Below are positions 1 through 64,000 of a stretch of 64,000 nucleotides of DNA, one piece after another (within the stretch, counting starts at the first letter, position 1; each line of letters opens with the position of its first letter). Source of the DNA: Rhodanobacter sp. C05 (lineage in GTDB: Bacteria; Pseudomonadota; Gammaproteobacteria; Xanthomonadales; Rhodanobacteraceae); NCBI RefSeq assembly GCF_002001165.1, contig NZ_MUNQ01000005.1, positions 310,001-374,000 on the forward strand, read 5' to 3'. Under the pieces are notes generated by a model. It was not told the DNA's origin and searched no databases. It saw nothing but the letters and a program-made list of their open reading frames with translations. The position numbers and the translations under genes were made by a program.

Positions 1-513
1 CAGTGCCTCGCTGATGTCCTTCCTCATCTGCAGGGTGATCTGTGCGCGCTGGTCGGAGATGGTCAGCGTGTTGTACTGGGCAAACGCGGCCAGCGCGCGA
101 TCCCTCACGACCGGAAGAATCGTGCCGTCGATATCGAAGTTGCCTGCCCGACCGACGTGATAGAGCAGGTTCATCACGGCGGCGCTGGGAATCTGGTAGA
201 TGATGCTGACGTCGATGGTGACTTTCTGGTTGTCATTGGTATAGACGTCCAGCGAGTTGAGCGTATAGACCGAACGACTGGTCTGGATGCGGTCGACGTT
301 CTCGAAAAACGGGACCTTGAAATGCATGCCGGTGGTAAGCGGCACCGACGTCATCGGCGTGCCGCCCAGCCAGCGCGTACCGGCTTCTTCGCTGGGCGAG
401 ATCACGAAAGCGCTGTTCAGCAGCAGGACGACGATCGCAAGAGCCGCAACGATCTTCCAGACGGGAAGGCCTCCAACAAAGCCTGTGCTGCCGCCCAGTG
501 GCAAATTTTTCAT
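1..513 (-). CDS. SPFH/band-7 domain membrane protein (C-terminus outside window)
   Basis: The frame is open from an ATG at 513 to the left edge of the window, giving the first 171 codons. A GGGGA ribosome site lies just upstream of the start. Residues about 18-35 form one hydrophobic anchor (WKIVAALAIVVLLL). A band-7/SPFH-like segment follows, with an early EAGTRWLGG stretch, a VPFFENVDRIQTS stretch and a VTIDVSIIYQI strand typical of stomatin/HflC/prohibitin proteins. Such proteins form membrane-bound ring assemblies that scaffold or modulate proteases; the exact subfamily cannot be fixed from the N-terminal half. No HflK partner is visible upstream. The family call is fairly secure, the specific role is not. 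Confidence 0.8.
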   Translation of the reverse strand, partial: MKNLPLGGSTGFVGGLPVWKIVAALAIVVLLLNSAFVISPSEEAGTRWLGGTPMTSVPLTTGMHFKVPFFENVDRIQTSRSVYTLNSLDVYTNDNQKVTIDVSIIYQIPSAAVMNLLYHVGRAGNFDIDGTILPVVRDRALAAFAQYNTLTISDQRAQITLQMRKDISEAL

Positions 514-924
514 GTGATCCCCATTTCGATGATGTGTCGTGATGGCGACAGCCTGGTTTGGCTGACCGAAAACAACGACAGCATGCTTGGATGATGCTGC
601 CGGACACAAGATGTCGCTACCGGCAAGACCGCAAATCCTGTCGGCTGCCCTGCCACTGCGAGGGAAGATGCATCGTCATTGAATCGGGCATGGTCAGGAC
701 CGCTTCGCATCGAAACGAAGGTGTCTGCCCGCTCTACATAGCGCTCTAGGGATGGTCTGAATTAAGTCTTTGCCCGTCATTACGGCGGCTTTCAACAGCC
801 GAATGGCTGGTCAAGCTGGAACCCAGCGTCTTCAAGTGCTTTGCAAAGGCACTGGATGACCAGCTTCGCTGTTGTGAAGCGCCTCCAGCATTCGCTGGGA
901 TGACGAGTTATTCAGACGATCGCT
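514..924. other. Intergenic stretch with a degenerate REP-type repeat
   Basis: About 410 bases lie between the SPFH gene and the next minus-strand gene. The first 260 bases show no convincing coding frame. From about 774 to 905 there is a decayed inverted repeat: it opens with GTCATTACGGCGG and closes with AGCATTCGCTGGGATGACG, the same ends seen in the cleaner repeats at 14864, 31513 and 38060. No promoter or RNA gene could be recognised. Confidence 0.6.
774..905. repeat. Degenerate REPIN-like inverted repeat
   Basis: The ends (GTCATTACGGCGG at the left, TTCGCTGGGATGACG at the right) match the paired-palindrome repeat family found at 14864-14949, 31513-31591 and 38060-38135. The interior is longer and the internal palindromes are eroded, so this looks like an old copy. 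Confidence 0.5.
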
Positions 925-1272
925 CTAGCGCGAAGCTGACCGTGCGCAACCCGCTCCGTACAGATCGTGATAGACCTGACTGACCCGCTCTTCCAGCTCG
1001 CCGCCCTGACGCGCCGTGTTGAAGGCATCGTTGAGCTGTTTCTCGGCGAGACGCAGGTTGCGCAGAAACCGCTTGGTGTCGTTCGAGAGGCCGAGATCGG
1101 CCATCTTCTGTTCCAGGCTTGCTTCGTTGGCGGCAGTCAGTGCCTGCTGATTTTTCGCGGTGACTTCGGTGAGCATGGGCATGTCGGTGGTGATGTCGTT
1201 CATGACAGTCATCAAGCAAGACACTTGCCAGTACGAGCCTGACCGCAACGGCGATCTGATTCGCAAGACCAT
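925..1272 (-). CDS. Small hypothetical protein
   Basis: A 115-codon frame whose last 90 residues look like a genuine soluble helical protein (ASLEQKMADLGLSNDTKRFL, then an E/R-rich amphipathic stretch ending GELEERVSQVYHDLYG). I do not recognise the family. The start is uncertain: ATG codons also occur at 1212 and 1203, and none has a good ribosome site. In the neighbouring frame just upstream, a hydrophobic run (IAVAVRLVLASVLL) resembles a signal peptide, so the true gene may begin there and carry a frameshift. It lies on the same strand as the LtaS-like gene behind it, 181 bases away. Confidence 0.45.
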   Translation of the reverse strand: MVLRIRSPLRSGSYWQVSCLMTVMNDITTDMPMLTEVTAKNQQALTAANEASLEQKMADLGLSNDTKRFLRNLRLAEKQLNDAFNTARQGGELEERVSQVYHDLYGAGCARSASR

Positions 1273-1360
1273 GCTGGTGCGATGCGCTCACATGCCGCTG
1301 AAATACTCACGGCAGCTTGAAGCACGTGCATCAAGCCATGAAGCCATCGTGCGATCTTGC

Positions 1361-1385
1361 GATCCGGCTGTCGCCGGATGACGAC
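1361..1385. repeat. Half REP palindrome
   Basis: GATCCGGCTGTCGCCGGATGACG resembles the right half of the repeat at 38060-38135 (GATCCCGGCTTTCGCCGGGATGACG). It lies in the 180-base gap between the small hypothetical gene and the LtaS-like gene. Confidence 0.4.
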
Positions 1386-1453
1386 AGAAACTGCCCCTGT
1401 CTGACACTCGCTCGCAGGAGGGCATCCTTGCCGTCCATGCACCCATGCGCCGA

Positions 1454-3163
1454 TCACTGATAAACGTGCAGCCGCCCGAAGGTCCATGCATGGTAGGAGT
1501 CGATCAGGCCGGGGATCGCGCAGTCGTCGTAGAGGCCGTTGCAGCGCGTGCGCAGCCCGCTCTCCGCGGAGAAGTACGGATCTCTCGGCAGGCCGGCGGC
1601 CTGCAGCACCATGCCGGGCAGAAACGCGATGTCGAGCATCGGATAGCTCGGCAACGTCGGGCCGGCGAAGTTGCTCTTGATCATGTAATAGGTGAGGTAG
1701 TCGCGGTACGGCTGCAGTGGTGCAGGCACGCTGCGCTGCAGGCCGCGGATCAACCCGTCGAACGACGGCTGGTGGTCACCGAAATGCACCAGCACGGTCG
1801 GCTGTTCGCGATCGAGGAAATCGCGTTCCAGCCCGCTCATCGCCACATCCGAATCGTGCAGGCGCGCAAGGTAGGTGTCGAAGTTGAGCGCCGGCGTAGC
1901 CTTCAGGCCGTGCAGCAGATTCTGGAACGGCACCGGCAGGGTCGACATCGGATCGTCGTGCGGCCCGTGCTGGTTGATCGTCAGGATCATCACGAACACC
2001 GGCTGGCCCGGCTTCTTCACCTTGTCGTAGACGCGCTTGGCCGCGTCGAACATCTGCTTGTCGGTCTCCTCCCACTCTTCCAGGCCGAGCTCGTTGACGT
2101 CGTACAGATGATCGAAGCCGTACGCCGTATAGGCGTTGCGGCCATTGATGAAGGCACCATCGGTCGGGTAGATCGCGATGGTGAGATAACCGAGCCGGCG
2201 CAGCTGCAGTGCCAGCGCATCATGCACATGCGGCGCCAGCACGAATGGCGCGTACATGCCGCCGGGACCGAAGATGTCCTGCGGCATGCCGGTCAGCGTG
2301 GCGAACTCGCTGACCCAGGTGCCGCCGCCAAAAGTATGCGTGCGCAGCACGCCGGTGCCACGGGTGCGCGCATCGGTCTGGAACATCGCCAGGTGGCAGG
2401 CCGGCACGGTGCAAACGGTGTAGTTGGATGGATCGAAGGTGCTTTCCTCCAGCACCTGCACGATGTCCGGATACGGCGGATGCGCCGTGCCCGGCTCGCC
2501 TGCCGCGGTCGATCCCCACTGCTGCTCGGCGACGGCGTCACTCGCCATCGCCGGCAACGTCACCGCGGAGTCGCGGAAATTGACGAAGAAGTTGGTCAGC
2601 TGTGCGTCGTCGGACAGCTTCTCCCACACATTGCGCGAGTGCATCTGCGCAAACGGGCCGGTGGGCAGCATGCACAGCCAGAACGCGAACACGCCAAACG
2701 CGATGCCGCCGAGCCGCACGCCCAACGCCGGCCAGCGCCGCAGACCGCGCAGCACGCGCCAGTCCCAGCGCCACACCAGATACAGCAGTGGCGGCACCAC
2801 CACACAGATGCCGATCCCCAGTGCATACAGATGCGGGTAATGCCTCAGCGTATCGACCAGGCTGGTGCTGGCGTAATAGATGAAGTCCGACGGCATCAGC
2901 TGCGATTCGAGATAGCGCTGCTTCAACTCGGAAATGAAGCGCAGCGCGACGAACAGGCCGCCGCCGACCACCAGTGCCGTGGCCACTCGCGCGAACACGA
3001 ACAGCAGCACGATGACCGTGGACACCATCAGGCCCGCAATGAAGCCTTGCTGCATCGGCTCGGGTTCACGCAGCGCGGTGAGGGCGAGGCAGCCGGCAAA
3101 AAAGACCAGCGCACACAACGACACCACACGGGCGCGCGTGACATGCAAAGAAATTCGACGCAT
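1454..3163 (-). CDS. LtaS-like phosphoglycerol transferase / sulfatase-fold membrane protein
   Basis: 569 residues, starting at ATG 3163. The N-terminal third holds about four hydrophobic segments (near residues 10-30, 40-72, 113-131 and 147-168). The rest is an extracytoplasmic alkaline-phosphatase-superfamily domain. PDIVQVLEESTFDPSNY provides the first metal-site strand, GGGTWVSEF the segment that carries the nucleophilic Thr in LtaS/OpgB relatives, and VLVHFGDHQPSF the C-terminal metal-binding DH motif. Family members transfer glycerol phosphate from phosphatidylglycerol onto polymers or glucans. In a Gram-negative this suggests periplasmic glucan or surface polysaccharide decoration, but the substrate is not shown. 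A sulfatase-like hydrolase is the alternative. Confidence 0.82.
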   Translation of the reverse strand: MRRISLHVTRARVVSLCALVFFAGCLALTALREPEPMQQGFIAGLMVSTVIVLLFVFARVATALVVGGGLFVALRFISELKQRYLESQLMPSDFIYYASTSLVDTLRHYPHLYALGIGICVVVPPLLYLVWRWDWRVLRGLRRWPALGVRLGGIAFGVFAFWLCMLPTGPFAQMHSRNVWEKLSDDAQLTNFFVNFRDSAVTLPAMASDAVAEQQWGSTAAGEPGTAHPPYPDIVQVLEESTFDPSNYTVCTVPACHLAMFQTDARTRGTGVLRTHTFGGGTWVSEFATLTGMPQDIFGPGGMYAPFVLAPHVHDALALQLRRLGYLTIAIYPTDGAFINGRNAYTAYGFDHLYDVNELGLEEWEETDKQMFDAAKRVYDKVKKPGQPVFVMILTINQHGPHDDPMSTLPVPFQNLLHGLKATPALNFDTYLARLHDSDVAMSGLERDFLDREQPTVLVHFGDHQPSFDGLIRGLQRSVPAPLQPYRDYLTYYMIKSNFAGPTLPSYPMLDIAFLPGMVLQAAGLPRDPYFSAESGLRTRCNGLYDDCAIPGLIDSYHAWTFGRLHVYQ

Positions 3164-3359
3164 CAGTTGAAAGTCCCCCTGTAAGGACTTGGTATGTCAC
3201 CAGTGCACCATCTTACGGTCTTGCACCGGCAACAGGCGGTTTGCCCGGTATGCCGTTCCACCGGCGTTGGGTATTGCTCAGCGTTCGATACAAGGCAAAG
3301 GGTCATCCCGATCTGTTAGTTTTTACGGTCTGAACCCGCACGCGCCCCACGGAACCGCC

Positions 3360-5348
3360 ATGTCACCACGTCACCTTCCCCTCGCCGCCCTTGCTGCCGC
3401 CTTGCTCGCCGGTTGCGCCAGCCACGCCGTCAAGCCGAACCCGCTGCTGCAGGATGGCGCGCGCGCGAACGTGGCAATCCTGGAAACCACCGACATCCAT
3501 TCGAACGTGCTGAGCTACGACTACTACAAGCTAAAGCCGGACGACTCGCTGGGCTACGAGCGCACCGCCACGCTGATCCGCCGCGCCCGCACGGAGTTTC
3601 CCAACACTTTCCTGTTCGACAGCGGCGATACCATCCAGGGCAGCGTGCTGGCCGACTACCAGGCGCTGGTGAAGCCGGTTGGCTGCGACCAGGAGCTGGC
3701 AATCTACAAGGCGATGGACGCGCTCGGCTACGACGGCGGCACCGCCGGCAACCATGAATTCAACTACGGCCTGGGCTTCCTGTCGCAGGTCACCGGCACG
3801 CCGATGAATGTCGATGGCGGGCATAGCGATCGCTGCGCCGGTCCGCACTTTCCGCTGGTGTTGTCCAACGTCGCCAGCGCGCGCGACGGCTCGCCCATTT
3901 TCAAACCGTGGGCGGTGGTCACGAAAACCATCGAGGCGTATACGGCGGACGGCAGCAAGGTCAGCGTGCCGCTGAAGATCGGTATCATCGGTTTCACGCC
4001 GCCGCCGATCATGCAATGGGACAAGCAGAATCTGGCCGGCAAGGTCACCGTCAGCGGCGTGGTCGAGGCGGCGCAGAAATACCTGCCGGAACTCGAAGCG
4101 CAGCATCCCGACCTGATCGTGGCGATCCTCCACGGCGGCCTCGACACCGCGCCGTACACGCCGCAGATGGAAAACGGCGGCTGGTATCTGGCCGGGGTGA
4201 AAGGCATCGACGTGCTGCTGCTCGGTCATTCGCATACCGAGTTCCCCGGTCCGCATTACGCCGGCATGAAGGACGTCGATGCCCGGCTCGGCTTCGTGCG
4301 CACCGTGCCCGCGGTGATGGGCGGTTTCTTCGGCAAGGATCTGGGCGTGATCAAGCTGGTGCTGAATCGCCAGAACGGCCGCTGGGTAGTCGACCTCGAC
4401 AATACGCACAGCGAAGTACGGCCGATCTGCGCGCAGAAGAACCAGTGCGTGCCGGTCGATCCCGAGATCGCGCCGCTGGTGCAGCAGGCGCACGAAGCGG
4501 CGATCGCCTACGTCAACACGCCGATCGGCAACAGCACGCTGCGCATGAGCAGCTACTTCGCCGACGAAGGCAACATGACCGCGCTGGCCGCGGTCAACGC
4601 GGCGCAGGCCGACTACGTGCGCAGCGAACTGCCGCGGCTGCACCCGGAACTGGCGAACGTGCCGGTACTGTCATCCGCCGCCGCCTTCCGCACTGGCTTC
4701 GGTGGCCCCGACGACTACACCGACGTGGCGCCCGGCCCACTCACCCTGCGCAGCGCCGCCGACCTGTACTTCTATCCGAACACGCTGGCCGCAGTGAAGA
4801 TCGACGGCAACAGCCTCAAGGCATGGCTGGAGAAATCCGCCGAACGCTTCAACCGCATCGACCCAAGCAAGACCGATGAACAAGCACTGATCAACGACCA
4901 CTACCCCGGCTTCAACTTCGACCAGATCCAGGGTGGCGTCCACTACGTCATCGACGTGTCGAAGCCGATCGGCCAGCGCATCACCTCGCTGACGTATCAC
5001 GGCAAGCGGGTCACTCCGAACCAGCCCTTCATCGTCGTCACCAACAACTACCGCGCCAGCGGCGGCGGCAACTTCCCCGGCCTCGACGGCAAGAACATCG
5101 TGCTGTCCGCCCCGGACGGCACCCGCGAGATTTTGGCGAAATGGCTGGAGCAGCATCGGACGGTCAGCGCGAAGGATCTCGAACCGACTTCATGGAAGTT
5201 CGCACGGTTGAAGACGCATGGCCAGGTGGTGTTCAAGAGTGCCAGCGACAAGCAGGCGCTGGCGCAGAAAGCGGGCCTCGACGACATCCGTCAGTTGAAA
5301 GATCATGGCGATGGCACGGCGACTTATGCGATTGATCTGTCGCATTGA
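3360..5348 (+). CDS. Lipoprotein 2',3'-cyclic-nucleotide phosphodiesterase / 3'- or 5'-nucleotidase
   Basis: 662 residues. The frame is open further upstream, but ATG 3360 begins a clear lipoprotein signal (LPLAALAAALLAGC, lipidated Cys19), so it is the start. The N-terminal metallophosphoesterase domain has the expected motif series: TTDIHSN, DSGDTIQGS, GNHEFNYG, LHGGLDT and LLGHSHTEF. The C-terminal 5'-nucleotidase domain covers roughly residues 370-600, with the substrate-pocket strand NNYRASGGGNFPG. The layout matches CpdB and UshA-type periplasmic enzymes that strip phosphate from nucleotides for salvage; the DD/DIHSN and YRASGGG motifs favour CpdB. It is monocistronic and diverges from the LtaS-like gene across 196 bases. 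Confidence 0.88.
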   Translation: MSPRHLPLAALAAALLAGCASHAVKPNPLLQDGARANVAILETTDIHSNVLSYDYYKLKPDDSLGYERTATLIRRARTEFPNTFLFDSGDTIQGSVLADYQALVKPVGCDQELAIYKAMDALGYDGGTAGNHEFNYGLGFLSQVTGTPMNVDGGHSDRCAGPHFPLVLSNVASARDGSPIFKPWAVVTKTIEAYTADGSKVSVPLKIGIIGFTPPPIMQWDKQNLAGKVTVSGVVEAAQKYLPELEAQHPDLIVAILHGGLDTAPYTPQMENGGWYLAGVKGIDVLLLGHSHTEFPGPHYAGMKDVDARLGFVRTVPAVMGGFFGKDLGVIKLVLNRQNGRWVVDLDNTHSEVRPICAQKNQCVPVDPEIAPLVQQAHEAAIAYVNTPIGNSTLRMSSYFADEGNMTALAAVNAAQADYVRSELPRLHPELANVPVLSSAAAFRTGFGGPDDYTDVAPGPLTLRSAADLYFYPNTLAAVKIDGNSLKAWLEKSAERFNRIDPSKTDEQALINDHYPGFNFDQIQGGVHYVIDVSKPIGQRITSLTYHGKRVTPNQPFIVVTNNYRASGGGNFPGLDGKNIVLSAPDGTREILAKWLEQHRTVSAKDLEPTSWKFARLKTHGQVVFKSASDKQALAQKAGLDDIRQLKDHGDGTATYAIDLSH

Positions 5349-5525
5349 GGGCGACATAAGCATGGGTGGGAGTGTCCGCTTTCGACCCGTTGCAGCCCGT
5401 CGCGAACGGCTTCTTTCTGGATGGCCAGACTCATCGCACATTACGGGCAGTAGAAGCCGTCAATCAGATAGAGTAGCCAAGTGAAAGGGCTGCGAGTTTG
5501 ACTCACGCCAGGTTTCCTCATCGTT

Positions 5526-6353
5526 ATGCAGATCGAAACGCTGTACCAAAACCGTGACTTGGCGGTGTTCGACTACCGCTGTACTGCTGCGGCTGGCGAC
5601 AAGCTGGTTGACGAGCAATTCTTAACCCATTCTATTTCCTACGTACGCAAAGGCAGCTTCGGCTGTCACTCACTTGGCCGATTTTTCGAGTTCATCCCTG
5701 GTTCGGTGCTGGTGGGTCACACGGGAGATGAATACCGGTGCACACACGATCACCACTGCGGTGGCGACGAATGCCTTTCGTTTCAACTCTCACCGGAATT
5801 CGTGGAACAGGTTGGTGACAGCAAGAAGGCATGGCGCGCGGGTGGCCTCCCACCCTTGCCTGGATTGATGGTGCTCGGGGAGCTCGCATGGGCCGCAGCC
5901 GAAGGCTGTAGCGATATCGGCATCGACGAAGTCGCCGTCGCGATCACTCGACGCTTCGTCAACGTCGTCGCGGATACGACCCGTAGTCATCAGCCTGTCA
6001 ACGCACGCCAACGCCACCGTGCGATCGAAGCGGCGCTATGGATCGAGGCCAATGCAGACCAGATCATCAGTCTCGACATCGTTGCACGTGAAGCCGGTCT
6101 CAGCCCTTACCACTTTCTACGCGTCTTCGCTAACACCTTGGGCGTGACGCCGCATCAGTATCTCGTGCGCGCACGTCTGCGACGCGCCTCGCATTTGCTG
6201 GTCGACGCTGAGCGATCCGTCACCGATGTGGCGCTGGAAGCGGGCTTTAACGATCTATCCAACTTCATCCGCACCTTCCAGCGCGCCGTAGGTATGTCGC
6301 CGCGCCGCTTCCGGCGTTTTGCACGAGGCGAACGCAAGATTCTCCAAGTCTGA
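5526..6353 (+). CDS. AraC-family transcriptional regulator
   Basis: 275 residues. The N-terminal 150 residues look like a cupin-type sensing domain and include a histidine/cysteine-rich patch ([16 protein letters not shown]). Residues about 165-275 carry the two AraC helix-turn-helix motifs: [19 protein letters not shown], then [20 protein letters not shown] followed by the family ending GMSPRRFRR. The gene lies 48 bases upstream of a VOC protein and an SRPBCC protein on the same strand, so it probably controls or is co-transcribed with them. The ligand is unknown. Confidence 0.9.
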
Positions 6354-6401
6354 TTCGACAGACGCCGTCACTATGGAGGCTCATCCTTTCGGAGAGTACC
6401 C

Positions 6402-6764
6402 ATGTTCGACCACGTCGGTGTAAAGGTGAAAAACCTCAAAGCCAGCTCAACGTTCTACGCAGCCGCCCTTGCACCACTGGGATACGTGGTGGACAGTTCG
6501 GGCAGCGGCTTTGGCCCTGTGAATGCCCCGGCGTTGTGGCTTTACGAAGCGGCCGAAGTGAAACCCAGTGGGGGCCACATCGCGCTACGTGCCTCGAATC
6601 ACGACGCTGTTGATCGCTTCCATGTTGAAGGAATCAAGGCGGGTGGCCGCGACAATGGCAAACCTGGCCTGCGCAGCGAATACAGTCCCAGCTACTACGC
6701 TGCCTTCCTGTTCGACCCTGATGGCAACAACGTCGAAGCCGTGTGCTTCAGCGAGGAGTACTGA
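6402..6764 (+). CDS. VOC (glyoxalase/bleomycin-resistance) family protein
   Basis: 120 residues, with a GGAGAG ribosome site before ATG 6402. It shows the single-module VOC pattern: FDHVGVKVKNLKASSTFYAAAL at the start (strand plus helix), a central GGHIALRASNHDAVDRFH segment and the terminal DPDGNNVEAVCF motif that supplies a metal ligand glutamate. Proteins of this size are usually dimeric lyases or isomerases of unassigned substrate. Its stop is two bases from the next start, so the two are translationally linked. Confidence 0.85.
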   Translation: MFDHVGVKVKNLKASSTFYAAALAPLGYVVDSSGSGFGPVNAPALWLYEAAEVKPSGGHIALRASNHDAVDRFHVEGIKAGGRDNGKPGLRSEYSPSYYAAFLFDPDGNNVEAVCFSEEY

Positions 6765-6766
6765 GC

Positions 6767-7165
6767 ATGGCCTCCATTCATCGCGAAGTACTCATCAACG
6801 TCCCGCCAGAGCAGGTGTGGAGTGCCGCGCGCGACATTGGGGCTCTGCATACGCGCCTTGTTCCCGGGTTCGTCGTAAATACGATCGTGGAGGGAGATGC
6901 GCGGATAGTAACCTTCGGCAACGGCATGGTTGTGCGAGAGCTGATCATCGATGTCGATGACAACCGGTGCCGCATCGCGTGGAGTGCAGAAGGTACCGAG
7001 ATGTCGCACTACAGTACGTCGTTCCAAGTATTTCCGGTCGAACACGGTACGCGTGGTGTATGGATCGCTGATCTGCTTCCACACGAAGCCGCATCGGCCG
7101 TCGCCCAGATGATTGAAGCGGGTCTCGCAGCGATGAAACGCGTGATGGAAAACGCGGCAGACTGA
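6767..7165 (+). CDS. SRPBCC-family (polyketide cyclase/START-like) protein
   Basis: 132 residues. ATG 6767 is chosen because a GAGGAG site sits 10 bases before it and MASIHREVLINVPPEQVWSAA is the canonical SRPBCC opening (beta strand, then a PxxxVW helix). The frame extends eight codons upstream without a better start. Later segments (ISWSAEG-like IAWSAEG, a C-terminal amphipathic helix IEAGLAAMKRVME) fit the helix-grip fold that binds hydrophobic ligands. It follows the VOC gene by two bases. Function is unassigned; the pair with an AraC regulator suggests a small-molecule response. Confidence 0.8.
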   Translation: MASIHREVLINVPPEQVWSAARDIGALHTRLVPGFVVNTIVEGDARIVTFGNGMVVRELIIDVDDNRCRIAWSAEGTEMSHYSTSFQVFPVEHGTRGVWIADLLPHEAASAVAQMIEAGLAAMKRVMENAAD

Positions 7166-7390
7166 ACAAACAACGACCTGTGCCATCGTCCGAACGGCGA
7201 CCCATGTCATTCAGTCGGGGACGCATGCGAGGAATTCCAAGACATCATCCACCAGCCATTTTGAACGGCCGCTTTGGGCCATGCATCTGAGGTAGTTGAC
7301 CGGCCGGTGTTGGCCGCGAGCGGCCAGTGCGCAGCGGACGGTCAGGCAGCAACCTCGCGAAGTCCGTTTGCGACCCACAGCAGGCATAGC

Positions 7391-9007
7391 TCACCTAGTA
7401 GCTGGTGCGACCACCGCAAGAATCATGTCGGCCGCCTTCTCGCCGATCATCGCGCAAGGCGCCTGGGTGTTACCGCTGATCACGCGTGGCATGATCGAGG
7501 CATCGACTACGCGCAGACCTTCGACACCGCGCACGCGCAGCGACGGATCGACCACGGAGTCCGCATCGTCGCCCATGCGACAGGTGCCGACCGGGTGATA
7601 GATCGTGTCGGCGTGGGCGCGGATGAGCTGGCGCAGGGTCTCGTCGTCATCACGCCCCGTGCCGTAGATCGTGCGTCCGTTCCAGCTGGTCAGTGCGGGT
7701 GCGGCCATGATGCGCTGGCTGATCCTGGTGCCGGCAACCAGGGTGTCGAGATCGCGCGGATCGCTGAGGAAATTCGGATCGATCAGCGGTGCCTTGCTCA
7801 GGTCGGCGCTGGCCAGGCGAACCTGGCCGCGGCTGTGCGGACGCAACACGCAGACGTGGATCGAATAGCCCGAGCCCAGGTGAAGCTTGCGGTTATGGTC
7901 GTCGACGATGCCGATGCAGAAGTGCAATTGCAGGTCCGGCCGGTCGAGCGAGGGATCGCTCTTGAGGAAGCCACCGGCCTCGGCCACGTTCGTGGTCAGC
8001 ATGCCGCGCCCGTCGCGACTCCACGCGCGCATGCTCATCATGCCCTGGTACAGCACCGGCAGGGTGATGCCGAACAGGCCCGGCGCCCTGGCGCGCACGT
8101 TCAAGGTGTAGTCGACATGATCCTGCAGGTTCTGCCCGACCTGTGCGCGATCCGCGATGACATCGATGCCGTGCTCGCGCAGGTGTTCGGCCGGCCCCAC
8201 GCCTGAAGCCATCAATAGTTGCGGCGAACCAAACGCACCGGCCGAAAGGATGACCTCGCAGCGTGCGCTCAGCGAATGCTCGACACCGCCCTTGCGATAG
8301 ACCACGCCGGTGGCGTGCTTACCGTCGAAGCGGACACGCCGAACCTGGGCGTTGGCGATCACCTGCAGATTGGCTGGCCGCGCGCCGGCCGCACCAAGAT
8401 AGGCTTCGGCGGCGTTGAAACGGCGGCCGGCTTTCTGGAAGACCTGATAGGCGCCGACACCTTCCTGCACCGCGCCGTTGAAATCGTCGTTGCGCGGAAA
8501 GCCAGCTTGAACGGCAGCATCGATCAGGGACTGGGTCGCCGGATTCCGCTCGCGCAGATCCTCGACCCGCAACGGACCGCCGACGCCATGCAGTGCCGAT
8601 GCGCCGCGCGCGTTGTCCTCGCTGCGCTTGAAATACGGCAGCACATCGTTCCAGCCCCAGCCGTGACAACCCAGCGCCGCCCAACCGTCGTAATCCTGCG
8701 GCTGGCCGCGCATGTAGATCATCGCGTTGATCAGGCTGGAACCACCGACGCCGCGCCCGCGCGGCTGGAAACCCTGGCGCCCCTGCAACCCCGCCTGCGG
8801 TGTCGTAGTGTAGGCGTAATTCGCGGAGCCTTTCAGGCCCACCAGGCCAGCGATGCCCAGCGGCACTTTCGAGCGCAGTGGCGTGCGCTCCGGTCCGGTC
8901 TCGAGGATGGCGACGGTCAGGTCGGGCCGGGCCGCGGCCAGTCGTGCAGCTACCGCGCAACCGGCCGGGCCGGCACCCACAACGAGATAATCCACCGAGT
9001 CGGCCAT
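7391..9007 (-). CDS. GMC-family FAD-dependent oxidoreductase (choline dehydrogenase-like)
   Basis: About 538 residues. Start chosen at MADSVDYLVVGAGPAGC, which places the FAD-binding GAGPAG motif near residue 10 as in the family; a longer in-frame start adds 18 unlikely residues. The GMC signature is visible as GRGVGGSSLINAMIYMRGQ, and the C-terminal catalytic region as HPVGTCRMGDDADSVVDPS followed by VSGNTQAPCAMIGEKAAD, which holds the active-site His and Asn. Enzymes of this class oxidise alcohols to aldehydes with FAD, passing electrons to quinone or oxygen. The substrate cannot be told from sequence, and no betB neighbour is present, so BetA itself is unlikely. Confidence 0.9.
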   Translation of the reverse strand: MADSVDYLVVGAGPAGCAVAARLAAARPDLTVAILETGPERTPLRSKVPLGIAGLVGLKGSANYAYTTTPQAGLQGRQGFQPRGRGVGGSSLINAMIYMRGQPQDYDGWAALGCHGWGWNDVLPYFKRSEDNARGASALHGVGGPLRVEDLRERNPATQSLIDAAVQAGFPRNDDFNGAVQEGVGAYQVFQKAGRRFNAAEAYLGAAGARPANLQVIANAQVRRVRFDGKHATGVVYRKGGVEHSLSARCEVILSAGAFGSPQLLMASGVGPAEHLREHGIDVIADRAQVGQNLQDHVDYTLNVRARAPGLFGITLPVLYQGMMSMRAWSRDGRGMLTTNVAEAGGFLKSDPSLDRPDLQLHFCIGIVDDHNRKLHLGSGYSIHVCVLRPHSRGQVRLASADLSKAPLIDPNFLSDPRDLDTLVAGTRISQRIMAAPALTSWNGRTIYGTGRDDDETLRQLIRAHADTIYHPVGTCRMGDDADSVVDPSLRVRGVEGLRVVDASIMPRVISGNTQAPCAMIGEKAADMILAVVAPATR

Positions 9008-9281
9008 CGTGCGTGTCCTGAAGGAAATTGTTCTGATACGGCAAGCCAGCCCCTGCACCATACGTGATCGCGACGCGGCACACTACGCACTGAGCGAGTA
9101 CCGATTTGGCATCGTGTCTGCCTGGGCGGGTGGCCTGACCCCCTATATAAATTTCCCATAATTCGCTATGTATGGATGCGGTAGGGCATTACATGCCCCA
9201 CCTGCAAAATGGATGACAGGGGTTGTAAGGGGGCGACGGCTACTGCCGTCGCGCGTGCTCACGCCAGCAGCGAACAACAAT

Positions 9282-12200
9282 ATGGAAACGATCTATCCCG
9301 CCGGACCTGCCGAGGTGCCGGCCGCTTTCACGCGTCCGGGCCCATCTTATCGGCGCCACGCATGGCTTGCCGTCGGCGGCCTGCTGTTCTTCATCCTGCT
9401 CTACTTTGCGCTGACGGCCTGGTTTGTGTTGACCGGGATCAGCGAGCTGATGAAGCTCGCTGCCGGAGGCGGCTTTCTCGACATCATGGTTGGTGCGAGC
9501 AGCCTGTTCCTGGCGTTTTTCCTGATCAAGGCGCTGTTCTTCATCAAGAAGGGCGGACAGAACGGCGGCATCGAACTTGCGCGCGCGGAGCAACCACGCC
9601 TGTTCGCCTTTCTCGAACGAATTGCCGATGAGGCGGGCGCGCCGCGGCCGCACAAGGTCTACGTCAGCGGCCGCGTCAATGCCGCGGTGTTCTACGACCT
9701 GTCATTGCTCAACCTGCTGTTTCCGTCGCGCAAGAATCTGGAAATTGGCCTGGGCCTGGTGAACATGCTGAATCTCGGCGAGTTCAAGGCCGTCTGCGCC
9801 CACGAATTCGGCCACTTCGCGCAACGCTCGATGGCGGTGGGTCGCTGGGTCTACACGACCCAGCAGATTGCCGCGCATATCGTCGGCAGGCGTGATGCGC
9901 TGGATACATTCCTGCGACAACTGTCGAGGATGGACTTCCGCATCGCCTGGGTCGGCTGGCTGCTTGGGTTGGTGATCTGGGCCCTTCGCGCCGTGGTCGA
10001 CGCCGTGTTCCGGCTGGTTGTGATCGCCCAGCGTGCGCTTTCGCGTGAGATGGAAATGCAGGCGGATCTGGTCGCCGTCTCGCTCACCGGAAGTGACGCG
10101 CTGGTGCATGCGCTGCACCGTCTGCAGATCGCCGATGACGCGTGGGACCGGACCATGAACTTCCTGCGTGGCGAAGTGGCTGCGCACAGTCCTCCCCGCG
10201 ACGCATTTACCGTGCAGCAGGCGCTGGCGGACCGTCTGTGCCTGGTTTACAACGACCCCGACTACGGCCATCGTCCTCAGGTGCCGGTCGAAGGTGGCGC
10301 TGCGTTCCGCGTTTTCGAAGATGCACTCGCGCAGCCGCCGCGGATGTGGTCAACCCATCCCATGAACCACGAGCGGGAGAAGAACGCCAAGCGTATGTAC
10401 CTTGCTGCACCGGCGGACGAGCGCAGTGCCTGGGTGGTATTTGATGATGTCCAGAACCTGCGCGAGAGGATGACCCGCGAGCTGGTCGGCAAGACCGAGC
10501 ATGCCCTTGCCGAGCCGACCGAAACGCTGAGAAAGCTGGAGGAGCAGTTCGGTCGCGAACACCTGAAGTCGTACTACCGGGGCATCTATCTCGGACTCTC
10601 CGCCGTGCGTCAGTCGGCACGCGCCGAGGAATTGTATGAACGCGCCTTGGTCACGGGGCCGCTGCAGCTGGACATGCTGTATCCGCAGAACCTTGGTGAG
10701 GAGCTCGAACGCCTGCGTTCGCTCGAACGGGAACATGCGCTGCTGTGCTCGCTGCGTGACCGTGTTTATGACGCGCCGGACGGCGTCATCCGCTACCGCG
10801 GCAGGATACTCAAGCGTAGCGAATTGCCTGCCGCCATTGCATCGGTCGACAAGGAACGCGCCGCAACGCGCTCCGGTCTGGAAGCCATTCTCAAGAATGC
10901 ACGCAGCCTTCATCTGGCCGCAGCGGCAAAGCTCTCGCCTGCATGGCAGGCGTATTTGCTGGGCTTGCTGCGATTGCTCCATTACGCCGATCACGCCGAG
11001 GCAAACGTACGGGATGCGCAGGCTGGACTCGCGCGCGCCTGGCAGCGGGCAACCGCGCGCGGCAGCATCGATGAGCGTGGAGCTCGCAACATTCTGGCAA
11101 GTGCGAACGATATCCATCGCGCATTGACTCAGGTATTCAGCCAGGCAGCCAGTGTGCATCCGGGAGCGAAGATTCTCGCCGAACTGGGCAAGGACAGCTG
11201 GCCGGCGGCGCTCGGCGCGTACGGCCTCAACACCCCTGCCCGCGCCAATATCAACGAATGGCTGCGCCTTATAGACAAATGGATCAATCACGCCACTGGA
11301 TGGCTGTCGGCATTGCGGCGCACCGCGCTCGATGAGCTGCTGCTGACCGAGGCCACCGTCGCCGCCGCGACCCGTGGCCTGCCACCGCAAGATGCGCCGA
11401 GCACGGCACCTTGGGTTCCCGAGAGTTATCACACCCTGGCGCCGGGCAGTGAGCGCGGCCGCCACGACAAGCCTGACTTCTGGCACAAGTTCCAGACGGC
11501 CAGTGGCTTCTTCCCGGGTCTTGCCCGTGCCGCAGTTGCCGTCACCATCGTCGGATCGGTACTCGCGCTTGGCTGGAGTGTGGGACGTACCACGATCACC
11601 GTGTACAACGGCCTGGCACGCGCAGTCGTTGCAACGGTGGATGGCCATCGCGTGAGCTTGCAGCCGCATTCGCATGCGGACGTTTCGGTGAGTGACAGTG
11701 GCGACATTCGGGTCGTCACACAGGCGAGCGACGAGCAGCCGATCGAAGATTTCATCGCACCCATCAGCCGTGCCGACACCCAGCTGGTGTACAACGTTGC
11801 TGCGGCCAGCCCACTGCGGCAGTGGACGGCAACCTACGGCAACGTGGCGCCGGCGGCACCACACGTGCTGATGCCAAAGCGCTGGCAGGCAGTCTGGGCG
11901 CAATACATTTTCAGCCCGCCGCCGGAACGCATCGAGAGCAAGAGTGGTGGCGGTACGCTGACCGTACTCGACGCTGCCGACAACGATATGCCCGAGTTCA
12001 TCATGAGCCAGGTCCAGGACAAGCAGGCTGCTGCGACCATGCTCCTGGCCCATGTGCGCTTCGATGCACCGGACTCGCCTTATCTGCTGAGCTGGCTGGG
12101 ACTGGCAAGTTCGCTTCCCGACTTCAGCGATGCACTCGCGGCGAGGCGGGCACACTTTCCGAATGATGTCATCGTCATGCGCGTCGAGCAGGACATGGCG

Positions 12201-13088
12201 AAAGGGGCCGCACATGATGCGGTCTGCGCGCGTGATCGTGCGCGGGCCGACGCAGCGCCGACGCAGCCTGACCTGGCCTATCTGGTGACGCGTTGCATGC
12301 AGCCCGGTCCTGAACGCGATCAGAAGTTTGAGGAGGGGCTCCAGCGCTGGCCAGACTCCGCCTGGTTCGCGAACGCCGCGGCAACTGTCGACAGCGAGCA
12401 CGCAAACTACCCAGCTGCGCTGGCCGACTACCAGATCGCGATGTCGAAGAATCTGGCGCTGCGCCCGGTAGACGCACTCCAGGTGCTTCGCCTCTTGCGC
12501 CTGACCGATCCGGCCGCCGCATTGCAGAGGCAAGCTGAATTCGCGCGAATATCCCCCATCGTGCACAACCTGATGCTGCTCGAACCTGGTGCGCCGCTGC
12601 CAGAGGGTTCCTATCGCTCACTTGGCCTCCTGGCCAACGGGCACATCGATGAAGCCGTAGCCGCAGCGGCCAATACGCCCATGGCCTCGCGGGTACTGCG
12701 GCTGGCGGCTGGCTCACGAGGCGCCTCTGCCGAGTTGCGTGCACGCGCCACCAGACTTCCTGCCAGCGAAGGAGTCGACGAGCAGACCGTATGGCTTGCT
12801 CTGGCCGAGGGTGACAATGCCGACGATCCGGCCATCGCTACCGTGCTCGACAATATTGAAAAGGAGTACGACTCACCCGGCATCGTTGCAAAGCTGCAGC
12901 GCTTCCTGGCGCTGTCCCGTAACGGCAATGCAATGGCCGCAGAGCATTCGCTGGATGGCGTACCGTTCATGCTGCGTGCCCAAGCTTTCATCGCCGGCGC
13001 GTATCTGCTTGGTGATCGCACACCAGAGACATGGCGGACCTATGCGCGCAGCGTTCTATTTGCGGGAGAACGGCCATACATGGGCTAG
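9282..13088 (+). CDS. Very large M48-family membrane metallopeptidase with C-terminal repeat region
   Basis: 1268 residues from ATG 9282; the frame could start 38 codons earlier at 9168, but that extension is not signal-like. Two N-terminal membrane segments (about 27-50 and 65-88) precede an M48 peptidase core with the zinc motif HEFGH at residues 174-178 and a downstream third-ligand region REMEMQADLVAV near 255. Another hydrophobic segment lies near 225-250, and a further single span near 745-768 (ARAAVAVTIVGSVLALGWSVG). The C-terminal 480 residues after that span look extracytoplasmic and alpha-helical, TPR-like (LADYQIAMSKNLALRPVDAL). HtpX-type M48 enzymes are about 290 residues, so three quarters of this protein is accessory. 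The role is probably envelope quality control, which is an inference. Confidence 0.85.
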   Translation: METIYPAGPAEVPAAFTRPGPSYRRHAWLAVGGLLFFILLYFALTAWFVLTGISELMKLAAGGGFLDIMVGASSLFLAFFLIKALFFIKKGGQNGGIELARAEQPRLFAFLERIADEAGAPRPHKVYVSGRVNAAVFYDLSLLNLLFPSRKNLEIGLGLVNMLNLGEFKAVCAHEFGHFAQRSMAVGRWVYTTQQIAAHIVGRRDALDTFLRQLSRMDFRIAWVGWLLGLVIWALRAVVDAVFRLVVIAQRALSREMEMQADLVAVSLTGSDALVHALHRLQIADDAWDRTMNFLRGEVAAHSPPRDAFTVQQALADRLCLVYNDPDYGHRPQVPVEGGAAFRVFEDALAQPPRMWSTHPMNHEREKNAKRMYLAAPADERSAWVVFDDVQNLRERMTRELVGKTEHALAEPTETLRKLEEQFGREHLKSYYRGIYLGLSAVRQSARAEELYERALVTGPLQLDMLYPQNLGEELERLRSLEREHALLCSLRDRVYDAPDGVIRYRGRILKRSELPAAIASVDKERAATRSGLEAILKNARSLHLAAAAKLSPAWQAYLLGLLRLLHYADHAEANVRDAQAGLARAWQRATARGSIDERGARNILASANDIHRALTQVFSQAASVHPGAKILAELGKDSWPAALGAYGLNTPARANINEWLRLIDKWINHATGWLSALRRTALDELLLTEATVAAATRGLPPQDAPSTAPWVPESYHTLAPGSERGRHDKPDFWHKFQTASGFFPGLARAAVAVTIVGSVLALGWSVGRTTITVYNGLARAVVATVDGHRVSLQPHSHADVSVSDSGDIRVVTQASDEQPIEDFIAPISRADTQLVYNVAAASPLRQWTATYGNVAPAAPHVLMPKRWQAVWAQYIFSPPPERIESKSGGGTLTVLDAADNDMPEFIMSQVQDKQAAATMLLAHVRFDAPDSPYLLSWLGLASSLPDFSDALAARRAHFPNDVIVMRVEQDMAKGAAHDAVCARDRARADAAPTQPDLAYLVTRCMQPGPERDQKFEEGLQRWPDSAWFANAAATVDSEHANYPAALADYQIAMSKNLALRPVDALQVLRLLRLTDPAAALQRQAEFARISPIVHNLMLLEPGAPLPEGSYRSLGLLANGHIDEAVAAAANTPMASRVLRLAAGSRGASAELRARATRLPASEGVDEQTVWLALAEGDNADDPAIATVLDNIEKEYDSPGIVAKLQRFLALSRNGNAMAAEHSLDGVPFMLRAQAFIAGAYLLGDRTPETWRTYARSVLFAGERPYMG

Positions 13089-13283
13089 TTCAAGCTTCGC
13101 GGCAATAAGCTTCATCCGTGACACGGAGTCGACGCATTCCAACCCCGCTTGCTCAACTCGGCAAACGGAGGCGGAAGCTCTCTACTCTTTCTTGAAGACA
13201 GCACTCAGCTGTCCATCGTGGAGTTCAAACAGGATCTGCAGTTCACTCCGTACGCCGAAGTCATTCAGCGCACGGCGATCCAC

Positions 13284-14336
13284 TCACTTGGCCAGCGACG
13301 CATTGTCGATGACGAAGCGGTACTTCACGTCACCCTTCACCATGCGGTCATAGGCCTCGTCGATCTTCTGTGCCGGGATCATCTCGATGTCGGAGACGAT
13401 GCCCTTCTCGGCGCAGAAATCCAGCATCTCCTGCGTTTCGGCGATGCCGCCGATCAGCGAGCCGGCGATCGCCCGGCGCTTGAAGATCAGGTTGGCCACG
13501 CTCGGCGACGGATGCGGATGCTCCGGCACGCCGACCAGCACCAGCGTGCCGTTGCGCTTGAGCAGCCCGGTGAAGGCATCCAGCGAATGGCTCGCGGCCA
13601 CGGTGTTGAGGATGAAGTCGAAGCTGCTGGCGTGCACCTTCATTTCGTCAGCGTTGCGCGAAACCACCACTTCGTTCGCGCCGAGGTCCAGCGCCGCCTG
13701 GCGTTTGCTGTCCGACGTGGTGAAGGCCACCACATGTGCGCCCATCGCGTGCGCAAGCTTCACGCCCATATGGCCCAAGCCGCCGATGCCAACCACGCCG
13801 ACCTTGCTACCGGGGCCAACCTTCCAGTGCCGCAGTGGCGAATAGGTAGTGATGCCCGCGCACAGCAGCGGCGCGACTGCGGCGAGCTGCGATTCGGGAT
13901 GGCGGATTTTCAGCACGAACTTTTTATCGACCACGATGCGCTGCGAATAACCGCCCAGTGTGTGCCCGGGCGCATCCGCGGTCGGGCCGTTGTAGGTACC
14001 GACGAAACCGTTCTCGCAGTACTGCTCCAAGCCCTCGTCGCAGGCCGCGCAATGCTGGCAACTGCCGACCAGACAGCCCACGCCCACGGTGTCGCCGACC
14101 TTGAAACCGGTCACCTCATTGCCCACCGCGCTGACGTGGCCAACGATCTCGTGGCCGGGTACGCAGGGATACAACGTGCCACCCCACTCGGAGCGCACCG
14201 TATGCAGGTCGGAATGGCAGACACCGCAATAGGCAATATCGATCTGCACGTCTTGCGGACCGGGCGCGCGGCGTTCGATGTCGATGGATTGCAGCGGCTT
14301 GTCGGCGGCATGTGCGCCGTAGGCTTTGGTGGTCAT
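13284..14336 (-). CDS. Zinc-dependent NAD(P) alcohol/aldehyde dehydrogenase (MDR superfamily, YahK/CAD-like)
   Basis: 350 residues from ATG 14336, with a GGAAAA(C) ribosome region upstream. Catalytic zinc ligands are visible in CGVCHSD and PGHEIVGHV. The structural zinc lobe is CQHCAACDEGLEQYC. The cofactor motif GIGGLGHMGVKLA matches the cinnamyl-alcohol dehydrogenase branch that reduces aldehydes with NADPH. It is the last gene of a minus-strand group with a cupin, a CMD protein and an aldo/keto reductase, 34 bases behind the cupin. The cluster looks like an aldehyde or quinone detoxification unit controlled by the divergent LysR gene. Confidence 0.92.
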   Translation of the reverse strand: MTTKAYGAHAADKPLQSIDIERRAPGPQDVQIDIAYCGVCHSDLHTVRSEWGGTLYPCVPGHEIVGHVSAVGNEVTGFKVGDTVGVGCLVGSCQHCAACDEGLEQYCENGFVGTYNGPTADAPGHTLGGYSQRIVVDKKFVLKIRHPESQLAAVAPLLCAGITTYSPLRHWKVGPGSKVGVVGIGGLGHMGVKLAHAMGAHVVAFTTSDSKRQAALDLGANEVVVSRNADEMKVHASSFDFILNTVAASHSLDAFTGLLKRNGTLVLVGVPEHPHPSPSVANLIFKRRAIAGSLIGGIAETQEMLDFCAEKGIVSDIEMIPAQKIDEAYDRMVKGDVKYRFVIDNASLAK

Positions 14337-14370
14337 GACGTTTTCCTTGCTGGGGATTGATGGAATGGGG

Positions 14371-14778
14371 TCAGGATGCCGGTCCTGCAAGATATTCCTC
14401 GTCGATCACCTTCTCCATCCACTCGACCACCTTGCCGTCCTTCGCCTCCTGGACGGCGATGTGGGTCATCGCGGTGGTCGGCGTGGCGCCGTGCCAGTGC
14501 CGATGATTCGACGGGCAACAGACGATGTCGCCGGCGCTGATCTCCATGATCGGGCCACCTTCGCACTGGGTCCAGCCCTTGCCTGCGGTGACGATCAGCA
14601 CCTGCCCCAGCGGATGCGTGTGCCAGGCGCTGCGCGCGCCCGGCTCGAAGGTCACGATGCCGCCGGACACGTTCGCGCCACCGATGCCCTTGAACGGCGA
14701 ATCGATGCGGACCCTGCCGGTGAAGTACTCGGCTGGTCCGGCGACGGAGGGCTGTGAGCCGTTGCGGATGATTTCCAT
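14371..14778 (-). CDS. Cupin-domain protein
   Basis: 135 residues from ATG 14778. This start places the cupin barrel at the correct distance; a longer frame upstream is not conserved-looking. Cupin motif 1 is [17 protein letters not shown] and motif 2 is [18 protein letters not shown], giving His ligands for a metal. The pattern resembles the cupin often annotated as carboxymuconolactone-decarboxylase-associated or (R)-mandelonitrile-lyase-like. It lies between the alcohol dehydrogenase (34 bases) and the CMD gene, from which it is separated by a REPIN repeat. Enzymatic activity is not established. Confidence 0.85.
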
Positions 14779-14863
14779 GGTGAATGCTCTTGATGAATGG
14801 ACGGAAAAAGTATGCAGAACGACGCACAACGCCTCGGCTCTCGTCATTACGGGGACTCTCCGC

Positions 14864-14949
14864 CGTCATTCCCGCGAAAGCGGGAATCCAGTGTCTTCCA
14901 GCTCATGAAATGCCAAGGCACTGGATCCCCGCTTTCGCGGGGATGACGG
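14864..14949. repeat. REPIN-like paired palindrome
   Basis: Two palindromes in inverted arrangement. The left one reads ATTCCCGCGAAAGCGGGAAT, followed by CCAGTG; the right one is CTGGATCCCCGCTTTCGCGG followed by GGATGAC. About 35 bases lie between them. It sits between the CMD gene and the cupin gene of one transcription unit. Related copies occur at 31513 and 38060. Confidence 0.85.
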
Positions 14950-14957
14950 CATGGGGC

Positions 14958-15710
14958 TTACGCTGACGTGCCCTCGTTGATCACCCTTGTCGCATTCAAT
15001 GTGCGTGGATAACCGATGAAGGGCAAAAGCTGCGTGATGGCGGCGATGAGTACCTGGCGATCGTTGCCGACGGCGAGGTTCCCCGCGACGTGACCGGCCA
15101 GCTGCGGTTCGCAACCGCCGAGTGACGCAAGGATCGCGAACGTCAGCAGTTCACGTGTCTGCAAGTCCAGGCCGTTGCGCGTGTAGTAGTCACCGAAGCA
15201 ATTCGCGGAAAGAAAGCGCTGGATGTGCAGCTGATCCTTTGGCGACTGCGCGACCATCGCGTCGATGCGATCGCCAAATATCTGCTTCTGTACTGCCAAC
15301 CCTTTTTCGAACCGCGTCTGTGCCGTCGTGGTCGATTGCTCCGGCAGCGGCAACGCGATGGCGCGACTGCGGAACACCTCGTTGGTGGCATGCAGGAAAT
15401 CGAACGCCCTGGCCATGCCCACGTAAGGCAGCGCCTGATAGAGGATTTCCCTGGCCTCGACCGGCGTCACGCCGACGTTGAGCGCGGCGCCCAGCATGAT
15501 GCGGTATTCGTTCACCGCCTGGCAGGCGATCAACGCCGCCAGTTGAATCATCAGGCGCAAACGGACATCCATCCCCGTGGCTTCGATCACTTCATCGAAC
15601 GCCCAGTTGTCGAAGATCTCGATCAGCTCGGGGTCGCTGACCTTCAGCGTCGAAACGTGGTTGGGAAACAGTTCATCGTGATTGCGCTGCGCGACTTCGG
15701 TGATTGCCAT
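14958..15710 (-). CDS. Carboxymuconolactone decarboxylase (CMD/AhpD-like) family protein
   Basis: 250 residues from ATG 15710, preceded by CGAGGC as a weak ribosome site. It contains two CMD-like modules: one around residues 40-110 (LRLMIQLAALIACQAVNEYRIMLGAAL, EAREILYQALPYVGMARAFDF) and a second around 150-240 (LDLQTRELLTFAILASLGGC, RQVLIAAITQLLPFIGYPR). The Cys in the second module sits where AhpD-type proteins carry one redox Cys, but the classical CxxC pair is absent. It lies 26 bases downstream of the aldo/keto reductase and belongs to the same transcript. Confidence 0.87.
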   Translation of the reverse strand: MAITEVAQRNHDELFPNHVSTLKVSDPELIEIFDNWAFDEVIEATGMDVRLRLMIQLAALIACQAVNEYRIMLGAALNVGVTPVEAREILYQALPYVGMARAFDFLHATNEVFRSRAIALPLPEQSTTTAQTRFEKGLAVQKQIFGDRIDAMVAQSPKDQLHIQRFLSANCFGDYYTRNGLDLQTRELLTFAILASLGGCEPQLAGHVAGNLAVGNDRQVLIAAITQLLPFIGYPRTLNATRVINEGTSA

Positions 15711-15736
15711 CGGGTTGCCTCGTTGATCCTGTTTGT

Positions 15737-16816
<1,080 letters not shown>

Positions 16817-16839
16817 TCATTAATAAGCCGGGTCCGCCC

Positions 16840-17736
16840 ATGCCCCGCGAGAACTACAACGATCTGCTGGCCTTCCTGGCGGTGGCGCGCGAACGCAGCT
16901 TTACCCGCGCCGCCGCGCAGTTGGGTGTGTCGCAATCGGCACTCAGCCATACCATCCGCGGGCTGGAGGCCCGCCTCGGCCTGCGCCTGCTCACCCGCAC
17001 CACGCGCCATGTCGCCCCCACCGAAGCGGGCGAGCGCCTGTTCCGGGAGCTGGCTCCCAATTTCGGCGACATCGACGCAGCCGTAGCGAGCCTGAGCGAG
17101 CTGCGCGACAAGCCCAGCGGCACGCTGCGCATCACCACCGGCGAGCACGCCGCCACGACGATCCTCTGGCCGGCACTGCGCAGGCTCTTGCCGGAATACC
17201 CGGACATCCGCGTCGAGGTGATCAGTGACTCCACCTTGACCGACATCGTCGCCGGGCGCTTCGATGCAGGCATCCGTCTCGGCGAGCAGGTGGCCAAGGA
17301 CATGATCGCCACACCGATCGGGGCGCCGATGCGGATGGCCGTCGTCGGCGCGCCCGACTACCTCGCTGCACGACCGCCCGTGCATACCCCGCGCGATCTC
17401 ACCGGGCACGATTGCATCAATATCCGTTTCCTTACCCATGGCGGACTCTACGCGTGGGAGTTCGAACAGGACGGCCACGCGCTGAACGTCCGCGTGGAGG
17501 GTCGGCTGGCCTTCAACAACAGCCAGCAGATCCGTACGGCGGCGCTCGATGGCTTCGGCCTCGCCTGTCTGCCGGAAGACATCGTGCTGGCGGATATCGC
17601 GGCAGGCAGGTTGCAGCGCCTGCTGTGTGACTGGTGTCCGCCATTTCCCGGCTATCACCTCTACTACCCGAGCAGGCGCCAGCACTCGCCGGCGTTTTCG
17701 CTGCTGGTGGAGGCATTGCGCTATAGGGAAGGCTGA
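16840..17736 (+). CDS. LysR-family transcriptional regulator
   Basis: 298 residues. The N-terminal winged helix-turn-helix is clear (YNDLLAFLAVARERSFTRAA, then LGVSQSALSHTIRGLEARLG and LLTRTTRHVAPTEAGERL). A periplasmic-binding-like effector domain fills residues 90-295. It is transcribed away from the aldo/keto reductase cluster, which it presumably controls. The intergenic region holds ATCTGAGCTCATTAAT but I cannot assign an operator with certainty. Immediately downstream lies the tail of a destroyed pirin gene. Confidence 0.92.
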   Translation: MPRENYNDLLAFLAVARERSFTRAAAQLGVSQSALSHTIRGLEARLGLRLLTRTTRHVAPTEAGERLFRELAPNFGDIDAAVASLSELRDKPSGTLRITTGEHAATTILWPALRRLLPEYPDIRVEVISDSTLTDIVAGRFDAGIRLGEQVAKDMIATPIGAPMRMAVVGAPDYLAARPPVHTPRDLTGHDCINIRFLTHGGLYAWEFEQDGHALNVRVEGRLAFNNSQQIRTAALDGFGLACLPEDIVLADIAAGRLQRLLCDWCPPFPGYHLYYPSRRQHSPAFSLLVEALRYREG

Positions 17737-17738
17737 TC

Positions 17739-17894
17739 CTTGCCAGCCAGCTGCTCAAACTCGGCGGTCAGCCGGTGCAGGGCGACGTGCTGTTCTCCGG
17801 CCCGTTCGTGATGGACACACCCGAGCGACTCGAAAAGGCGAAGCGTGACATTGCCAGCGGTCGCATGAGGCAACTCGAAGGCGTGCCGTTTTGA
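17739..17894 (+). pseudogene. C-terminal remnant of a pirin-family gene
   Basis: Three bases after the LysR stop, an open frame without a start codon encodes about 51 residues ending at TGA 17894. The translation (LLKLGGQPVQGDVLFSGPF, then VMDTPERLEKAKRDIASGRM) is the characteristic C-terminal helix-containing segment of pirin-family cupins (the GPFVMxTxEE.. region). The bicupin core that should precede it is missing. Pirins often accompany LysR and oxidoreductase genes, so this looks like a deletion that removed the gene body next to the regulator. Not listed as a coding gene because no start is available. Confidence 0.75.
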
Positions 17895-18167
17895 TGTTGG
17901 AAGTCATCCGACTTCAGCATGATCGACATGACCACTGCAGGTATACGACCTGCGGTGGTCATGCAACGCCCTGTGATTTCTAGAACCAAGCTGCTCTCGC
18001 CCCGTGGCCCATGGCAAACCTTGCGACAAATACAGGTAGCGCCATTACAGCAGCTGACCGACATGCGCGCTGCAGGTAGTTAATCGACACGCAAACGGCA
18101 ATGATGTGCTGAACTACCCGCGCCCTTTCCGCCAGCACTCGGCGACGTCTACCTGCAAGGACTGTTC
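17895..18167. other. Intergenic stretch with a strong hairpin
   Basis: Between the pirin remnant and the creatininase-family gene. It contains the palindrome at 17927-17963 and an AAGGA-type ribosome site near 18156 for the next gene. No other feature was recognised. Confidence 0.5.
17927..17963. repeat. 16-bp inverted repeat (hairpin)
   Basis: The arms CATGACCACTGCAGGT (17927-17942) and ACCTGCGGTGGTCATG (17948-17963) pair over 16 positions with one mismatch and a five-base loop. No T-tract follows on either strand, so it is not a standard terminator. It could be an operator or a mobile palindrome. Confidence 0.7.
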
Positions 18168-18986
18168 ATGATGCGTCATTCACTGCGGCCCGTTTTCGCG
18201 GCCGTCATTTTTTTCATCGCCGCGCAGACGACATTCGCGCAGACACCAAGAACCGTGCTGCTGCAGGACCTGACCTGGACCGAGCTGCGCGACCAGATCC
18301 AGGCCGGCAAGACCACCATCATCATTCCGATCGGTGCGACCGAGCAGAGCGGTCCGGATGTCGCACTGGGCAAGCACAACGCGCGCGTGGCGTGGCTGTC
18401 ACAACGGATTGCCGAAGGGCTCGGCAATGCACTCGTGGCGCCGGTGATCGCGTATGTGCCGGAAGGCAGCTACGCGCCGCCGACATCGCACATGCGCTTT
18501 CCCGGCACCATCACCATCCCGGACGACGTGTTCGAGAAAATGCTGGAGTCCGCTGCCAACAGCTTTGCGGTGCACGGCTTCCGCAACATCGTCTTTCTGG
18601 GCGATCACGGTGGCTACCAGAAGGATATCCAGCATGTGGTTGCCCATCTCAACAAGAGCTGGGCCGGCTCGGCGACGCGAGCCTTCGTGCCACCGGAATA
18701 CTACGCTGCCAGCTCGGATGGCTACGCACAGATCCTGCGCCAGCATGGCTTTCGCGATGACGAGATCGGCACGCATGCGGGACTCGCCGATACCTCCCTG
18801 CAACTTGCGGTGGCTCCGCAAATGGTCAGGCTGGATCGGCTGCGCACCAGCTCGAAGCTCGGCGCAGCAGACGGCGTCTATGGCGGTGACCCGCGCCGTT
18901 CCAGCGCCGAACTCGGTCGGCTGGGTATCGATGCCATCGTGTCGCGAACCGTCGATGCGCTCAAGAAGGACACCGCTGGGCGATAA
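18168..18986 (+). CDS. Exported creatininase-family amidohydrolase
   Basis: 272 residues, with a signal peptide at 1-24 (FAAVIFFIAAQTTFAQ, cleavage after AQA/QT-like AQ). The mature part carries the creatininase-fold metal motifs: IIPIGATEQSGPDVALGKHN (Glu, Asp and His ligands), GSYAPPTSHMRFPGT and the second site FLGDHGGYQKD. Creatininase relatives hydrolyse cyclic amides or peptide-like bonds; most bacterial members, such as creatininase and MftE, are cytoplasmic, so the Sec signal is notable. It lies 56 bases upstream of a beta-propeller protein that is also exported, suggesting they act together outside the inner membrane. Confidence 0.85.
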   Translation: MMRHSLRPVFAAVIFFIAAQTTFAQTPRTVLLQDLTWTELRDQIQAGKTTIIIPIGATEQSGPDVALGKHNARVAWLSQRIAEGLGNALVAPVIAYVPEGSYAPPTSHMRFPGTITIPDDVFEKMLESAANSFAVHGFRNIVFLGDHGGYQKDIQHVVAHLNKSWAGSATRAFVPPEYYAASSDGYAQILRQHGFRDDEIGTHAGLADTSLQLAVAPQMVRLDRLRTSSKLGAADGVYGGDPRRSSAELGRLGIDAIVSRTVDALKKDTAGR

Positions 18987-19042
18987 TGCAACCGCCAGCC
19001 TTCGATCCACCCCCATTCCCATCATTTGAAACGAAGATCATC

Positions 19043-20215
19043 ATGACTCCACGTTCCCATCATTTTTTCCGGATCGCCTCTTGTGTGGGCGCCGCCCTGG
19101 CAGGCCTCTGTGCGGCCTCCATCGCCGCTGCCGCGCAGCCGGTCGCTACCGTAGCCGGCATGCCCGCTGTAGTGAACGCCAGCAACATGTACAGCGAGGC
19201 CGGCGTCAATCACTTCAGTCCGGCGGTGGTCAGTGCCCTGCCGCGAATCTATGTGCCGAACCTGCGTTCGAACAGCGTATCCGTGATCGATCCGGCGACG
19301 TTCAAGGTGGTCGACACGTTCCCCGTCGGCCAGAGTCCGCAGCACGTGGTTCCGGCATGGGATCTGCAGACGCTGTGGGTGACCAATAACGCCGAGGGCC
19401 ACAACGACGGCAGCCTCACTCCGATCGATCCAAAGACCGGCAAGCCGGGCAAGGCGGTCGCGGTCGACGATCCCTACAACATGTATTTCACGCCGGACGG
19501 CAAGGAAGCGATCGTGGTGGCGGAATCGCGTGCGCGGCTGGACTTCCGCGATGCGCATACGATGGCCCTGCATAACAGCCTGCAGGTGCCTGAGTGCAAG
19601 GGCATCAATCACGCCGATTTCTCGATCGATGGCCGGTACGCGATCTTCACCTGCGAATTCGGCGGCAAGCTGGCCAAGATCGACATGGTCAAGCGCAAGG
19701 TGGTTGGCTATCTGCTGCTCGACAAGAAGGGCATGCCGCAGGACATCCGCGTCTCGCCCGACGGCAAGGTGTTCTATGTCGCCGACATGATGGCCGACGG
19801 CGTGTTCCTGATCGACGGCGACAGCTTCAGCAAGATCGGCTTCGTCCCGACCGGCGTCGGCACGCACGGAATGTATCCGAGCCGGGATGGCACGAAACTG
19901 TATGTCGCCAATCGTGGATCCAACCGCATCCACGGACCGCGCCACGGCAAGGGCAGCGTGTCGGTGATCGACTTCGCCACGCGCAAGGTCGTGGCGAACT
20001 GGCCGATTCCGCACGGCGGCAGCCCGGACATGGGCAATGTCAGCGCCGACGGTAAATTGCTGTGGCTGTCGGGCCGCTTCGATGATGTCGTCTATGCGTT
20101 CAACACCACCACCGGTGCGGTCAGATCGATCAAGGTCGGCGCGGAGCCGCACGGGCTGGCGGTCTGGCCGCAGCCCGGGCGCTATTCGCTGGGCCATACC
20201 GGGATCATGCGCTGA
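19043..20215 (+). CDS. Exported YVTN-type beta-propeller protein
   Basis: 390 residues from ATG 19043; the frame is open 19 codons further upstream but this start gives a clean signal peptide (IASCVGAALAGLCAASIAAAA, about residues 8-30). The mature protein is a seven-bladed-propeller-like repeat with the YVTN signature in several blades: IYVPNLRSNSVSVIDPATFK, VFYVADMMADGVFLIDG and LYVANRGSNRIHG. Such propellers bind metals, quinone cofactors or protein partners; enzymatic residues are not evident. It is co-transcribed with the creatininase-family gene. Confidence 0.85.
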   Translation: MTPRSHHFFRIASCVGAALAGLCAASIAAAAQPVATVAGMPAVVNASNMYSEAGVNHFSPAVVSALPRIYVPNLRSNSVSVIDPATFKVVDTFPVGQSPQHVVPAWDLQTLWVTNNAEGHNDGSLTPIDPKTGKPGKAVAVDDPYNMYFTPDGKEAIVVAESRARLDFRDAHTMALHNSLQVPECKGINHADFSIDGRYAIFTCEFGGKLAKIDMVKRKVVGYLLLDKKGMPQDIRVSPDGKVFYVADMMADGVFLIDGDSFSKIGFVPTGVGTHGMYPSRDGTKLYVANRGSNRIHGPRHGKGSVSVIDFATRKVVANWPIPHGGSPDMGNVSADGKLLWLSGRFDDVVYAFNTTTGAVRSIKVGAEPHGLAVWPQPGRYSLGHTGIMR

Positions 20216-20286
20216 ATCTGGCTGCATGATGCGCAGGCAGCTTCGCGGAAGCTGCCACGCACAAACCCGGGCCGACGAGAGCGCGG

Positions 20287-20970
20287 ATGAGCATCGATCC
20301 ACTCAGCGAGGCGAAGATCGTCGATTCATGGGGCAGAAATGCTGCTCCATGGATCACCGCCGTGCGTGAACGGCAGATCGAGAGCCGCCGACTGGTGACC
20401 GATCAGGCGATCATCGATGCCGTCCTCAGCTGCTCACCGCGATCGGTACTCGATGTCGGTTGCGGTGAGGGCTGGCTGGCCCGCGCACTTGCTGCCACCG
20501 GCATCTCGGTAGTCGGCATCGATGCCGTTCCCGCGCTGATCGAACAGGCGCGGCAGGCCGGTGGTGGCGACTTTCGTGTGGCCTCCTATGAAGATGTGAT
20601 TGCAGGCCGGCTCACGCTGTCTGTCGATGCCGTCGTCTGCAATTTCTCGCTGCTCGGTCATGCATCCGTGGCGGGCCTGTTCGGTGTCATCCGTTCGCTG
20701 CTCAAGCCGCAAGGCAGCCTGCTGGTACAGACGCTGCACCCGCTCATCGCATGCGGCGATCATCCTTACGAAGACGGTTGGCGACCCGGGTCGTGGGCCG
20801 GATTCCATGAGGACTTCAGCGATCCTGCTCCGTGGTATTTCAGGACGCTGCAAAGCTGGATCGGGCTTTTCCCGGAGCACGGACTGCGCCTGCTGGAGAT
20901 GCACGAGCCGTTGAATCCGCTGACACGCAAACCGGCGTCGGTGATCTTCATCGCGCAGGTCACGGATTGA
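20287..20970 (+). CDS. Class I SAM-dependent methyltransferase
   Basis: 227 residues. SAM-binding motif I is SVLDVGCGEGWLARALAATG (about residues 55-74), followed by an acidic motif II (VVGIDAVPALIEQARQ) and the VVCNFSLLGH strand in place of motif IV. An NAW/TRP-like C-terminal lid is rich in aromatic residues (PWYFRTLQSWIGLF). The methyl acceptor is unknown. It lies 71 bases after the propeller gene and upstream of the threonine leader, probably ending that transcription unit. Confidence 0.87.
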   Translation: MSIDPLSEAKIVDSWGRNAAPWITAVRERQIESRRLVTDQAIIDAVLSCSPRSVLDVGCGEGWLARALAATGISVVGIDAVPALIEQARQAGGGDFRVASYEDVIAGRLTLSVDAVVCNFSLLGHASVAGLFGVIRSLLKPQGSLLVQTLHPLIACGDHPYEDGWRPGSWAGFHEDFSDPAPWYFRTLQSWIGLFPEHGLRLLEMHEPLNPLTRKPASVIFIAQVTD

Positions 20971-21013
20971 CCGGTGCAGACACGCTTATAGCGAAAAGTT
21001 GCAAATGAACCTG

Positions 21014-21041
21014 TTGACCGCAGTGCAGCAATCGCTCTAAG
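21014..21041 (+). promoter_or_regulatory. Putative promoter of the thr operon
   Basis: TTGACC at 21014-21019 and TCTAAG at 21036-21041 form sigma-70-like -35 and -10 boxes with a 16-base spacer. The predicted transcript would start only a few bases before the leader ATG at 21051. The match is moderate and unproven. Confidence 0.35.
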
Positions 21042-21050
21042 GTCGGTGCC

Positions 21051-21203
21051 ATGTCGCCGCTTTCCATGTCAGCACGTATGCACGCTGCCCCGGTTTCCAC
21101 CGGGCATCTGCTGTTGCCGGCGGGCGTCAACGCTCGTTCCATCGCCACCACGATTACGACTACCACCACGACTCGGTCGGGGTGGGTGTCCGTGCGCGAA
21201 TAG
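21051..21203 (+). CDS. thrL: Threonine operon leader peptide
   Basis: A 50-codon frame beginning ATGTCGCCG and ending at TAG 21203; ATG codons at 21066 and 21078 are alternatives. Its tail reads SIATTITTTTTTRSGWVSV: eight threonine codons plus an isoleucine within ten positions, closely matching the E. coli thrL run (STTITTTITITT). Ribosome stalling there when Thr- or Ile-tRNA is uncharged would prevent the downstream hairpin from forming. It lies immediately before homoserine dehydrogenase, thrB and thrC, which makes attenuation control of the thr operon the clear reading. AAGGTC before the first ATG may serve as the ribosome site. Confidence 0.85.
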   Translation: MSPLSMSARMHAAPVSTGHLLLPAGVNARSIATTITTTTTTRSGWVSVRE

Positions 21204-21219
21204 GTTCTTCACTACGCAA

Positions 21220-21246
21220 CGGCCCCGCCCTCGATGAGGCGGGCCG
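21220..21246 (+). terminator. Attenuator hairpin of the thr operon
   Basis: CGGCCCCGCC (21220-21229) pairs with GGCGGGCCG (21238-21246) apart from one bulged C, around the loop CTCGATGA. It begins 17 bases after the leader stop, where an attenuator is expected. A U-tract does not follow, so termination may rely on Rho or on a weak release site. Confidence 0.55.
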
Positions 21247-21305
21247 GTGCACTCTCACAGCACAAGCCGATCCGCCAGCGAGCACGGGCCTCACAGGAGG
21301 TCATC

Positions 21306-22466
21306 GTGAATGTCTGTGCACCCCAACTTGCCGCCCCGCTACCTTCGTCCAGCTTCGCCGTGCCGACTGCGCGGCGCCGGCGCGTGCTGGCGGTCGGCCT
21401 GATCGGACCCGGCCGCGTCGGCAGCGCACTGCTCGCCCAACTGCGCGCCGCCCAGCCACGCTTGCTGCGCGAGACCGGGCTGGAGCTGCAGCTGAGCGGC
21501 GTCGCCGCCAGCCGGCGGATGTGGCTGGACTGCGACGATCCCGAACTCAACCATGCCGGCCGCGACCGTCACGGCGAGCGCGCGCAGATCTGGCGGCCTG
21601 GCAATCTCGATGAATTCGCCGCGCACGTACGCGGCAACGATGGCCGCCACGCGCTGCTGATCGACTGCAGCGCCAGCGATGTCGTCGCCGGGCACTATGC
21701 CGGCTGGCTGGCTGATGGCCTCCATGTGGTGACGCCGAACAAGCTGGCCGGCAGCGGTGCACTGTCGCGCTGGCAGGCGATCCGCGCCGCCTGCGCCGAC
21801 GGCATGCGCTTCCGCTACGAGGCCACCGTCTGCGCGGGCCTGCCGGTAGTGCAGACGCTGCGCGACCTGCTCGATACCGGCGACGAACTGCTCGCAGTTG
21901 AAGGCATGTTCTCCGGCACGCTGGCGTGGCTGTGCAACCGCCATGATGGCCAGCAGCCATTCTCGGCGCTGGTGCGCGAGGCGCATGCGCTGGGCTACAC
22001 CGAGCCTGATCCGCGCGACGACCTGTCGGGACTCGACGTGGCGCGCAAGCTGGTGATCCTGGCGCGCGAAGCGGGCTGGCCGCTGTCGCTGGAGGAAGTC
22101 GCGGTGGAAAGTCTGGTGCCGCCCGCACTGGCGGCATTGCCACTTGAAGCCTGCATGCAGCGACTGCACGAATTGGATCCGTTGATGTCCGCGCGGCTGG
22201 CCGAGGCGCGGGCTCTCGGCGGCGTGCTGCGCTATGTCGCCAGCCTGGACCGCCACGGCCGCGCCCGCGTCAAGCTGGTCGTGCTGCCAGCGAAGCATCC
22301 GTTCGCGCATACGCGACTGACCGACAACATCGTGCAGTTCACGACACGCCGTTACTGCGACAATCCACTGTCGGTGCAAGGCCCCGGCGCCGGTCCCGAA
22401 GTGACCGCTGCCGGCGTGTTCACCGATCTGTTGCGCATTGCAGACTCGCTGGAGGTGCGCGCATGA
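21306..22466 (+). CDS. Homoserine dehydrogenase (ThrA-type, without aspartokinase domain)
   Basis: 386 residues from GTG 21306, which has AGGAGG eight bases upstream; the frame is open earlier but lacks a site. NAD(P) binding is seen in [16 protein letters not shown]. Catalytic-domain motifs match the C-terminal half of bifunctional ThrA/Met[36 protein letters not shown] and [19 protein letters not shown]. No aspartokinase domain precedes it and no C-terminal ACT domain follows, so this is a stand-alone version of the ThrA-type dehydrogenase. It reduces aspartate semialdehyde to homoserine. The stop overlaps the thrB start (ATGA). Confidence 0.92.
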
Positions 22467-23455
22467 ACACCTTATTTCTGGAACCCGTCATGGCTTCACC
22501 GCGTCGCTCCAAACTTCCGCAGGTCGCCTGCGCCTTCGCACCCGCCAGTGTCGGCAACGTCGGCGTGGGTTTCGACCTGCTCGGCCACAGCGTGGCCGGT
22601 GCCGGCGATCGCGCCGAGGTACGTCGCATCGACGAGCCGGTGGTACGCATCGCGGCGATCCGCGGCTGCGTCACCGAACTGCCGACCGACCCGCGCCAGA
22701 ACACCGCCGGCGTCGCCCTGCTCGCGCTGCGCAAGGCGCTCGGGCTGCAGCACGGTTTCGAGCTGGTGCTGCACAAGGGCATCGCGCTGGGTTCGGGCAT
22801 GGGCGGCTCGGCCGCATCCTGCGTGGCGGCACTGGTCGCCGCGAATGCGTTGCTGGTGCAACCGCTGCCGCGCGAGTCGCTGTACGGCTTCGCGCTGGAT
22901 GGCGAAGCGGTGGCCAGCGGCAGCCGGCATGGCGACAACCTTGGCTCGATGCTGCTTGGCGGCCTGGTGCTTGCCACCCACGAGCGTCTGTTGCGCATCG
23001 AGGTACCGGCCGCGTGGCATTGCGCGCTGGTGCATCCGCATGTGGTGCTGGAGACCCGCAGGGCACGGGCGGCACTGGCCGGCCACTATGAACTCGGCGA
23101 GTTTGTCGCCCAAAGCACGAATCTCGCGCTGGTGCTGGCCGGCTGCTATCGCGGCGATGCGGCGTTGGTGCGCGAAGGGCTGAAGGACGTACTGGTAGAA
23201 CCGCGCCGTGCACCGCTGATCCCGAACTTTTCACGAGTAAAGCAGGCCGCGCTGGATCATCACGCACTCGGTGCCAGCATCTCCGGCGCCGGCCCCAGCG
23301 TATTCGGCTGGTACGACAATCGCCGCGACGCCGAGGCAGCTTCTGTCGCGATGCAGGCCGCCTTTGCCGAAGCCGGACTGGACAGCGATGCCTGGGTATC
23401 GCCGATCGACGGACCGTCCGCCGCCTTGATTCCCTCGCTCGAGGCGGATGCATGA
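22463..23455 (+). CDS. thrB: Homoserine kinase
   Basis: 330 residues of the GHMP kinase fold. The ATP-binding motif is [18 protein letters not shown]. The N-terminus [20 protein letters not shown] and the C-terminal [15 protein letters not shown] match bacterial ThrB. It phosphorylates homoserine for threonine synthase. The start at 22463 overlaps the previous stop by four bases; ATG at codon 10 (MASPRRSK) is a possible alternative start. The gene ends in another ATGA overlap with thrC. Confidence 0.95.
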
Positions 23456-24768
23456 GCGACGTCGAACCGCTGCGCTATCACAGCACCCACAGCGCCGGTC
23501 CCACCGTGCCGATCAGTCGGGCGATCGCCGCCGGACTGGCGCCCGATGGAGGCCTGTACGTACCTGAGGCATTGCCATCGATCGATCCTGCCGTGTTCGA
23601 TCCCCATGGCTCGCTGGCCGATACCGCGACCACCTTGCTGGCGCCGTTCTTTGCCGGCGATCCGCTGGCTGACGAGTTGGCCACGATCTGCGCCGAGGCA
23701 TTCACCTTCGATGCACCACTACGCACACTTCCGGCGCATCCGAACACACTGATGCTGGAGCTGTTTCACGGTCCCACTTCAGCCTTCAAGGATTTCGGAG
23801 CGCGTTTCCTCGCCGCCTGCCTGCGCCGGCTACCGCGCCACGATGCACGACCACTGACGATCCTGGTTGCCACCTCCGGCGATACGGGTGCGGCAGTCGC
23901 TGCCGCGTTCCATCACCAGCCGAATGTACGCGTGGTCATCCTGTATCCCGACGGACTGGTCTCGCCACGGCAAGCACACCAGCTCGGCTGCTTCGGCGAC
24001 AACATCAGTGCGCTGCGCGTAGCCGGCCGCTTCGACGATTGCCAGCGCATGGTCAAGACGGTACTCAACGATGCGACGCTGCAGACGCAGTTGCCGCTCT
24101 CTTCGGCCAACAGCATCAGTCTCGGCCGCCTGCTGCCGCAGATGAGCTATTACGCGCACGCCGCACTAAGCTGGTGGCGGGAGCACGGCACACCGCTGAA
24201 CTTCATCGTGCCCACCGGCAACCTCGGCAACGCGCTGGCCTGCCTGTGGGTGCGCGAACTGGGCCTGCCGATCGGCAGCGTGCGACTGGCCTGCAATGCC
24301 AATGCCACCCTGCGCGATTATTTTTCCGGTGCCGTTTACACGCCGCGTGAAGCCGTCGCCACACTGGCGAATGCGATGGACGTGGGCGCTCCAAGCAACT
24401 TCGAACGGCTGCGCTGGACGTTCCCGGACGAGAATCGCCTGCGCCACTTGCTGCACGCCGACAGCGTCGCCGATGCCACGATCCGTCAGACCATCGCCAC
24501 CCATGCACACGAGCACGGTGAAGTCTTGTGCCCGCACACTGCCACTGCAATGCATCGGCTCGATCGTCTGCGCGACGAAGGTGACAGCTCGCCATGGGCT
24601 GTGATTGCTACCGCGCATCCGGCCAAGTTCGAGAGTGTGGTGGAACCATTGATCGGGCGGTCGTTACCGGTGCCACCCGCACTCGCCACGATGTTGGCGC
24701 GCCCGGCTTGTGCCGAACCGCTGTCCGCCAATGACACCGCGCTAAGGACCTGGCTATCAAGCCATTAG
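23452..24768 (+). CDS. thrC: Threonine synthase
   Basis: 438 residues. The PLP-binding lysine lies in [32 protein letters not shown] forms the phosphate-binding loop; and [13 protein letters not shown] is the second glycine-rich loop. Length and motif spacing match the short gammaproteobacterial ThrC (about 430 residues). It converts O-phosphohomoserine to threonine and completes the leader-dehydrogenase-thrB-thrC operon. Translationally coupled to thrB by ATGA. Confidence 0.95.
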
Positions 24769-24880
24769 TACGACATCGGCAGATCGAACTGCTCGAAGGC
24801 TCGCCCGGTCACGCAAAACCGCGGCGGTGCATGCAAGCCCTTCTGATACCTTGCGCGATTCGGATGCATGGATGTATTCA

Positions 24881-26284
24881 ATGAAGTTCTGCAACGGACT
24901 TGTCATTCTTGTCGGCATTGCAACAGTGCTGGCATTCGCCGGACTGATTCCGCTCGGCACCTGGCAGGATGATTTTCTTACCCTGCACAACTATCACCAG
25001 CAGGGTGGCGATTTCCTCATCGAACGTCTGCGGCACTGGAGCCCTCGGCCCTTGTCCGAGGCGCTGATCTATTTGTATGCGGTTACCGTTCACCACTACG
25101 GATTGCCGCTGATCGGTGCTTTTATCGCGCTGTTCTGGCTTGTTCTGGCGGGCGCCCTGCTGTTGCCACCCTCGCTTGGCAAACGCGGTTTTCTCACCGC
25201 CATCGCGATGCTGGCCATGCTGCTGCTCGGCCACCCGGTCACCGAGTTCTTCTATTGGCCGGACGGTGTTGCCGCCTATCTCCCGACACTGGCTGCGGCA
25301 GCCTTGTTGCTTGCACTCGACTGGGGCGGCTGGAGTGAAAGCAAAACCGGCCTGTGCTGGACGTTCATCGCACTGATGACGGCAGCCGCCAGCTCCGAAG
25401 TCGGCGCGATGTTCACGATCATCTATGTCGGGCTACTCGTCATCAGCCGCAGCGTGCAAAGCAGGCGGCAAATGACTCTCATGGTCATCCCTTTCCTGCT
25501 GTCGTCAGGGCTTCTCTGCCTCCAGTACAGCGGACGGGTATCGCAGGCCAGCGAAATCATCGGCGATCCCGCGATAGCACATCATCCGTTCGCTACCCTG
25601 CTTGCCGTCGCGAAGGATTTGCCGTTCGAGCTGCTCAAGGGCGATACGCTGCGTCACAAATACATCGGGCTGGCCGAAGGCCTGGTGATCAAGCTGCTTT
25701 TTCTCGTCGGTCTTTACCTGGCAATGTCTGCACGACGGAGTTCGCCCAACAAGCGCATGCAGCGCATGCGCCTGATCCTGGCACTGGCATTACTCGCCAC
25801 AGCCATGCTGACGATGGCTGCCGCGTTCTACAACTTCGGTGCGCCTTGCTGCGAGCGGCACGACACCCTGCGGCAGAACTACATCCTTATTGCGTTGGGG
25901 TCGTTGGCCACCCTGCTGGCCGCACGATGGCCAAGCCGCCATTTCAAATATGCCGGTCCGATATTGCTGCTTGCCTTGGCGATTCCCCTGATTGCGATCC
26001 TTCCAAGGCTCGTTGCCGAGTATCGGGACTATGCCGCCATCGTTCAGGCGCGCGACGACACCTGGCGCTCGGGCCAATCCGTCGGGCCCGATATGAAATT
26101 CACGCAAACGATCCCCAACGTGACCGGAAATGTTTACATCACGCCCGATATCTACCGCCGCACTGCCAACCCCGACGCAGATCAGCGCGCGCAATGGATA
26201 CTGGCTTTCTTCGACAAGCAATCCGTCGAGTTCACACCAGCCGTCAATGCTACGGACCGTAACGATGCCTACCTGATCCAGTAG
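24881..26284 (+). CDS. Polytopic membrane protein of unknown function
   Basis: About 467 residues with roughly ten hydrophobic segments. Start codons at 24827 (GTG), 24872 and 24881 are all in frame; 24881 is preferred because MKFCNGLVILVGIATVLAF is a normal first membrane segment. After the first segment comes a periplasmic loop with a WQDDFLTLHNY patch, an acidic pair that in many GT-C glycosyltransferases lies in the first loop. The C-terminal 100 residues after the last span look extracytoplasmic. It resembles GT-C type mannosyltransferase-like or O-antigen-related proteins, but I do not recognise the family. It separates the thr and leu/ilv operons. Confidence 0.7.
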   Translation: MKFCNGLVILVGIATVLAFAGLIPLGTWQDDFLTLHNYHQQGGDFLIERLRHWSPRPLSEALIYLYAVTVHHYGLPLIGAFIALFWLVLAGALLLPPSLGKRGFLTAIAMLAMLLLGHPVTEFFYWPDGVAAYLPTLAAAALLLALDWGGWSESKTGLCWTFIALMTAAASSEVGAMFTIIYVGLLVISRSVQSRRQMTLMVIPFLLSSGLLCLQYSGRVSQASEIIGDPAIAHHPFATLLAVAKDLPFELLKGDTLRHKYIGLAEGLVIKLLFLVGLYLAMSARRSSPNKRMQRMRLILALALLATAMLTMAAAFYNFGAPCCERHDTLRQNYILIALGSLATLLAARWPSRHFKYAGPILLLALAIPLIAILPRLVAEYRDYAAIVQARDDTWRSGQSVGPDMKFTQTIPNVTGNVYITPDIYRRTANPDADQRAQWILAFFDKQSVEFTPAVNATDRNDAYLIQ

Positions 26285-26452
26285 TCGAAAATCACCTGCA
26301 ACATACCCTTAAGTACTGTCCTCGAGCGTCATTCGATTCACACCGGACTCGCCTCTCTCCGCACGCGCCATCTGGAATGATGTTTCCATTTGGATGGATA
26401 GCCGTCTGAATCACAGAAAATCCCTTAGAAGCATTCTTCATAAACAAAACTG

Positions 26453-26480
26453 TTGACAGCCTGCGAAGTCATGGTTTACG
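26453..26480 (+). promoter_or_regulatory. Putative promoter of the leu/ilv operon
   Basis: A perfect -35 hexamer TTGACA at 26453-26458 is followed 16 bases later by a weak -10 (TTTACG, 26475-26480). Transcription would begin near 26487, just before the leader ATG at 26490, so the leader peptide may be translated from an almost leaderless message. The AT-rich stretch 26415-26452 could help as an UP-like element. Confidence 0.35.
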
Positions 26481-26489
26481 GTCAGTTAC

Positions 26490-26627
26490 ATGTCGCAGCG
26501 CAACAGCCATCGCCGCATCGCCGAAAACAACCGTCTCGTGACGGTTGCCGGCTTGCTGCAGGCTCGCGGCACGCTCCTTCTTGCCCTCGTACTCGTACTC
26601 CTTATTACCAACGGAGGTGCGGGCTGA
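26490..26627 (+). CDS. Branched-chain amino acid operon leader peptide
   Basis: A 45-codon frame from ATG 26490 to TGA 26627. Its C-terminal part is LLLALVLVLLITNGGAG, with eight Leu, two Val and one Ile codons in one short run, comparable to the IlvL leader of E. coli. The context confirms it: a terminator follows 49 bases later and leuA starts 111 bases later, heading genes for Leu, Val and Ile synthesis. Stalling at Leu, Val or Ile codons would favour an antiterminator. No Shine-Dalgarno site is apparent, consistent with a start very near the 5' end. Confidence 0.88.
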   Translation: MSQRNSHRRIAENNRLVTVAGLLQARGTLLLALVLVLLITNGGAG

Positions 26628-26676
26628 GGGCATGTGTCCAGGTAAATAAGCAAGAAACCTGAAGACTCCCAAAGAA

Positions 26677-26706
26677 CCCCGCACCGGCAACGGCGCGGGG
26701 TTTTTT
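26677..26706 (+). terminator. Attenuator terminator of the leu/ilv operon
   Basis: CCCCGC (26677-26682) pairs with GCGGGG (26695-26700), with an inner CCG/CGG pair around GCAA, and six T residues follow directly. This is a textbook intrinsic terminator between the leader peptide and leuA. Confidence 0.92.
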
Positions 26707-26738
26707 GTTGCCCTCGGCTCGCATCAGCGGAGCCAGCG

Positions 26739-28334
26739 ATGAACCCCGAATCAGTAACAACTGCAAACGTATCCAGCAGCAGCAACGCTGCCGATGATCG
26801 TGTCCGCATCTTCGATACCACCTTGCGTGATGGCGAACAGGCGCCGGGCTTCTCGATGGACCGGCGTACAAAATTGCGCATCGCACAAGCACTGGAAGCA
26901 CTTGGTGTGGATGTGCTGGAAGCGGGTTTCCCGCAGGCATCACCGGATGATTTCGCCGCAGTCGCTGAAATCGCCCGCACTCTGAAGAGCACCACGGTGT
27001 GCGCACTGGCGCGCTGCCAGAGCGGCGATATCGACAGCGCCGCACGTGCACTGGAGCAGGCGCGGCATGCGCGTATCCATGTGTTCCTGTCGACCAGCCC
27101 GCTACACCGCGAGCACAAACTGGGCATGAGCAAGGCCCAGGTGGTCGATGCCGCGGTCGCAGCCGTCGAACGTGCACGCGGCTTGTGCCACGAAGTGGAG
27201 TTCTCCGCCGAAGACGCATTGCGTACCGAACCCGAGTTCCTCGCCGAGGTGTTCAGCGCGGCGGTCGCTGCCGGCGCTACCACGCTGAATGCGCCGGATA
27301 CGGTGGGCTACACCACACCGGCCGAGATCGTCGAACTGTTCACCTATCTGCGTCGGCACGTGCGCGATGCCCACAAGGTGATCTTCTCCAGCCATTGCCA
27401 CGACGACCTCGGCATGGCGGTGGCCAACAGCCTGGCCGCGGTGAGCGCCGGTGCGCGCCAGGTGGAATGCACGATCAACGGCATCGGCGAGCGTGCCGGC
27501 AACGCCGCGCTGGAGGAGATCGTGATGGCGCTGAAGGTGCGCGCACCGCACTTTGGTGTGGGCACCCGCATCGACACGCGCCGGCTCTATCCCACCTCAC
27601 GCCTGCTGACCCAGCTGACCGGGCAGGCGGTGCCGCGCAACAAGGCGATCGTGGGCGACAACGCGTTCGCGCACGAGTCGGGTATCCACCAGCACGGCAT
27701 GCTCAAGCACCGTGGCACCTACGAAATCATGCGCCCGCAGGACGTCGGCATCGCCGAGACGAAGCTGATCATGGGCAAGCATTCCGGCCGCGCCGCCTTG
27801 CGTCAGCGCCTGGAGACCCTCGGCCACACGCCGGATGACGCGGCGCTGGACGTGATCTTCGCGCGCTTCAAGACGCTGGCCGACAAGAAACGCGAAGTGC
27901 ACGACGAGGATCTGGAAGCGATCGCGCTGGGCCTGGATCCGGACGCCGCAGGTCCATGGCGGTTGGTGCAACTCAACACCAGCACGCATCTGGGCGGCAG
28001 CGCCTCGGCTTCGGTGAAGCTGCGCCATGACGACGGCCGCGAAGTCGGCGAAGCGGCGATTGGCGATGGTCCAGTCGATGCCGTGCTGCGCGCGATCGAA
28101 CGCGCGACCGGCAACGCGCTGCAACTGAGCGACTTCAAGGTACGCGCCGTCAGCGAAGGTGGCGATGCCCAAGGCCACGCCCAGCTCACCGCCCGCCATG
28201 CCGCGCGCGAATGGCGCGGCCACGGCGTCAGCACCGACATCGTCGAAGCGACCGCGCAGGCCGCGCTGGCCATCGTCAACCGCATCGAACGACAGGCACC
28301 GGCTGCACCGCCGATCGCCGTCGCCAACCTGTAA
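26739..28334 (+). CDS. leuA: 2-isopropylmalate synthase
   Basis: 531 residues. The HMGL-like barrel begins with [18 protein letters not shown], which carries the divalent metal Asp and catalytic Arg. [17 protein letters not shown] holds the metal-binding His pair, and [16 protein letters not shown] the glycine-rich signature. The communication and regulatory domains (about residues 330-525) include [19 protein letters not shown], where leucine feedback inhibition occurs in the family. It condenses acetyl-CoA with 2-ketoisovalerate. It is the first structural gene after the attenuator. Confidence 0.96.
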
Positions 28335-28351
28335 TCACCCAGGAAGCTTCC

Positions 28352-29350
28352 ATGAGCAACACGCCCTTCCTCTGGCACAACGGCCGCATCAAACTCTGGG
28401 CCGACGCCAGCGTCCATGTCAGCACGCACGCCTTGCACTACGGCTCCTCGGTGTTCGAGGGCGAGCGTGTGTACGCCACGCCACAAGGTCCGGCGTATTT
28501 CCGGCTGGCCGAGCACACGCATCGGCTGTTCGAATCGGCGGCGATCTACGAGATCGATATCGGCTACAGCGAGGACGAGATCAACGCCGCTTGCATCGAG
28601 CTGATCCGCGCCAATGCAATGCGCTCGGCCTATGTGCGACCGATCGTGTTCCGCGGCGCCGGTGGCCTGGGCGTGTTGCCGAAGGATGGCGCGCCAGTCG
28701 AAGTGGCAATCATGGCGCTGGATTGGGGTGCCTATCTGGGCGATGCGGTGGAAAAAGGCGCGGACGTCTGCGTGTCCTCGTGGCACCGCCCCGCACCGAA
28801 CACCTTGCCGAGCTGGGCCAAGGCCGGCGGCAACTACCTCAACAGCCAGCTGATCGGGCTGGAAGCGCGCCGCGGCGGTTACGACGAAGGCATCGCGCTG
28901 GGCCACAACGGGCTGCTCAGCGAAGGCGCCGGCGAAAATCTGTTCCTGGTCAAGCGCGGCAAGCTGCTCACTCCGCCGTCCAGCGCCGGCATCCTCGCCG
29001 GCATCATCCGCGACAGCGTGCTCATGCTGGCCGCCGATCTCGGCGTCACGGTGGAAGAGCGCGACCTGCCGCGCGAGGCGCTGTACACCGCCGACGAAGT
29101 GTTCATGACCGGCACCGCCGCCGAGATCACGCCGGTGCGCTCGGTCGATCGCAAGGTCGTCGGCGCAGTTATGCCCGGCCCGATCACCAAGCAACTGCAG
29201 CAGGCGTTCTTCGGCCTGTTCGATGGCCGCACCGAAGATCGCTGGAACTGGCTGAGTTTCGTCAATGCGGGCGTCCCTGACCGCAAGCCACTGCTTGCTG
29301 ATTCCGGCGCTCACGGACGAGCGCACAAACAAATGGAGATTTCGGCGTGA
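28352..29350 (+). CDS. ilvE: Branched-chain amino acid aminotransferase
   Basis: 332 residues from ATG 28352, with AGGAAG upstream. Class IV PLP aminotransferase: the N-terminal [16 protein letters not shown], the PLP-lysine segment [19 protein letters not shown], and [19 protein letters not shown] are all diagnostic of IlvE group I. It performs the last transamination to Leu, Ile and Val. Its stop overlaps the GTG start of leuC, so translation is coupled. Placing ilvE between leuA and leuC is unusual compared with E. coli. Confidence 0.95.
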
Positions 29351-30759
29351 CCGCAAAGACACTCTTCGAGAAAGCTTGGAACGCACACGTCGTCGTGCCC
29401 GAAACCGTCGACACGCCGGCGGTGCTCTACGTCGACCTGCATCTGTTGCATGAGGTGACCTCGCCGCAAGCGTTCAGCGAACTGCGCGAACGCGGCCTGC
29501 AGCTGCGTCGCCCGGATCGCATGCTGGCTACGCTGGACCACTCCACTCCGACCTTGCCGACGAACGCCGACGGCACGCGCCCCTACGCGAATGCCGAGGC
29601 GCAGGCGCAGGTGACCCAGCTGGAAACCAATTGCCGCGAGTTCGGTGTCGAGCTGTACGGCTGGGACAGTGCCGACCGCGGCATCGTGCACGTGATCGGC
29701 CCGGAGCTGGGCGCCACCCAGCCGGGCATGACGATCGTCTGCGGTGACAGCCACACCTCCACCCACGGCGCATTCGGCGCGCTGGCGTTCGGCATCGGCA
29801 CCACCGAAGTCGGCCACGTGATGGCTACGCAGTGCCTGCTGCAACGCAAGCCGAAGACAATGGCGATTCATGTGGATGGCCAGTTGGCCGCCGGCATCAG
29901 TGCAAAGGATCTGATTCTGCACATCATCGGCACCATCGGCGTCGATGGCGGCACCGGCTACGTGCTGGAGTACCGAGGCGCAGCGATCGAAGCGCTGTCG
30001 ATGGACGAGCGCATGACCGTCTGCAACATGTCGATCGAGGCGGGCGCGCGTGCTGGACTGATCGCGCCGGACGACACCACGTTCGCATGGCTGAAGGGGC
30101 GCCCACGCACACCGCAGGGCCCCGCGTGGGATGCCGCCGTGACGACGTGGCGCGCGCTGCGCAGCGACGACGGTGCAGCCTATGACCGCGAAGTGCGCAT
30201 CGACGCCAGCGCGGTGAAACCGACGGTCACCTACGGCACCCATCCGGGCATGGCGATCGCGATGGATGCGCCGGTGCCGGCCGCGACCAATGCGCAGGAA
30301 CATCGCGCGCTCGACTACATGCAGAGCAAGCCCGGCCAGCCGATGCAGGGCACGCCGGTCGACGTGGTGTTCGTCGGCAGCTGCACCAACTCGCGCCTGT
30401 CCGATCTGCGCGAAGCCGCCAACGTGATGCGTGGCCGTCGCGTCGCAGACGGCGTGCGCATGCTGGTGGTGCCGGGTTCCGAAGCGGTGCGTCGCGATGC
30501 CGAGCGCGAAGGCCTGCACCAGGTGTTCACCGCCGCCGGCGCCGAGTGGCGCGTGCCGGGCTGCTCGATGTGCATCGCGATGAACGGCGACCTGGCCCAG
30601 CCGGGCCAGCTGGTGGTGAGCACCTCCAACCGCAACTTCGAAGGCCGCCAGGGCAAGGGCGCGCGCACCGTGCTGGCCAGCCCGGCCACCGCCGCCGCGT
30701 CTGCACTGGCTGGGCGCATTGCTGATCCGCGCGATTACCTGGTGGAGGTGGCGGCATGA
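29347..30759 (+). CDS. leuC: 3-isopropylmalate dehydratase large subunit
   Basis: 470 residues, starting at GTG 29347 within a GTGA overlap with ilvE. It is an aconitase-family 4Fe-4S enzyme: iron-sulfur ligands lie in [11 protein letters not shown] and [13 protein letters not shown]. Substrate-site motifs [19 protein letters not shown] and the 5' ATLDHSTPT are intact. With LeuD it isomerises 2- to 3-isopropylmalate. Its stop overlaps the start of the 52-codon bridging frame at 30756. Confidence 0.96.
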
Positions 30760-30914
30760 ACGCGACGCCTTTCGCTTTGCTCCCTCCCCTGCCTGCAGGG
30801 GAGGGTTGGGGTGGGGTGCTCTTTGCCTCGGACTCCAGAGCTTTACCCCCTCCCAACCTCCCCCTGCAATCAGGGGGAGGAGCCAAGGCTGCTGCTTCGA
30901 GGAGATCCGCATGA
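30756..30914 (+). CDS. 52-codon frame bridging leuC and leuD
   Basis: ATG 30756 overlaps the leuC stop by four bases (ATGA), with GGAGG nine bases upstream; its stop overlaps the leuD ATG by another ATGA. The translation ([20 protein letters not shown] and onward) is encoded mostly by a repeat element, so it is not likely a functional protein. Its value may lie in keeping ribosomes moving from leuC into leuD across an inserted repeat. Reported as a possible coupling frame; protein function is not claimed. Confidence 0.45.
30780..30893. repeat. GC-rich paired-hairpin repeat between leuC and leuD
   Basis: Two hairpins, CTCCCCTGCCTGCAGGGGAG and CCTCCCCCTGCAATCAGGGGGAGG, are arranged as an inverted pair: each is followed or preceded by GGTTGGG(G)/CCCAACC. 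This is the layout of a REPIN-type mobile palindrome from a family different from the GTCATTCC elements. Confidence 0.75.
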
Positions 30915-31495
30915 AGCCCATCACCCGCATCCACTCGTGCACTGCCGTGCTGGCCGACGAGAACATCGACACCGACCGCATCATCCCGGCGCGCTTCCTC
31001 ACCACCACCACCCGCGAAGGGTTGGGCAAGCTGTGCTTCCACGACTGGCGTTATCAGGCCGATGGCAGCGACAACCCAACGTTTCCGCTGAACCAGCCGC
31101 AGGCGCAGGGCTGCTCAATCGTCGTCGCCGGACGCAACTTCGGCTGCGGCTCCTCGCGCGAGCACGCGCCATGGGCACTCCTCGACTACGGCGTGCAGGC
31201 GGTGCTGTGCAGCGAGATCGCAGACATCTTCCGCGGCAACGCGTTGAAGAACGGCCTGCTGGCGATCGTCATCGATGAACTGGAACACCGCTGGCTGCTC
31301 AAGCATCCCGGCATCGAACTGGTGATCGACGTGCGTGAACAGTTCATCGCGCTGCCCGACGGCGGCCGCATTCCGTTCCGGCTGGAACCATTCGCGCGGC
31401 ACTGCCTGCTCAACGGTGTCGACCAGCTTGGCTACCTGCTGCAACACGCCGACACGATCAGCCAGTACGAACAGCGCATGGAGGCTGCAGCATGA
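30911..31495 (+). CDS. leuD: 3-isopropylmalate dehydratase small subunit
   Basis: 194 residues from ATG 30911, with GAGGAGATC upstream. The swivelling-domain motifs are clear: ENIDTDRIIPARFLTTTTREG near the N-terminus and GRNFGCGSSREHAPWALLDYG, which forms the substrate-binding loop. It partners with LeuC. Both flanks contain repeat elements, and both are spanned by short frames with ATGA overlaps. Confidence 0.95.
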   Translation: MKPITRIHSCTAVLADENIDTDRIIPARFLTTTTREGLGKLCFHDWRYQADGSDNPTFPLNQPQAQGCSIVVAGRNFGCGSSREHAPWALLDYGVQAVLCSEIADIFRGNALKNGLLAIVIDELEHRWLLKHPGIELVIDVREQFIALPDGGRIPFRLEPFARHCLLNGVDQLGYLLQHADTISQYEQRMEAAA

Positions 31496-31647
31496 ATCGC
31501 ACTCTCCCTACCCGTCACCCCAGCGAACGCTGGGGTCCAGCGCCTTCGGCCCAGCACACGTCACTGGATCCCAGCGTTCGCTGGGATGACGTGAGGCTTG
31601 GTCAAGCTCTACTCCCATCCATCCACATTGCGGAAGCAAATACATGA
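31492..31647 (+). CDS. 51-codon frame bridging leuD and leuB
   Basis: ATG 31492 overlaps the leuD stop and the frame's own stop (TGA 31645-31647) overlaps the leuB ATG at 31644, so both junctions are four-base ATGA overlaps. The coding content is a REPIN repeat ([13 protein letters not shown] and so on), which argues against a functional peptide. The geometry matches the leuC-leuD bridge exactly, suggesting selection to maintain translational coupling after repeat insertion. Confidence 0.45.
31513..31591. repeat. REPIN-like paired palindrome between leuD and leuB
   Basis: The left palindrome is CCCCAGCGAACGCTGGGG and the right is CCCAGCGTTCGCTGGG, in inverted order about 30 bases apart and bordered by GTCA and TGAC. 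Same family as the elements at 14864 and 38060. Confidence 0.85.
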
Positions 31648-32741
31648 AAGCCCATATCGTCACGCTGCCCGGCGACGGCGTCGGCCCCGAGGTCACCGCT
31701 GCCGCGGTCGCCGTACTGAAGACAGTCGCTGCCCGCTACGAGCATGAGTTCACTTTCGATGAGCAGTTGATCGGCGGCGCCGCGATCGACGCCACCGGCG
31801 CGCCGCTGCCGGCCGAATCGCTGGCCGCATGCCAATCCGCCGATGCCGTGCTGCTCGGTGCCGTCGGTGGACCGAAGTGGTCCGACCCGAACGCATCGGT
31901 TCGCCCCGAACAGGGACTGCTGGCGCTGCGTGCCGCGCTGGGTGTCTACGCGAACCTGCGCCCGCTGCAAGTGCATCCGGCGCTGGCCGACCTGTCGCCA
32001 CTGAAGAACGAGAAACTGGAGAACGTCGACGTACTGTTCGTGCGCGAGCTGACCGGCGGTGCGTACTTCGGTGCAAAAACCCGCACGGCCGATACCGCTA
32101 CCGACGAATGCAAATACACCGTCGCCGAAGTCGAGCGCGTGGTGCGTCGCGCCTTCGAGCTGGCGCGCGGCCGTCGTCATCACGTCACCTCGGTGGACAA
32201 GGCGAACGTACTGGAAACCTCGCGCCTGTGGCGCAGTACCGTGCAGCGCGTCGCCGCCGACTATCCCGACGTGAAGGTCGAGCACCAGCTGGTCGACTCG
32301 ATGGCGATGCTGTTGCTGACCCAGCCGAATCGCTACGACGTGGTGGTCACCGAGAACCTGTTCGGCGACATCCTCACCGACGAGGCCGCTGCGCTGGCCG
32401 GTTCGCTCGGCTTGCTTCCGTCGGCGTCGCTGGGTGAGGGCAAGGCTGGCCTGTACGAACCGATCCACGGATCGGCGCCAGATATCGCCGGCCACGGAGT
32501 GGCCAATCCGGTCGGCGCGATCCTTTCTGCCGCACTGCTGTTGCGTCATTCGCTGGGGTTGGAAGCCGAAGCAGTGGCCATCGAAACGGCCGTCGACCAA
32601 GTACTGCGCCATGGCCCGCACACCCGCGACATCGGCGGCAGCGCTGGCACCGCGGCGGTGTGCGATGCCGTGCTGACCGCGATCGAGGAGTACGCCGACA
32701 ACGCCGCCGCGTTCTTCTGCGGAGCACGCGCATGCGGCTGA
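31644..32741 (+). CDS. leuB: 3-isopropylmalate dehydrogenase
   Basis: 365 residues. The family opening [18 protein letters not shown], the substrate region [16 protein letters not shown] and the NAD-binding [31 protein letters not shown] are all present. It oxidatively decarboxylates 3-isopropylmalate to 2-ketoisocaproate. Its ATG overlaps the stop of the preceding bridging frame. The leuB-ilvD spacer that follows contains a long-range stem with a T-tract. Confidence 0.96.
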
Positions 32742-32941
32742 TGCAGTCCCCTGGCGCCCATCAACACTTTCCCAACGGCCACATGGACGTGTCCGTATTT
32801 TCTGCCGTCCCCTGCGTGCTTCCGGCACCGGATGCCCTCCGTGCGTTCCCAAGGCGCACGTTCCCGTCCGCGTCGCCAACTCCCTTTGCACGCAGGGGAC
32901 GCTTTTTCTTGTCAATCCAACGGAACATCCATGCGCAGTGA
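32732..32941 (+). CDS. Possible 69-codon frame bridging leuB and ilvD
   Basis: ATG 32732 has GGAG seven bases upstream. It overlaps the last ten bases of leuB, stays open across the whole 190-base spacer and stops at 32941, 11 bases inside ilvD. The predicted product ([20 protein letters not shown] and onward) is not recognised. It may be chance, but it is the third spacer in this operon crossed by one uninterrupted frame. It also covers the long inverted repeat, so its translation would control whether that structure forms. Confidence 0.3.
32806..32910 (+). promoter_or_regulatory. Long-stem terminator-like element between leuB and ilvD
   Basis: Perfect 14-base arms CGTCCCCTGCGTGC (32806-32819) and GCACGCAGGGGACG (32888-32901) enclose 68 bases that contain a further CGTGCG/CGCACG hairpin. 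TTTTTCTT follows at 32903. The layout looks like an internal attenuator or a processed RNA element controlling how many transcripts reach ilvD. Confidence 0.55.
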
Positions 32942-34649
32942 CCTGATCAAGAGCGGCCCCGACCGCGCCCCTGCCCGCGCGATGCTGCGCGCCACCGGAC
33001 TGGACGACGCGGCGATTGCCCGACCGCTGGTGGCAGTGGTGCACACCTGGTCGAACGTAAGCCCATGCAACCTCAACCTGCGCGAGCTGGCGGTCGAAGC
33101 CGCCGCCGGCATCCGTGCCGCCGGTGGCACGCCGATCGAATTCAACACGATCGCCGTGACCGACGGCATCGCGATGGGTACGCCGGGCATGCGTGCCTCG
33201 CTGATCAGCCGCGAGGTAATCACCGACTCGATCGAGCTGGCGGTGGATGGCCACTGCCTCGACGCGATGGTGGTGTTGTGCGGCTGCGACAAGACCATTC
33301 CCGCCGCCGCGATGGCGCTGGCGCGTCTGAACATCCCCGGCGTCGCGCTGTACGGCGGCAGCATCGCGCACGGCACGCACGACAATCATCCGATCACCAT
33401 CCAGCAGGTATTCGAGGCGGTCGGCGCGCACGGTGCCGGCAAGATCGACGACGCTGAACTCGCCTCCGTCGAGCGCGATGCCTGCCCCGGTGCCGGCGCC
33501 TGCGGCGGCCAGTTCACCGCCAACACAATGGCGATGGTGCTGACCACGCTGGGCCTGTCGCCGATGGGCTACAACGACATCCCCGCCACGCATCCAGCCA
33601 AGGGCGCTGCCGCTTATCGTTGCGGTGAGCTGGTGATGGAATGCCTGAAGGTCGAGCGCACGCCACGCGACATGCTGACGCGTACCTCGTTCCGCAACGC
33701 CGCCCGCATGGTCGCCGCTACCGCCGGCTCCACCAACGCGGTGCTGCACCTGCTGGCGATCGCACGCGAGGCCGGCGTCGAGTGGGCGCTGGAAGATTTC
33801 GAGCCCGCCTCGGTGCACACGCCGGTGATCGCCGACCTGCTGCCAGCTGGTCGCTATACCGCAGTCGAACTGTTCGGCGCCGGCGGCAGCGCGCGGGTGG
33901 CACAGGAGCTGATCGCCGCCGGCATGCTGGACGATGCACCCACCGTCACGGGTCGCAGCCTGTTCGCCGAAGCGGCGGCCGCACCACGCGCCGAGACACA
34001 GGACGTGGTGCATCCAGTCACCGAGCCGCTGAAACCGCGCGGCGGCTACTCGATCCTGTACGGCAACCTCGCGCCGGAAGGCTGCATCCTCAAAATTCCT
34101 GGCAAGGGCGGCGCCGGCAATAACGGCCACTTCGAAGGCAGCGCGCGCGTGTTCGAGAGTGAGGAAGAGGCGTTCGCCGCCGTGCAGGGCGACCGCATCC
34201 ACGCCGGCGACGTCATCGTGATCCGCAACGAAGGTCCCGCCGGCGGTCCCGGCATGCGCGAGATGCTCGGCGTCACCGCGGCCCTGGTCGGTCGCGGCCT
34301 CGGTAACGACGTGGCGCTGATCACCGACGGTCGTTTCTCCGGCGCCACCCACGGTTTCATGGTCGGCCACATCGCACCCGAAGCGGTGCGTGGCGGCCCG
34401 ATCGCGCTGCTGCGCGAGGGCGACCGCGTGGTGATCGATGCCGAACACCGCGAGCTGCGTACGACGGCCGATCTGGCCAGTCGCCGCGCCAGCTGGCAGC
34501 CGCCCAAACCAAAAGTCACCCAGGGCGCACTGGCCAAGTACGCGCGTCTGGTCGGCTCCGCTTCCGACGGCGCCACCACCCAGTTGCCTACCGCGATCGC
34601 ACCATCCAAGCACACCCACACCGAAACCACCGAAGGAGTTGCCGCATGA
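32931..34649 (+). CDS. ilvD: Dihydroxy-acid dehydratase
   Basis: 572 residues from ATG 32931. Iron-sulfur ligands are the Cys in [11 protein letters not shown], in [15 protein letters not shown] and in [20 protein letters not shown]. The overall length and motif spacing fit the shorter class (about 560-575 residues, often 2Fe-2S) rather than the 616-residue E. coli IlvD. It converts dihydroxy acids to the keto acid precursors of Val, Ile and Leu. The stop overlaps the ilvC ATG (ATGA). Confidence 0.95.
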
Positions 34650-35662
34650 GTACCGCCCCCACCAACCCACTCGCCAAATCCCGCATCGCCGTACTCGGCT
34701 ACGGCAGCCAAGGCCGCGCGCACGCGCTGAACCTGCGCGACTCCGGCCTCGATGTCGTGGTCGGCCTGCGCCCCGGTGGCCCGACCTGGAAACGCGCCGA
34801 GGCGGATGGCTTCGCCGTGGTCGAACCCGCCAACGCCGTGCGTGGCGCCGACCTGGTCGCCGTGCTGACCCCGGACATGGTGCAGCCCACCCTTTACAAG
34901 GAAGTGATTGAGCCGAACATCAAGCCGGGCGCCGCGCTGTTGTTCGCGCACGGCTTCAACGTGCACTTCAAGCAGATCACCCCGCGCGCCGACATCGACG
35001 TGATTCTGGTCGCGCCGAAGGGCCCCGGCGCGCTGGTGCGCAGCGAGTATGAGCGTGGCCGTGGTGTGCCGTGCATCTGGGCGGTGCACCAGGACGTCAG
35101 CGGCCACGCCGAGGCGAAGACCAAGGGCTACGCCGACGGCATCGGTGGCGGCCGCGCGATGATCATCAAGACCGACTTCAAGGAAGAGACCGAAACCGAC
35201 CTGTTCGGTGAGCAGGCCGTGCTGTGCGGCGGTGCCAGCGAGCTGGTGATCAAGGGTTTCGAGACCCTGGTCGAAGCCGGCTATCAGCCGGAGATCGCCT
35301 ACTACGAAGTGATGCACGAGCTGAAGCTGATCGTCGACCTGTTCTACGAAGGTGGCCTCAAGCGGATGCTGGAATTCGTCTCCGAGACCGCGCAGTACGG
35401 CGACTACGTCAGCGGTCCGCGCGTGGTCGACGCCGGCACCAAGGCGCGGATGAAGGAAGTCCTCACCGACATCCAGGACGGCACTTTCGCGCGCAACTGG
35501 ACGGCCGAATACAAGGCCGGCCTACCGAACTACAAGCGCCTGAAGCAGGCCGATCTCGATCATCCGATCGAAGTCGTCGGCGCCAAGCTGCGCGCGCAGA
35601 TGCCGTGGCTGCAGCCATCCGCTGCCAAGGCCGAAGCCGCACCACTGAAGAAGGTCGGCTGA
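34646..35662 (+). CDS. ilvC: Ketol-acid reductoisomerase (class I)
   Basis: 338 residues, the short class I length. The Rossmann motif is [19 protein letters not shown]; metal ligands lie in the C-terminal knotted domain ([38 protein letters not shown]). It converts acetolactate to dihydroxyisovalerate with NADPH. Coupled to ilvD by ATGA. A strong hairpin lies 12 bases after its stop and may partly terminate or protect the transcript. Confidence 0.96.
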
Positions 35663-35674
35663 CAGCCAGCCACA

Positions 35675-35702
35675 GGCTGCCCGCCAGTCGTGGCGGGCAG
35701 CC
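35675..35702 (+). terminator. Perfect 12-bp hairpin after ilvC
   Basis: GGCTGCCCGCCA and TGGCGGGCAGCC enclose the loop GTCG, followed by TTACTCC. It lacks a real U-run, so it may be a partial terminator or a 3'-end stabiliser that lowers expression of the following VOC-ilvB part. Confidence 0.6.
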
Positions 35703-35734
35703 TTACTCCATTGCATTGAACGAGGAGGTTACCC

Positions 35735-36076
35735 GTGAAACGTTTCCATATCGCCCTGGCCGTCGCCGACCTGGAGGCCTCGATCGCCGACTACAGCGCT
35801 CGACTCGGCCAGCCACCGCAAGCGGTGGTCGCGGGTACTTACGCGATGTGGCGCACCGACCTGCTCAACTTCTCGATCAACCGGCAGCCCGAACGCGCCG
35901 GCCAGCTGCGGCATGTGGGCTTCGAGGACGACGAGGCCCGTGGGTTCACCAGCGACGCCGACATCAACGGCATCGCGTGGGAGAACTTCTCGGCCCTCGC
36001 GCAGGACTTGCGCATCGTGTCGATCTACGGCGCGCCGGCACGATCGGCCACCGAAGACGAATTGATCCGCAACTAG
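35735..36076 (+). CDS. VOC-family protein embedded in the ilv operon
   Basis: 113 residues from GTG 35735, with GAGGAGG seven bases upstream. The pattern is a single VOC module: MKRFHIALAVADLEASIADY at the start, a central AMWRTDLLNFSINRQP, RHVGFEDDEARGFTSD, and a short C-terminal tail in place of the usual glutamate-ligand motif. It resembles small ArsI/CadI-like VOC proteins, but key metal ligands are hard to place. Its location between ilvC and ilvB suggests a link with branched-chain metabolism, though chance insertion is possible. Confidence 0.75.
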   Translation: MKRFHIALAVADLEASIADYSARLGQPPQAVVAGTYAMWRTDLLNFSINRQPERAGQLRHVGFEDDEARGFTSDADINGIAWENFSALAQDLRIVSIYGAPARSATEDELIRN

Positions 36077-36174
36077 ACGCTTCCGGCATCGGCCTGGTGC
36101 GACTCCGCTCGCTACGTCCGCCGCCCGAATCTCCGTCAAGCCGCCGGCACCCCCGGCGCATCCAGGGAACCATT

Positions 36175-38043
36175 GTGACGACGCAATTGCTGACAGCCGA
36201 CACCGCACCGCCGATCACCGCCAGCCACCATCCGCTTGCCGGCCACGCGATGAGTGGCGCCGACGTGATCGTGCAGGTATTCGCCGACCAAGGCGTCGAG
36301 GTGATGTTCGGCTATTCCGGCGGCGCCATCCTGCCGGTATACGACGCCGTATTCCGCTACAACGCGACCCACCTGAAGGACAACGGCGACGAGCCGATGC
36401 CGCTGATCGTGCCGGCCAACGAACAGGGCGCGGGCTTCATGGCTGCGGGCTATGCGCGCGCCTCCGGCAAGGTCGGCGTGGCGGTGGTCACCTCCGGCCC
36501 CGGCGCCACCAACATGGTCACGCCGGTGCGCGACTCGATGGCCGACTCGATCCCGCTGGTGGTGATCTGCGGCCAGGTGAGCACCGTGGCGATCGGCAGT
36601 GATGCGTTCCAGGAGGCACCGATCAGCAACATCATGGGTGCCTGCGCCAAGCATGTGTTCCTGGTCACCGATGCAATGCAGCTGGAAGCGACCCTGCGCA
36701 CCGCGTTCACCCTCGCCCGCAGCGGTCGCCCCGGACCGGTGGTAGTGGATGTACCGAAGGACGTGCAGAACACCGCGTTGAAGTTTCATGGCACCGGCGA
36801 GCTGGCGCTGACCGGTTACCGCGCGCGTCTGCGCGCGGTGGAACAGTCGGCGCTGAGCGATGCCGACTGCGCCGCCTTCTTCACGGCATTGATGCAGGCA
36901 AAGCGTCCACTGATCTACGCCGGCGGTGGCGTGATCGCAGCCAGTGCGGCAACGGCATTGCGTGCATTCGTCGATACGTTCGGGCTGCCGGTGACCACCA
37001 CGTTGATGGGCTTGGGCGGGTTCGACACCACCGATCCATTGGCACTGCACATGCTCGGCATGCACGGCACCGCGTATGCGAATTACGCGGTGGAGGATTG
37101 CGACTTCGTGCTGGCGCTGGGCGCGCGCTTCGACGACCGCGTGGCCGGCGTGCCGGACAAGTTCGCACCGCACGCGAAGTTCATCGCACACATCGATATC
37201 GATCCGGCCGAGATCGGCAAGGTGAAATCGGTGCACTGGCATCATGTCGGGCCGCTGGTACGCGCGCTGGAGCGCCTGACCAGTTACGGCCGCGCGCACG
37301 GGTTGCGGCCCTCGCTCGATGCCTGGCATACGCACGTGGTCGAACTGAAGCGCGTACATGCGCTGAACTATGACCGCAGCAGTGCGCTGATCCAGCCCTA
37401 CGCCGTGCTGGAAGCGATCAACCGGTATACCGATGGCCGCGCGATCATCAGTACCGGCGTAGGTCAGCACCAAATGTGGGCGGCGCAATACTTCGATTTC
37501 CGCGCACCGCGGCATTGGCTCACTTCCGGCTCGATGGGCACGATGGGTTTCGGACTGCCGGCGGCGGTTGGCGCGCAGTTCGCGCGACCGGACGCACTGG
37601 TGATCGACATTGATGGCGATGCCAGCATCCGCATGAACATCGGCGAGCTGGAAACCGTCACCACCTACAACCTGCCGATCAAGGTGGTGGTGCTCAACAA
37701 CGTCGGCGACGGCATGGTGCGGCAGTGGCAGAAGCTGTACTTCAAGGGCCGCTTCGCCGCCTCCGACAAGAGCCTGCACAAGAAGGACTTCGTGCTTGCC
37801 GCCCAGGCCGACGGCTTCGCCTGGGCGCAGCGGCTGGAGCGCACGGAGGATCTGGAGGCGACGATCGCCGCGTTCCTCGCCTTCGATGGCCCGGCGTTTC
37901 TGGAAGTGATGATCGATCCGGATGCCGGCGTGTATCCGATGGTCGGCCCCGGCGCCAGCTACGCGCAGATGATCACCGGCGACTTCATTACCTCACGCGA
38001 AGCGCCCGCCGTGCAGGAGGCGGAGCCGTCACACATGTTTTGA
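36175..38043 (+). CDS. ilvB: Acetolactate synthase large subunit
   Basis: 622 residues from GTG 36175, with AGGGA upstream; the frame is open far upstream but that part overlaps ilvC and the VOC gene. TPP-enzyme domains: the catalytic Glu in VPANEQGAGFMAAGYARASG, the central FAD-binding domain, and the TPP/Mg site IDGDASIRMNIGELETV. It condenses pyruvate (or pyruvate with 2-ketobutyrate). The isozyme class (IlvB, IlvG or IlvI) is not fixed by sequence alone; the pairing with an IlvM-size subunit favours IlvG. Followed by a REPIN, then ilvM. Confidence 0.94.
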   Translation: MTTQLLTADTAPPITASHHPLAGHAMSGADVIVQVFADQGVEVMFGYSGGAILPVYDAVFRYNATHLKDNGDEPMPLIVPANEQGAGFMAAGYARASGKVGVAVVTSGPGATNMVTPVRDSMADSIPLVVICGQVSTVAIGSDAFQEAPISNIMGACAKHVFLVTDAMQLEATLRTAFTLARSGRPGPVVVDVPKDVQNTALKFHGTGELALTGYRARLRAVEQSALSDADCAAFFTALMQAKRPLIYAGGGVIAASAATALRAFVDTFGLPVTTTLMGLGGFDTTDPLALHMLGMHGTAYANYAVEDCDFVLALGARFDDRVAGVPDKFAPHAKFIAHIDIDPAEIGKVKSVHWHHVGPLVRALERLTSYGRAHGLRPSLDAWHTHVVELKRVHALNYDRSSALIQPYAVLEAINRYTDGRAIISTGVGQHQMWAAQYFDFRAPRHWLTSGSMGTMGFGLPAAVGAQFARPDALVIDIDGDASIRMNIGELETVTTYNLPIKVVVLNNVGDGMVRQWQKLYFKGRFAASDKSLHKKDFVLAAQADGFAWAQRLERTEDLEATIAAFLAFDGPAFLEVMIDPDAGVYPMVGPGASYAQMITGDFITSREAPAVQEAEPSHMF

Positions 38044-38059
38044 GCGGGCCATTTTGATC

Positions 38060-38135
38060 GTCGTTCCGGCGAAAGCCGGAACCCAGTGTCGTCGACGCGC
38101 AAAGCCTCTAGATCCCGGCTTTCGCCGGGATGACG
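38060..38135. repeat. REPIN-like paired palindrome between ilvB and ilvM
   Basis: The left palindrome is TTCCGGCGAAAGCCGGAA and the right is ATCCCGGCTTTCGCCGGGAT, in inverted arrangement with CCAGTG-type inner borders and GTCG/TGAC outer borders. Same family as 14864 and 31513. Confidence 0.85.
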
Positions 38136-38154
38136 AGCCTGAAGGGAGCAAGCC

Positions 38155-38403
38155 ATGAACCACACACTGTCCATCCTGTTGCAGAACGAAGCCGGCGCGC
38201 TGGTGCGCGTGGCCGGGCTGTTCGCCGCGCGCGGCTACAACATCGACACGCTGACCGTGGCCGCCACGCATGATCCCGCCGTCTCGCGTCTGACCTTGAG
38301 CCTGCAATGCGACGACGCCGGTATCACCCAGATCCTGCAGCAGACGCGCAAGCTGGTCGACGTGCTGCAGGTGGCGCATCCGGCAACGGCACTGGCGGCA
38401 TGA
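38155..38403 (+). CDS. ilvM: Acetolactate synthase small (regulatory) subunit, ACT-only type
   Basis: 82 residues from ATG 38155, with GAAGGGA upstream. A single ACT domain ([35 protein letters not shown]) spans nearly the whole chain. IlvH and IlvN-type subunits add a second domain, so this length matches IlvM (87 residues) or IlvN (96 residues) of E. coli. It would activate IlvB/IlvG and mediate valine feedback if that is retained. It is coupled to ilvA by ATGA. Confidence 0.9.
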
Positions 38404-39965
38404 ATGCCGTCGTCGCGCCAGCTGCCGATGACGATGCGCTAACCGCCGACGATCTGCTGGCACAGATCCGTGCCGCGCGCGTTTACGACGTGGCACACGA
38501 GTCGGCACTCGAATCGGCGCCGCTACTCAGCGCGCGACTCGGCCAGCCGGTGCTGCTCAAGCGCGAAGACCAGCAGCCAGTGTTCTCGTTCAAGCTGCGC
38601 GGCGCGTACAACCGCATGGTGCAGCTGGACCCGGCGCAACGCGCGCGCGGAGTGATCGCCGCTTCCGCCGGCAACCACGCGCAGGGTGTGGCGCTGGCCG
38701 CGGCGAAGCTGGGCATCCACGCCACCATCGTGATGCCGGTGACCGCACCGCAGGTGAAGGTGGATGCGGTGCGCCGGTTCGGTGGTGCGATGGTGGAGAT
38801 CGTGCTGGTCGGCGACTCCTTTAGCGATGCGCAGGCCGAAGCGACACGCTTGCAGGCCGAGCGCGGCGCCACCTTCGTGCACCCGTTCGACGATCTGGCG
38901 GTGATCGCCGGCCAGGGCACCGTGGCGCTGGAAATCCTGCGCCAGCATCCGGGCTCGCTGCATGCGGTGTTCGTGCCGGTCGGCGGTGGCGGACTGCTTG
39001 CCGGGGTGGCCGCGTGTATCAAGGCGATGCGACCGGAGGTACAGGTGCTCGGTGTGCAGGCAGTCGATGCCGACGCGATGGCGCGCTCGCTGGAAGCCGG
39101 TACGAGCGTGGTACTGGACGAAGTCGGCCTGTTCGCCGACGGCACCGCGGTGAAGCAGGTCGGCGCGCTCACCTTCGCGCTATGCCAGCAGCATGTGGAC
39201 GCGATGCTGCGGGTGGATACCGACGCGATCTGCGCGGCGATCCGTGACATCTACCAGGAAACGCGCAGCGTGCCGGAGCCATCCGGCGCACTGGCGCTGG
39301 CCGGGCTGAAACAATATGTCGCTACTCACGGCGACAGCGGCGGCGCGCTGGTGGCGATCGTTTCCGGCGCCAACATGAATTTCGACCGCCTGCGCTTCGT
39401 CGCCGAACGCGCCGAGGTCGGCGAGCAGCGCGAGGCGGTGTTCGCCGTGACGATCCCTGAAGAACGCGGCAGCTTTCGTCGCTTCTGTGCCACCCTGGGC
39501 CGGCACGGCATCACCGAATTCAACTACCGCATCGGCGATGCCAGCTCCGCACATATCTTCGTCGGCGTGCAGATCGCCAGCCGCGACGAACGCGAGGCGC
39601 TGGCGGCCGCGTTCCGCGCGCAGGCCTTCGACGTACTCGACCTCACCGACGACGAGCTGGCCAAGCTGCATCTGCGCCACATGATCGGCGGCCGTTCATC
39701 GCTGGCGCAGCATGAGCGGCTGTATCGCTTCGAATTCCCCGAACGCCCCAGCGCACTCACCCACTTCCTCGGCCAGCTGCACCCGGACTGGAACATCAGC
39801 CTGTTCCACTACCGCAACCACGGTGCCGATTACGGCCGCATCCTGGTCGGCATCCAGGTACCACCGGATGAGCATGCCCTGCTGCCGTCGTTTCTGGCTG
39901 CACTCGGTTACCCGCATTGGGACGAGAGCGACCACCCCGCCTACCGGCTGCTGCTGCGGCAGTGA
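38400..39965 (+). CDS. ilvA: Biosynthetic threonine ammonia-lyase (deaminase)
   Basis: 521 residues from ATG 38400, overlapping the ilvM stop. The PLP-lysine lies in [29 protein letters not shown] and [12 protein letters not shown] are the cofactor loops. The C-terminal 185 residues form two ACT-like regulatory domains ([13 protein letters not shown].., [20 protein letters not shown]), which carry isoleucine feedback in the family. It makes 2-ketobutyrate for isoleucine and closes the operon. A second, catabolic-type dehydratase lies at 58281-59240. Confidence 0.95.
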
Positions 39966-40061
39966 ACGGAATGGCACAAGGTCGACCGGAGCCATCACGC
40001 TGCATGTACTGAAGTGATCCAGCACGCGAACAGAGCATGGCGGCCACGCTAAACTCGGCGG

Positions 40062-41087
40062 ATGGCCCCTCCTCCCCGCAAACGCCAGCGACGCAATACC
40101 GCGCCCGCCCCCACCGCCCGGCCACGGCCCGGTGTGACGAAGCCCATTGCCAAGCCGGTCCAGCCAGCCGACAGCTCCACCCGCGCCACCCGTGTGCTGA
40201 ACTGGCTGCTGCAGAAGCTGCCGGCTAAGCAACGCGCGAAGGCCCTGGACTATCTGGTGCTGACCCGGATGGACCGACCGATTGGCGCGCTGCTGCTGTT
40301 GTGGCCAACCTGGTGGGCGTTATGGCTGGCGGCCGGCGATTTCCCGCCGTGGAAACCGCTGATCATCTTCACTCTCGGTGTGTTCGCCATGCGCGCCGCC
40401 GGCTGCGCGATCAACGACTTTGCCGACCGCAAGCTGGATCCGCAAGTCGCGCGCACTGCGGGGCGACCGATCGCATCGGGCCGTGTCACGCCGCGCGAGG
40501 CTCTGCTCGTCTTCGCCGCCTTGCTGGTGTTCGCCTTCGTGCTGGTGCTGTTTACCAACCGGCTGACGATCGAGTTGTCCTTCGCCGGTGCCGCGCTGGC
40601 GGCAATCTACCCCTTCACCAAGCGCTACACCTATATGCCGCAGGTAGTGCTCGGCGCCGCCTTCGGCTGGTCGATCCCGATGGCGTTCGCCGCAGTGACG
40701 AATGCAGTGCCGCCGGTGGGCTGGCTGCTGTTCATCGGCAACATCATCTGGTCGGTGATCTACGACACCGAGTACGCGATGGTCGACCGCGACGACGACC
40801 TCAAGGCCGGCGCCAAGTCCACCGCGATCCTGTTCGGCGATGCCGACCTGCCGATCCTTGGCGTGCTGATGGGCACCTTCGTGCTGGCCATGCTGTTCGT
40901 CGGCCAGCGCGCCGCGCTGGGCTGGCCATACTGGCTGAGCCTCGCCGTCGCCGCCGGCCTGTTCGGCTACCAGCTGTGGCTGATCCGAGCTCGCGCCCGC
41001 GATGCCTGCCTCGCCGCGTTCCGTCACAACAACTGGCTCGGACTGGCGATATGGATCGGCATCGTGCTGGCGCTGGCAGTGCGCTGA
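40062..41087 (+). CDS. ubiA: 4-hydroxybenzoate polyprenyltransferase
   Basis: 341 residues. The two Asp-rich motifs of the UbiA family are visible: NDFADRKLDPQVARTAGRP and YDTEYAMVDRDDDLKAGAKST. About eight membrane segments follow a basic N-terminal extension of roughly 55 residues (MAPPPRKRQRRN..) that is longer than in E. coli UbiA (290 residues); a start inside the frame near LDYLVLTRMDRP is possible but no good site is visible. It prenylates 4-hydroxybenzoate in ubiquinone synthesis at the inner membrane. It converges with comF. Confidence 0.93.
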   Translation: MAPPPRKRQRRNTAPAPTARPRPGVTKPIAKPVQPADSSTRATRVLNWLLQKLPAKQRAKALDYLVLTRMDRPIGALLLLWPTWWALWLAAGDFPPWKPLIIFTLGVFAMRAAGCAINDFADRKLDPQVARTAGRPIASGRVTPREALLVFAALLVFAFVLVLFTNRLTIELSFAGAALAAIYPFTKRYTYMPQVVLGAAFGWSIPMAFAAVTNAVPPVGWLLFIGNIIWSVIYDTEYAMVDRDDDLKAGAKSTAILFGDADLPILGVLMGTFVLAMLFVGQRAALGWPYWLSLAVAAGLFGYQLWLIRARARDACLAAFRHNNWLGLAIWIGIVLALAVR

Positions 41088-41092
41088 CGGCG

Positions 41093-41818
41093 CTAGCCGC
41101 GGTGTGATGGCGCCCGCGCCAACGCCCACACATCCACCCGCTGCACGCCGACGCGCTTGAGTACACGCGCACATTCGGCCAGGGTCGCGCCGGTGGTCAT
41201 CACGTCATCGAGAATCGCCACATGCGCAGGCAGCTCGACACCGGCATGCAGCGCGAATGCGCCGCGTACATTGCGGCGCCGGCCGACGGCATCGAGTTCG
41301 GTTTGTGCATCGGTGCGGCGCAGGCGTTGCAGCACGTCGTGGCGCAACGACAGACCCAGTTCGCTGGCCAGCGGACGGGCTAGCTCGAGTGCCTGGTTGT
41401 AGCCACGTTGGCGCAACCGGCTGCGATGCAGCGGCACCGTCAGCAATAGCTTCGGCAGGTCGACCGGGCAAGATTCACGCCGCCACAATGTCGACAGCAC
41501 GCGGCCGGCGGCAAGATCGTTACCAAACTTGTAGCGTGACTCCAATCGATCCAGCGGCCAGCCATAGCGGAACGGTGCCCATGCTGCGTCCCACGGTGGC
41601 GCACGGCGCTGGCATTCACCGCACATCATCGCTGCTGTCGCCAGCGGCAGCGCGCAGCGTGCACAACAGCTGCGATTGCGCGGCAGCTCGGCCGCGCAAT
41701 CGGCGCATAGGTCGATGTCATGGTCACCGGCAGCGCCACACAACAGACAACGCCATGGCAGTACGAAGTGCTGCAGCTGCTGCCAGGTTTTTATCAGCGC
41801 ATCCATGCGCATCTCCAC
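41093..41818 (-). CDS. comF: ComF-family phosphoribosyltransferase-like protein
   Basis: 241 residues. The N-terminal zinc finger has paired cysteines (CLLCGAAGDHDIDLCADC, CARCALPLATAAMMCGEC). The C-terminal PRTase-like domain ends in the PRPP-loop motif VAILDDVMTTGATLAECARVL. ComF proteins take part in DNA uptake in naturally competent bacteria. Start ATG 41818; ATG at codon 5 (MDALIK) is an alternative. In many gammaproteobacteria comF or its GntX homologue lies next to biotin genes, as here next to bioB. Confidence 0.9.
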   Translation of the reverse strand: MEMRMDALIKTWQQLQHFVLPWRCLLCGAAGDHDIDLCADCAAELPRNRSCCARCALPLATAAMMCGECQRRAPPWDAAWAPFRYGWPLDRLESRYKFGNDLAAGRVLSTLWRRESCPVDLPKLLLTVPLHRSRLRQRGYNQALELARPLASELGLSLRHDVLQRLRRTDAQTELDAVGRRRNVRGAFALHAGVELPAHVAILDDVMTTGATLAECARVLKRVGVQRVDVWALARAPSHRG

Positions 41819-41824
41819 TCAGCG

Positions 41825-42024
41825 TCAGGGCTTGTACAGCGCAGCGTCGAGGATCGACCACAAGTGGATCAGCCAGCCGAGCAGGATGATCCACAGCAGG
41901 GCGGCCAGCACGAACATGACGATCGCCTTGAGCAAACGCCCCTGCACCAGCTGGCCCAGTCCCGGAATAAAGAAACTGCAGATGGCGCGAGCACGTTGCC
42001 GCTGCTGCCTTGTCCTTCACTCAT
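41825..42024 (-). pseudogene. Small membrane protein gene with a 2-base frameshift
   Basis: From ATG 42024 the first 13 codons read MSEGQGSSGNVLA; the downstream frame to the stop at 41825 reads ICSFFIPGLGQLVQGRLLKA and continues through a hydrophobic span ending LIHLWSILDAALYKP. The two parts are out of register by two bases: 200 bases separate start and stop. Removing one GC from the local GCGCC would join them into a sensible 65-residue single-span protein with the FIPGLGQ motif common in small inner-membrane proteins. It could be a sequencing slip or a fresh mutation. Confidence 0.65.
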
Positions 42025-42178
42025 GCCGGTCCGCTCCATGTCGCGCTGCTATTGATAGCAGGATGGTAACGGCTGGATTGCGTTCCCGCTCACGTCAACC
42101 ATTCGTCAACGTATCGAGTTGACACGCTCCGGGGCGACTTCCACACTCTGCCGCCTCATGTATGGGAGTTGCTGTTCC

Positions 42179-43237
42179 ATGGTCGACCTTGCCATCCGCC
42201 ACGACTGGACCCGCGCTGAAGTCGTCGCGCTGTTTGCGCTGCCGTTCAACGAGCTGCTGCATCGCGCGCACTCGATGCACCGCGAACATCACGATCCGAA
42301 CGCAGTGCAGGTGTCCACTCTGCTGTCGATCAAGACCGGCGGCTGCCCGGAAGACTGCGCGTATTGCCCGCAAGCGGCGCGCTACGACACCGGCGTGCAG
42401 GCGCAGAAACTGATGAGCGTGGAAGCGGTCCTGGAGCGCGCGCAGGCGGCGAAGGATGCCGGCGCCAGCCGTTTCTGCATGGGCGCGGCCTGGCGTGGCC
42501 CGAAGGATCGCGACGTGGTGAAGGTGGCCGAGATCGTCCGTGCCGTGAAGGGCCTCGGGCTGGAAACCTGCGCCACGCTGGGCATGCTGAGCGGATCGCA
42601 GGCGGACACCTTGAAGGCTGCCGGACTCGACTACTACAACCACAACCTCGACACCGCACCGGAGTTCTACGGCGAAGTGATCCACACCCGCCAGTATCAG
42701 GACCGGCTCGACACGCTCGATCATGTGCGCGCCGCCGGCATGAAGACCTGCTGTGGCGGCATCGTCGGCATGGGCGAATCGCGTGACCAGCGCGCCGGCC
42801 TGCTGCAGACGCTGGCCAACCTGCCCGAGCATCCGCAGTCGGTGCCGATCAACCAGCTGGTGCAGGTCGAAGGTACGCCGCTGGCCGGCACCGCGGCGCT
42901 GGATCCGTTCGAATTCGTGCGCACCATTGCGGTCGCGCGTCTGCTGATGCCGGCCTCGATGGTGCGCCTGTCGGCTGGCCGCCAGCAGATGGACGATGCG
43001 GTGCAGGCGCTGTGCTTCTTCGCCGGTGCCAACTCGATCTTCTACGGCGAGAAACTGCTGACCACCGGCAACCCGGACGTGGAACACGACCGCGCACTGT
43101 TCCACCGGCTCGATCTGCATCCGTTGCAGGTGGTCGAGGAAAGCAGCACCGTGCATGCGGACATTCTTGAAACGAGTCATCCCGATGTGGATCAGGCCAG
43201 CTGCGGACAGGGCTGTGGCTGCAGCGTCGCGGCCTGA
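42179..43237 (+). CDS. bioB: Biotin synthase
   Basis: 352 residues from ATG 42179, with GGGAG 11 bases upstream; 20 upstream codons in frame are not conserved-looking. The radical-SAM cluster motif is [21 protein letters not shown]. The second-cluster ligands and GMCCGG equivalent appear as [13 protein letters not shown] and [10 protein letters not shown]. The SCGQGCGC tail is Cys-rich. It inserts sulfur into dethiobiotin. It overlaps bioF and leads a cluster bioB-bioF-trhO-bioH-bioC. Confidence 0.96.
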
Positions 43238-44405
43238 CCTGCTCGAACGACTGGCCGCACAGACGGCCAAACGCGAGCGAGCGCAACTGTTGCGGCGGTT
43301 GCGTACGATCGATCATGTCGACGGACCATGGCTGGAAACCGGCCACCAGCGCTTGCTGTCGTTCTGCAGCAACGACTATCTTGGCCTGGCGCAGCACCCG
43401 CAGCTGATCGCCGCGCTCACGCGCGCGGCCAGGGAAGCCGGCGTGGGCAGCACGTCGGCGCATCTGATCTGCGGGCACCGCACGGAACATGCAGAGTTGG
43501 AAGAAGCGCTGGCCGCATGGACTGGTCGCGAACGCGCGCTGCTGTTCTCTACCGGCTACATGGCCAACCTCGGCGTGCTGCAGGCCTTCCTGACGCGCGG
43601 CGATGTCTGTGTGCAGGACAAGCTCAACCACGCTTGTCTGCTGGATGGCGCGAAACTCAGTGGCGCCGAACTGAAACGCTATCCACATGCGGATGTTGCC
43701 GCTGCCGCACGGCAACTGGCGGCGAACCCTGCCGCCGCCGCGCTGCTGGCCACCGATGGCGTGTTCAGCATGGATGGCGATATCGCGCCACTGCGTGAGC
43801 TGGCGACGTTGTGCACGAACGAACGCGCCACCTTGATGGTCGACGACGCGCATGGCTTGGGCGTGCTTGGCACGAATGGCGCCGGCAGCATCAGCGCCGC
43901 CAACCTCGGGCAACACGAAGTGCCGTTGCTGATGGCCACGCTGGGCAAGGCGCTCGGTTGCTCCGGCGCCTTCGTGGCCGGCCCGGCGGCTCTGATCGAC
44001 GGCCTGATCCAGTTTGCGCGACCCTACATCTACACCACCGCAATGCCGCCGGCACTGGCCGCCGCTGCACTCGCAGCAGTGCAGCTGGCGCAGGCCGAAG
44101 GATGGCGACGGGAGAAGCTCACCGCCCTGATCGGGCGCTTTCGTCGCGGCGCGATCGAACTCGGCCTGCCGCTGGCGGCCTCGACCAGCGCTATCCAGCC
44201 ACTGCTGTTGGACAGCGCCGATGCCGCCCTGGCAGCAGCTCAATCACTGGAGCGGCAAGGCCTGCTGGTGAGCGCGATCCGCCCGCCAACCGTGCCGCAA
44301 GGCCGAGCTCGATTGCGCATCACGCTGTCGGCAGCACATGAAGAAGATCACGTGGACCGCCTACTCAGCGCGCTGGCCAGCAGCCTGCGACAAGGAAAAA
44401 CCTGA
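43215..44405 (+). CDS. bioF: 8-amino-7-oxononanoate synthase
   Basis: 396 residues if GTG 43215 is used, overlapping bioB by 23 bases; ATG 43185 or 43155 would extend it by 10 or 20 residues. The N-terminus [19 protein letters not shown] is the usual BioF opening. Substrate loop [14 protein letters not shown] and [19 protein letters not shown], and the PLP-Lys region [17 protein letters not shown], fit an alpha-oxoamine synthase. It joins pimeloyl-ACP and alanine. The neighbouring trhO-bioH-bioC part begins 665 bases later, beyond an antisense gene. Confidence 0.94.
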
Positions 44406-44409
44406 AATT

Positions 44410-44931
44410 TCATGGCAAGGCGGGCGGTGTTGCCGAAGATGTCTGACCAGCGTTCTGAATGGCGTTCTGTGCCAGTTGCAGGCGCACCACGCGCTCGAAT
44501 GCCGGCGTGGCAGTGCCGGGTGCAGCCCGGAAAACTCCGGTGAGGTTGCGTGCAACCTGGATCGGCGTGATCAACAACCCCCATGGAAACCCCCACCAGC
44601 CAAGGGCCGCCGAATAAAGCGCACTGCCGATCTGACTGCGCCGCCCGCAACGCCGGCAACAGACATCGCGACGGGTATGCCACTGCGTCAACAGCACGAA
44701 GGAGTGCACGCGATGATGCTCATAAACGTCGATCGGGCCTTGCCTGCGGCAACGCGGACAGGCCCCCACGCGCCAGCGTTGCACATACTCTTGAAGCACA
44801 TGTCCAGGTACCTGCCCGGCCATTTGAAGCAGCGGATGACGTGCAGCACAGCCCGCGCCGCAGTATCGCTTGGCGGCCACCGTGCGGCCGCCAAAGAGAA
44901 TGGTCTTGCCGCAATTGTTGCAACTGCTCAT
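44410..44931 (-). CDS. Zinc-ribbon membrane-associated protein of unknown function
   Basis: 173 residues on the strand opposite to the biotin genes. Three Cys-pair motifs suggest zinc ribbons: SSCNNCGKTILFGG, RYCGAGCAA and GACPRCRRQGPIDVYEHHRV, plus DVCCRRCGRRSQIG. A following segment ALGWWGFPWGLLITPIQVAR may be a membrane hairpin. The layout matches small bacterial proteins of unassigned function with the GWWGFPWGxxxTP motif. Its end nearly meets the bioF stop (4 bases), so the two genes converge. Confidence 0.75.
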   Translation of the reverse strand: MSSCNNCGKTILFGGRTVAAKRYCGAGCAARHPLLQMAGQVPGHVLQEYVQRWRVGACPRCRRQGPIDVYEHHRVHSFVLLTQWHTRRDVCCRRCGRRSQIGSALYSAALGWWGFPWGLLITPIQVARNLTGVFRAAPGTATPAFERVVRLQLAQNAIQNAGQTSSATPPALP

Positions 44932-45070
44932 GCATCGCTCCCGGATTCCCCTGCCAACAGTCTAGCGAAATATTCCGGAAAACTGCCCACGGAAGGCGTG
45001 ATCCCCCATTCCGCTCACGGCTGGCCACGGCGAGCCGATATAATCACCCGTCGCACACGACCCTCCCCGC

Positions 45071-45847
45071 ATGTCGATCGTCAACATCTCCGCCTATAAA
45101 TTCATCAGCCTGGACGACTTGCCCGCGCTGCGCGAGCGGCTGCGTGAATGCTGCGAAGCGCTGGCGCTGAAAGGCACGATCCTGCTGGCGCCGGAAGGCA
45201 TCAACCTGTTCCTCGCCGGCAGTCGCGCATCGATCGACGGCTTCATCGCCAGTCTGCATGAAGATCCGCGCTTCACCGATATTGAGCCGAAGGAGTCGTT
45301 GTCGGACGAGGTGCCGTTCGGCCGTCTGCGGGTGCGGCTGAAGCGGGAAATCATCACGATGCGGCTGCCGACGGTGCGCCCCGAAGGTGGCCGCGCACCG
45401 GCGGTGGATGCGCCCACACTGCAGCGCTGGCTGGACCAGGGCCATGATGACGAGGGCCGCGAAGTCGTGCTGTTGGACACCCGCAACGACTACGAGGTCG
45501 ATGTCGGCAAGTTCCCGCAGGCGGTGGATTACCGCATCGCCAGCTTCACCGAGTTTCCCGCAGCGATCGCCGCAGACCGCGCGCGCTACGACGGCAAGAC
45601 CATCGTCTCGTACTGCACCGGCGGCATCCGCTGCGAGAAGGCGGCGCTGCACATGCAGGATCTCGGGATGCCGCACGTCTACCAGCTCGAAGGCGGCATC
45701 CTGAAATACCTGGAACAGACCGACGGCACCCACTGGCGCGGCGACTGCTTCGTGTTCGATGGACGCGTTGCGGTGGACAGCGCACTGACGCCGGCCGGCA
45801 TCCCGATGCCCGTACCACGCGCCAAGGACAAGGACTCCGACGCATGA
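45071..45847 (+). CDS. trhO: tRNA uridine(34) hydroxylase / rhodanese-domain protein
   Basis: 258 residues. The N-terminal acylphosphatase-like domain ([38 protein letters not shown]) and the rhodanese domain ([17 protein letters not shown], then [17 protein letters not shown] with the active Cys) are those of the YceA/TrhO family. The family installs 5-hydroxyuridine at tRNA position 34 using oxygen. It is coupled to bioH through ATGA, so it shares a transcript with the biotin genes; the functional link is not obvious. Confidence 0.9.
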
Positions 45848-46626
45848 GCCTGTACATGGAGACGCTTGGCCGCGGCCCGGTGCCGATGGTGCTGCTGCAT
45901 GGCTGGGCGATGCACGGCGGCGTGCTGGCGCCGCTGGTCGAGGCGCTGGAAGCACACTGCACGATGTACGTGGTCGACCTGCCCGGCCATGGCTACTCAC
46001 GCGACTGCGGGCTGCCGCTGGAGCCGAGTGCCTGCGCCGCGGCGATTGCCGCGATCACCCCGCCGGCGATCTGGCTGGGCTGGTCGCTGGGCGGACTGAT
46101 CGCGTTGACTGCCGCACTGGACCTGCCGCAGCAGGTGCGCGGCCTGGCGATGCTGTGCGCCACGCCGCGCTTCGTGCGCGATGCCGGCTGGCCGTATGGC
46201 AACGATGCCGCGATGGTGCAGCAGCTGGCCACCGATCTGGAAACCGATTACCACGGCACGATCGAGCGCTTCCTCGCGCTGGAAGCGATGGGCAGCGCCG
46301 ATCCGCGCGCCGAACTGCGCCAGCTGCGCACGCTGGTGTTCGCCCGCGGCGAACCCGATCTGCGTGTATTGCAGGAAGGCATCCGCATCCTGGATACGGA
46401 CGACCGTCGCGCTGGCTTGCCTGACCTCAGCGTGCCGAGCGCATGGATCGCCGGCCGCCGTGACCGCCTGGTGCATCCGCAGGCGATGCAATGGTCGGCC
46501 AGCCAATGCGGCGGCAGCTACGCCGAAATCGATCACGCCGGCCATGCACCGTTCTTCGGTCATGCCGACGTGGTGGCGCAGGCACTCCAGCCCTTGCTGG
46601 CACACATCCATCCAGGGCAGCCCTGA
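45844..46626 (+). CDS. bioH: Pimeloyl-ACP methyl ester carboxylesterase
   Basis: 260 residues of the alpha/beta-hydrolase fold. The oxyanion strand is [12 protein letters not shown], the nucleophile elbow GWSLGG (Ser81), and the histidine is in [11 protein letters not shown]; the acidic residue is in [11 protein letters not shown]. The GWxMHxxVW-like region and placement next to bioC identify BioH. It cleaves the methyl group that BioC installs, ending pimeloyl chain assembly. The start overlaps the trhO stop and the stop overlaps the bioC start by one base. Confidence 0.92.
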
Positions 46627-47504
46627 TGAACGAGTTCCACCTCGACCGCCAGCTGGTGCGCCGTCACTTCGGCCGCGCCGCCAAAAGCTACGAACAACAC
46701 GACGTGCTGCAGCGTGAAGTACAGGCTGCCTTGCTGGAGCGCTTGGACTTCTATACGCAGACACCGCAACGCGTGATCGACTTGGGCGCCGGCACCGGCC
46801 GCGGCAGCGCCCTGCTGAAACAGCGCTACGCCAAGGCCGAAGTAATCGCAGTCGATCTCGCCCTGCCAATGCTGCGCGCGGCGAAACAGCACGCGAGCTG
46901 GCTCAAGCCATTCCAGCGCGTCTGTGCTGAAGCCACCGCATTGCCGCTTCCCGACCATAGCGTCGACGTGCTGCATTCCAATCTGTGCTTCCAGTGGATC
47001 GATGACCTGTCCACGCTGTTCAACGAATGCGTGCGCGTGCTGAAACCCGGCGGCCTGCTGGCCTTCTCCACTTTCGGCCCGGATACGCTGAAGGAACTGC
47101 GCGCGTCGTGGGCCGAAGCCGACCAGCAGCCGCACGTCAGCCGCTTCCTCGACATGCACGACGTCGGCGACGCCATGCTCGCCGCTGGCCTGCGCGACCC
47201 GGTGCTGGACGTGTTCCGCTACACCCTGACCTACAGCGAGCCGCGCAAGCTGCTCGAAGAACTGCAAGGCCTCGGCGCCACGAATGCTGACAGCACGCGC
47301 GAACGCGGCCTCACCGGCAAGTCACGCTATCAGCGCATGCTCGCCGCCTACGAGGCGATGCGCGTGGATGGCCGCATTCCAGCGACTTGGGAAGTGGTGA
47401 CCGCGCATGCGTGGGGTCCGCCTACTGGCCAGCCGCGACGTGGTTCCGATGGCGGCGAGATAGCAAGCTTCTCGATCGACAACTTGCGCGGGTCGAGGCG
47501 CTGA
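46626..47504 (+). CDS. bioC: Malonyl-ACP O-methyltransferase
   Basis: 292 residues from ATG 46626. The opening VRRHFGRAAKSYEQHDVLQREV is the BioC signature before the SAM motif RVIDLGAGTGRGSALL. Further SAM-fold motifs are VIAVDLALPMLRAA and HSNLCFQWIDDLSTLFNE. It methylates malonyl-ACP to disguise the chain as a fatty-acid primer for pimelate synthesis. The C-terminal 40 residues (GPPTGQPRRGSDGGEIASF) are slightly longer than in E. coli BioC (251 residues). Last gene of the cluster. Confidence 0.93.
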   Translation: MNEFHLDRQLVRRHFGRAAKSYEQHDVLQREVQAALLERLDFYTQTPQRVIDLGAGTGRGSALLKQRYAKAEVIAVDLALPMLRAAKQHASWLKPFQRVCAEATALPLPDHSVDVLHSNLCFQWIDDLSTLFNECVRVLKPGGLLAFSTFGPDTLKELRASWAEADQQPHVSRFLDMHDVGDAMLAAGLRDPVLDVFRYTLTYSEPRKLLEELQGLGATNADSTRERGLTGKSRYQRMLAAYEAMRVDGRIPATWEVVTAHAWGPPTGQPRRGSDGGEIASFSIDNLRGSRR

Positions 47505-47553
47505 AATCGAAGACCTTGCGCAATCTGGAATATCCGCAGCCAGAATGAAGACA

Positions 47554-48018
47554 TTAACGATGTACGTCGGATACAGGATCGAAATAGACGCCCGCTTGTT
47601 TGAGCTTTAATAGCATGGTCTCGTTGTATTTCCTCGCGTAGGTCCTCGCGTTGTGATTGAGGTCTGCCTCTTCCCTGGTACAGAACGCGTCGCCCGTGCC
47701 CTCTAACATTTTGATCTTGCTCTTGTACGCATAGGGGTCGCCGTCGTAACCGGGAGCTTGCACGGAGTAACCATAAACCCCCAATAGCCGAGCGTCGCCT
47801 CTCGCATATGCACTCGCGGCATCTTCGGTTGCATTGTTTAGCTTCAGCGATCTCAGCTCTCCAAGGTTTTTGGAATGCTCGCTTTGGGTCGATGAATTGC
47901 ACCCCGCCGCAGGATGACTGCATGCTGATAGCACAAAGGACGTGGCCAAAATAAGAACGATTGAGAGGCTTCTTCTCACGTTGACTTGCCCGATATGGAA
48001 TTGATGGTGAGGCTTCAA
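47554..48018 (-). CDS. Hypothetical lipoprotein
   Basis: 154 residues if ATG 48018 is the start; a GTG near 47982, giving VRRSLSIVLILATSFVLSAC, would yield a cleaner lipoprotein signal with the lipobox LSAC. The mature part is mixed and Cys-containing (CNSSTQ, DAFCTREEADLNHNARTYAR). I do not recognise the family. Base composition is visibly lower in GC than the neighbours, suggesting acquisition. It sits alone between convergent bioC and the tag gene on the same strand. Confidence 0.65.
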   Translation of the reverse strand: MKPHHQFHIGQVNVRRSLSIVLILATSFVLSACSHPAAGCNSSTQSEHSKNLGELRSLKLNNATEDAASAYARGDARLLGVYGYSVQAPGYDGDPYAYKSKIKMLEGTGDAFCTREEADLNHNARTYARKYNETMLLKLKQAGVYFDPVSDVHR

Positions 48019-48099
48019 GCTAAAGGACTCAACGACTGGTCAAAATTTACTTGCCGTAGGGTCTACATTTGGGTCGCGGTCATTCGGGAAAAACACCGC

Positions 48100-48690
48100 T
48101 CACTTCTTCCCGCCACATGCCTTGTGCCGAAAGCACCTGACCAGATGATCATTGATCATCCCGGTCGCCTGCAGCAGCGAATAGCAGATCGTCGTGCCCA
48201 CGAAGCGGAAACCGCGCTTCTTCAACGCCTTGCTCATGCGGTCGGACAACTCGGTGCTGGCCGGCACTTCGCTCTTGTCGCGCCAGCGATTGACCAGCGG
48301 CTTGCCATCGACGAATGACCACAGATAGGCGTCCAGACTGCCAAACTCTCCGATCACTTCCAGCGCGACTTTCGCGTTGTCGCGCGTCGCCGTGACCTTC
48401 AGGCGATTGCGGATAATGCCGGGATCGAGCAGCAGCTTTTCCAGTTCGCGATCCTTCATCGCGGCGACGCGGGCAATCTCGAAGTTGTGGAAGGCCTTGC
48501 GGTAGTTCTCGCGCTTGGCCAGCACGGTGCGCCAGGACAGGCCGGCCTGCGCACCCTCCAGGCACAGGAACTCGAACAGGGCACGATCGTCGTGCAGCGG
48601 CGTGCCCCATTCGGTGTCGTGGTAGTGGCACATCAAGGCATCGCTGCTGATGGCCCAGTGGCAGCGTGGCAGATCGGATGGCTTGGTCAT
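48100..48690 (-). CDS. tag: DNA-3-methyladenine glycosylase I
   Basis: 196 residues from ATG 48690 (start chosen at MTKPSDLPRCHW). Family motifs: DTEWGTPLHDDRALFEFLCLEGAQAGLSW near the N-terminus, with Trp and Glu of the base pocket, and zinc-snap residues Cys/His at the two ends (RCHW.., and the C-terminal HLVRCFRH). It removes 3-methyladenine from alkylated DNA. Diverges from the EamA transporter across about 100 bases. Confidence 0.93.
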   Translation of the reverse strand: MTKPSDLPRCHWAISSDALMCHYHDTEWGTPLHDDRALFEFLCLEGAQAGLSWRTVLAKRENYRKAFHNFEIARVAAMKDRELEKLLLDPGIIRNRLKVTATRDNAKVALEVIGEFGSLDAYLWSFVDGKPLVNRWRDKSEVPASTELSDRMSKALKKRGFRFVGTTICYSLLQATGMINDHLVRCFRHKACGGKK

Positions 48691-48788
48691 GGCAGGCACT
48701 GGCTGAGTGGAAGAACAACGCATACGGGTACGCCGGCACACCCTAGCCGACACCGCTAGACTTGTCGCTCCCTCCCGGCTGTTTCGTC

Positions 48789-49676
48789 ATGCCCCCTCTT
48801 TCGTCACCACAGCGCAGTGCCGTCCCTGCGCTGCTCGTCACCATCCTGCTCTGGGCGTACAGCTGGATCGTGATGAAGCAGGTACTGGCGCATGCCGGGC
48901 CGTTCGATTTCGCCGCGTTGCGTTATCTGCTTGGCGCGAGCGTACTGTTTGCTGTCCTGCTGGTCTCGCGGCAATCGCTGCGGCCGCCGCCGTTGCTGCC
49001 GACGATCTTGATCGGCCTGTGCCAGACCGCCGCGTTCCAGGGACTGGAACAGTGGGCGTTGCTCGATGGCGGCGCCGGCCATGTGGCGTTGCTCGCCTAC
49101 ACCATGCCGTTCTGGGCCGTGCTGCTGGCGTGGTTGCTGCTCGGTGACAGACCGACCCGGCGGCACTGGCTGGGACTGACGCTGGCGGCGCTCGGACTGC
49201 TCTGCATCATCGAGCCATGGCACCGCATGGGGAGTGTGCTTAGCACCACGCTGGCGCTGGCCGGTGGTGCCGCCTGGGCGGGCGGTACCGTGCTCAGCAA
49301 GCGCCTGTTCCGCACACATACGCTCTCGGTGCTCAACCTCACCGCTTGGCAGATGCTGGCCGGTGGCGTGGCGTTGGGCATCGTGGCGCTGGCGGTGCCG
49401 CAGCGCTCGATCGATTGGGACTGGGCCTTCATCGGCGGCCTCGCGTACAGCGTGGTGCTGGCTTCCGCCGTGGCCTGGTGGCTGTGGTCGATCGTGCTGC
49501 AGCGGCTGCCCACGACGGTGGCCAGCCTGTCCAGCCTCGGCGTGCCGATTGTCAGCGTGCTGCTGGCGTGGATGATCCTGCACGAACAGCCATCCATGAT
49601 GGAGGTGTTCGGCATCGCGCTGGTGTTGCTGGGGCTGGTCGCGGTCAGCGGGATCGGCGCACGGCAACGCGCATGA
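48789..49676 (+). CDS. EamA-family (DMT) transporter
   Basis: 295 residues from ATG 48789, ten hydrophobic segments in two EamA repeats of about 140 residues. Repeat one holds ALLVTILLWAYSWIVMKQVL and VALLAYTMPFWAVLLAWLLLGD; repeat two holds ALAGGAAWAGGTVLSKRLF and the matching VPIVSVLLAWMILHEQPSMME. DMT exporters move amino acids or metabolites out of the cell; the substrate is unknown. Monocistronic. Confidence 0.9.
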   Translation: MPPLSSPQRSAVPALLVTILLWAYSWIVMKQVLAHAGPFDFAALRYLLGASVLFAVLLVSRQSLRPPPLLPTILIGLCQTAAFQGLEQWALLDGGAGHVALLAYTMPFWAVLLAWLLLGDRPTRRHWLGLTLAALGLLCIIEPWHRMGSVLSTTLALAGGAAWAGGTVLSKRLFRTHTLSVLNLTAWQMLAGGVALGIVALAVPQRSIDWDWAFIGGLAYSVVLASAVAWWLWSIVLQRLPTTVASLSSLGVPIVSVLLAWMILHEQPSMMEVFGIALVLLGLVAVSGIGARQRA

Positions 49677-49754
49677 GCTTGTCATCCTGAGGCTGCCATT
49701 CAGCCTCCGGGCCTGCGTGCAGCGATATCATGCAAAGCTGCCGAAACTGAAGAA

Positions 49755-50870
49755 ATGCCGATGTTTGATCTGTCTCAATGGTGGTCTCAAGGGGTCAGCT
49801 GGCTGAGTGCCCATGCGGTCGTGCCCTTCCTGGATGCGTTGCATCTGAATGGTCTGGCCGGCGATCCCAACGACATCGCCGCGTCGCTGATGATCGCGGC
49901 GCTGCAGGTGGGCATCATCGGCTTTCTGTTCCGCCCGCTGGAGACCTGGTTTCCCGCCGAGAAGTGGGCCGATCGCAAGCTGACCCTGGTCGACCGCAAC
50001 TACACGCTGCTGATGCTGCTGGGCGTCTTTCCGCTATTCACCTATCTGGTGCTGACCCCGTTCAGCCATCTGTTCGGCGGTGCCGACACCGCCACCTCGA
50101 GCACCGGCTCGCCGCTGGCGCTGACGCACTGGATACCCTGGTTCAACCAGCACCCCTACGCGCTGTTCGCGACGTACTACGTGGTCTACGACTTCGTGTA
50201 CTACTGGATGCACCGTACCCAGCACGCGATCCCATGGTGGTGGGCGCTGCACAGCATGCATCACAGCACGCGCCAGATGAGCTGCTGGACGAACGATCGC
50301 GGCAGCCTGGTCGATGGTTTCATCCAGTCGATGATCCTGGCCGTAGTCGGCCTGGTGATCGGCGTGGATCCGGACGAGTTCGCCTGGCTGATGCTGATCG
50401 GCGAACTGGTGCAGAACTTCTCGCATACCAACACGCGCATCGGTTTCGGCCGAGTGTTCGAGCGGGTGTTCGTCGACCCGAAATTTCACCGCCTGCACCA
50501 CATGCTGGTCGATCCCGAGCGACCGACCCTGCACATCTGCAACTACGGCCAGGTGCTTTCGATCTGGGATGTGCTGTTCGGCACGTCGCTATACGGCATG
50601 GCGCCGCGACCGACCGGCGTAGGCGATCCAGTCGTCGATGCCGACAACAACCACGGTCTGGCCGGCCTGCACTGGGCCGCACTGAAGCGTTTCTGGGGCG
50701 CGGTGCGCTGCATCGAGGGCTGGACACCCGGTGAGGTGGCGTTCGGTGAAGGCTATCGGCCGATCCCGGTCAGCAAGCTGGACCTGCATATCTTCGAACA
50801 CAAGTCGCCAGTCGCAGCCGTCGCCGAAGCGGATCTTGCGAGCAGCGCCACTTCTACGGAAGTGGCGTGA
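49755..50870 (+). CDS. Sterol desaturase / fatty acid hydroxylase family membrane enzyme
   Basis: 371 residues. Four membrane segments precede and surround the di-iron His motifs: DFVYYWMHRTQHAIPWWW (HxxxH), LHSMHHSTRQMS (HxxHH), NFSHTNTRIG and the C-terminal FHRLHHM. These are the eight-His ligands of the FA_hydroxylase superfamily. Members hydroxylate or desaturate lipids, carotenoids or sterols; in bacteria without sterols a membrane-lipid or carotenoid substrate is likelier. It ends just before the left flank repeat of the RAYT locus. Confidence 0.9.
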   Translation: MPMFDLSQWWSQGVSWLSAHAVVPFLDALHLNGLAGDPNDIAASLMIAALQVGIIGFLFRPLETWFPAEKWADRKLTLVDRNYTLLMLLGVFPLFTYLVLTPFSHLFGGADTATSSTGSPLALTHWIPWFNQHPYALFATYYVVYDFVYYWMHRTQHAIPWWWALHSMHHSTRQMSCWTNDRGSLVDGFIQSMILAVVGLVIGVDPDEFAWLMLIGELVQNFSHTNTRIGFGRVFERVFVDPKFHRLHHMLVDPERPTLHICNYGQVLSIWDVLFGTSLYGMAPRPTGVGDPVVDADNNHGLAGLHWAALKRFWGAVRCIEGWTPGEVAFGEGYRPIPVSKLDLHIFEHKSPVAAVAEADLASSATSTEVA

Positions 50871-50883
50871 CTTAAAGCGGAAA

Positions 50884-50908
50884 AAGGGGACGCGGCCAAT
50901 CAAGCCCA
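50884..50908 (+). repeat. Left flank repeat of the RAYT locus
   Basis: AAAGGGGACGCGGCCAATCA followed by AGCC. It is the inverted counterpart of the copies at 51693 and 51741 (GGCTTAATTGGTCACGTCCC, then CTTT). Divergence at four or five positions. Confidence 0.75.
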
Positions 50909-50995
50909 TGCCCACCCGGCCCCAGCCTTCCCGCTGACAGATCCGGGCGAGTCATCCAACGCAGAGTGACGGCAAGCTCTCCACCGACAGCAACC

Positions 50996-51700
50996 ATGCC
51001 ACGACTGCCGCGTCTTGAACTGCCAGGCGTGCCACTGCACATCACCCAGCGTGGCATCAACAAGGGAGCGATCTTCCTCGATGCAGAGGATCGCCACCAC
51101 TTCAGGTACCTGCTGCGCAGGGCCTTCCGTGACCATGACATCGCCCTGCATGCGTTCGTCCTGATGGACAACCACTTCCATCTTCTGCTCACTCCGGGTG
51201 CCGTCGGGACACTGTCACGCGCCATGGGCTGGGTTGGCCAGTCGTACGTGCAGGCCTTCAACCTCAGGCACATGCGCTGCGGTGCACTTTGGCAAGGACG
51301 GTTCAAGTCCTGCCTGGTGCAGAGCGAGCACTACCTGCTGACGGTCATGCGCTATATCGAACTCAACCCGGTGCGCGCCGCCATGGTCGACGCGCCGGAA
51401 GACTACCGCTGGTCGAGCGTGCACACGCACCTGGCCCGCGCACGCGATCCGCTCATCACACCCCACCCGCTCTACCTCGCGATGGGACACGACCAAGCCG
51501 AACGCGCCCACGCCTACAGACAATGGCTGGACGCAGGCATCGCGCCGGATGACCTGCAACACCTCCGCACTTATGCCAGCCAGGAGCGTGCGCTGGGCGA
51601 TGAGCGCTTCCAGCGCATGGTGGAAACAACCTTGGGACGCCCTGCCACGTGCCGACCGCATGGGCGGCCAAGGCTGACCCGCGCGAGGGAGGAGGCTTAA
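50996..51700 (+). mobile_element. RAYT: REP-associated tyrosine (Y1-type) transposase
   Basis: 234 residues from ATG 50996. The Y1/IS200-like fold is shown by the strand LPGVPLHITQRGINKGAIF, the HUH motif in LMDNHFHLLLTPG, and the catalytic tyrosine in LTVMRYIELNPVRAAMV followed by the diagnostic DYRWSSVHTHL. Single-domain Y1 proteins flanked by REP palindromes are RAYTs, which are vertically inherited and thought to mobilise REP elements. The stop codon lies inside the right-hand repeat, and inverted repeats flank both sides. It converges with the RHS operon. Confidence 0.9.
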
Positions 51701-51766
51701 TTGGTCACGTCCCCTTTATTGGACCCGCGCGAGGGAAGAGTCTTAATTGGCCACGCCCCCTTTATT
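51676..51766 (+). repeat. 46-bp tandem duplication of the RAYT terminal repeat
   Basis: Two copies (51676-51720 and 51722-51766) of a unit beginning GACCCGCGCGAGGGA, then CTTAATTGGYCACG and CCCCTTTATT, differing at about five positions. The TTAA in copy one ends the RAYT gene on the plus strand, and the TTAA in copy two ends the small exported protein gene on the minus strand. Confidence 0.9.
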
Positions 51767-52192
51767 CCCTTTATTGTATTTTACCGCCGACACTTGCATC
51801 ACAATCGGATAAATGTCGGTCGCAGTCGTGGCCTGCTGCAATTTCCCAACAACCGTCACACGTTGCTTTTCCGCAATCGGTGGCACCCCAAGTGGCAGAT
51901 AAAGCTGCACCTCTGAGATTCCCCCCATCGCATCGAACAAATCAGAACCATGAACATCTATCTTGTGGTCTAGCACGAGTACGAAAATTTTGATCTTTTT
52001 ATCTGTCTTGGGATCGCCAAAATTTGGTGGCCCATACGTCCATGTCATCCTTATCGTCCCGTGCAAAGTGACTACGCACGGCTGATAACAATATTCCAGA
52101 TTACCGCTTGCCTTTGCATCGACTGCCAAAGCCCCGCCGGCACAATATGTCAGCGCAAGAAAAATCGTAATTAATAAAGTTCTTAGCATCAT
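51743..52192 (-). CDS. Exported small protein, candidate immunity protein of the RHS toxin
   Basis: 149 residues with a clear signal peptide (LRTLLITIFLALTYCAGGALA, 1-23). The mature part has one Cys pair (LEYCYQPCVVTLHGTI) and the segment TWTYGPPNFGDP..IFVLVLDHKIDV, which resembles the conserved core of DUF4431-type proteins (a GPPNxxS segment followed by a strand). Its ATG overlaps the stop of the RHS-toxin gene (ATGA), the usual arrangement for toxin and immunity. The Sec signal places it in the periplasm, matching a peptidoglycan-attacking toxin. The last ten residues (NKGNKGGVAN) are encoded by the RAYT repeat. AT-rich relative to the flanks. Confidence 0.7.
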   Translation of the reverse strand: MMLRTLLITIFLALTYCAGGALAVDAKASGNLEYCYQPCVVTLHGTIRMTWTYGPPNFGDPKTDKKIKIFVLVLDHKIDVHGSDLFDAMGGISEVQLYLPLGVPPIAEKQRVTVVGKLQQATTATDIYPIVMQVSAVKYNKGNKGGVAN

Positions 52193-53199
52193 TGGGAGAA
52201 CGGCCCCGGTCCAGAATTGTAGATTTCTACCGAGCCACCGCTTTTGAATCCTTCTTGAGCTTTTATGGCATCAATCGTTCCACTTAGCTGAGCAGGGGTC
52301 AGCGAGTTGATCGTCGTACTTGCAGGGGCCCCAGTGCGGGCATTGATGAACGCCGCATATTGTTTTGGATTATTGGAGTCTGAGCTCGGCGCGAAGCGTT
52401 GAATCGCTTCCTCTATAGTGTCATTCCCATAAACAGAGGTGAGTGTGTCCTGAAGTGCACGGTCACCCGCAGAAGCGGACGAAAAGATAGCGAACGGCTG
52501 CTTCGCAGTGACATTGTCATGTGCCCCAGTAGGTGAATAGTCCCATCCAAGTGCCAGCTTGCTGCTTGCCGATTTACTGCTTCCTTTGCGCAAATCACCC
52601 GGATTATTATCTCGCGAAGGGCGGCTTCCCGTTCTTTTCTCCACGGCTCCATCCGCGTACTGAATGTACGTAATGTGGCCCGAATTGGACGCTCGTACTG
52701 CCGTGACAGACGCGGCCGTGATCATCGTTGTTGTCGTTCCGGTACTAGCGCAATTTCCATTGTCGTCTTCAATGTGTGACCCCGTACACCGCCCATTCGG
52801 ATCCATATTCACAACCGGATTGTTGTTGGCATAAGCATAGCGGCTGAAATTGAACGTGTTTCCAACGGCTGGCCCCACCGGATCGGTACTGATAAACCGC
52901 CCCACCACCGGATCGTAATACCGCGCCTGCATATACACCAACCCGGTATCCGGATCGTTCACATGCCCCGTATACCCTGGCCCGTTCGGCGGTGTACCCA
53001 GCGCCTGGCTCCCATACGGCGCATAGTCGTACGTCGCTGTGATGTTCCCACTGGCATCGGCCTCCGCCAGCGGCGTGCCCTGCGGGTCGGTGTACACATA
53101 GGTCACCGAGCCCGCATGGACCCCAGTGGCCATCAGCACCATCAGCCCGGCCATCACACCCAGCAGCCGATGGCGTGCCCTGCTCATGAACGGGCTCAT
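52189..53199 (-). CDS. RHS-core protein with C-terminal P5-like peptidoglycan hydrolase domain (candidate toxin)
   Basis: 336 residues from ATG 53199, overlapping the stop of the large RHS gene (ATGA). Residues 1-30 form a Sec signal (RHRLLGVMAGLMVLMATGVHAG). Residues 31-137 are the RHS-repeat-associated core: YVYTDPQGTPLAEADASG, YDYAPYG, DPDTGLVYMQARYYDPVVGR, FISTDPVG and NPVVNMDPNG. After a linker, residues 193-318 resemble phage P5-type lysozyme/transglycosylase domains: SRDNNPGDLR, PFAIFSSASAGDRALQDTL, TIEEAIQRFAPSSDSNNPKQ, YAAFINARTGAPAS and AIKAQEG. This replaces the variable toxin tip of RHS proteins. The C-terminal half is AT-rich. Similarity is by eye and not yet tested. Confidence 0.72.
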   Translation of the reverse strand: MSPFMSRARHRLLGVMAGLMVLMATGVHAGSVTYVYTDPQGTPLAEADASGNITATYDYAPYGSQALGTPPNGPGYTGHVNDPDTGLVYMQARYYDPVVGRFISTDPVGPAVGNTFNFSRYAYANNNPVVNMDPNGRCTGSHIEDDNGNCASTGTTTTMITAASVTAVRASNSGHITYIQYADGAVEKRTGSRPSRDNNPGDLRKGSSKSASSKLALGWDYSPTGAHDNVTAKQPFAIFSSASAGDRALQDTLTSVYGNDTIEEAIQRFAPSSDSNNPKQYAAFINARTGAPASTTINSLTPAQLSGTIDAIKAQEGFKSGGSVEIYNSGPGPFSQ

Positions 53200-56100
53200 G
53201 GGTTGCCTCCCAAGGTGACCGTGCAGGTGCTGGCGTTGCATCCAATCCCCGAGCCCGTGTCTGCACCCAGCACCCGCTTGAGCTTCGTCATCGTGGCACT
53301 CGTTTGGGCACCCCCACCGCCCACCGTGAATTGACCACTGATCTGCAGAGGCGCACTACATCCCGCGATACTGCAAGCCGTCAGCTGCTGAGCCGTGTAA
53401 CTGCCTGAAGGAAAGTTGTAGCTGTTGGTGGCCACGACGTAGGTGTACGTGCCCAGATGGCCGTTCTTGCCGGTCGCCGTGAAGTTGTAACTGGTGGCCC
53501 ACGCCATCGCATTCCAGGTCATCGACGTGACGCCATTGGTGGTACTCATGGCGAAGTTCGTCGGCGTGGCCGGTACCTGGGTCACCGACACCGGCGTGGA
53601 GGCTGTCCAGCCGCTGGTGCCGTAGGCATTGCTGGCGGCGACCTGATAGGTGTAGGTGCCGCCCGGCGCACTCGTCACGCTGTAGGAGGGCGTCGTGATG
53701 CCGCTGGCGAGCGTGGTCCAGGCGCCGCCGTTGAAGCTCTGCTGCACGGCATAGGTGGCGACTCCGGGCGAAGCTGTCCACGTGACCGTGAAGGGGGCGT
53801 ACGTCAGCACGCCCGGTCCCGCCGGGTTGGCCGGCGGCGCCGGCCATACACCCAGCGTAGCCGAGCCCGTCCAGCCGCCACACGTACTGCTGCAGCCCTG
53901 CACCTGATAGACATAGCTGCCACCGGCCCGACCGCTCAGTGCGGCGCTGGTGCCGCTGCCGGCATACACCGTCACCCACGCACCGCCGTTGGCGCTCTCC
54001 TGCAGGACATACGACGTCGCCAGCGGCACCGCGCCCCAGCTCACGGTGTAGTTGCTGCTGCTGGGGTTGGCGCTGAAGCTCACCGCGCCCGGCGCTGCCA
54101 GTTGCAGGGAGGCGTTGCGGGCGATCAGCTTGCTACCCAGGTAGATGAAGTTGGTGGCCTGCGATGCACCCGGCGCGTACTGGTACATCAGCTGGCCGCC
54201 GTGGTCGTAGAAGTAGTAGGTCGGCGTGCCGCTGGCCGAGGTCTTCTGCACGCGCCGGCCATTCGCGTCGTAAAGGTAGCTGTCGTAGCCCGTCACCTGG
54301 CTCAGCTGGTCCTTCTGGTCGAACAGCAAGACCACGCCGTTGCGGTTGGTGAGGTTGCCGCGGGGGTCATAACCGAAGCTGCTGACCGAACCACCGCGCG
54401 TGATGCTCTGCAGCCGGTTGGTCGGATCGTAGGCGTAGACCGAGGTCACTCCCGCCGACAGGCGCGTGCGCAGGTTGTTGAGCGGGTCGTATTGATACGA
54501 CTCGGTGCCCCACAGGGAAGGCGCCACGGCGCTGGTCAACCGGTTCAAGCCATCGTATTGGAAGGTCTTGTTGCGCTGGCCGTTGACCAGATCCTGCACG
54601 CTGACGATGTTGCTGTCGCTGTCGTAGAACAGGTCCTCGCTGAGGTTCAGCGTGCTGGCGTTGCCATAGGAAAAGTTGCTGGTCAGTTGGCGCGCATTCT
54701 GCTGGACCAGATAGCTCGTGCCGTTGCCGTAGGTAAAACCCTGTACCTGGCCATTCGGGTAATACGTGACGCCGGTGGCATAGCTGCCCACCTGGGTGGG
54801 ACGATCCAGCGCATCGGGCGCGTAGCTGACCGTCTCGCCATTGGGATAGCTGATCACACTGAGGCTGCCATTGGCGTCGTGGGCATAGCCCAGCGCCAGC
54901 GCGCTCTGGCCGACCACATTGAGGGACTCGCCGGTCAGCATGTCGCGGTAGTTGTACAGACCATGCCAGACGGTATTGCCCGAGGTCGCCCACTGCAGGT
55001 TGCCCGCCGCGTCGTACTGGTACTGGGTGCTCTGGGTGCCCGCTGGCGGGGCGATCGCCTTCACCCGGTTCATCGGGTCGTAAGTGAACAGGGTCTGCAC
55101 CGATGCAGCCACCTGACTCTGCCCGCAACCGGTTCCGGTGATGCTCAGCCCGGCGGCGCTCCATTGCAGATTGTTGGCGCCGTCGTAGGCCATCACCGAG
55201 TCGCCGCTTTCCGGTTCGGTGGTGCGGCACAGGCGATGATAGCTGTCGTAGACCAGGGTCTTGGTGACGCTGTCGCTTTCGGTGCCGTTGTAGATACCCG
55301 ACTGGGTGATCGACAGGGGACTGCCGTAGTAGTCGCGGGTGATGGTCTGGGTGACGCCAGCTGGTGCCTGCACCAGGATCGGCTTGTCATAGGACGGCTC
55401 GTCGAACACCTGGCCACGGGTGGTGGTGACGTTGCCTTTGGGATCGGTCACCTGCATGCCGGCACCGGACAGGTAGGCGGTACTGGTGGTCAGCGTACCC
55501 AGTTCGGAATCCTGCTGGCTGGTGGTCAGTCGTTGCAAGGCATCGTAGGCCTTGTGCGTACCGACCGTGATCGCCGACAGGTCCGGCGTGCCACTGACCG
55601 GATAGGACGTGAACGTGGCCAGGCCGCGCGGGTCGTAACTGTTGGCCGTGCTGATGTCCGAACCTGCCGTGCCGGCGATCGATGTGTCGCTGAGCAGCGG
55701 CCGCAGCATCGCGTCGAAATAGGTCACATCGGTGCCATTGCCGGTGCTGACCGTGCGCCGCCAGTGGCCAGCGGGGATACCCCGTTCGGCTGTGGTGACA
55801 TAGGTGAAGTTGTAGTTCTTCGTGTTCCACGCCACCTCGTCGCCCGTCGGGTAGCTGATGGTCTGCGGCCAGCCTACGGCGTTGTACGTGTAGGACGTGG
55901 TGTGGCCGTTCTGATCGGTGACAGATTGAATCTCGCCATAAACATCCACGACCGCGGACTGGCTGGTGCCGTCGGGATAATTGACCAACTGCGGAATGCC
56001 GCGGTAGTAATTGCCGAGGCTGGTGGTTTGGCTGTTGCCGTCTTCGAAGCTGGCCAGCTGGCCGGCAGCATTGTAGGTATAGGTCAGCGTCGTTTCGCCG

Positions 56101-58040
56101 AAGTGCGCACTCGAGTACAGCGTGGCGTTGCTGCCGGTGTAGACGTTCTGGGTTTCCGTTTCGCCGTTCTGCATGTTGACCACCTGCAAGGGCTGGCCGA
56201 GCACCCAGAGCGCCAGGTTGTCGTAGTAGGTGGTTTGTTCTTCAAGCGATACCTGACCGGGGATGTTGTTGTACTTGTTGACCTGGTATGGCCGCGCAAA
56301 CACGTCGAAGGCCACGTTTTGATGCGTATAGGTATCGCCATCCTGTGTCGTGATTGTGGAGGTCACCGGACGGAGGCGGCCCACCATCGGATTTTTGTAG
56401 ATCGGCTGCAACGACAAGCCCACGTTGTCGGGAAACGCCTGGTTGCCGATCTGGCTGTCGTCCAGGTAGGTATAGGTCACCGTGCGCATCATGGTACCGG
56501 AGGGTGAATCCACTTCCGTTTGCAGAAGACGCCCTTCGTTGTTGCCGTACTGCACGCCGAAGACGTTCTTGGTGATCTCGGTCGGCCCGGTGACGGTCAC
56601 GGTTTTCGACACAGAACAATTACTGCATCCGGTCGGAATATAGGTCTCCTGCGGACTGCTGTATGGGGCTGACGCGGTGTAGTACGTCGCACTGCCGCTG
56701 GAAAAATTGTTCAGATAGTCATAGGTCCAGGTCTGTGCGCTCAGCCCTGCCCCACTGATCTGCTTCGAAATCAGCGCGAAGTCGTCGAAGTGGTCGACGA
56801 CAGGCGGATACATGGTGTCGCCATCGCCGTACGTGCAGCTGTTTTGGGGGACATAGGTGCGCATATTGCGCTGGTAGTTGAACGTGAACGTGCCTTGCGC
56901 GCCGGAGGGTGCGCCGATCACGTAGACGAAACTGCCCGTCCGGGGCAACGGATCGACTTGACAGTGTTCTTGAGGCGGCGGGTCTTGCGGCGGCGTACGG
57001 ACCGTGACCAGTGAGCCGGACGCTGCGGTGTACGTCCACTGCGAGCCATCCGGCAAGGTCACGTTTTGCAGCGTGCCGCTCGGGGTATAGCCGTAATGCC
57101 AAGTCCGCGTTCCTGCTGTCGCACTGCTGATGTTGTTTCCCGACCAGGTGATGTCGATTTCCCGGCCATCGTTGGCGGTGATGCTGGTCAGCTGAGACGA
57201 AGCGTTGTAGCTGTACTTGACCCAGTTGCCGAAGCGGTCCACCACCTGGGTCGCCAGCAGGAAGATCCGCGAGCGATTGGCCCCGACCGTTGTGCTGCTA
57301 TTGCCGGCCGGATTAGGCACCTGGTAGGACGCGGCGGTCGTGGGGTTCACCAGCATCCAGTTCATGGTGTAGCGCACGCCGTCGGGCGAAACCACCACGA
57401 ACGACTCGCCCGGATAGCCATTCGCCGTACTGGGGGCGCACATGGCTCGGTACAGGCTCTTGGTCACCCACGGATAACTGTTCCCGTCGGTCACCGCGGG
57501 AAGCTTGGTCTCGGTGTTCAGCAGCCACTCTTCGTCGTCGACTTCGCCCGGGATGTACAGCAGGTTGCCGTCCCAAATCTGGTATGTCGGCTCGACGGTT
57601 CCGTTCACCAGGGTGAAGGGCGACGTCTGCACACTGCAGCGCGAATAGGTACCCTGATTGAGATTGGTGGGCAGTTGAACTTCCCAGCCGTTCTCGGCGG
57701 CGAAGTGGCCGTCCATGTACGGCACTTGCAGATCCCACTCGCCAAACCCGCCCAGGCTGCCCACCTGCAAGCCGGCTTTCTGGACCAGAAAATGACGGCC
57801 GAGCCGAACCGGCAAGCGACTGTTGCCCGGCAAGTCGATGTCGGTGACGTCGAACTGCGTCCCGCCGCTGTACAGGCTGACCTGATCGCCGAACATCGTC
57901 GAGGTCAGCGGTGTTACCTCCTGCACCGCACGCAGATCACGGGTGTAGTCTTCGTAGACTTGGTCCGTGTCCTGGGCATGGACACCCCAAACCCACGCCA
58001 TGACCGCCAAAAGGCAGATCCCTTGCCGAAGTGCACGCAT
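53196..58040 (-). CDS. Exported RHS/YD-repeat protein with Fn3-like C-terminal domains
   Basis: 1614 residues with a signal peptide (GICLLAVMAWVWGVHAQ, 7-23). The N-terminal 350 residues form a beta-rich head (PLTSTMFGDQVSLYSGGTQF, LPVRLGRHFLVQKAG). YD/RHS repeats run from about 250 to 1310 (YDSYHRLCRTTEPESGDS, YQYDAAGNLQWA, YAYDPTNRLQSI, YDPRGNLTNRNG). Three fibronectin-III-like domains follow (about 1320-1570; YTVSWGAVPLATSYVLQES, FTVTWTASPGVATYAVQQS, TSMTWNAMAWATSYNF). It ends in a short tail with a Cys pair (GCNASTC). The RHS core and toxin tip are absent and are encoded by the next gene, joined by ATGA. No VgrG or PAAR gene is near, so secretion looks Sec-dependent. Confidence 0.9.
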   Translation of the reverse strand: MRALRQGICLLAVMAWVWGVHAQDTDQVYEDYTRDLRAVQEVTPLTSTMFGDQVSLYSGGTQFDVTDIDLPGNSRLPVRLGRHFLVQKAGLQVGSLGGFGEWDLQVPYMDGHFAAENGWEVQLPTNLNQGTYSRCSVQTSPFTLVNGTVEPTYQIWDGNLLYIPGEVDDEEWLLNTETKLPAVTDGNSYPWVTKSLYRAMCAPSTANGYPGESFVVVSPDGVRYTMNWMLVNPTTAASYQVPNPAGNSSTTVGANRSRIFLLATQVVDRFGNWVKYSYNASSQLTSITANDGREIDITWSGNNISSATAGTRTWHYGYTPSGTLQNVTLPDGSQWTYTAASGSLVTVRTPPQDPPPQEHCQVDPLPRTGSFVYVIGAPSGAQGTFTFNYQRNMRTYVPQNSCTYGDGDTMYPPVVDHFDDFALISKQISGAGLSAQTWTYDYLNNFSSGSATYYTASAPYSSPQETYIPTGCSNCSVSKTVTVTGPTEITKNVFGVQYGNNEGRLLQTEVDSPSGTMMRTVTYTYLDDSQIGNQAFPDNVGLSLQPIYKNPMVGRLRPVTSTITTQDGDTYTHQNVAFDVFARPYQVNKYNNIPGQVSLEEQTTYYDNLALWVLGQPLQVVNMQNGETETQNVYTGSNATLYSSAHFGETTLTYTYNAAGQLASFEDGNSQTTSLGNYYRGIPQLVNYPDGTSQSAVVDVYGEIQSVTDQNGHTTSYTYNAVGWPQTISYPTGDEVAWNTKNYNFTYVTTAERGIPAGHWRRTVSTGNGTDVTYFDAMLRPLLSDTSIAGTAGSDISTANSYDPRGLATFTSYPVSGTPDLSAITVGTHKAYDALQRLTTSQQDSELGTLTTSTAYLSGAGMQVTDPKGNVTTTRGQVFDEPSYDKPILVQAPAGVTQTITRDYYGSPLSITQSGIYNGTESDSVTKTLVYDSYHRLCRTTEPESGDSVMAYDGANNLQWSAAGLSITGTGCGQSQVAASVQTLFTYDPMNRVKAIAPPAGTQSTQYQYDAAGNLQWATSGNTVWHGLYNYRDMLTGESLNVVGQSALALGYAHDANGSLSVISYPNGETVSYAPDALDRPTQVGSYATGVTYYPNGQVQGFTYGNGTSYLVQQNARQLTSNFSYGNASTLNLSEDLFYDSDSNIVSVQDLVNGQRNKTFQYDGLNRLTSAVAPSLWGTESYQYDPLNNLRTRLSAGVTSVYAYDPTNRLQSITRGGSVSSFGYDPRGNLTNRNGVVLLFDQKDQLSQVTGYDSYLYDANGRRVQKTSASGTPTYYFYDHGGQLMYQYAPGASQATNFIYLGSKLIARNASLQLAAPGAVSFSANPSSSNYTVSWGAVPLATSYVLQESANGGAWVTVYAGSGTSAALSGRAGGSYVYQVQGCSSTCGGWTGSATLGVWPAPPANPAGPGVLTYAPFTVTWTASPGVATYAVQQSFNGGAWTTLASGITTPSYSVTSAPGGTYTYQVAASNAYGTSGWTASTPVSVTQVPATPTNFAMSTTNGVTSMTWNAMAWATSYNFTATGKNGHLGTYTYVVATNSYNFPSGSYTAQQLTACSIAGCSAPLQISGQFTVGGGGAQTSATMTKLKRVLGADTGSGIGCNASTCTVTLGGNP

Positions 58041-58280
58041 CGAATTGTCCCCTTGGACCCGCGCGTTGCGCGCGGGTGTTTTTTCAGGATACGGGTAGCA
58101 TCTCGGATCCTGTCAACAAGCAAAATCTTGCGGCATGGCAATCAGCACGGTCTTGTCGCGCAATGCCAGTGGCTCAGATGCGTGTAACTCATTGCGGTTC
58201 CACCTGGCAATGATGCTTCGCATGCTGCCGCATCTGCACCGCATCACCCTACGCGGGGCTGCACTTCGTCGTTGAATTCA
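58041..58280. other. Promoter region of the RHS operon
   Basis: Reading toward the RHS gene on the minus strand: TTGACA (58111-58116) with a possible -10 TATCCT (58086-58091), a hairpin at 58057-58077 and a GGGGA ribosome site just before the ATG. The rest of the gap up to the dehydratase stop at 58281 shows no gene. Confidence 0.4.
58057..58084 (+). terminator. Plus-strand terminator-like hairpin at the 5' end of the RHS gene
   Basis: ACCCGCGCG and CGCGCGGGT pair perfectly around TTG, followed on the plus strand by GTTTTTT. Read on the minus strand the same hairpin lies in the RHS 5' leader. Its GACCCGCGCG start matches the RAYT tandem repeat unit at the other end of the locus. Confidence 0.6.
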
Positions 58281-59240
58281 TCACCACGGCAGCGCCTGCA
58301 GATCGACGTTGCCACCGGTCAGCACCACGCCGACGCGGCGACCGGCGAAGCGCTCACGCCGCTTGAGGATCGCTGCCAGCACGGTGGCGCTGGATACTTC
58401 CACTACCTGTTTCAGCTCCGACCACAGCAGTTGCATCGCCGCAATGGTTTCCGCATCGCTGACGGTGATCACATCCACGTGATGGGCGCGCAAGGCATCG
58501 AGGTTGCGCTCGCCGACCAGCGCACGCAGGCCGTCGCACAGGGTGTCCGGCACCACCGTGGTGACGCGGGAACCATGCGCCAATGATTGCGCGGCATCGT
58601 CGGCACCTAATGGTTCGGCGCCGAACAGGCTTAGTGATGGATTGATCGCATGCGCGGCAATCGCCGCGCCGCTGGCCAGACCGCCACCGCCTACCGGCGT
58701 GATCAGCGCATCCAGGCCCGGTGCTTGTTGCAACAACTCCAGCACGACGGTGCCCTGCCCGGCCATCACCTGGGTATCAGCATACGGATGCACCAGTACG
58801 CCACCGGTGGCGCGCTGCACTTCGGCCGTCATCGCCTCGCGGGCCAACTGGGTCGGTGCGCAGCGATGCAGGATCGCGCCGGCGCGCTCGATCGCCTCGA
58901 TCTTCGCGCGTACCGCACCTTCCGGCACCACCACATGCGCGGCGATGCCGCGAGTGGCCGCAGCCATCGCCAGCGCATTGCCGTGGTTGCCGGAAGAATG
59001 GGTAACCACGCCGTGCGCGGCCTGTGCGTCACTCAACGCCCATACCGCATTGCAGGCACCGCGGAACTTGAACGCGCCGCCACGCTGCAGGTTCTCGCAC
59101 TTGAAATGCAGCTCGGCACCGCTCAGCGCATCCAGCGCATCGCTGCGCAACACCGGCGTAACCCGCGCATGCGGCGCAATTCGCGCGGCGGCATCGCGGA
59201 TCTGTTCGAAACTTGGCAAGTTACCCAACGAATAACTCAT
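58281..59240 (-). CDS. Serine/threonine dehydratase (PLP, fold type II)
   Basis: 319 residues from ATG 59240, four bases inside the end of the epimerase gene (ATGA). PLP-lysine is in GGAFKFRGACNAVWAL; the phosphate loop is HSSGNHGNALAMAA; and VGGGGLASGAAIAAH is the second glycine loop. It lacks the C-terminal ACT domains of biosynthetic IlvA, so it fits the catabolic threonine/serine ammonia-lyase, serine racemase or 3-hydroxyaspartate dehydratase group. Substrate preference cannot be told from sequence. Co-transcribed with the aldose-epimerase-family gene. Confidence 0.9.
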   Translation of the reverse strand: MSYSLGNLPSFEQIRDAAARIAPHARVTPVLRSDALDALSGAELHFKCENLQRGGAFKFRGACNAVWALSDAQAAHGVVTHSSGNHGNALAMAAATRGIAAHVVVPEGAVRAKIEAIERAGAILHRCAPTQLAREAMTAEVQRATGGVLVHPYADTQVMAGQGTVVLELLQQAPGLDALITPVGGGGLASGAAIAAHAINPSLSLFGAEPLGADDAAQSLAHGSRVTTVVPDTLCDGLRALVGERNLDALRAHHVDVITVSDAETIAAMQLLWSELKQVVEVSSATVLAAILKRRERFAGRRVGVVLTGGNVDLQALPW

Positions 59241-60247
59241 GGCAACTGGAACTCCACACCACAACGGAAACTGCGCTCGGCACCGGGCAGCAGACGGATC
59301 GCCTCGGCACATTCGGGCCGGTTGAATGCATCGGCCATGCATTCCATCGGCTCCAGCGCGATCGCGCGGCGCGCATCGCGGCTCACCGTATCGGCGGTGA
59401 ACGCGTGCATCACGCCGCGCTCCTGCCACACCGCGATAGCCAGCCCGCTGGCTGGATCACGCAGATGGGTACGGATGCGGCCATCGGTATCGGCTTCCAG
59501 GTCGGTATAGCCCTGATCGAGGATGCTGTCGCCGAGAAGTCGCGGCTCGCGGTAATCCAGCGCGGGCGCATCGTCCAGCGCCACATACGCCGCCATGCCG
59601 GCCAGCGCGATCAGATCGGCATCGGTACGGATCATCGTCTGTGCTGGGATCTGCAGTTGCCAGTCGGCCATCGTGCCATGGACCAGTCGGAAGTACGGAT
59701 GCCAGCCAAAGAAGCAAGGTGCCACGCTGTTGCCGACATTGCGCATGCGTGCCTCCAGCGTGAGGCCACTTGCATCCAGCGTGAAGGTCACCGCCAGATC
59801 GATCGCGTGCGGATAGCCCGGCTGTGGCCTGATCACGGCCGTAGCCAGAGTCACCCGCGCGGCATGTTCATCCGCCTCCAGTACCGTGATGTCGAACTCC
59901 GCATCGCGCACAAAGCCATGCCGGCTGGCACGCCCGGCGCCGACGATGCCGGGCTGCAGATCCTGCGGTTGGCCATCGAAGCTGTAGCGCGCATCGGCAA
60001 TCCGTCCAGCGAACGGCACCATGATCGCGAAGAGCGAACCGGGCCGGCTGACCACTTCGGCCGCGTCGCGATAGCCGTCGGCAAGATCGTGCATGCCGCC
60101 ATCCAGCGCCACCTCGAAGCTGAGCAGGGCCGCGCCATGCCGCGCGATGCGCAGGCGGCGGCTCCCGCCGGGATTCGTCAGTACCACGATCTCCTGCTCA
60201 CCCAGGTGGGCACGCTCGGCGGCATATCGCGTGGCGTCTGTGGGCAT
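59237..60247 (-). CDS. Aldose 1-epimerase family protein
   Basis: 336 residues from ATG 60247. The galactose-mutarotase fold is shown by LRIARHGAALLSFEVALDGG, the RPGSLFAIMVPFAGRIADAR segment (in place of NPHRYGGR-like NRI), GRASRHGFVRDAEF with the catalytic His region, and WHPYFRLVHG near the middle. The acid residue is expected in ALEPMECMADAFN, which matches the conserved ExxExxxDAFN. It interconverts sugar anomers or a related sugar. Divergent from pepN across 69 bases. Confidence 0.88.
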   Translation of the reverse strand: MPTDATRYAAERAHLGEQEIVVLTNPGGSRRLRIARHGAALLSFEVALDGGMHDLADGYRDAAEVVSRPGSLFAIMVPFAGRIADARYSFDGQPQDLQPGIVGAGRASRHGFVRDAEFDITVLEADEHAARVTLATAVIRPQPGYPHAIDLAVTFTLDASGLTLEARMRNVGNSVAPCFFGWHPYFRLVHGTMADWQLQIPAQTMIRTDADLIALAGMAAYVALDDAPALDYREPRLLGDSILDQGYTDLEADTDGRIRTHLRDPASGLAIAVWQERGVMHAFTADTVSRDARRAIALEPMECMADAFNRPECAEAIRLLPGAERSFRCGVEFQLP

Positions 60248-60316
60248 CACGGGGGTTCTCCTGCCGTTAAAGCGCTCCATGTTAGCCTGATCGGCCCCAC
60301 ACCCACTGTTGTCCGC

Positions 60317-62971
60317 ATGCACGCACTGTCCGAGCAAGCCCTCACCCCGATCCGTCTCAGCGATTACCGCGCACCCGCCTGGCGGGTCGAGACGGTCGAG
60401 CTGGATTTCGATCTCGGCATCGACACCAGCGAGCTGTTCGCACGCCTGCTGCTGCGCCGTGACCCCGCGCAGACCGAGCCTCTGCGGCTGGACGGCGAGA
60501 ACCTGCAGCTGCTGTCGATCGCCCTGGATGGCGAGCAGTTGCCCGCCACGGCGTATCGCTACGTCGATAACGTGCTGGAGGTCGATGGCGCCCGCGACGG
60601 TAGCGTGCTGGAAACCCGCGTGCGATTGCGCCCGGCTGCGAACACCGCGCTGGAAGGTCTGTACCTGTCCGGCTCGCGCGAAGCCGGCTTCCTGCTGACC
60701 CAGTGCGAGGCCGAAGGCTTCCGCCACATCACCTTCTTCCCCGATCGCCCCGACGTGCAGTCGCGCTATACCGTCACCCTGCGTGCCGACCGCGCACGTT
60801 TCCCGGTGCTGCTGGCCGGCGGCAATCCCGACGGTGCCGGTGAGCTGGAGGGTGGCCGGCATTGGGCGCGCTTTGTCGACCCGCATCCGAAGCCCAGTTA
60901 TCTGTTCGCACTGGTTGCCGGCCGGCTCGAAAAGATCGAACGCGACTATGTCACCGCCGATGGCCGTGCCGTGCAGCTGAAGATATGGGCCGAGGCCGAG
61001 GCGATCGACCGCTGCCATTACGCGATGGACGCGCTGGAACGCTCGATGCGCTGGGACGAGCAGGCCTTCGGTCGCAACTACGATCTCGACGTATTCCACG
61101 TGGTCGCCACTCACGACTTCAACATGGGCGCGATGGAGAACAAAGGCCTCAACATCTTCAACGCGAAGTGCCTGCTGGCCGATCCGGATTCGACCACCGA
61201 CGACGAATACCGGCATGTCGAGGCCGTGGTCGCGCACGAGTATTTCCACAACTGGAGCGGCAACCGCGTCACCTGCCGCGACTGGTTCCAGCTGTCGCTG
61301 AAGGAAGGGCTCACGGTGTTTCGCGAGCAGAGCTTCTCGGCCGACATGAACTCCGCGCCGCTGAAGCGCATCGAGGACGTCGCCCTGCTGCGCCGCGCAC
61401 AATTCCCGGAGGACGCCGGTCCGCTGGCGCATCCGGTACGCCCGGCGCAGTACAGCGAGATCAACAACTTCTACACCGCCACGGTGTATGAGAAAGGCTC
61501 CGAGCTGGTGCGCATGCTGGCTGGTGCGCTGGGCAAGGATGGTTTTCGCCGCGGCATGGACCGTTACTTCGAACGCAATGACGGCAGTGCTGCCACGCTG
61601 GAAGATTTTCTCGATGCGCTGGGCGACGCCAACGGGATCGACCTCACTCCCTATCTGGCCTGGTATGCCCAGACCGGCACGCCGCATCTGAAGGCGCATG
61701 GCCACTATGACGCTGCCAGGCACGAATTCACGCTCACGTTGACCCAGCACACGTCCGTCACGGGCGTCGATCATGAACCCAGGGCGCCGCTGCCGATCCC
61801 GGTCAAGCTGGCCCTGTTTACGCATCACGGCGACATGCTGCCGTTGCGGCTGGACGGCCAGATGACCGGCAACGAAAACGAATGCATCGTCGTACTGACA
61901 CAGGTCAAGCAGAGCTTTGTCTTCAACAACGTCATCACCGCACCGGTGCCCTCCCTGCTGCGCGGATTCTCCGCACCGGTGATCCTGGAATACGACTACA
62001 CGCCGGAGGAGCTGGCACTCCTGCTGCGCCATGACGTCGACGGCTTCAATCGCTGGGAGGCTGGCCAGCAACTCGCCATACGAGCCTACGAAAATCTGCG
62101 TGACGGCAATAACGATGGCGCCCTGCAAGCCTGGTGCGAAGCACTCGCACGGCTGTTCCACGACAACGCCATCGACGACGCACTGCTGGCCGATCTGCTG
62201 ACCCCGCCAGGCGAGGTCGAACTGGCCGAGCGCGAGATGGCGATCGACCCGCAGCGCATTCACGCACTACGCCAGAACCTGCAACAACGGCTCGCCGAAG
62301 AGACTGGCGCGGAAGCCTTGCGCGAGCGCTATCAGGCACTCGCCGCGCATACCAGCATCAGGCTCGATGCACTCAGCCAAGCCCGGCGCCGACTCAAGCG
62401 CCGTGTCCTGGAACTGCTGGCCCTGCTGGACAGCGCCCATGCCAGCGCACTGGCAGTGGCGCAATATCGTGACGCGCCCGGCATGACCGACCGGCTCGCC
62501 GCGCTCACCGTACTGGTGCGTGGCCATGCGGTGCAGGCGGAATCAGCGCTGTCGGACTATCGCGCACACTACGCCGACAACGCCCTGGCGCTGGACAAGT
62601 GGTTTGCGGTGCAAGCGCAGCTGCCCGGTGATGCGGCACTGGAGCGTGTGCTGCTGCTGGAACGCGACTCCGCATTCACTCTGAAAAACCCGAACCGGGT
62701 ACAGGCGCTGCTGGGTGCCTTCGTGCGTGGCAATCCCAGCGGCTTCCACCGTGTCGATGGCGCCGGTTACCGCCTGCTCGCCGAACGGCTGGTCACCCTC
62801 GATGCACTGAATCCTCAGGTCGCGGCGCGACTGGCCACGGCATTCAACGGCTGGCAGCGACTGGAACCGCAACGGCGCGAAGCGGCTCGTGCAGCGATTG
62901 CCGGATTGGCTGGGCGTGATGACCTTTCGCGCAACCTGGCAGAAATCATCGGTAACGTACTCAATCATTGA
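60317..62971 (+). CDS. pepN: Aminopeptidase N (M1 family)
   Basis: 884 residues from ATG 60317. The exopeptidase loop is FNMGAMENKGLNIFN. The zinc motif VVAHEYFHNWSGNRVTCRDW shows HExxH with the third ligand Glu in LSLKEGLTVF. The N-terminal beta-saddle (LRLDGENLQLLSIALDGEQL) and the long alpha-helical C-terminal domain match E. coli PepN (870 residues). It is a cytoplasmic enzyme that degrades peptides from the N-terminus. Monocistronic; it is followed by about 90 bases without features. Confidence 0.96.
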   Translation: MHALSEQALTPIRLSDYRAPAWRVETVELDFDLGIDTSELFARLLLRRDPAQTEPLRLDGENLQLLSIALDGEQLPATAYRYVDNVLEVDGARDGSVLETRVRLRPAANTALEGLYLSGSREAGFLLTQCEAEGFRHITFFPDRPDVQSRYTVTLRADRARFPVLLAGGNPDGAGELEGGRHWARFVDPHPKPSYLFALVAGRLEKIERDYVTADGRAVQLKIWAEAEAIDRCHYAMDALERSMRWDEQAFGRNYDLDVFHVVATHDFNMGAMENKGLNIFNAKCLLADPDSTTDDEYRHVEAVVAHEYFHNWSGNRVTCRDWFQLSLKEGLTVFREQSFSADMNSAPLKRIEDVALLRRAQFPEDAGPLAHPVRPAQYSEINNFYTATVYEKGSELVRMLAGALGKDGFRRGMDRYFERNDGSAATLEDFLDALGDANGIDLTPYLAWYAQTGTPHLKAHGHYDAARHEFTLTLTQHTSVTGVDHEPRAPLPIPVKLALFTHHGDMLPLRLDGQMTGNENECIVVLTQVKQSFVFNNVITAPVPSLLRGFSAPVILEYDYTPEELALLLRHDVDGFNRWEAGQQLAIRAYENLRDGNNDGALQAWCEALARLFHDNAIDDALLADLLTPPGEVELAEREMAIDPQRIHALRQNLQQRLAEETGAEALRERYQALAAHTSIRLDALSQARRRLKRRVLELLALLDSAHASALAVAQYRDAPGMTDRLAALTVLVRGHAVQAESALSDYRAHYADNALALDKWFAVQAQLPGDAALERVLLLERDSAFTLKNPNRVQALLGAFVRGNPSGFHRVDGAGYRLLAERLVTLDALNPQVAARLATAFNGWQRLEPQRREAARAAIAGLAGRDDLSRNLAEIIGNVLNH

Positions 62972-63060
62972 GCCGCGACCGGGCAGGCTGGTCGTACTCT
63001 GCCCTGGGTTGTCTTCCCGGTGTGCGTGGCTAGCTCACTGCACACCGTTGCCGCGATGAT

Positions 63061-63246
63061 TCAGACGGCCAGATGATCCAGTGCCTCGAGCAGGCTGTGC
63101 ATGCGTGACTCCAGACCCGGCTGCAGCGCACCGCGCTCGTTTTCCTCACGATTGCTCAGGCCGTCCATCGCCATCTCGACCTGACCAATCTCGATCAGCA
63201 GATCGTGATGCGGATAAACCGGTTCGAAGTTGAAGTTCATGTCCAT
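63061..63246 (-). CDS. Small hypothetical protein under a CRP/Clp-type site
   Basis: 61 residues from ATG 63246, which is preceded by AAGGAGATCCACC, a strong ribosome site; a longer frame to 63306 lacks one. The sequence is acidic and helical in its second half (LLIEIGQVEMAMDGLSNREE, LESRMHSLLEALDHLAV), likely a soluble or dimer-forming small protein. I do not recognise the family. A perfect TGTGA-N6-TCACA palindrome lies 63 bases upstream of its start, in a position that could activate or repress it. Confidence 0.65.
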   Translation of the reverse strand: MDMNFNFEPVYPHHDLLIEIGQVEMAMDGLSNREENERGALQPGLESRMHSLLEALDHLAV

Positions 63247-63308
63247 GGTGGATCTCCTTCGCGTTGGTTCGTGTTGGTGATCTGGAGAATGCATCGCCCG
63301 TGCCAATG

Positions 63309-63324
63309 TGTGATGTAGATCACA
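63309..63324. promoter_or_regulatory. CRP/Clp-type operator
   Basis: TGTGATGTAGATCACA is a perfect TGTGA-N6-TCACA palindrome, the consensus bound by E. coli CRP and by the Xanthomonas homologue Clp. It lies 63 bases from the start of the small gene at 63246 and about 170 bases upstream of the putative RNA. Confidence 0.7.
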
Positions 63325-63479
63325 GTCGGCGAATGCTCTGCATCACGCGACTGACGCGGCACGTCAGCAGCTGCCGTGGCCCGACACAAAATCCCTTTTC
63401 AGTCACCCCTTGTTCACGCGTATTCGGTAAATATCGACCAACGTTCCGCGACAGCGCGAGCTGTCTGCGCCAGCAAGAT

Positions 63480-63598
63480 TCCGGTTTCTGGCGCTCGGCA
63501 ATACGGTCATCCTGGATTCCCCCTGTTCCTGAGACCGCCGGGCGCCAGATCTATCAGCACAAGGCCCCGCGGCCACCAGCCGCGGGGCCTTGTCTTTT
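63480..63598 (+). ncRNA. Possible structured small RNA ending in an intrinsic terminator
   Basis: TCTGGCGCTCGG (63487-63498) pairs with CCGGGCGCCAGA (63538-63549) around a 39-base loop, and a 14-pair terminator follows within 11 bases. The combination looks like a small RNA, but the 5' end and promoter are not clear and the family is not recognised. Alternatively the stem is a 3' structure of an unannotated transcript. Confidence 0.3.
63560..63598 (+). terminator. Strong intrinsic terminator
   Basis: CAAGGCCCCGCGGC (63560-63573) pairs perfectly with GCCGCGGGGCCTTG (63579-63592) around CACCA, followed by TCTTTT. Confidence 0.85.
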
Positions 63599-63632
63599 GG
63601 GCCTCACAAAATCTTTCGGCCGCACAAAAGAC

Positions 63633-63668
63633 GACGGCACCCCGAAGGGTGCCGTCTTGCTTCCTTTC
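63633..63668. terminator. Second terminator hairpin, possibly bidirectional
   Basis: GACGGCACCC and GGGTGCCGTC enclose CGAA. TTGCTTCCTTT follows on the plus strand and GTCTTTTGTG on the minus strand, so it may act both ways. Confidence 0.75.
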
Positions 63669-63852
63669 CCGGTACGCGATCGAACCCCTGTCCGTTCGAT
63701 CTCGGCGCGCGTAGTCGCGCAGCGTCTGCCCGTGAAAGTGCTGGTTTTCTTAAAGCAGGAAACATGCCAGCAACTGGTACCAGACCGCAAAGTGTTGATG
63801 GCGTTACCATACCGACCTGTTTTGTCACTTATTGCACGACCAGGGCAACCCC

Positions 63853-64000
63853 ATGCGTCATCCGACCCACTACGACGTCATCGTGATCGGCGGCGGCCAC
63901 GCCGGCACCGAGGCTGCGCTGGCATCCGCACGTACCGGCGCGCGCACCCTGCTGCTCAGCCACAACATCGAGACGATCGGTCAGATGAGCTGCAACCCGG
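63853..64000 (+). CDS. mnmG: tRNA uridine-5-carboxymethylaminomethyl modification enzyme MnmG (N-terminus)
   Basis: 49 codons before the window ends, from ATG 63853. The sequence [20 protein letters not shown] contains the FAD-binding GGGHAG motif diagnostic of MnmG/GidA, followed by [18 protein letters not shown], the conserved second segment. With MnmE it modifies the wobble uridine of several tRNAs. The terminators at 63560-63668 insulate it from upstream transcription. Confidence 0.95.

Follow-up and report, generated by a model that had tools for sequence, protein, structure and literature searches.

A putative RHS toxin of Rhodanobacter divided between two exported chains and followed by a probable antidote

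Introduction

RHS toxins of Gram-negative bacteria have been studied mainly as one-chain cargoes of the type VI secretion system (T6SS) or as Tc toxins. An operon of Rhodanobacter sp. C05, located in the 64,000-nucleotide stretch of DNA analyzed here (the window), encodes the shell and the core of an RHS protein in separate genes that each appear to begin with a signal peptide. The reading favored here, to which a probability of roughly 60% is assigned, is that the operon encodes an antibacterial RHS polymorphic toxin split into two exported genes, together with a periplasmic antidote. A similar proposal had been made in a sequence-only reading of the window; it is partly supported, in that the observation itself was confirmed and the interpretation was borne out in part.

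Organization of the operon

Three genes are found on the minus strand:

53196–58040, minus: shell gene, 1614 aa; signal at residues 1–22 (by reading), RHS/YD repeats and a C-terminal fibronectin-III-like region
52189–53199, minus: core-tip gene, 336 aa
51743–52192, minus: small gene, 149 aa, G+C 0.469; small exported protein, probable immunity protein, modeled as an OB-like beta-barrel

As read from the sequence, the genes are linked by ATGA overlaps of 4 nt each (53196–53199 and 52189–52192), and the open reading frames, strands and coordinates are those first described. A signal peptide, recognized by reading, opens the shell (MRALRQGICLLAVMAWVWGVHA), the core-tip chain (MSPFMSRARHRLLGVMAGLMVLMATGVHA) and the small protein (MMLRTLLITIFLALTYCAGGALA). 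The three-gene layout with its tip exceeds what chance would give, because eight listed proteins share the tip and the layout recurs across many genomes.

The claim that RHS shell and RHS core lie on separate polypeptides, each with its own signal, also held. In a Pfam search, RHS_repeat (PF05593) matches eight stretches of the shell (2.3e-34) and is its sole Pfam match at E ≤ 1, SpvB/TcdB-type domains not being found; among PHROG profiles, phrog_10385 matches the shell at 1.1e-19. The C-terminal region of the shell matches PDB sequences of titin (5.7e-9) and of the Fn3-like protein 3mpc (8e-6). The Rhs-associated core profile (TIGR03696) matches residues 59–136 of the second chain (4.5e-22). 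Within the first two genes, the following parts can be told apart:

53199–54008, minus: fibronectin-III-like C-terminal region of the shell, from PDB sequence matches
53113–53199, minus: signal of the core-tip chain, residues 1–29 by reading
52789–53112, minus: RHS-associated core, residues 30–137, with D106 and D133; predicted self-cleavage after residue 137
52192–52788, minus: tip, residues 138–336, G+C 0.528; predicted phage-type cell-wall hydrolase
52252–52254, minus: codon of Glu316, candidate catalytic residue

Residues D106, D133 and G136 of the core are invariant in 121/121 listed proteins (query included) and in 93/93 chains from related loci, two sets that overlap. In RhsA of Pseudomonas protegens, the corresponding aspartates are D1324 and D1346, with cleavage at W1350 (PMC8765631). 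By analogy, the D106/D133 pair is the predicted autoprotease site, with cleavage after residue 137. The hallmarks of RHS polymorphic toxins are thus present: RHS repeats, an Rhs-associated core, a variable tip and the residues of the aspartate pair.

A tip predicted to cut peptidoglycan

The G+C content falls at the core–tip junction, from 0.613 in signal plus core to 0.528 in the tip. Two PHROG profiles match this part of the chain, phrog_873 (“endolysin”) at residues 191–330 (6.8e-16) and phrog_2276 (tail tape measure) at residues 185–330 (9.1e-13), and two PDB sequences match it, the phage virion lysozyme Gp29 (9vvp, 9.1e-8) and, weakly, the Enc34 endolysin (7q47, 0.032). By profile, therefore, the tip is predicted to be a phage-type peptidoglycan hydrolase. 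The tip is common to eight listed proteins with 51–82% identity to the query. Glu316 is invariant in the eight aligned sequences and pairs with a Glu of Gp29 in the alignment, which makes it a candidate catalytic residue; Glu131 of the Enc34 endolysin serves as the comparison residue (PMC8943055).

A likeness to P5-type lysozymes had been proposed for the tip. The quoted motifs are there and phage hydrolase profiles match, but phi6 P5 itself was absent from the two PDB sequence matches and from the 50 fold matches listed, both searches being of limited reach. Enc34-type and virion lysozymes would be expected to have an all-helical fold with a catalytic Glu. The Enc34 endolysin (7q47) is the best Foldseek match (probability 1.00), but at an E of 5.7e-3 and on a poor model of the core-tip chain (mean pLDDT 47.6), and no Foldseek match reached 0.001.

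The small protein as a probable tip-specific antidote

The immunity function expected of the third gene is in keeping with its distribution, which is tip-specific. Across 86 related loci, a homologue of the small protein is found only in L053, 137 nt downstream of the tip gene, and L053 is also the only locus with the same tip among the 93 clustered chains from these 86 loci. Paired listed proteins (P0006/P0128 and P0011/P0130) sit on equal-sized contigs. DUF4431 (PF14485) has matches in 3 of 10 members of the small-protein family, at best with an E of 0.0029, but not in the window protein. The small protein is a probable tip-specific immunity protein.

A parallel supported by sequence is provided by locus L008, where a phage-lysozyme tip (PF00959, 1e-23) is followed by an exported LprI-type lysozyme inhibitor (PF07007, 2.5e-17). 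The shell match of L008 has an in-frame stop.

Behind wall-type tips, the next gene is exported at its first start in 4/5 loci, and by reading the small gene of the operon is exported too. Three of the five loci are classed as wall-type through a single weak M15 match, that of L013 (1.8e-4, short of the curated cut-off), and through tips clustering with it. The L013 downstream protein has no signal at its first start and is homologous to the exported L044 protein. In a nuclease-linked cluster, in which most of the 20 tips lack their own Pfam assignment and were grouped by similarity, the downstream gene is exported in 0/20 cases under a stricter rule and in 4/20 under a loose rule, all four matching DUF416. 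If the start may lie anywhere within the first 45 codons, export is called in 5/20 nuclease-linked cases versus 47/68 (p 6e-4), the wall and nuclease groups having been set after the downstream table was inspected. Locus L016, with an M91-peptidase tip and an exported partner, counts against a simple compartment rule.

Sister loci in split and fused formats

Comparable short core-tip chains were collected from 86 related Rhodanobacteraceae loci; 93 of 97 cores were kept, the other four having no usable start. A crude script rule finds a signal in 87/93 core-tip chains and in 26/26 shell frames that lie upstream and reach 1500 aa or more, counts that are biased upward because a signal-favoring start was picked, whereas the control (6/38 window open reading frames) used the first start. 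One of the 93, the chain at 8039 of locus L024, lacks a signal and is diverged in its core (39%).

That the two chains together correspond to one RHS protein follows from three relatives that are fused single chains (L092, L093 and L094, of 1650, 1607 and 1611 aa), in which the core begins within about a dozen residues of the last shell repeat. Their junctions hold no second signal and no fibronectin-III-like match, and the fibronectin-III-like region of the shell is unmatched in these relatives (tblastn, 1e-6). The tip of fused L093 is 67% identical to that of split L007 and the downstream gene 71%; by sequence, one tip–antidote cassette is found in both formats.

Phage-type hydrolases can be domesticated, and on this general ground, together with the fibronectin-III-like sequence on the shell, the tip and small protein might be supposed to serve the producer's own wall turnover or surface adhesion rather than killing. 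The variety of the family makes this very unlikely: 212 tips in 58 clusters stand behind one conserved core, nuclease and lysozyme tips come with differing downstream genes, and the same cassette recurs in fused and split loci, all of which is the pattern of polymorphic toxins.

A second alternative is that the core-tip chain, which has its own signal, is a self-sufficient exported toxin whose core is a leftover recombination handle, perhaps a self-cleaving leader, and which needs no shell. No shell or fibronectin-III-like match was found upstream of 38/93 core-tip chains, although 29 of these have 5 kb or more of sequence on that side, and in two genomes of the genus (G162 and G171) a close core occurs with no shell at E ≤ 1e-40; for some chains, the shell may thus be dispensable. 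As an account of the family, however, this alternative is unlikely. The aspartate pair is kept throughout, fused forms exist, and in the 31 cases with an upstream frame longer than 900 aa and a shell match, the gap between shell and core-tip chain is only −32 to 202 nt. Moreover, a close core is present in 22 genomes of the genus, which include all 20 that match the shell, and 11 of 21 strains with orphan chains also have a shell or fibronectin-III-like locus (by eye, among 77 kept).

Delivery and the type VI secretion system

The genus survey covered 45 genomes, with counts read by eye; the genus was taken to be GTDB Rhodanobacter, since coordinates in G163 and G164 agree with those of Rhodanobacter sp. 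B04 and C03. It had been noted that no T6SS gene lies nearby; this stands for the operon, beside which none of the genome's PAAR or VgrG matches is located, but not for the genome, whose single PAAR, VgrG and TssC matches all lie on contig C24 and not on C11, the contig of the window. It could be supposed, then, that the shell rides the VgrG/PAAR of this T6SS and that the signals are misread, the more so as T6SS is commoner than expected in split-chain genomes (16/22 versus 7/23 others, Fisher p 0.007). Nevertheless, PAAR was not found on the shell by Pfam, both chains bear signals in most relatives, and TssC is absent from 6 of the 22 close-core genomes, including the single-contig G149. The predicted signal peptides argue against T6SS use by the window operon, and delivery as a T6SS cargo is highly improbable.

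A proposed model for assembly after export

Under the favored reading of a split, exported toxin, the shell and the core-tip chain would each pass through Sec in unfolded form and join in the periplasm to form a closed RHS cocoon. The core would free the tip by cutting inside the cocoon, so that the producer's own wall would be shielded, and the small protein would block, in the periplasm, any tip that leaks out or comes in from a sister cell. As a way across the outer membrane, type II secretion would suit Sec export better than T6SS, and so would release through lysis. The freed tip would then cut target peptidoglycan in the periplasm, where crossing of the inner membrane would not be needed.

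A more tentative extension, judged less likely than not, is that in Rhodanobacteraceae one Sec-exported shell takes up, in the periplasm, whichever exported core-tip chain is at hand, including chains encoded in tandem or at a distance, the payload being chosen by protein association and not by DNA recombination; mixed toxins could then be made from one shell without T6SS. If shell and payload are indeed exported separately, an RHS cocoon can assemble after export and payloads could be exchangeable at the protein level. The family would also offer a resource of small exported core-tip chains with adjoining candidate antidotes, most without a known domain.

Comparison with known systems

Orphan rhs-CT and cdiA-CT modules are extra tip–immunity cassettes found alongside a full-length toxin; the stand-alone cassette described here differs in being a complete open reading frame with its own start and signal. 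WapA is a Sec-exported single-chain RHS toxin. Toxins of the WapA type share a signal peptide, an RHS region and a variable tip with the window system, but they are single chains, whereas in the window the last RHS segment and the tip form a separate exported gene. Signal-bearing RHS toxins have been described by Zhang et al. (2012; PMC3482391).

By profile, the tip matches the endolysin of Hafnia phage Enc34 (PHA02564 family) over the NNPG region and the helical part, and a conserved Glu lies near the end; that endolysin functions in phage lysis and carries a transmembrane tail (PMC8943055), and its sequence match to the tip is weak (0.032). RhsA of P. protegens has an RHS cocoon, a C-terminal aspartate-pair autoprotease, a toxin tip and an immunity protein, each with a predicted counterpart here. 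However, RhsA is a single chain linked to VgrG (PMC8765631), whereas two signal-bearing chains are found here with no adjoining PAAR or VgrG.

There is also a likeness in architecture to TcB/TcC of the ABC (Tc) toxins, for instance YenB with YenC1, YenC2 or YenC3, in which the RHS shell is made from two polypeptides and the second chain is self-cleaving, with a hypervariable toxin at its end; one B chain accepts a C chain encoded elsewhere (PMC11067744). The shell of the operon, by contrast, matches RHS_repeat alone in Pfam and shows none of the SpvB/TcdB-type domains that would mark a Tc-toxin shell. The conserved N-terminal domain of TcC is given there as ~680 residues (PMC11067744), versus ~108 core residues in the second chain of the window, and both window chains bear signals and are followed by a probable immunity gene. 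A two-chain exported RHS toxin had been put forward as a new arrangement. Two-chain RHS shells are, however, known from TcB/TcC, and the layout is not unique to the window; the unusual feature is a clade-wide, Sec-exported RHS system in which the tip chain is a separate and often orphan gene.

Organization of the Operon and Its Family

The split, Sec-exported RHS toxin operon proposed in the sequence-only reading occupies positions 51743-58040, where three minus-strand genes are coupled via two ATGA overlaps, as that reading had claimed.

Features of the operon and the adjacent ORF
53196-58040, minus strand: shell, 1614 aa, carrying a signal peptide, eight RHS_repeat stretches and a C-terminal fibronectin-III-like (FN3-like) region
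52189-53199, minus strand: chain 2, 336 aa, comprising signal (1-29), RHS-associated core (30-137) and a 199-aa tip
51743-52192, minus strand: small gene, encoding a 149-aa protein predicted to be exported
50966-51700, plus strand: RAYT-like transposase ORF, named by reading rather than by family search

The C-terminal region of the shell resembles fibronectin-III (titin, 5.7e-9; Fn3-like 3mpc, 8e-6), and the core of chain 2 matches TIGR03696 (4.5e-22). Because G+C falls from the shell (0.624) and the signal plus core (0.613) to the tip (0.528) and small gene (0.469), the last two look like a cassette that originated elsewhere. REP-like repeats flank the RAYT-like ORF within 50883-51766. A 45-nt tandem pair (91%) spans 51676-51766 and overlaps the small gene at its 3' end; an inverted copy lies at 50883-50906. 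The last residues of the small protein have no counterpart in most relatives.

Searching chain 2 against 5.8 billion proteins gave 1779 matches, and 118 of the best 120 share one layout, a leader followed by the core, then a DPxG-type junction and a tip 48-217 residues long; the leader is absent from P0011 and P0063. A one-genome-per-species scan yielded 234 encoded relatives, and the top 80 define 77 loci, mostly in Rhodanobacter, Dyella, Luteibacter and Frateuria. Viral contigs add nine, and the resulting 86 loci contain 97 cores, of which 93 have a usable start. Under a crude rule that favours finding signals, and that scored 6 of 38 window ORFs positive at their first start, a signal is present in 87 of these 93 core-tip chains and in each of the 26 upstream shell frames that reach 1500 aa. 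In the 31 cases with an upstream frame above 900 aa and a shell match, the gap from shell to chain 2 runs from -32 to 202 nt, and four share the 4-nt overlap of the window. The tips are diverse: the 212 with 50 aa or more fall into 58 similarity clusters, of which 25 are singletons. Among 40 locus chains scanned, Pfam gave names to seven tips: phage lysozyme, M91 peptidase, Tox-REase-7, LHH nuclease and HNH nuclease, plus an M15 peptidase and a deaminase that both fell below the curated cut-off. Judged from these comparisons, the window operon belongs to a clade-wide family of putative RHS toxins that are split and signal-bearing. The earlier interpretation was largely right but narrower than what exists, since the layout is clade-wide.

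Two Chains Corresponding to One Protein

Three fused relatives occur in Rhodanobacter (L092, 1650 aa; L093, 1607 aa; L094, 1611 aa). In each, the core starts within about a dozen residues after the last shell repeat, with no FN3-like match and no second signal between shell and core. Fused L093 and split L007 share both their tip (67% identity) and the gene downstream of it (71%). By homology, shell and core-tip chain together correspond to one protein. The genome's only other Rhs_assc_core match (L003, G000:C22, 627-5966) is a single 1779-aa chain of a different type, whose core ends in DPYGL.

The RhsA autoprotease is described as using the aspartate pair D1324 and D1346, with cleavage at W1350 (PMC8765631). 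The counterparts in chain 2 are D106 and D133, which, together with G136, are invariant in 121/121 proteins (query included) and 93/93 locus chains. From the RhsA-like spacing to the second aspartate, self-cleavage of chain 2 would be expected after residue 137.

The Tip as a Putative Wall Hydrolase

In PHROGs, tip residues 191-330 match the endolysin-annotated phrog_873 (6.8e-16), and a tape-measure family matches residues 185-330 (9.1e-13). An eight-sequence tip profile retrieves Gp29 of PDB 9vvp (9.1e-8) and the Enc34 endolysin 7q47 (0.032). The AlphaFold model of chain 2, built from nine sequences, is poor (mean pLDDT 47.6); its top Foldseek match is 7q47 (probability 1.00, E 5.7e-3; next unrelated entry 0.12), and no match fell under 0.001. 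The likeness to phi6 P5 that had been suggested for the tip was borne out by neither of the two PDB sequence hits and by none of the 50 fold matches listed. Muralytic activity on permeabilised Gram-negative cells is reported for the Enc34 enzyme, and Glu131 is its proposed catalytic residue (PMC8943055). Glu316 of chain 2 is invariant across the eight aligned sequences; since Gp29 also has Glu in that column but the Enc34 alignment ends just before it, we infer for Glu316 only a candidate catalytic role.

The Small Protein and Probable Immunity Pairing

Among the matches listed, the small protein has nine relatives, two of which lie on contigs equal in length to those of chain 2 relatives (P0128/P0006 and P0130/P0011). 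Among 93 clustered chains, the window's tip recurs only in L053 (Dyella monticola), which also holds the only small-protein homologue among the 86 loci, 137 nt downstream (30% identity, 8e-9). The L053 tip (9893-10789) terminates early, without the Glu316 region, and is therefore probably a degenerate copy, yet the immunity-like neighbour is retained. A lipobox is visible by eye in eight of the nine relatives; with LTYC at that position, the window protein is more likely to be soluble. Its predicted structure is an OB-like barrel, and 3 of 10 family members weakly match DUF4431 (best 0.0029).

An independent case of a putative wall-hydrolase tip paired with an exported inhibitor is L008 (9914-11370), where a phage-lysozyme tip (PF00959, 1e-23) is followed by an exported LprI lysozyme-inhibitor protein (PF07007, 2.5e-17); the locus may be decayed, because its shell match contains an in-frame stop. 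For wall-type tips, the downstream gene is called exported at its first start in 4/5 loci, and in the window by reading, as against 0/20 (stricter rule) or 4/20 (looser rule) in the nuclease-linked cluster. In that cluster DUF416 accounts for four of the named downstream proteins, beside DUF4265 and a weak match to DUF2251. This compartment pattern has an exception in L016, whose M91 tip is paired with an exported partner. DUF416, which follows the tips of L023, L029, L032 and L034, is a candidate immunity family; the L023 tip weakly matches a deaminase.

Delivery

All functional steps of the toxin system are predictions. In this genome TssC, PAAR and VgrG each give a single match, all on contig C24. 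Across 45 genus genomes, a close core (E<=1e-40) is found in 22, TssC in 23 and both in 16 (Fisher p 0.007 for association). Six genomes, including single-contig G149, have a close core without TssC, so T6SS is not required, although T6SS and the close core are not independent. GspD of the T2SS exceeds the cut-off in 43/45, a distribution that permits a T2SS route and does not support it.

Possibly Shared Shells and Known Two-Chain Systems

No upstream shell or FN3-like match accompanies 38 of the 93 chains, 29 of which have at least 5 kb of upstream sequence. In a tandem array of G149 (L095, C1:2852000-2868000), a single shell precedes three tip cassettes: the first tip is followed by a partner gene, an FN3-like stub stands before the second, and the third is incomplete. 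Across the genus, 46 close cores, of which 3 are fused and 1 lies in a 647-aa frame, stand against 28 shell matches (3 fused). Together, these observations raise the possibility that several tips share a single shell. A similar arrangement, one shell chain with several tip chains, is described for YenB, which serves YenC1-3 (PMC11067744). A Sec-exported, two-chain RHS toxin with a muralytic tip had been put forward as a new arrangement; the variant is new, and the two-chain design itself is preceded by TcB/TcC.
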